The translations under genes and the position numbers were made by a program. Below, piece after piece: positions 1 through 20,452 of a stretch of DNA of 20,452 nucleotides; position 1 is the first letter of the stretch, and every line of letters begins with the position of its first letter. The stretch lies in the IMG/VR virus record IMGVR_UViG_3300034118_001642, positions 1 to 20,452 of that record. One strand, given 5' to 3'. Below the pieces are notes generated by a model. The model was not told where the DNA came from and did not search any database. It worked only from the letters and a program-made list of their open reading frames with translations. Source of the stretch: a virus.

Positions 1-1
1 C

Positions 2-586
2 AAAGCGGTGTACCAAGCACTGGCGGATCATGGCGCCACGATGACTCCTGCAGAGCTGGCAGGCATCGTCGGCAAGAGCGACGCCAACGTCAAGAAGATG
101 CTGTCCCGCCTCGTTCAAGACCAGCTTGTCGAAAAGGTCGGCTATGGTCGATACAAGGCAATCACTCTTTCATCCCCTACTACTACTAATAACGGTTACT
201 CTGGTTATTCTAGTAACTCTGGTTACTCTGGTTACTCTGGTTACTCTTCAGGTGAGAGTAACTCAAATGTTGATAGAAGAGTAACCGAAGAGTTACCAAG
301 AGTAACCGGGAGTAACTCAAGAGTAACTACGGGGTTTGAGGCAGTAGAATCATCTGAAACGACCAAGAGTAACCAGAGTAACCAATTATTGTATAAGGAT
401 GCCATCATCACGGCATTGGGACGCAAAGTGGTTCTGGAAATCATGCTTCTCCCAAACATCGCACGATCTCCAGAATTCCCAACAATTCGAGCAACGCTCG
501 AGGCGATGTGCGACAGCGGAGAGCTGGTGAAGCAGGATACCCCGCGAGGCCCTGCATATCGCATTGCGGCCATCGCCCCATCATAA
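2..586 (+). CDS. Replication-type protein with two winged-helix-like regions (5' partial)
   Basis: The frame is open to the left edge, so the true start lies upstream; the GTG at 8 is probably an internal valine. The first ~50 residues read as a winged helix-turn-helix (TPAELAGIVGKSDANVKKML, then a basic LVEKVGYGRYK wing). The last ~60 residues also look winged-helix-like (FPTIRATLEAMCDSGELVKQ). Between them lies a Ser/Gly/Tyr/Asn-rich linker of about 75 residues, encoded by the repeat array at 194-383. This kind of C-terminal winged helix is common on phage AAA/RepA-type helicases and on replication initiators. The design of DNA-binding domain, linker encoded by repeats, second domain recalls lambda O. 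Exact family is unknown because the N-terminus is outside the window. Confidence 0.7.
   Translation, partial: KAVYQALADHGATMTPAELAGIVGKSDANVKKMLSRLVQDQLVEKVGYGRYKAITLSSPTTTNNGYSGYSSNSGYSGYSGYSSGESNSNVDRRVTEELPRVTGSNSRVTTGFEAVESSETTKSNQSNQLLYKDAIITALGRKVVLEIMLLPNIARSPEFPTIRATLEAMCDSGELVKQDTPRGPAYRIAAIAPS
194..247 (+). repeat. Iteron-like array, forward block (GGTTACTCT x6)
   Basis: Six head-to-tail 9-mers at 194, 203, 212, 221, 230 and 239. Four are exact GGTTACTCT, one is GGTTATTCT and one is a degenerate AGTAACTCT. They lie in the linker of the replication-type gene, where they encode Gly-Tyr-Ser triplets. The region is about 38% G+C by hand count of line 181-240, well below the surrounding genes. 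The arrangement is that of replication-initiator binding sites. Confidence 0.75.
255..383 (-). repeat. Iteron-like array, inverted block (AGAGTAACC on + strand, ~8 copies)
   Basis: The reverse complement of the preceding repeat occurs at 255, 278, 289, 299, 309, 320, 366 and 375. Copies at 278, 299, 366 and 375 are exact AGAGTAACC; the others differ at one or two positions. Spacing is irregular, with some 9-11 bp steps. The copies fall in different reading frames (Arg-Val-Thr at 278, 299 and 320; Ser-Asn-Gln at 366 and 375), so the conserved unit is DNA and not protein. An AT-rich stretch follows at about 384-397, as expected beside an unwinding element. Confidence 0.72.
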
Positions 587-606
587 AAAATTACAGGAGG
601 ATTACA

Positions 607-1026
607 ATGGATTGCTTAGCATGTTCTGCACCGCTCGACACGGCCACGCCGTATCCCCAGCTCTGCTCTGCATGTCGTGCGACGGGCACGACGCTGGCCC
701 TGCGACGCATCGAAGCGGAGTGCGATGCGCTGGCATATGAGTGGGGCGCCATGGTGGCGGCGATGCCTCCGCATGGCCAAGAGCGCTTCGAGTCGATGCT
801 CCTGGCGTGGCGGGACGCCGCCGAGCTCCCTGCCACGTTCCATGCACAGCGGGAGCGGGTGACGCTGTTCAAGCGCCGCCTCAATGCCACGCTCAAGCAG
901 GGCGACGATTTCGCCCAAGCGGTGGCGGCGTGGTGGCAGTGCATGGAGCGGCGTGCCGATCGGGATACCCTGCGTATGCACGTCGCATTCACCAAGCGGG
1001 ACGGGCAAGGAGCGATGGATTTATGA
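607..1026 (+). CDS. Small zinc-ribbon protein, function unknown
   Basis: A 139-residue protein whose N-terminus carries two CxxC pairs (Cys3/Cys6 and Cys20/Cys23), the usual four-cysteine zinc site of a short ribbon. The remainder is predicted helical and rich in Arg, Ala and Trp, with no family I recognise. The start is fixed by AGGAGG at 595-600, six bases before the ATG; the reading frame is open further upstream, but that part overlaps the previous gene. Its stop overlaps the next start (ATGA at 1023-1026), so the two are probably translationally coupled. A DNA-binding or accessory role in replication is a guess from position. Confidence 0.75.
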   Translation: MDCLACSAPLDTATPYPQLCSACRATGTTLALRRIEAECDALAYEWGAMVAAMPPHGQERFESMLLAWRDAAELPATFHAQRERVTLFKRRLNATLKQGDDFAQAVAAWWQCMERRADRDTLRMHVAFTKRDGQGAMDL

Positions 1027-2072
1027 AGCGAAAGCGACGAAACCATTGGTCTACACAGCGCCTCACGGAGCTGGCAGGCCTTGCGCAGACCATGACGCAT
1101 ATCGAGCTGGCGAAGCGGTACAGGATAACATCAGCGGCGATAAAAAATTTGTGCGCAAAGCACGGCATTCAGATTCGTGTATCCCCGTTCCGACGACGTT
1201 GGACAGAGCAGGAGGTAGAGTACCTCAAGGCCAACATCGGCGAGAAATCGCTCAAGAACATCGCCAAGCACTTGAAGCGCACGTACCACAGCGTGAACGG
1301 CTACGTCAAGGCGCACGGCATCAGCGATGCGTGGCGGGAGCGCACGTCGTATCTGATGACAGCCAACGAGGTAGCAGAGATGCTAGGAGTGCAGACCGAC
1401 ACCGTGCGGCAGTGGGCACAGAACCACGGTTTGCCGTATGAGATTCAGCTCAAGTACGGCAGGTACCTAGAGTCCGAGGTCATCGCATGGTTGCGGCAGG
1501 GTCATGCGCTCCGGCTCGACCGTGCGACGGCGGCGCCGCATATCCAGCGCATCTACGATGCCGTGCGCCGTGAGTACTACACAGGAGCAGAGCTGTATGC
1601 GATGAACATTCCTGCACTAACGCCGCAGCGCTTCGCCGTGGTGCGCTGTCGAGGCAAAGGGCCAGACATCGACACGACACCGATTGTGGTGGGCAACGCC
1701 TCCAACGCCATGCTGAATTGCTGGCGCATCCACTACTACCGCCGTGATGCGGTGCTGGCATGGGCATGGCACTATGGTCAATCCATCTACGAGGAACCAC
1801 GTCATCCAGACATTGCGGATGTGATGACCGCATGGCGCACGCACTACGTGACTCGCTACGATCTGAACAAGGTTATCGGCGAGGATGCGTTGGAGTACTG
1901 GTATCGGCGCTACGACTTTCCCCGTGCGGTGCGTCGTGGCGTCTATGACCGACCCGCCGTGGTGGCATGGCTCAAGGCGCATGGCCATGCACGGGAGGCG
2001 CACCGGCTCGACCGTGGCGGTATCCTGTGCTATCATGACCTCATACGAGACCGGGAGCGCCGCCATGCGTAG
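1023..2072 (+). CDS. Protein with several tandem helix-turn-helix-like modules
   Basis: A 349-residue protein built largely of DNA-binding-type modules. Residues ~8-50 form a basic HTH-like unit. Residues 57-101 resemble a SANT/Myb-like repeat (RRRWTEQEVEYLKANIGEKS). Residues 109-160 are an excisionase/MerR-like unit (LMTANEVAEMLGVQTDTVRQ, ending EVIAWLRQ). Residues ~184-252 and ~275-322 repeat a similar plan (RRDAVLAWAWHYG; YDRPAVVAWLKAHGH). The ends of modules 3 and 5 share AWL...RLDR, and CCGGCTCGACCGTG occurs at both 1511 and 2003, consistent with internal duplication. It could be a regulator, excisionase-like factor or DNA-architectural protein. It overlaps both neighbours. Confidence 0.7.
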   Translation: MKRKRRNHWSTQRLTELAGLAQTMTHIELAKRYRITSAAIKNLCAKHGIQIRVSPFRRRWTEQEVEYLKANIGEKSLKNIAKHLKRTYHSVNGYVKAHGISDAWRERTSYLMTANEVAEMLGVQTDTVRQWAQNHGLPYEIQLKYGRYLESEVIAWLRQGHALRLDRATAAPHIQRIYDAVRREYYTGAELYAMNIPALTPQRFAVVRCRGKGPDIDTTPIVVGNASNAMLNCWRIHYYRRDAVLAWAWHYGQSIYEEPRHPDIADVMTAWRTHYVTRYDLNKVIGEDALEYWYRRYDFPRAVRRGVYDRPAVVAWLKAHGHAREAHRLDRGGILCYHDLIRDRERRHA

Positions 2073-2340
2073 AGCTGCAAAGATTGATACCACACACCGC
2101 CCCATCGTGGAGGCATTGCGCTCTGTCGGCGCCAGCGTCATCGACCTCGCCGCCGTGGGGCATGGCGTGCCCGACCTGCTCGTTGGGTACCGTGGTGATA
2201 TGTGGCTCATCGAAGTCAAGGGCCCGAAGACCAGACTGAGTGAGTCACAGCGCATCCTGCACGGCGCATGGCGGGGCAAGCCCATCGCCGTTGTCCGCAC
2301 GATAGACGAGGCCCTGGCACTGATTGGGGCGACGCCGTGA
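2065..2340 (+). CDS. VRR-NUC-type nuclease
   Basis: A 91-residue protein matching the short stand-alone VRR-NUC branch of the PD-(D/E)XK nucleases common in phages. It has VGHGVPDLLVG with Pro36-Asp37, then LIEVKGP with Glu50 and Lys52, then LSESQ at ~58-62. These supply the metal-binding and catalytic residues of the fold. Such proteins cut branched or flapped DNA and are thought to help resolve replication or recombination intermediates. The start overlaps the previous gene by 8 bp and the stop overlaps the next GTG. Length is typical for the family. Confidence 0.87.
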   Translation: MRRAAKIDTTHRPIVEALRSVGASVIDLAAVGHGVPDLLVGYRGDMWLIEVKGPKTRLSESQRILHGAWRGKPIAVVRTIDEALALIGATP

Positions 2341-2564
2341 CCCTGCGCTGGCGTCGCATCATCGGGCGGTACCCTATCGCTCTGTACATGCTGGCTAGTG
2401 GGCGCTACGTGCTACTACGGGAGATGCCCGACCGTGACGACGAGGTGATAGCGCACGGCAGGGCACTGGATGACATGACCCCCAACGACGTGCTCCGCTG
2501 GGTGGCGGATGAGCTGAGGGAGATAGCGCATGAACTGGAGGCCACAGATGAGTTGGACATATGA
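2337..2564 (+). CDS. Hypothetical protein
   Basis: A 75-residue product read from GTG at 2337, which overlaps the preceding stop (GTGA). It has a basic N-terminus and a helical acidic C-terminus (LRWVADELREIAHELEATDE). I do not recognise a family. Its place in the tight cluster and the overlap typical of this genome support it as a real gene. Confidence 0.55.
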   Translation: MTLRWRRIIGRYPIALYMLASGRYVLLREMPDRDDEVIAHGRALDDMTPNDVLRWVADELREIAHELEATDELDI

Positions 2565-2670
2565 GGTGATTGGCGGCGCTCTGCTGGCGTGCTGTGCGGT
2601 GGTTATCGCCGTCACCGTGATGACCGTGGGCGCCATCGTTGGACGATACTGGGGAAGCGAGGATGAGTGA
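2548..2670 (+). CDS. Small single-span membrane protein
   Basis: A 40-residue ORF with ATG at 2548 and GGAGG seven bases upstream (2537-2541). Residues ~7-31 are one continuous hydrophobic segment (ALLACCAVVIAVTVMTVGAI), then a short charged tail GRYWGSEDE. It overlaps the end of the previous gene by 17 bp and the next start by 8 bp. No function can be assigned from so short a sequence. Confidence 0.55.
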   Translation: MSWTYEVIGGALLACCAVVIAVTVMTVGAIVGRYWGSEDE

Positions 2671-3079
2671 TATGAGTGAAGCAGTACACGTGGGGATTGC
2701 AAGTTTTGACGACGACCGAACACCTCGTCAGAAGGAGTTAGACAAAAATCGCAAGCTGTATGGCCACTTGACTCCGAGTGAATTTTTAGTGTCATTACAT
2801 CCAGAACATTTTGACTACCTCGAAAACGCACTGAAGCTCATTGAGGTTATTGCGGCAAAGGTCGCACAAAAGGCAATGCTCGGCGAAGAGGTGACACTCA
2901 CGTTCAACAATCAGACAACTCAGATTTCACTGCGTAACGATGGTAGGTACGAGATAGACGGTTTTTACTACACAACAGCATCGGGTAGTGAGTTACTGCG
3001 AGCTATTAAGCTGGCGATGTACTGCACAATCGTATCATCAGCTTTCCATGCGGAAATTGACGGCAAACTGGCGATATAA
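2663..3079 (+). CDS. Hypothetical protein in an AT-rich island
   Basis: A 138-residue protein of unknown family; a second possible start is the ATG at 2672. Residues ~40-75 are helical (LHPEHFDYLENALKLIEVIA). They are followed by a probable beta-rich part (VTLTFNNQTTQISLRNDGRY) and another helix. G+C is about 46% over 2701-2940 by hand count against about 67% in genes either side, so it may be a recent arrival. The GAGG just before 2663 suits that start. Confidence 0.62.
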   Translation: MSDMSEAVHVGIASFDDDRTPRQKELDKNRKLYGHLTPSEFLVSLHPEHFDYLENALKLIEVIAAKVAQKAMLGEEVTLTFNNQTTQISLRNDGRYEIDGFYYTTASGSELLRAIKLAMYCTIVSSAFHAEIDGKLAI

Positions 3080-3089
3080 GGCGACAACG

Positions 3090-3182
3090 ATGATTGAGCT
3101 GTGCATCATGGCCGTGGCAGTGCTTCTCACGATGCTCGGCTATGCGGTGCTCTGCTGGATAGGAGGGAACCAAGATGATTGA
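3090..3182 (+). CDS. Very small membrane peptide
   Basis: A 30-residue ORF that is almost all one hydrophobic helix (IMAVAVLLTMLGYAVLCWIG) with a GNQDD tail. Its stop overlaps the start of the transglycosylase gene by 8 bp, and that gene's Shine-Dalgarno site lies inside it. The ribosome binding site for this ORF is weak, so it may be a leader for coupling and not a functional protein. A role in lysis is possible from position only. Confidence 0.4.
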   Translation: MIELCIMAVAVLLTMLGYAVLCWIGGNQDD

Positions 3183-3606
3183 AATCTTCCTCGCCCTGCT
3201 TTGCATGGGCGGCGTATGCCACACCGAGTATGCGACGCTGTCTCACGAGGCGGCGGCAGTGGCGAGCTGTGAGAGCGGCGACACGGTGACACTGGGAAGC
3301 CTCGACTGGAGCGCCGTCAATGTCAACGTCGATGGCACAACGGACTACGGTGCGTTTCAGATGAACGACTACTGGATATGGTCCAGCGATGACCGCTGGA
3401 TGATGCGCCCCATCGCACAGCGCCTCGGCATGACGAGCGATGCGGTACTGAGCGTGTGGCCACGCCCCAGCGATGCGCCGCCAGCGGTGCAGATCGCCGC
3501 CTTTGAGGTGATATGGGACAACGGCAACGGATGGCAGCATTGGGCGGCGTCACGACCATGCTGGGAGAAGTGGATAGATGTTGAGGAGCTGTCAAGGAAT
3601 CCTTGA
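3175..3606 (+). CDS. Lysozyme-like / resuscitation-factor-like transglycosylase
   Basis: A 143-residue protein with a hydrophobic N-terminus (~1-20), possibly a signal or anchor, then a compact lysozyme-fold domain. VASCESGD places the likely catalytic Glu at 33. TTDYGAFQMNDYW is the conserved substrate-cleft strand, and AFEVIWDNGNGWQHWAAS plus RPCW matches the C-terminal signature of small Rpf/SLT-type enzymes. Such enzymes cleave the glycan strand of peptidoglycan. The start is set by AGGAGG (about 3162-3167). Unusually it lies about 1.9 kb upstream of the amidase and holin-like genes, next to the small membrane peptide. It could act in lysis or in wall penetration at entry. Confidence 0.72.
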   Translation: MIEIFLALLCMGGVCHTEYATLSHEAAAVASCESGDTVTLGSLDWSAVNVNVDGTTDYGAFQMNDYWIWSSDDRWMMRPIAQRLGMTSDAVLSVWPRPSDAPPAVQIAAFEVIWDNGNGWQHWAASRPCWEKWIDVEELSRNP

Positions 3607-3640
3607 CACATCACTAGCTACCGAGGATTCCTCGGTAGCT
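3592..3640. promoter_or_regulatory. Paired palindromes sharing an AGGAWTCCT core (candidate operator)
   Basis: Two perfect palindromes lie 29 bp apart centre to centre. The first, 3592-3606, has arms TCAAGGA and TCCTTGA around one base and includes the stop of the transglycosylase gene. The second, 3616-3640, has 12-base arms AGCTACCGAGGA and TCCTCGGTAGCT around one base. Both share AGGA(A/T)TCCT at the centre. There is no T-run, so a terminator is unlikely. An AAGGAGG ribosome binding site and the next ATG (3656) follow at once. Confidence 0.5.
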
Positions 3641-3655
3641 CGACAAGGAGGAACC

Positions 3656-4138
3656 ATGATGGAATTTTCAATTAGCGGCGCACTTGCAGTGATTATTGGG
3701 CGACACGCCATGTCGACAGAGAAGCCACGCAATTCAACGCCAGACTCCCCGCCGCCACCGCCGCCGCAAAAGCGATACAACTTCAGCGTGGAGGTGCCAT
3801 TCAAGGACGCAGTGGTAACCATCCAGCTCAACGCACAGCCACCAGTGCCCGGCAGTGATGCATGGCTGTGTCACGCCGACATCCGACGGCACGGCATCTA
3901 TGATTCTCGATATCACGAGTCAGTAAAGTTCGGTGTGATTACATACGCTGACAATCGATGCGATGCACTGCGCAATTGCATCGCCGCTCTGCCCGAATTC
4001 CTGTCATCATGGCGCACTGACGAAGAAGACGTGATTTTTCATGCGCATGCAGTGGAGTGGATTGTAAACAAGCTGACGCAGCACATGAGGTACTTTGAGA
4101 TGGAGCAGAGGGGGATAGACGTGGAGAATGAACGATGA
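3656..4138 (+). CDS. Hypothetical protein with polyproline segment
   Basis: A 160-residue protein started at ATG 3656 behind AAGGAGG at 3645-3651. The first ~18 residues are weakly hydrophobic (ISGALAVIIG), followed by a spacer with six prolines in a row (~33-38) and a mixed alpha/beta domain of about 120 residues. I recognise no family. G+C falls to about 40% in places, unlike the GC-rich genes around it. It is the first gene after the paired palindromes and overlaps the next by ATGA. Confidence 0.6.
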   Translation: MMEFSISGALAVIIGRHAMSTEKPRNSTPDSPPPPPPQKRYNFSVEVPFKDAVVTIQLNAQPPVPGSDAWLCHADIRRHGIYDSRYHESVKFGVITYADNRCDALRNCIAALPEFLSSWRTDEEDVIFHAHAVEWIVNKLTQHMRYFEMEQRGIDVENER

Positions 4139-4335
4139 CACAGAAAATCATCAGTTGCATTGTCCGTCTATTTCTGTACTTCCGTGCACGCATTCACTAC
4201 AGCGAGGACGGCACGCAAATCATCGTGCGTTTTGACCGACACGGGCAACTCGTTTGGGTGGCAGACCTGAAGTCCAAGTTGTTTGCACTGCTGGACAAAA
4301 TCGAATCATGGAGGAGCAACAATGATTCTCAATGA
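4135..4335 (+). CDS. Hypothetical small basic protein
   Basis: A 66-residue protein overlapping the previous gene by ATGA and the dCTP deaminase start by 14 bp. The N-terminus is amphipathic and basic (IISCIVRLFLYFRARIHY), followed by short strands and a C-terminal helix. Its low G+C matches the preceding gene, which suggests they moved together. Function unknown. Confidence 0.55.
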   Translation: MTQKIISCIVRLFLYFRARIHYSEDGTQIIVRFDRHGQLVWVADLKSKLFALLDKIESWRSNNDSQ

Positions 4336-4867
4336 CCGACAAATCACCGACCTCGCCGAGCGTGGCATGATTGCGCCGTTTGCTCCGATGGCCAAGCGAG
4401 GCGGCGTCATCAGCTACGGCGTGACGTCGTTCGGCTATGACATGCGAGTGGCGGACGAGTGGATTCGCTACGTGGGCGAGTACTCCACGCTTGACCCTAA
4501 GCACGTCACCGCTTCCCGCACCGTGTCGCACCGTGCCGACGCCATCACGCTCGATCCGGGCGACTTTGTGCTGTGCCGGAGCGTCGAGCACTTCGTCATT
4601 CCCGAGGATGTCATGGTCGTGGTCGTGGGCAAGTCGACGTACGCACGCTGTGGCATCATCGTGAATGTAACTCCGCTCGAGCCCGGGTGGACGGGGCATG
4701 TCACCATTGAGCTGAGCAACACGAACACCGTGCCGGTCGTGGTCTATGCCAATGAGGGCATTGCACAGTGCCTGTTCTACCACGGCGAGCGCCCCGCCGT
4801 GACCTATGCCGACAAGCAGGGCAAGTACCAAGGCCAGAGCGGCGTGGTTCTGCCGAGGGTGGACTGA
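4322..4867 (+). CDS. dcd: dCTP deaminase
   Basis: A 181-residue protein with the whole family signature. MILNDRQI opens the trimeric dUTPase-like fold; SYGVTSFGYDMR is at 31-42. VGKSTYARCGIIVNVTPLEP (102-121) carries nucleotide-binding residues. GHVTIE ends in the likely catalytic Glu130, YANEGIAQ is at 142-149, and KYQGQ (168-172) closes the C-terminal lid. It deaminates dCTP to dUTP, a step to dTTP. No separate dUTPase is visible, so it may be a bifunctional deaminase/dUTPase, which this sequence cannot settle. GGAGCAAC precedes the ATG. The stop overlaps the thyX start (TGATG), so the two are coupled. Confidence 0.94.
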   Translation: MILNDRQITDLAERGMIAPFAPMAKRGGVISYGVTSFGYDMRVADEWIRYVGEYSTLDPKHVTASRTVSHRADAITLDPGDFVLCRSVEHFVIPEDVMVVVVGKSTYARCGIIVNVTPLEPGWTGHVTIELSNTNTVPVVVYANEGIAQCLFYHGERPAVTYADKQGKYQGQSGVVLPRVD

Positions 4868-5499
4868 TGGTAACCTACATCGCCGACAGCGTGATGCCGG
4901 GCATGACGATGGAAGAGCACGTTGCCTACATGGCACGCATCTCCAATCCCGGCAATCAGCATCACCACGACACCGCTCCCCGCCTCGTGAAGTATCTGGC
5001 GACGCATCAGCACTGGTCGCCGTTTGAGATGGTGTCAATCACAATGCAGATTGACACCACGCGCGACATTGCACGACAAATCCTGAGGCATCGTAGCTTC
5101 AGCTTCCAGGAGTTCAGCCAGCGCTACTCCGTCGCTGACCTCGGCGTGACCATCCGTGAGGCACGGCTCCAGGACAACAAGAATCGACAAAGCTCCCTCG
5201 AGGTGGACGACCCCGCCTTGCAAAACGCATGGGCGATGTGGCAGGAGCGAGTCGCCGAGACCGCACAGCACGCCTACGAGTGGGCACTCAGTCACGGCAT
5301 CGCCAAGGAAGTAGCAAGAGCCGTGCTTCCCGAGGGGCTGACGATGTCCCGCATGTACATGGCGGGGACGTTGCGGAGCTGGATACACTACTGTCAGCTC
5401 CGCATGAGCAATGGTACACAGAAGGAACACCGCATCATCGCCGAGCAGGCATGGCGGCACATTGTCGAGCGAATGCCAAGCGTGGAGGGGCTGGGATAA
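4867..5499 (+). CDS. thyX: Flavin-dependent thymidylate synthase ThyX
   Basis: A 210-residue protein with the ThyX hallmark RHRSFSFQEFSQRY at 74-87 (RHRxxSxxExSxRY), which binds FAD and dUMP. Upstream HWSPFE (49-54) is the usual conserved loop. The C-terminal part has SWIHYCQLR and QKEHR, equivalent to the arginine-rich substrate loop that normally reads QxEIR. It methylates dUMP to dTMP using methylene-tetrahydrofolate, FADH2 and NADPH. Together with the coupled dCTP deaminase it gives the phage its own dTMP supply. Length is normal for phage ThyX. Confidence 0.95.
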   Translation: MVTYIADSVMPGMTMEEHVAYMARISNPGNQHHHDTAPRLVKYLATHQHWSPFEMVSITMQIDTTRDIARQILRHRSFSFQEFSQRYSVADLGVTIREARLQDNKNRQSSLEVDDPALQNAWAMWQERVAETAQHAYEWALSHGIAKEVARAVLPEGLTMSRMYMAGTLRSWIHYCQLRMSNGTQKEHRIIAEQAWRHIVERMPSVEGLG

Positions 5500-5531
5500 T
5501 TTGACGCACTCCGTACAATAGAAGTAGGAGG
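5500..5531 (+). promoter_or_regulatory. Repeated TTGACG-N7-TAYAAT-N6-AGGAGG box, copy 1
   Basis: In the 36-bp gap before the amidase gene, TTGACG (5501), TACAAT (5514) and AGGAGG (5526) occur with the same spacing as at 10880-10911; 25 of 32 bases agree between the two. The AGGAGG is the ribosome binding site of the amidase. The 7-bp gap between the hexamers is too short for an ordinary sigma-70 promoter, so the upstream part may be a phage-specific element. Confidence 0.45.
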
Positions 5532-5535
5532 CATC

Positions 5536-6087
5536 ATGACCAATTTCCGCCACGACTTCCGCCACTGGCCCAGCGTCGCCGCATTCCGTGCGCACCTCGC
5601 CCCGCATCATCCGAGCATCGCATGGTGGGCGATGGGCGTCACTCTGCATCACACATGGAAGCCCCGCCGGCAGGACTGGCGTGGGCTCCGCACCATGCAG
5701 GGCATCAAGAAGTACTACGAGGGACTGGGATGGGATGCGGGCCCGCATCTGTTCATTGCGTGCGGCTCCCCCGATCCGGCTGACGACGGTATCTGGCAGA
5801 TGACGGCGCTGAACGAGATGGGGATTCATGCGGGCTACCCCGCCAACCGACAGCACTGGGGCATCGAAGTAGTCGGCAACTATGACGCCGAGCTGTGGAG
5901 CATGCCGCTTCATGACTTGGTGGAGGGCGCAACGCTGGCTCTACTGGATTGGCGTGGCCTTGCGGTCGGCGCCAGGACACTGCGAGGGCATCGTGAGTGG
6001 GGAAGCCCGAAGACGTGCCCAGGCAAGGCGATTGATATGGACATCATCCGACGGGATTTCGCACAAGCACAGATGAGGGAGCAATGA
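5536..6087 (+). CDS. N-acetylmuramoyl-L-alanine amidase (endolysin)
   Basis: A 183-residue Amidase_2/PGRP-type domain. GVTLHHTW gives the first zinc histidine (~38-39), GHREWGSPKTCPG gives His152 and Cys161, the same His-Cys pairing as T7 lysozyme, and NRQHWGIEVVGNYD is the core strand. It cleaves the amide between N-acetylmuramic acid and L-Ala. There is no separate wall-binding domain and no signal peptide, so export would depend on the holin-like proteins downstream. It starts behind AGGAGG and overlaps the next gene by ATGA. Confidence 0.9.
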   Translation: MTNFRHDFRHWPSVAAFRAHLAPHHPSIAWWAMGVTLHHTWKPRRQDWRGLRTMQGIKKYYEGLGWDAGPHLFIACGSPDPADDGIWQMTALNEMGIHAGYPANRQHWGIEVVGNYDAELWSMPLHDLVEGATLALLDWRGLAVGARTLRGHREWGSPKTCPGKAIDMDIIRRDFAQAQMREQ

Positions 6088-6290
6088 CGGAAAGTGTTGA
6101 AGTCAAGCTTGCGAGGCTTGAAGAGAAAATCGACCAAGTGCTGCGCCGCTTGGAGAATGGCGACCGGCAATTCCGGGAGATGGACGGACGGGTCGCTCAC
6201 CTCGAGCAACAGATTAACCGCCTTTGGGGCGGCATTGCGTTAGCCACGGTCATCATTCCGCTGATTATTCGCTACATGATGGGAGGCTGA
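6084..6290 (+). CDS. Coiled-coil plus transmembrane protein (XhlA-like, lysis)
   Basis: A 68-residue protein: residues ~5-47 are a charged coiled coil (LEEKIDQVLRRLENGDRQF) and ~48-65 a single membrane span (WGGIALATVIIPLIIRYMMG). This is the architecture of XhlA/haemolysin-type phage proteins, which work with a holin in lysis. It overlaps the amidase stop and ends two bases before the next start. Confidence 0.7.
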   Translation: MTESVEVKLARLEEKIDQVLRRLENGDRQFREMDGRVAHLEQQINRLWGGIALATVIIPLIIRYMMGG

Positions 6291-6292
6291 TA

Positions 6293-6472
6293 ATGGAAAA
6301 GCCATGGTATCAAAGTAAAACGCTGTGGGTCAACATCCTGACATTGCTTGCACTCATTCTTGGCACAGTGGCGCAGTGGCCAGAGCTCCAAGCGCTGGCA
6401 CCGCAACTACTCGGCGCACTCAGCGTGGTCAACATTCTGCTCCGCTTGCTCACCGATAAGCGCTTGGTGTAG
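6293..6472 (+). CDS. Putative holin
   Basis: A 59-residue protein. KPWYQSKTLWVNILTLLAL at the N-terminus, a polar turn with PELQALAP, and a second hydrophobic stretch ending NILLRLLTDK match a widespread class of two-helix phage membrane proteins found beside endolysins. It probably forms the membrane lesion that releases the amidase. Assignment rests on pattern and position. Confidence 0.7.
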   Translation: MEKPWYQSKTLWVNILTLLALILGTVAQWPELQALAPQLLGALSVVNILLRLLTDKRLV

Positions 6473-6474
6473 TC

Positions 6475-6924
6475 ATGGCGACACGGAAGCCCAGTGCCCG
6501 CCGTGAGGTATCGCTCATCCGTGTGCCAGAGGTGCTCGACGCTATTGAGGAGCTGGGCATTGTTCAACACGCATGCGCCGCCGTTGGCTTCGATCGCCGC
6601 ACGCTGTACCGCATGATGGAAACCGACGCCAGCGTAGCCGAGGCGGTGCGCATTGCCGTGGAGCGGGGCAGGGAGAAGCGCAAGGACTTCCTCGAGAGCT
6701 TGGCGTACAAGATGGCGCCGGAGAATCCCGTCATGGTGATGTTCCTGCTGAAGCGTGAAGACCCGAGCTACAGGGAAAGCTACAATGTCAATACGACCAA
6801 TACCCCAACCAACTTCGTCATCGACCTCGGTACTGCGGATACGTCACTCGATGCTGCTTCCGCATCAGATGAGGTTTCTCCAGTCGAAGGCGAAGTATAT
6901 CTACTACAAGGGCGGGATTCGTAG
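6475..6924 (+). CDS. terS: Terminase small subunit
   Basis: A 149-residue protein. Residues ~29-52 form a helix-turn-helix (VQHACAAVGFDRRTLYRMME) that would bind the packaging site. Residues 53-100 are helical with ENPVMVMFLLKREDPSYRE, a sequence style common in small terminase subunits. The acidic C-terminal tail (~110-149) overlaps the large subunit gene. TerS recognises phage DNA and regulates the packaging motor. Confidence 0.75.
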   Translation: MATRKPSARREVSLIRVPEVLDAIEELGIVQHACAAVGFDRRTLYRMMETDASVAEAVRIAVERGREKRKDFLESLAYKMAPENPVMVMFLLKREDPSYRESYNVNTTNTPTNFVIDLGTADTSLDAASASDEVSPVEGEVYLLQGRDS

Positions 6925-8044
6925 TGGCAAGTCGTACGCCGGAGCGCTCAAAGTGCTTACCATGCCCATGCACAGCAAAGCCATCGTGGCGGCGCCGTCG
7001 TACGAGAACATTCGCAACGGCTCGCTCCGCACGTTGCTCAATCTTATCTCTGAGTTTGAGCGCCGTAGCGGCATGACGATTCTTGACGGAAAGCCTCGAT
7101 TGTCAGCGCCGTACATGATCCGTCTCATCGGTGACCGGGAAATTGTGTTCTTTTCTGAGAACAACTTCAATTTGGTGCGTGGTATGGAGGCGGCGCTGTG
7201 CTGGATAGACGAAGCGGGGCACATGGATGAGTACATCGACGGCATGAACACGTTGTGGACGGTGGCACTGGGTCGACTCAATCAAGCGCCAGGGCAAATC
7301 ATATTGACCTCATCGCCAAACTTTAAGAAGCCGTGGTCGTCAAACCTCTTCCGTGACAACGCCCACGATCCGGAGTACGAAACCATCTTCGCTTCAACGT
7401 TGGACAACCACTTTTTGAGCGAGGAGTACAAAGCCTCACTGAGGAAGAACTACACCAGTGAGATGTACGCACAGGAAGTCCTTGGGCAGGACATTAACCC
7501 GTCAGGGAGTTTGTTCAAGCGCCATTGGTTCACCGTAGTGCCCACCGCTCCGCAAGGTCTGACGTGGTCTCGGTACTGGGACTTGGCCGCCTCGACCAAG
7601 CAGAGCGCCGACTACAGCGCCTCCGTGCGGGTCGCTCTGCATGACGGTGTGCTGTACATCGCCGACGGCATCAAGATGAAAGCGGAGTGGCCCGATGTGC
7701 GCAAAGTCATCGTTGCCACCGCTCTTGCCGAGCAGGGCACGGTGCTCGGCATCGAAGAGGCGTTGCACGGCTTGGCGGCAGTGCAAGAGTTGCGACGCAT
7801 GCCAGAGCTAACGGCGACCACGTTGCGAGGCATCAAGGTGGACAAGGACAAACAGAGCCGAGCGATGCCGTGGGCGGCACGTGCCGAAGCGGGAGCGGTG
7901 CGCATCGTGGCAGGGAGCTGGGTCAAGGATTTTATTGACGAAGTGGTGGCGTTCCCGAGCGCACCACACGACGACTATGTAGACGCCGCAAGCGGAGCCG
8001 TCGCCATGGCTGCGCGGCCGAAGATTCGATGGGAGATACTATGA
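6851..8044 (+). CDS. terL: Terminase large subunit
   Basis: A 397-residue packaging motor. The ATPase part has Walker A GGIRSGKS at 21-28 and Walker B ALCWIDEA with Asp120-Glu121, then a coupling motif TSSPN at 153-157. The nuclease part has YWDLAAS (Asp244), GIEEALHG (Glu302/303) and HDDYVDAASG (Asp374/375 and Asp378), which are the metal ligands of the RNase H-like fold. I chose ATG 6851 because the frame upstream, open from 6755, reads as low-complexity sequence out of frame with terS. ATG 6869 is also possible. The overlap with terS is 74 bp. The stop overlaps the portal start by ATGA. Confidence 0.92.
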   Translation: MLLPHQMRFLQSKAKYIYYKGGIRSGKSYAGALKVLTMPMHSKAIVAAPSYENIRNGSLRTLLNLISEFERRSGMTILDGKPRLSAPYMIRLIGDREIVFFSENNFNLVRGMEAALCWIDEAGHMDEYIDGMNTLWTVALGRLNQAPGQIILTSSPNFKKPWSSNLFRDNAHDPEYETIFASTLDNHFLSEEYKASLRKNYTSEMYAQEVLGQDINPSGSLFKRHWFTVVPTAPQGLTWSRYWDLAASTKQSADYSASVRVALHDGVLYIADGIKMKAEWPDVRKVIVATALAEQGTVLGIEEALHGLAAVQELRRMPELTATTLRGIKVDKDKQSRAMPWAARAEAGAVRIVAGSWVKDFIDEVVAFPSAPHDDYVDAASGAVAMAARPKIRWEIL

Positions 8045-10086
8045 CGCTGAACTCGTTGCCCGCATGGTTCGAGCAACTCCGCCGCGGCGGTCGCATCGTC
8101 ACCACTGCGGACGCCTACAGTGTGTCCCCACTGCTGTACCGCGCCACCAACTTACGCGCTGATGCGCTCAGCTCCATTCCGTACCGACTGACGTACAACG
8201 ATGTCGAACAGGATTGGCCATTCGTGCAAAGCTTTCCTCAGCTCCTCAAGGACATTGAGCGATCGCTCTGTCTGACGGGCGGTGCGTACCTCTACAAAAT
8301 CTACAAGGGGAAACGCCTTGTGGGCTTTGTCCCGCTCAATCCCACCACGATGAACGTGGCACTCATGACGGACAAAGCAACGCTCGAAAACCCGCTTTTG
8401 GGCGCATCGTTCGTGCAGAGCATCAACGGCAAATCGTATGGGCCGTGGACGGTGAACGAGGTCGTTTATTTTCGTGAACCCAGCTACCTCGACGATATCG
8501 GGCCGGGCATCGCTCCGGCACACGTGGCACTCAGCAACGCCAAGCTGGAGCACTACCTCAGCCGCTTTGCCTCGGCATTTTTCGAGGGCGGCGCACAGCC
8601 GGTTACCATCATGAACCTCCCCGAGCACATGGACGAAGCCGAGTTCCAGCGCTTCCGTACAGAAATGCGCTCAACCATCGGCGGCGGGATTATCAATGCG
8701 TTCAAGATGATTTTCATGCGAGCCCCGGACATTAAGATTGAGCAACTCACGCCGCCCATCAACTCCCTGCAGATGCCCGAGCTATACGAGCGGGTGATTA
8801 CCAGCGTGGGCATGGCGTACGGCGTGCCCCGCACCATGCTCGAGGCATCAGCGGCGAACTACGCAACGGCAGAATCTGACCGGCAATCGTTTTGGCGGGA
8901 AACCATCATTCCCCGCTTGAGCCTGTACGAAGCGGTGCTCAATGCACAGGTCTTCGCTCCGCTTGGCTGGGAAATCAGCTTTACTCCGGAGATGCTCGAC
9001 GTGATGCAGGTGGACGAGGCAAGCCGTGCCGGGTCACTGCTCCAGCTTGTGCAAGCCGGCGTCCCGCTTCGTGGAGCGATGACGATTTTGGGGTATGACC
9101 AAATCGAAGAGGCGCTTGGCCCCGCCCCCACACCGCTTGCATTGCCAGAACCGCCACCGCCAGAGCCGACCCCACCTGCACTGCCTGACCCTGCCACGGA
9201 TGCGCCAAGCGATGCGGCGGCGATGCGCTCCGCCGAATTTGAGCTCCTCGCCAAAAAGCTCGAGCGGCGCATCAAGGCAGGGAAGTCTTTGCAGTGCAGT
9301 TTCAAGAGCGACATCCTCAGCGATGACGACATCGCCAGCGTCATGGAGCGACTCAGCGACGGCATGACGGTGAGCGATGTGCGCACGGTGGTTGACGCAG
9401 TCAAAGCCGAGGACATGACGCCAGAGGAAAAAAGCATTTTTGACCGCCTCATCGGACCACTGACCGCACGAGGTGAGCGCTGGGCACGGCGCATCATGCG
9501 AGGCGAGGACATCAGCGACGCCGAGGGCAAAGTGAGCGATATCACCGCTCCGGTACTCAGTGATGAGCTGGGCAAGGTCATGGGTGGACGCATCGATAGA
9601 CTTGGCACGCAGTTTCAGCCCATCGACCCGACTGAGGCCAGCGACATCGTGCAGGACTGGCTGTTCGAGTACGTGCCCGAGCGCAACCGACAGCTGGATG
9701 CGTCAACCATCTCTGTACTCAAAAAGGCGATTGCCGCCTACCGCACCACGCCGGGCATGACGATACAGGATGTGATGCGCAAAGTTGCTCCGGCGACGGA
9801 TCGGGCCCGTGCTCGAAGCATCGCTATCACTGAGGTCACCCGTGCGGCGGCGCAGGCTGAGGTAGACTATCAGCGCTATTTGGGCGGGAAGGGGATTTTG
9901 ATGGAGCGCACGTGGATAACGAACGTCGATGAAAAGGTCTGTCCAACGTGCGGACCACTGCATAACCTTGTCGAAGACGAAGTCACCTCCACGTATCCGC
10001 AGGGCTGGATTATGGAGTACCCCGAGGGTCCGCCAGCGCATGTCAACTGCAGATGCTCGACTGCACTCACGGTGGTGCGCCGATGA
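8041..10086 (+). CDS. Portal protein fused to MuF-type head morphogenesis domain
   Basis: A 681-residue fusion. Residues 1-~355 are a HK97-type portal (SPLLYRATNLRADALSSIPY near the start; MAYGVPRTMLE and a tunnel-type helix later). A proline-rich linker follows at ~361-390. Residues ~390-580 are helical and acidic. Residues 590-681 are a Mu gpF-like domain: AITEVTRAAAQAE, Asp630, VCPTC (Cys634/637), PPAHVNCRC (His667, Cys670/672). The portal dodecamer is the DNA channel; MuF-type domains act in head assembly or are injected. The start is the ATG overlapping the terL stop. Confidence 0.9.
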   Translation: MTLNSLPAWFEQLRRGGRIVTTADAYSVSPLLYRATNLRADALSSIPYRLTYNDVEQDWPFVQSFPQLLKDIERSLCLTGGAYLYKIYKGKRLVGFVPLNPTTMNVALMTDKATLENPLLGASFVQSINGKSYGPWTVNEVVYFREPSYLDDIGPGIAPAHVALSNAKLEHYLSRFASAFFEGGAQPVTIMNLPEHMDEAEFQRFRTEMRSTIGGGIINAFKMIFMRAPDIKIEQLTPPINSLQMPELYERVITSVGMAYGVPRTMLEASAANYATAESDRQSFWRETIIPRLSLYEAVLNAQVFAPLGWEISFTPEMLDVMQVDEASRAGSLLQLVQAGVPLRGAMTILGYDQIEEALGPAPTPLALPEPPPPEPTPPALPDPATDAPSDAAAMRSAEFELLAKKLERRIKAGKSLQCSFKSDILSDDDIASVMERLSDGMTVSDVRTVVDAVKAEDMTPEEKSIFDRLIGPLTARGERWARRIMRGEDISDAEGKVSDITAPVLSDELGKVMGGRIDRLGTQFQPIDPTEASDIVQDWLFEYVPERNRQLDASTISVLKKAIAAYRTTPGMTIQDVMRKVAPATDRARARSIAITEVTRAAAQAEVDYQRYLGGKGILMERTWITNVDEKVCPTCGPLHNLVEDEVTSTYPQGWIMEYPEGPPAHVNCRCSTALTVVRR

Positions 10087-10550
10087 TGAGCGTAGAGGTG
10101 ACCAAACTCGGCATCGATTTGTCCAAAGCAATTGGCGACGTGGTGACATCGGTCAGCCTCACCTACGCCAAGGAAGTGCAAGGTCGCTTGCAGAAAGCGA
10201 CGCCGCCGAAACCAAGACCCGGCTCTATGGTGTGGAAGAGCCAAAAGCAACGCCGCTTTGTCATGGCGATGATAGCACAGGGAAAAATCAAAGTCCCGTA
10301 CGAACGTGGTCAGGGCAACGGACTTCGGGGTAGCCAGTCGCTCAACCGCGGCTACCGCGTCGACAAAGAGGGGCTCGAAGCCGTGCTGTACAATGCAGCT
10401 TCGTATGCGCCCTACGTCGTCGGTGACCAGCAAGCACAGATACACCGAGACCGCTGGGCGACAGCGATGCAGGTCGCCGCCGACATCGCACGAGACGGCA
10501 TACTCGACCAGGTGGTTGAGGATGCACTACGGAAAGCGGGGCTATCATGA
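10083..10550 (+). CDS. Hypothetical virion-morphogenesis protein (possibly HK97 gp10-like)
   Basis: A 155-residue protein overlapping both neighbours by 4 bases. The N-terminal helix (SLTYAKEVQGRLQKATPPKP) and the segment ASYAPYVVGDQQAQIHRDRW resemble the small virion proteins of the HK97 gp10/Mu gpG group. Unlike the usual order it lies before the protease and capsid part. Assignment is tentative; a structural role is likely from position. Confidence 0.6.
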   Translation: MMSVEVTKLGIDLSKAIGDVVTSVSLTYAKEVQGRLQKATPPKPRPGSMVWKSQKQRRFVMAMIAQGKIKVPYERGQGNGLRGSQSLNRGYRVDKEGLEAVLYNAASYAPYVVGDQQAQIHRDRWATAMQVAADIARDGILDQVVEDALRKAGLS

Positions 10551-12598
10551 CCACCAAAGCCGAGAGCGATACGCACACGCCGCCGCAATCCGTGGCAGAC
10601 AATGCCCGCAGAGCCCTCGAAGTCCGAGCGGAGAAGCCACCGAGCCAGCGGGGCATGACCCCGGTCGGCCTTGCTCGAGCACGGCAGTTGGCCAATCGTC
10701 AGCCGGTGTCAGTCGCCACACTGCGCCGCATGGTCAGTTACTTTGCTCGCCATGAGGTAGACAAAGAGGGTGCGACGTGGGAGGAGCAGGGAGCAGGGTG
10801 GCAGGCGTGGATGGGCTGGGGAGGCGATGAGGGCTGGGCATGGGCTCGGCGCATCATCGAGGCGGAGGATACGAAGTCATTTGACGACCCCCATATAATG
10901 GAAATAGGAGGGAGATTACCAATGGATTACACAGTCAAGACACTGCCTACAACGGTGAAAGCGATTGGCGAGTACAGAATTAAGGGCTTGGGCATCGTGT
11001 TTGGTGGGTTCGACCTCGTCGGCGACCGATTCACTGCCGAAACTGACTTCGGCGGCTCAAGGCCATTCCAGGGCATGCCGGTCTACTACAATCACGCCAT
11101 GGACGGCATCAAGTCACAAATCGGCGAGGTTGCGACGTGGACTCCTACCGATGAGGGCATTGTCGTAGAAATCGAGCTGTACCGACGGCATCAGTATGTC
11201 GGCGAGGTGATGAAACTCGTCGAAGCTGGCGCACTCGGACTCAGCTCGGGCGCTGTAGCACACCTCGTCATGCGTGAGCCAATCAAGGGCGGCTACGAGA
11301 TGAAGCGCTGGCCCGCCGCTGAGATGAGTGTCACTCCCATTCCCGCGGAACCCCGTACCACACTGGGCGAAATTGCCAAGACCCCGGAGGACTTGGGCTT
11401 GGTCAAGAACATCAAAGTCAAGAGCACAGAGGTCGAGCCTGCGAGCATGGCTGCAGATGAGACGATGCCTGACGATACAGAGACTACACCAGACGCGGCC
11501 GAAGTGGCCACCGAATCACCAGAGGAGACCAAAGCCATGCCAGAGGGCATCATCGACAACGCTCGCAACGACGAGCCACAGGTAAAGGCGGCATTGCCTG
11601 CCGCTCCGTCCGAGAATCCGTTCGACAGCAACGAGTACCACCGTGCGTACAAGCGCTTCATCGATGTGAAAAATCCCATCGAAAAGGCGGAAGACAGCTA
11701 TGACGTACATCAGGTACTTCGCAACGCCACCAAAGCGTACGCCGTCAAGACGCAGACCGAGGGCACCAGCAACGACGGTGGGTTCACCGTGCCAACCGCA
11801 GTCAACCGCTCGATGGTCGCACGGCGTGACGAGTCGAGCCTGCTCGGGCAATTCCGCTTTATGCGCGTCACCACGGATACGTGGAAAGTGGTCGTGCCTG
11901 CACAGAGCACCAAGGCCGCGGCCGCGATTGTGGGCGAAGGCGTCACTGCCACTGCCAGCGAGCCGAACATCGCCAACACGAAGACCATCCAGCTCTACAA
12001 AGATACCTTGGAGTTTGCCATCACCGAGGAACTACTCGCCGACACCGCCAGCAACTACGAGGAATTCCTCATGAACGAAATCGCTCGCGCCATGGCGGTG
12101 AGCGTCAACACGTTCATCATCAAGGGAACGGGTAGCTCACAGCCCTACGGCATCTATGCCCGCGTGACCAACGACATCGCCCTCGGTGCTACCACGGCGA
12201 CCTCGGCGCAAGTGCTCAGCGTGAGCACGGGCATCAACGGCGCCTACATGACCAACGGCGAAACCGGCTGGGTGATGCGCAATGCGACCTGGGGCGTGGT
12301 ACGTGGTCTCGACCTCGCCAACACCGGCATGCTTCTGACCAGCATGGAGGGCGGCGTTCGTCGAATCGAGTCATGGCCAGTCGCTCTGAGTGAGCAGGTG
12401 GACGCCTACGGCACCAGCACCAACGAGCCACTCATCTTCGGAAACTTCTCATACTACGCCTTCGCCGAGCGCACCGCTGGGGTGCAGATTGAGCGCGACT
12501 ACAATCCCCGTACGGGCGTCACCTACATGATTGCCAAGTGGCGCTTTGGTGGCGATGTCACTCAGCCTGAAGCCTTCGCTATCGGCAAGCACGCCTAA
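10547..12598 (+). CDS. Fusion: N-terminal phage domain, prohead protease and HK97-type major capsid protein
   Basis: A 683-residue uninterrupted frame. Residues ~11-105 are a Trp/Arg-rich domain (PPQSVADNARRALEVRAEK; WQAWMGWGGDEGWAWA) often linked to phage head maturation proteins. Residues 126-~275 are a prohead protease with probable triad His183 (YYNHAMDG), Ser233 (GLSSGAV) and Glu259 (WPAAEMSVTPIPAE). Residues ~295-395 are an acidic, scaffold-like delta region. Residues ~396-683 are the HK97-fold capsid (GGFTVPTAVN; EFAITEELL; IIKGTG). Self-cleavage would free the capsid subunit. A strong internal AGGAGG before Met126 (ATG 10922) suggests a second, 558-residue product. Confidence 0.9.
   Translation: MTTKAESDTHTPPQSVADNARRALEVRAEKPPSQRGMTPVGLARARQLANRQPVSVATLRRMVSYFARHEVDKEGATWEEQGAGWQAWMGWGGDEGWAWARRIIEAEDTKSFDDPHIMEIGGRLPMDYTVKTLPTTVKAIGEYRIKGLGIVFGGFDLVGDRFTAETDFGGSRPFQGMPVYYNHAMDGIKSQIGEVATWTPTDEGIVVEIELYRRHQYVGEVMKLVEAGALGLSSGAVAHLVMREPIKGGYEMKRWPAAEMSVTPIPAEPRTTLGEIAKTPEDLGLVKNIKVKSTEVEPASMAADETMPDDTETTPDAAEVATESPEETKAMPEGIIDNARNDEPQVKAALPAAPSENPFDSNEYHRAYKRFIDVKNPIEKAEDSYDVHQVLRNATKAYAVKTQTEGTSNDGGFTVPTAVNRSMVARRDESSLLGQFRFMRVTTDTWKVVVPAQSTKAAAAIVGEGVTATASEPNIANTKTIQLYKDTLEFAITEELLADTASNYEEFLMNEIARAMAVSVNTFIIKGTGSSQPYGIYARVTNDIALGATTATSAQVLSVSTGINGAYMTNGETGWVMRNATWGVVRGLDLANTGMLLTSMEGGVRRIESWPVALSEQVDAYGTSTNEPLIFGNFSYYAFAERTAGVQIERDYNPRTGVTYMIAKWRFGGDVTQPEAFAIGKHA
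10880..10911 (+). promoter_or_regulatory. Repeated TTGACG-N7-TATAAT-N6-AGGAGG box, copy 2, inside the protease-capsid gene
   Basis: TTGACG (10881), TATAAT (10894) and AGGAGG (10906) recur with exactly the spacing seen before the amidase gene. The AGGAGG lies 10 bases before ATG 10922, where the protease domain begins. This points to internal transcription or translation of the protease-capsid part on its own. The TATAAT could be a -10 box, though the TTGACG is too near to act as its -35. Confidence 0.5.
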
Positions 12599-12607
12599 TA
12601 TCACACT

Positions 12608-12650
12608 GGGGAGCGCTGATGGATCCGTCAGTGCTCCCCACTGGAGCGCT
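12608..12650 (+). promoter_or_regulatory. Two mutually exclusive hairpins after the capsid gene
   Basis: Arms GGGGAGCGCTGA (12608-12619) and TCAGTGCTCCCC (12628-12639) form a 12-bp stem with one G-U pair and an 8-base loop, nine bases after the capsid stop. AGTGCTCC (12630-12637) can instead pair with GGAGCGCT (12643-12650), which is the ribosome binding site of the next gene. The first hairpin may stabilise the capsid mRNA end; the second would hide the next start. No T-run follows, so this is not a clear terminator. Confidence 0.45.
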
Positions 12651-12839
12651 ATGAAAATCATGTTGTTATACGCCATGGCCGCACTGGGACACGCAGGAGA
12701 GCTCATCATCCATGCGCCGGGCGACATTATCGAACTCAGCGAAAGCGAAGCGCAGACGCTGATTGCACAGGGGCAGGCAATGCTGATTGAGGAGCCCGAC
12801 CCCGTCCCAGCAAAGCGCACGACGAAGAAGGTTTTGTAG
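12651..12839 (+). CDS. Small head protein, hypothetical
   Basis: A 62-residue protein. PGDIIELSESEAQTLIAQGQAML resembles the short PGD...L...EA..LI..G.A motif of small proteins encoded just after phage capsid genes, whose role is unclear. It starts with weak GGAG five bases upstream, in a region able to form a hairpin, and ends one base before the next gene. Confidence 0.65.
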   Translation: MKIMLLYAMAALGHAGELIIHAPGDIIELSESEAQTLIAQGQAMLIEEPDPVPAKRTTKKVL

Positions 12840-12840
12840 C

Positions 12841-13455
12841 ATGGCATACTTCACGACGGCAGAGCTAAAGGCCTATTTGGGCATCACGTCGTCGTCGGAT
12901 GATGTCCAGCTCGGCTACCTGCCTGACCGGGTCACCGAGGCAATCAACACGTATTGCCATCGGCACTTCGAGCCAGAAGCCGAGCACGGCCCCGCTGCGA
13001 GCCATACACACTATTTCACCGCACTGCTAACCGTGGATGGCGGCGATTTGCTCGATTGGCGCACACTCAATCTGAACCACGACTTGGCAGAGCTCACAAG
13101 CATCACCAACGGCGACGGGACCGTCATTTCTGCGAGTGATGTGGTTCTACTTCCGCTCAATGTAAAGCCCGCCAATTTTATCCGCATCAAAAGCGGGGTC
13201 AATGCAACGTGGACGTATACCACTTCGCCAGAAGCGGCGATTGCTGTCGCTGGCAAGTGGAGCTACAGCCTCGACATCCCTGCCGATGTCAAAGCAGCGG
13301 CGCTTCGTTGGGGGGCGCACCTCTACCGGCTTCGTACGGGCGCAACATCCGTCCCCGCTGACATCACCGTGAGCGCTGATGGCAGTGCCTTTGCATCGAA
13401 CCGCATCCCGAGCGATGTGGCGCAGATGCTCAAGCCGTACGTGCGGAGGTCATAG
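12841..13455 (+). CDS. Head-tail connector protein (gp6-like)
   Basis: A 204-residue protein. The N-terminal FTTAELKAYLGITSSSDD and the helices up to YCHRHFE match the adaptor family that docks below the portal (HK97 gp6/SPP1 gp15 type). The middle is beta-rich, and the C-terminal helix DIPADVKAAALRWGAHLYRLR is the second signature segment. Position after capsid agrees with an adaptor ring. Confidence 0.75.
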   Translation: MAYFTTAELKAYLGITSSSDDVQLGYLPDRVTEAINTYCHRHFEPEAEHGPAASHTHYFTALLTVDGGDLLDWRTLNLNHDLAELTSITNGDGTVISASDVVLLPLNVKPANFIRIKSGVNATWTYTTSPEAAIAVAGKWSYSLDIPADVKAAALRWGAHLYRLRTGATSVPADITVSADGSAFASNRIPSDVAQMLKPYVRRS

Positions 13456-13456
13456 C

Positions 13457-13909
13457 ATGGCGAGCAACCTCGACGGCATCTTGGACGCACTCGAAGCGAT
13501 GAGCATCAGCGGGTACAGCTACACCGTCCTGCGAGGCTCCACGCTGAAGACCGTGGTTGACATCGCCACCACGCCGTGTCGCATCATCAGCGCCATTGGG
13601 ATAGAGTCTGGCCAAGCCGGGCAGATGACCCCCGTAGCAAATGGCATTCTGCGCATCACGTGGACGATTACCGACAGTGCCCTCATGCGCCCTGCATCGC
13701 TGGGTATCGGGCTGATGGATATCGCTCCAGCGATGGAGGGCTATGTGACCGCATATCACGATGCTTTGCGCAGTCTGCACACGGCGGCGCATCGCTGGAC
13801 CATCACCGAGCCGCGGCTCCGCTCACAGATACTCGAGTGGCCAGCGGCGTCAGGACAGTATTTTGACGCAGTCGTCGCTACGCTGAGCGTGGTCGACATC
13901 ATCCAGTAA
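13457..13909 (+). CDS. Head-tail joining or tail-completion protein, hypothetical
   Basis: A 150-residue protein starting one base after the connector gene. It has an N-terminal helix (LDGILDALEAM), beta strands and a helix around 98-115 (YVTAYHDALRSLHTA). Size and location between connector and major tail protein fit a tail terminator or similar completion protein, but no diagnostic motif is visible. Confidence 0.6.
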   Translation: MASNLDGILDALEAMSISGYSYTVLRGSTLKTVVDIATTPCRIISAIGIESGQAGQMTPVANGILRITWTITDSALMRPASLGIGLMDIAPAMEGYVTAYHDALRSLHTAAHRWTITEPRLRSQILEWPAASGQYFDAVVATLSVVDIIQ

Positions 13910-13920
13910 GGAGACATAGC

Positions 13921-14367
13921 ATGCCAGGCATCGAATCCGCCATTACGGGCAACAAGTGGACGCTGAGCGTCAAAATCGGTGACGGCGCATACGCCAGCAT
14001 CGCTGCACGAAACCTGAGCTTCACACCTCCTCCGATCGGGCGTGAGGTGGGCGAGTACTACACGCCGGACAGCAACTACGCCAAAGGCATCGTCGGGCCA
14101 TACACGTCGGGCGACATGACCATCAGCATCATCTACACGGAGACCGCTTCGGAAGCATGGCGACTCCTCGAGGCGGCCGTGCATGACGGCACGAGCGTAC
14201 AGCTCAAGTGGAGCATGGCGGACAGCACTGGCTACACAGAGACGGCGCCGGGCTGTAAAATTCGCTCCGTCATGCCGCCAGAGGGCATCGCAGGCAACGC
14301 CGAGGTGCTGGCTACGGAAATCGTAGTGTGGGTACCCGGCTTCAACGAGTTCACCGCCGCTGCATAG
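13921..14367 (+). CDS. Major tail protein
   Basis: A 148-residue protein, predicted nearly all beta, with opening MPGIESAITGNKWTLSVKIG and DMTISIIYTETASEAWRLLE typical of siphovirus tail-tube subunits. It lies directly before the hairpin region, the tail chaperones and the tape measure, the standard order. GGAG precedes the ATG. It would form the hexameric rings of the tail tube and should be highly expressed. Confidence 0.75.
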   Translation: MPGIESAITGNKWTLSVKIGDGAYASIAARNLSFTPPPIGREVGEYYTPDSNYAKGIVGPYTSGDMTISIIYTETASEAWRLLEAAVHDGTSVQLKWSMADSTGYTETAPGCKIRSVMPPEGIAGNAEVLATEIVVWVPGFNEFTAAA

Positions 14368-14370
14368 TAG

Positions 14371-14407
14371 GGCAGGGCGGTGTGACGGGACACCACACCG
14401 CCCCGCC
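14371..14407 (+). terminator. Strong hairpin after the major tail gene, possible terminator or pseudoknot
   Basis: Arms GGCAGGGCGGTGTG (14371-14384) and CACACCGCCCCGCC (14394-14407) pair over 14 positions with one A-C mismatch, around a 9-base loop. Only four T follow (14412-14415), so termination would be partial. The loop contains CGGGACAC, which can pair with GTGTCCCG at 14416-14423, and GTGTCCC recurs at 14433-14439 beside the next start. This suggests a pseudoknot that could tune readthrough or translation after the tail-tube gene. Confidence 0.6.
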
Positions 14408-14441
14408 ATGATTTTGTGTCCCGCATAGAGGAGTGTCCCAC

Positions 14442-14660
14442 ATGGAGTACATCGTTAACCCTGATGACATTTATCTCGACGACATCGCCGAGCTCAGCGA
14501 CGCACTGAAATCCAGTGACTTTCATCGCCTCAATGTGGTGCTGGTGCGCTGTGTCACCGACGCCGACGGCAACCCGGTCAAGCGCATTAAAGCGACGCAT
14601 GCGGTGAGTCTTGCCAAGCGCATCATCGAAGCCATCACGGAGCAAGAACTGGGAAAATAA
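14442..14660 (+). CDS. Tail assembly chaperone, short form (gpG-like)
   Basis: A 72-residue acidic helical protein with ATG at 14442 behind GAGGAG (14428-14433). Location between major tail protein and tape measure is that of lambda gpG. It ends in a slippery GGGAAAA just before its TAA, so some ribosomes should shift into the next frame and make a longer product. The pair would coat the tape-measure protein during tail assembly. Confidence 0.78.
   Translation: MEYIVNPDDIYLDDIAELSDALKSSDFHRLNVVLVRCVTDADGNPVKRIKATHAVSLAKRIIEAITEQELGK
14651..14657 (+). other. Programmed -1 frameshift site GGGAAAA
   Basis: Read in the frame of the upstream gene this is G GGA AAA followed by TAA, an exact X XXY YYZ heptamer and one base different from lambda's GGGAAAG. 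A slip of -1 gives GGG AAA ATA AAA ATG, directly in frame with the ORF ending at 14851. A GGAG sequence at 14639-14642, eight bases upstream, could act as an internal Shine-Dalgarno stimulator. Confidence 0.85.
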
Positions 14661-14662
14661 AA

Positions 14663-14851
14663 ATGGCGGTGATGGAGCATTTATGGACGGATGGACCCAT
14701 GCCGCTGGAGTATCTCGAGTTGTTTTTGTGCCGCGATGTCTATCACTGCCCACCGTCGCAACTCCCGCCGTGGCACAAAGTGCGCCGGCATCTCGCTATC
14801 ATGGAGGTCGAGGCGCAGGTGCAGAAGCTCCGCAGTAAGAAGAGGAAGTAA
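14663..14851 (+). CDS. Tail assembly chaperone extension (gpT-like), made by frameshift
   Basis: A 62-residue frame with ATG at 14663 but no ribosome binding site before it, only A-rich sequence. It is best read as the second half of a G-T fusion of 136 residues beginning at 14442. The extension is rich in Trp and Leu (WTDGPMPLEYLELF) and ends in a basic helix (VQKLRSKKRK), suited to grip the tape measure. Confidence 0.75.
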   Translation: MAVMEHLWTDGPMPLEYLELFLCRDVYHCPPSQLPPWHKVRRHLAIMEVEAQVQKLRSKKRK

Positions 14852-14853
14852 GC

Positions 14854-16626
14854 ATGGCCGAGACCGTCATCATACGATTTAAGGGCGAAGACGACGTCAG
14901 CTCCGTTGCCAGTGACATCGAAGGCAAGGTCGCTGATGTCGGCAAAGCCGCAGACGGCGTCAGCTCTCGATTCAGCTCACTCAAAGAAATCGGCATCGGC
15001 GCACTGCGTGGCATCGGTGAGTTAGCGCTAGACGTCGGCAAAAATGCGTTGAGCGGCACGTTTGATTTTTTCAAAAGCGCCGTGCAGGGCAGTGCTGAGT
15101 ACCAAAGTGCACTTGCTCAGACCGAAGCAGTGATCGACTCGACGGGCGGTGCTGCGGGACTCAGCGTCAAGCAGATGGAGGACCTCGCACGTGGTTTGTC
15201 AGCGGCGAACGGGCAAAGTCTGTTCACTGATGACCAGCTCTTGAGTGCGCAGAACGTTCTTGCCACGTTCACCGAGATTAAGGGCACGAATTTTGCTGAC
15301 GCCACGGGCGCCATCGCCAATCTGAGTCAGGCCATGGGGCAAGACCTCAAATCCTCTGCGGTGCAGGTGGGCAAAGCGCTCAACAACCCGCTCGAGGGAC
15401 TCAGCGCTCTCACTCGAGTGGGCGTCGGATTCAGCGAAGAGCAGAAAAACGCCGTGGCGGCGCTCATGGAGACGGGCGACGTAGCAGGTGCGCAGAAGAT
15501 TATCCTGGGTGAGCTTGAGCGCCAATTCGGTGGTAGTGCGGCGGCGGCGACGGGCACATTTGCGGGACAAATGGTGGTCATGTCGGAAAAAATCGAGGAC
15601 GCAAAAGGCGCCATTGGCGATGCGCTCTTGCCGCTTCTCAGTGAGATGACTAAAGTTTTTTCAGAGCAAATCTTGCCCATCATCCAAGACGTCACTGCAC
15701 GGATTGGCGAGTTTTTCCAGGGCATCAGTGACAGTGGCGGGGTCATGGCATCGCTGGACGGCATCAAGCAAAGCATCATGGGATTCATCGAGTCACAGCC
15801 AGTGCTTCAGAAGTTGATTGAGCTCGGCACCAAAGTGTGGGAGACGCTGACCAGTCTTTTTGCTGACACGATGCTCCTTGCCAGTGATCCAGCCGTGCAA
15901 AATTGGTTTGGGCAGGTGGCCGAAGTTCTGCAAGGCGTGTTTATCGTTGCCATTGATGCGGTCATCCTGGCGCTTGACCTGCTCCGCATCGCATTTGGCT
16001 ACATCGTCGACGGAATCAGGATTTTTGCTGAGGCCATGACGCCGATTTTCAACTACGTGTATCCGAAGATGACCGAAGTGCTCAACGCTATCTCCTCACT
16101 TCTGCGAGGTGATTTCACTGAGGCGTGGAACACGATTAAAGGCGTAGTCAGTGGTATATGGGAGGATATCAAGGCGACCACGCTTCGCATTGCTGGCGAA
16201 ATCTCCACACGGGTGGGGACGTTCATTGACGAGACCATCGGCAAAGCCAAACAGCTCGGCAAAGACATTGTCGACGGCATCACGCAGGGCATCAACGACG
16301 CCAAGGACAAAGTGAGAGAGGCGCTGGCCAATGCCATCAAGGCGGGCATCGATTTCATCAAGAAGTTTTTGGGCATCGCCTCGCCATCACGGCTCATGGC
16401 AGAGTCCATCGGCGCTCCGATTGCGCAGGGCATCGCCGCAGGAATCGTGAGCGGCATACCGGACATTCAGAAAGCCTTGGGTCTCACCGTGGCGGCGGGG
16501 ACGGGTGCGCCAACACAAAGCGTGCAGAATTTTTATCTGACCGCCAACTACCAAACCGCACAGAGCCAGTCTAGCTTGACCGCTGACCTGCGAGCGATGC
16601 AGTTACTGGCAGGAGGCGTCGCATAA
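14854..16626 (+). CDS. Tail tape-measure protein
   Basis: A 590-residue protein. Helical N-terminus; residues ~70-260 carry the conserved tape-measure block (YQSALAQTEAVIDSTGGAAG; NPLEGLSALTRVGVGFSEEQ). A hydrophobic segment lies at ~355-390, and the C-terminal motif KFLGIASPSRLMAESIG is at ~502-518. It sets tail length and is ejected into the host. By the usual rule of about 1.5 angstrom per residue the tail would be near 90 nm. GAGGAAG precedes the ATG; the stop overlaps the next gene as TAATG. Confidence 0.9.
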   Translation: MAETVIIRFKGEDDVSSVASDIEGKVADVGKAADGVSSRFSSLKEIGIGALRGIGELALDVGKNALSGTFDFFKSAVQGSAEYQSALAQTEAVIDSTGGAAGLSVKQMEDLARGLSAANGQSLFTDDQLLSAQNVLATFTEIKGTNFADATGAIANLSQAMGQDLKSSAVQVGKALNNPLEGLSALTRVGVGFSEEQKNAVAALMETGDVAGAQKIILGELERQFGGSAAAATGTFAGQMVVMSEKIEDAKGAIGDALLPLLSEMTKVFSEQILPIIQDVTARIGEFFQGISDSGGVMASLDGIKQSIMGFIESQPVLQKLIELGTKVWETLTSLFADTMLLASDPAVQNWFGQVAEVLQGVFIVAIDAVILALDLLRIAFGYIVDGIRIFAEAMTPIFNYVYPKMTEVLNAISSLLRGDFTEAWNTIKGVVSGIWEDIKATTLRIAGEISTRVGTFIDETIGKAKQLGKDIVDGITQGINDAKDKVREALANAIKAGIDFIKKFLGIASPSRLMAESIGAPIAQGIAAGIVSGIPDIQKALGLTVAAGTGAPTQSVQNFYLTANYQTAQSQSSLTADLRAMQLLAGGVA

Positions 16627-17507
16627 TGGCATACAGCATCACGTACACTACAGGGGGCACGACCTACGACCTGAACGGATTCAACGCCGCACTCGGTGGG
16701 TTAAGACTGCGCTACCTCGGCGACCAGGGCTTTGGCTTAGCTCCGCTTCACCGCATCACACAGCGTGGGCCACTGCAGCAGGGCGACAGCGACATCGACT
16801 ACCGCCTCGATCCCCGTATCCTGCAACTCCCGCTCATCGTGGAGGCATCGACACTCGACGCCAGCTACACCGCACGCCAAGCCCTGCTCCGCATCTTCAC
16901 ACCGTCAAGCGGTGGCGGTGTCCTGCGCATCACGACGGATACCTATGACCGTGCCATCGTGTGCAGAACGTTGGGCGGCTTGGACTTCAACGTTGACCAA
17001 GGAGTGGGCTACAATCTCCGCACGGTCGTCCAACTGCGAGCCTCTGACCCCACGTGGTACGACCCTACACCCATCAGCGCAGGCGCAACGCCAGCGGTGC
17101 AGGGCACGGCGACGCCAGTACCACTTACCATCCCGTGGACGGCAGGGTCTGCCAGCATCAACACGACGTTGAGCATTGTCAACAATGGCACCACGCCGTC
17201 GTATCCTGTCATCACGGCGGTGGGACCCATTACGAGCCTCACCATCACCAACACCACGACCGGCGACAAAATCCAAGTCAGCGGCACCATCGCCAGCGGT
17301 GACACGTGGTTTTTTGATTTGTCCTACGGGCGCAAAACCGTGATTGACCAGACCGGTGCGAACAAAATCAGCGCCATCACCGCCGACTCATCGCTTGCCA
17401 CGTGGGCACTCATCCCCGGCGCCAATGCGGTGAGCATCACGGGCACATCGCCGGGCACGGCATCATCCGTCAGCATCGTGTACTACACGAGATATGTAGG
17501 AGTCTAA
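16626..17507 (+). CDS. Distal tail protein (Dit-like)
   Basis: A 293-residue beta-rich protein. The first ~140 residues match Dit-like tail proteins (DYRLDPRILQLPLIVEASTL, then RQALLRIF). The region QLRASDPTWYDPTP marks the usual junction, and a C-terminal Ig-like or galectin-like domain follows (IVNNGTTPSYPVITAVGPIT; SGTIASGDTWFFDLSYGR). Dit caps the tail tube and anchors receptor-binding proteins. It overlaps the tape measure by one base. Confidence 0.82.
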   Translation: MAYSITYTTGGTTYDLNGFNAALGGLRLRYLGDQGFGLAPLHRITQRGPLQQGDSDIDYRLDPRILQLPLIVEASTLDASYTARQALLRIFTPSSGGGVLRITTDTYDRAIVCRTLGGLDFNVDQGVGYNLRTVVQLRASDPTWYDPTPISAGATPAVQGTATPVPLTIPWTAGSASINTTLSIVNNGTTPSYPVITAVGPITSLTITNTTTGDKIQVSGTIASGDTWFFDLSYGRKTVIDQTGANKISAITADSSLATWALIPGANAVSITGTSPGTASSVSIVYYTRYVGV

Positions 17508-17508
17508 A

Positions 17509-18381
17509 ATGGCAGAGCAGAGCATGTTTTGGCCCACGACGGGCACGGGCGACGGCGTCAGCGGTGGCTACACTGCCGACCGCCTCGCCACGATTTGGAA
17601 GGCAATGCTGGGCGACGGTGTCCTCAAGTACCAAAACGACCTTGCCGTCACAGGGTCGGGCTCATCGTCCCTGCAAATCGCCACGGGTGCGGCGATGGTT
17701 GGTGGGTACCTGTATGAAAACAACTCGAGTGCGACGATTAGCACATCAACGCTTGGCAGTGCCACGTTCGGGCTGTACGTCATCGCCAACGACACGGCGG
17801 GGAGCATCACGGTAAGTCGCTCGGTGAGTGGCACGACCATCGGCACGAAGACCGTGCGGCTGGCGCTAAATAGCACCACACCGACACAGCCGTATATCCA
17901 GCTTGCCAGCGTCACCACGGTGGCAGGTGCCATCACCACGATTACACCGACGAACGGGCGATGGAGCACGACCCGAGGCAAGACCATCACCAACTACGCT
18001 CAGCTACTTTACGGTCCACTGGGTGGCACGCTTAGCATCCCCAACACCACGGAGACCACCATCATCGGCGACGTTGTCACCGACAGCGACTATGTGCAGG
18101 TCAATGCGAATGGCACTATCAAAGCACTCGAAACCGGTGCCTATGCCGTGTTTGCGCAGGTGACATGGGACACCAACACGACGAATCGCCGCCGCCTCAG
18201 TATGTACACCTACGCTATGCAGTACACTGCTTCTTCTATCATCTCGACCACGTCCACCACTCAGCAGGGCTATGCCATTCTGAATTTGAGCGCCGGCGAC
18301 ACCTTCACCGTCGATGTATGGCAGGACAGCGGCTCTACCCGCCTCGTCTCCTACGCCGATATCGTCATCGTGAGGCTCTGA
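17509..18381 (+). CDS. Tail/baseplate protein with C-terminal jelly-roll domain
   Basis: A 290-residue protein. Residues 1-~150 resemble baseplate-attaching domains (TGTGDGVSGGYTADRLATIW; VGGYLYEN), followed by beta strands. The last ~90 residues form a C1q/TNF-like jelly roll (GAYAVFAQVTWDTN; QQGYAILNLSAGDTFTVDVW; ending ADIVIVRL). Likely a receptor-binding or fibre protein. It starts behind TAGGAG. Confidence 0.72.
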   Translation: MAEQSMFWPTTGTGDGVSGGYTADRLATIWKAMLGDGVLKYQNDLAVTGSGSSSLQIATGAAMVGGYLYENNSSATISTSTLGSATFGLYVIANDTAGSITVSRSVSGTTIGTKTVRLALNSTTPTQPYIQLASVTTVAGAITTITPTNGRWSTTRGKTITNYAQLLYGPLGGTLSIPNTTETTIIGDVVTDSDYVQVNANGTIKALETGAYAVFAQVTWDTNTTNRRRLSMYTYAMQYTASSIISTTSTTQQGYAILNLSAGDTFTVDVWQDSGSTRLVSYADIVIVRL

Positions 18382-18382
18382 C

Positions 18383-19468
18383 ATGGCAGTGCAGTACACG
18401 GTCGTCACGTATGACAGCGCAGGGTCTCGCACATCGTACATCAGCGACGTGCTGGACGTGGTCGTCAGCCGTGCCGTGAACGGCATCGACATGGCACGCA
18501 TCGTGGTGGGCGGGACGAGTGCGGCGGCGCAGTACCTGACGTATGGATCCATCCTCGAGATATACCGCGAAGACCGTGACGCTGGCATCGCCTACTACCG
18601 CGAGTTTGCGGGGATGATGCGCCTCATCGACACGGTGACCGCCGATGTGACTACCATCAGCGTACAGGCAGTGGGCTTCACCGCCCTGCTCGCCGACCGC
18701 ATCGTGGCATGGAAAGCTGGCGTCGCCAATCGAAGCGCATTCAGCGCAAGCCCTGCCGAAACGATTCTCAAAAATCTGTTCGACTACAATCTCGGGGCCA
18801 ATGCCACGACGGCGAATGGGCGGCTCTTGGGCGGTGCGCTGACGGGTGCGACGACGGCGGCATCGGGTGGAGCGGGGAACTCGCTCAGCATCAGCGTGGC
18901 AGGGCAAAATCTGCTCACCGCCATGCAACGCATCCAAGAGGCGGCGGGCGGGGACTTCGACTTGGTGTACACCGCTCCAGCGACGTACACCTACACGTGG
19001 TACACCGGACAGCGAGGCACGAACCGTAGTTCGACGGTGATTTTCAGCGTGGCGAATGGTACCATTGGTCAGCTTCGTGTCATCACTGACCGCATCGCCG
19101 ACGCCACGGCGGTCATCGTGGCAGGGCAGGGCGAGGGCGTATATCGCTCGTATGTAACTCGTCCTGCATCGCTTCCCACGGGGCTGAATCTGCGTGAGCG
19201 CTGGGTGGACGCACGGAATCAGACCACGACCTCTGAGTACCAGCAACTCGGCGACATCGTACTCGCAGAAGCCGAGCGAGAGCGTAGTCGCATCGAAGTG
19301 CAAATCCTGCAAAGCGAGGCACTGCGCTACGGGCGGGACTACGTGCTGGGCGACTTGGTCAGCGTCTACACAGGGTCAACCACGCTGACCCGCAAGGTGC
19401 AAAGCGTCGGCTTGCACTTCTCAAGCGATGGAAGCGAGGCGGTCGATGTCGGACTCGTTGCTAACTGA
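18383..19468 (+). CDS. Tail hub protein, ReqiPepy6 Gp37-like
   Basis: A 361-residue protein fitting the siphovirus Gp37-like family. The N-terminus reads as a phage-hub beta domain (VVVSRAVNGIDMARIVVGG; LEIYREDRDAG). The middle has PAETILKNLFDYNLGANATT and GQNLLTAMQRIQEAAGGDFD, and the C-terminus RYGRDYVLGDLVSVYT. Such proteins form the tail tip below Dit. Downstream gene overlaps it by 23 bp. Confidence 0.8.
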   Translation: MAVQYTVVTYDSAGSRTSYISDVLDVVVSRAVNGIDMARIVVGGTSAAAQYLTYGSILEIYREDRDAGIAYYREFAGMMRLIDTVTADVTTISVQAVGFTALLADRIVAWKAGVANRSAFSASPAETILKNLFDYNLGANATTANGRLLGGALTGATTAASGGAGNSLSISVAGQNLLTAMQRIQEAAGGDFDLVYTAPATYTYTWYTGQRGTNRSSTVIFSVANGTIGQLRVITDRIADATAVIVAGQGEGVYRSYVTRPASLPTGLNLRERWVDARNQTTTSEYQQLGDIVLAEAERERSRIEVQILQSEALRYGRDYVLGDLVSVYTGSTTLTRKVQSVGLHFSSDGSEAVDVGLVAN

Positions 19469-19913
19469 CTATATGCGCACTCGTCAGCGGGTCGACCAGC
19501 TCGAGCGCATCGAGCAGGGTGGGGGCGCCTATCTCACACTGACCCGCACCGCTACACTCAGTCTGGCCACGACAGGCACCATCATCACGTGGCAAAGCGA
19601 AGTGCGAAGCCGCGCCATCACATGGTCTGGCAGTGCGATCACGATACCGAGCGACGGGTACTATGCGCTCGACATGACATGCACCATCGGCTCAAATACG
19701 GGCTTCAGCGTTGATTTGTTGGTCGGCTCCGTCGCTGTCGCACGCCTCGTCAACTCGACGGGTGGCAATGCCTTCCGCTTTATAGGGATGCGCTACTTTT
19801 CTGCGAGCGACAGCGTCGAGGTTAGGGCGAATGTGGCTGCTGCACGTACACTGGCGGTCAATGCGTACGGCACAGCAGATGAGTCCCCATTTCTGCACAT
19901 CGTCAAGCTCTGA
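19446..19913 (+). CDS. Tail protein with C-terminal jelly-roll domain
   Basis: A 155-residue protein. The start at 19446 is chosen for the GAGG six bases upstream; ATGs at 19428 and 19473 are in the same frame. Residues ~8-22 form a short coiled coil (MRTRQRVDQLERIEQ), then a C1q/TNF-like jelly roll (DGYYALDMTCTIGS; RYFSASDSVEVRAN; ending FLHIVKL). It resembles the C-terminal domain of the protein at 17509 and probably also faces the receptor as a trimer. Confidence 0.7.
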   Translation: MSDSLLTDYMRTRQRVDQLERIEQGGGAYLTLTRTATLSLATTGTIITWQSEVRSRAITWSGSAITIPSDGYYALDMTCTIGSNTGFSVDLLVGSVAVARLVNSTGGNAFRFIGMRYFSASDSVEVRANVAAARTLAVNAYGTADESPFLHIVKL

Positions 19914-19924
19914 GGAGATGAACC

Positions 19925-20224
19925 ATGTACTACCGAGGCTTTGACATTGAGACGCTCACCACAGCGTACTATGACCGATACGGCACTGCCTATCCTGACA
20001 TCGGCGATGCCGATTTCGAGGACGTACCCAGTGCCAGCGATGCCCTCGCCATGGTGCGAGCAGAGCGCAACGCGCGGCTCCAGCAGTGCGACTACACACA
20101 GCTCCCTGACGTGCCACTGAGTGCCCTGCAAATCGAGGCATGGCGCATGTATCGGCAGGAGCTCCGTGACATGATGCAGGGCTTTGCGTGGAACGTCACC
20201 ACGTGGCCCACACCGCCGTGGTAA
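19925..20224 (+). CDS. Tail assembly chaperone-like protein
   Basis: A 99-residue protein. The C-terminal half RNARLQQCDYTQLPDVPLS with AWRMYRQELRDMM and WPTPPW matches the short Phage_tail_APC-type domain found at the end of tail operons. The N-terminus (MYYRGFDIETLTTAYYDRYG) is a separate small unit. It is the last tail gene before the non-coding region. GAGGAG precedes the ATG. Confidence 0.75.
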   Translation: MYYRGFDIETLTTAYYDRYGTAYPDIGDADFEDVPSASDALAMVRAERNARLQQCDYTQLPDVPLSALQIEAWRMYRQELRDMMQGFAWNVTTWPTPPW

Positions 20225-20225
20225 T

Positions 20226-20245
20226 GTGATATACTGAGAGCGTGA
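20226..20245 (+). promoter_or_regulatory. Extended -10 promoter motif, copy 1
   Basis: GTG-N-TATACT with TG one base before the hexamer (TATACT at 20230), followed by AnAnCGTGA. It shares 16 of 20 bases with 20331-20350. No -35 box is visible. A short hairpin (GTGAC/GTCAC, 20242-20256) follows at once. Confidence 0.5.
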
Positions 20246-20279
20246 CAGCGAGTCACATCCGCCTCACACTCTTTTATCG

Positions 20280-20321
20280 CACAGCGCTCCGCTCCGCCAC
20301 ATGGCGGGGCGTTGTGTTTTT
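20280..20321 (+). terminator. Intrinsic terminator after the tail genes
   Basis: Arms CACAGCGCTCCGC (20280-20292) and GCGGGGCGTTGTG (20304-20316) form a 13-bp stem with two G-U pairs and an 11-base loop, followed by TTTTT (20317-20321). It is placed about 55 bp after the last tail gene, as expected for the end of the late transcript. Confidence 0.75.
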
Positions 20322-20350
20322 GGCGATGCTGTGCTATACTCATACCGTGA
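20312..20350 (+). promoter_or_regulatory. Sigma-70-type extended -10 promoter, copy 2
   Basis: TTGTGT (20312-20317), a 17-bp spacer, and TATACT (20335-20340) preceded by TG (extended -10). The start region continues into the same AnAnCGTGA element as copy 1. Its -35 overlaps the terminator tail, so the next transcription unit begins directly after the late operon ends. Confidence 0.62.
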
Positions 20351-20452
20351 GTGCAGCGTTGAATGTTTTTGCGGTCACAAAATCGAAACACGCTAGCTCA
20401 TCACGACACACCTCCTTGACGCACTGCGACCCGGGCTTTTGATAGCTCGGGT

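Follow-up and report, generated by a model that had tools for sequence, protein, structure and literature searches.

The repeat array and the gene that carries it

The window analysed here, an IMG/VR record in its full length of 20,452 bases, is a phage fragment with its major genes all on the + strand, and its first gene raises the question of whether an ordered cluster of short repeats within the coding sequence of a replication protein serves the DNA or the peptide, and, if the DNA, whether it is the replication origin of the phage. The start of the record cuts this TOPRIM primase-helicase gene, leaving its 5′ part outside and its last 194 codons in the window as an open frame (positions 2–586, + strand); full-length relatives have ∼711–728 codons. 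The gene is intact in two viral contigs, in which the same region is 70% (L004/L044/L128) and 65% (L005/L071/L129) identical, and further homologues of the protein came from a profile search. No annotated phage or plasmid relative with more than 60% identity was found, and the 400 Chloroflexota genomes searched contained no close relative, only matches of ∼1e-41. The remainder of the record includes a virion gene set, with a portal protein fused to a head-morphogenesis domain (8029–10083) and a major capsid protein whose N-terminal part is protease-like (10547–12595), both identified by PHROG matches. Genes for a dCTP deaminase-like protein (4283–4864) and a ThyX thymidylate synthase (4768–5496), which belong to phage nucleotide metabolism, adjoin each other, their frames overlapping as listed.

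The repeat unit is the 9-bp sequence GGTTACTCT. Four forward and four inverted copies are exact, five and seven are found when one mismatch is allowed, and six and eight when two are allowed; these 14 copies all lie inside positions 194–383, which bears out the count and order of about 14 copies, six forward and then eight inverted, given in the earlier note. The forward block (194–247, + strand) is composed of six units arranged head to tail (starting at 194, 203, 212, 221, 230, and 239) that encode (Gly/Ser)-(Tyr/Asn)-Ser. The first part of the inverted block (255–328, − strand) contains six AGAGTAACC copies, starting at 255, 278, 289, 299, 309, and 320, which occupy all three codon phases (RVT, SN, and ELP). 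The last inverted pair (366–383, − strand; starts at 366 and 375) encodes KSNQSN. Regular 9-bp spacing is confined to the forward block. Directly after the last pair lies AATTATTGTATAAGGATG (384–401, + strand), a candidate unwinding element of 18 bp with 78% A+T (41% in the window); the AT-rich stretch that had been reported to follow the array is therefore present but short.

All 11 occurrences of the core heptamer GTTACTC/GAGTAAC in the 20,452 bases fall within the array. When synonymous codons were resampled with the array peptide kept fixed and the phage's own codon usage applied, 5,000 trials averaged 0.54 cores and never exceeded 5, compared with the 11 observed. Each of the four Arg residues in the array peptide is encoded by AGA, a codon that accounts for 9 of the 292 Arg codons counted in other genes of the window. 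No DnaA boxes were found close to the array. Along this 20,452-base fragment, with the gene at its edge, the GC skew is weak and erratic and has no usable inflection.

Domain architecture of the protein

The domain order, taken from relatives, is TOPRIM primase, SF4 helicase, a first winged helix (wHTH1), the array-bearing linker, and a second winged helix (wHTH2). The full-length relative P0001 contains an AAA_25 (RecA/SF4) helicase (Pfam, 5e-24); PHROG 239, a DNA primase/helicase, is matched at 1.9e-16, a Pfam Toprim_2 match falls just below the cut-off, and the TOPRIM-site residues NGE and DCD are invariant in A4. The top Foldseek matches of the full-length AlphaFold2 model were T7 replisome gp4 chains (4.8e-6) and the DnaG primase domain (1.4e-4), with RSF1010 RepA (PDB 1g8y) lower among the matches. 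The helicase core of this model is of low confidence, and the assignment uses sequence and fold together; on both predictions, the protein is a T7 gp4-like TOPRIM primase joined to an SF4 (RSF1010 RepA-like) helicase.

The C-terminal 194 residues were modelled by AlphaFold2 as two winged helices (confidence 84–91) with a 68-residue disordered linker between them, and the Foldseek matches of this model were winged-helix DNA-binding proteins. The first domain, wHTH1 (2–160, + strand), directly follows the helicase core and is the proposed reader of the repeats; it is supported by weak Pfam matches of the HTH_24/TrmB/HTH_IclR type and by a pLDDT of 84–90. The linker (173–376, + strand; residues 58–125) is predicted to be disordered, with a pLDDT below 50, and its coding sequence bears the array, which supports the placement of the array in the linker of a replication gene. 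The second domain, wHTH2 (377–571, + strand; pLDDT 87–91), is little conserved among relatives and is only 16–20% identical between some of those with a common iteron type.

A partition (centromere-like) site is one function that these folds might bring to mind, as the plasmid segregation protein TubR is among the weak fold matches and short direct repeats right downstream of a phage repA can be parS (PMC7157519). However, the genes scanned in the window and in the flank of L004 include no recognised ParA/TubZ partner, the protein joins its DNA-binding domain to a helicase, and the record has the virion gene set of a phage, so that we regard a partition role as very unlikely.

Forward and inverted copies drift together

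An opposed array is present at the linker position in 11 of 11 homologues that reach the linker (31–71% identity over the stretch), and in all of them it lies within the coding region. The core is GTTACTC in the window, L128, and L129, GTTACTC with GTAACTC in L131, and GTCACTC with GTTACTC in L130, L133, and L134. In L132 it is GTTCACTC; L136, L137, and L140 combine GTAACTC with GTTCACTC, and L138 has mostly GTAACTC, with GTTCACTC in addition. Across these homologues the peptide encoded by the forward copies varies from GYS to GNS, SHS, VHS, or IHS, and the inverted copies, which encode RVT/RVN, SN/SE/SD/SY, or ELP, shift to the matching reverse complement of the forward variants. When the pairing of forward with inverted variants was permuted over six lineage groups, the actual combination ranked first among the 720 possible (p = 0.0014). 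The last inverted pair and the A+T element hold the same place in all homologues, with 61–78% A+T in the element versus 44–50% for genes. Linker length and Ser spacing are also conserved.

Because forward and inverted copies drift together while encoding different peptides, the sequence comparison indicates that the target of selection is the DNA, not the peptide. Matched drift is explicable by a site at which a single protein reads both strands, but not by a peptide. The earlier claim of selection on DNA is thus upheld by the strand-matched drift in 11 homologues, as is the expectation that the 9-mers persist while the linker peptide changes, here in a stronger form in which the copies of both strands change together. 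The conserved linker length and Ser spacing are what would speak for a functional Gly-Tyr-Ser/Arg-Val-Thr linker in which the DNA repeat is secondary, but the replacement of GYS by GNS, SHS, VHS, or IHS is matched in opposite-strand copies that encode other peptides, every Arg of the array uses the rare AGA codon, and the arrays of relatives run on beyond the stop codon. The strand-matched drift already contradicts selection on the peptide, which we consider extremely improbable. Hardly any credence can be given either to neutral tandem duplication by slippage: the forward block is indeed a perfect-period tandem array, and identical codons form collagen-like GYSG runs in other viral contigs, yet there are eight inverted copies with irregular spacing and in three codon phases, and order and strand are maintained in homologues with 31–71% identity, a conserved opposed layout that already contradicts slippage.

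In matrix comparisons, the iteron type correlated with wHTH1 (r = 0.57), wHTH2 (0.49), and the helicase (0.61), values that are not separable in this small set; assignment of the reader domain from these correlations was dropped, since all three parts track the iteron type. The pair L136 and L138, with wHTH2 98% identical, wHTH1 64% identical, and a different iteron in the inverted block, hints that wHTH1 may be the reader. As an observation in its own right, this pair, nearly identical in wHTH2 and diverged in wHTH1, looks like a case of module exchange within a gene.

A probable origin of replication

The locus combines DNA-selected short repeats, the gene of a DNA-binding replication protein, and an A+T element, as iteron origins in general do. 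We consider it probable that these repeats are the iterons of the phage's replication origin and that the protein acting on them is encoded by the very gene in which they lie. We infer origin function together with protein binding, a winged-helix reader, and strand opening, which would fit together as a one-piece replicator with TOPRIM primase, SF4 ring helicase, and winged helix in a single protein. Copies of the protein would bind both opposed blocks of 9-bp iterons through wHTH1, and this binding would crowd helicase subunits at the site. Strand opening would follow at the A+T-rich element next to the final pair of iterons, after which helicase rings would be loaded and the primase part would begin strands. 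The linker peptide would be a by-product, constrained only to stay open and flexible.

Comparison with known replication systems

The helicases of SaPI and SCCmec elements belong to another superfamily (SF3/MCM-like AAA+), and P4 α has an SF3 helicase, short iterons, and an origin outside the gene. The SaPI origin consists of short iterons beside the helicase gene and is read by the C-terminal domain of the helicase, and SCCmec Cch2 binds such repeats (PMC7581432). The resemblance lies in several short iterons that adjoin the helicase's own gene, as found in the window, in the homologues, and at the 3′ ends of related genes, and in a C-terminal domain that reads them, although C-terminal binding by the window protein is suggested by analogy. 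The SaPI and SCCmec origins are downstream of the gene, whereas the iterons described here are within the coding linker, and the helicase is not of the SaPI Rep superfamily but an AAA_25/T7 gp4-type SF4 helicase with a fused TOPRIM primase. P4 α contains a TOPRIM primase (PMC4234260) and unites primase, helicase, and C-terminal winged-helix origin binding on one chain, an arrangement that the window protein may share if the analogy extends to binding; TOPRIM and winged helix are present in it, and its helicase is SF4 instead of SF3. In RSF1010, the ring helicase RepA, the primase RepB′, and the iteron reader RepC act at one oriV (PMC4234260). RepA is a related SF4 ring helicase, but RSF1010 uses three separate proteins, which here are fused, with the iterons in the gene. 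The mechanism proposed above can be likened to RSF1010, with its three proteins, and to P4 α, with one (both in PMC4234260).

Other systems resemble the locus in the placement of the origin, here a probable one. In lambda, the origin is inside gene O (PMC6022878), and O dimers bind its four 19-bp iterons (PMC3985674); as in lambda, the coding sequence of the replication protein here includes both iterons and an A+T element. The analogy with lambda O drawn in the earlier note holds for this in-gene placement but not for kinship, as the gene encodes a primase-helicase with an AAA_25 helicase and not an O-type initiator. Lambda relies on the host for its helicase, whereas this phage encodes its own helicase-primase and has 14 copies of a 9-bp unit, split into two opposed blocks; other systems stand closer to it than lambda does. 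The origin is also inside the initiator gene in repABC plasmids, with oriV within repC, and in N15 repA, and cis preference has been reported for both (PMC3155836); repC has a large A+T region, and such an iteron array is not described there. ORF904 of pRN1 has a C-terminal winged helix, and the 3′ end of the gene contains its origin, a 100-nt stem-loop and explicitly not iterons (PMC4234260). Unlike the window protein, ORF904 is an archaeal prim-pol with an SF3 helicase.

Helicase-read iteron origins and in-gene origins have both been published (PMC7581432, PMC3155836, PMC6022878), and the proposal of a new origin type is not supported. In the open-licence literature, we found no description of GTTACTC iterons or of the origins of this helicase class, and the combination of an SF4 TOPRIM primase-helicase, opposed 9-bp iterons in the interdomain linker, and concerted drift is apparently undescribed there.

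Opposed arrays in related helicase loci

Related helicase loci in phages, plasmids, and genomes have opposed arrays of other heptamers, either in the gene or just past its stop codon. The Caldicellulosiruptor bescii plasmid pATHE01, an independent replicon, encodes a homologue of 719 aa, and at the same linker position, after the winged helix, this gene contains TTCACTC in six forward and several inverted copies. This opposed array (L142; NC_012036.1, 1738–1910) lies within an AAA ATPase gene of a small plasmid from a cultured thermophile.

The wider class was surveyed with a 13-sequence profile against ∼400 genomes from each of three phyla, those of G002 (Peptoniphilus), G004 (Atopobiaceae), and G005 (Chloroflexota), which yielded 62 loci (60 usable), including a few that suggested the pattern and some near-duplicates. 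Judged against simple Markov shuffles, 31 of the 60 loci have a short-repeat array after the helicase match (p ≤ 0.02), opposed in 23 of the 31; about half of the 60 are without a significant array by the exact-heptamer test. Strong arrays (score ≥ 6) were found downstream at 21 of the 60 loci versus upstream at 3 (Fisher p = 5.5e-5). The arrays are wholly within an open frame in ∼12 cases. The spacing between neighbouring copies is a multiple of three in 56 of 75 cases in coding arrays (55 of them exactly 9 bp) and in 22 of 50 in non-coding arrays (p = 7e-4, spacings inside one array being mutually dependent), a preference for multiples of three that is expected if a DNA site gets fitted to a reading frame. 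Five genomes supplied 19 further AAA_25 loci, which for the most part encode unrelated helicases and ATPases, and no comparable array was found at these; one of them has four GTTACTC copies in a single direction past the match.

The position of these arrays also bears on whether the repeats might be a regulatory site, for autorepression, copy-number control, or incompatibility, and not a replication start. Plasmid iterons often double as control elements, the winged helices of the protein have a repressor-like fold, and the array is located in its own gene. An operator, however, would be expected at the promoter, and the arrays of relatives are at the 3′ end, many just past the stop codon; moreover, fourteen copies beside an A+T element exceed the needs of an operator. 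A purely regulatory function is therefore unlikely, and we retain the reading of the array as an origin. Whether these loci form a single unnamed, phylum-spanning replicator class is a proposition on which we are evenly divided. Its members, found in phages, plasmids, and integrated elements, would combine an SF4 helicase, often with a primase, and a winged helix, and would have opposed cognate iterons at the 3′ end of their own gene, frequently in a coding linker; iteron and winged helix would diverge together into many private specificities, and the DNA site would write the linker peptide.

Searches with the GTTACTC heptamer

A GTTACTC scan of genomes gave 31 matches, mostly chance occurrences or dispersed hairpins. 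A scan for triple GTTACTC also returned arrays beside Prim-Pol, VapE, DnaG-like, and Cch-type genes, all found using that heptamer. We make no claim that GTTACTC is an iteron common to unrelated primases, given this ascertainment by the search heptamer and a reversed-heptamer control that gave 8 viral matches versus 15 for GTTACTC. Unrelated replication genes in L012, L050, L060, L066, L087, L110, and L126 (VapE, DnaG-like, AAA_25/RepB, Prim-Pol, and Cch HTH genes) have mixed-orientation GTTACTC arrays at their 3′ ends or close by, possibly through ascertainment only. An eight-copy mixed array also lies in non-coding DNA of a Peptoniphilus prophage-like region (L106, 6106–6625; identical in L125).

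Most single-orientation GTTACTC runs are GYSG repeats of the collagen type or VTP repeats, and such runs were set aside. Viral contigs (L007, L025, L031, L054, and others) encode long collagen-like proteins with GYSG(I)SG repeats whose genes contain GTTACTC in one orientation, and in other viral loci VTPVTP repeats contain the same letters, again in one orientation only. Such repeats constitute a class of false positives in iteron searches.

Implications

The cultured Caldicellulosiruptor system of pATHE01 is suited to testing the origin reading, and its array is a candidate origin for vector building. If the reading is true, tripeptide repeats such as GYS, VHS, IHS, TNP, TAN, and SST would be a by-product of the DNA and not protein features, and, for an entire class of replicators in phages and plasmids, the origin could be read from the helicase gene, without skew or mapping. 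Because site and reader share one gene and drift together, the family would also be a natural data set on how winged-helix DNA specificity changes.
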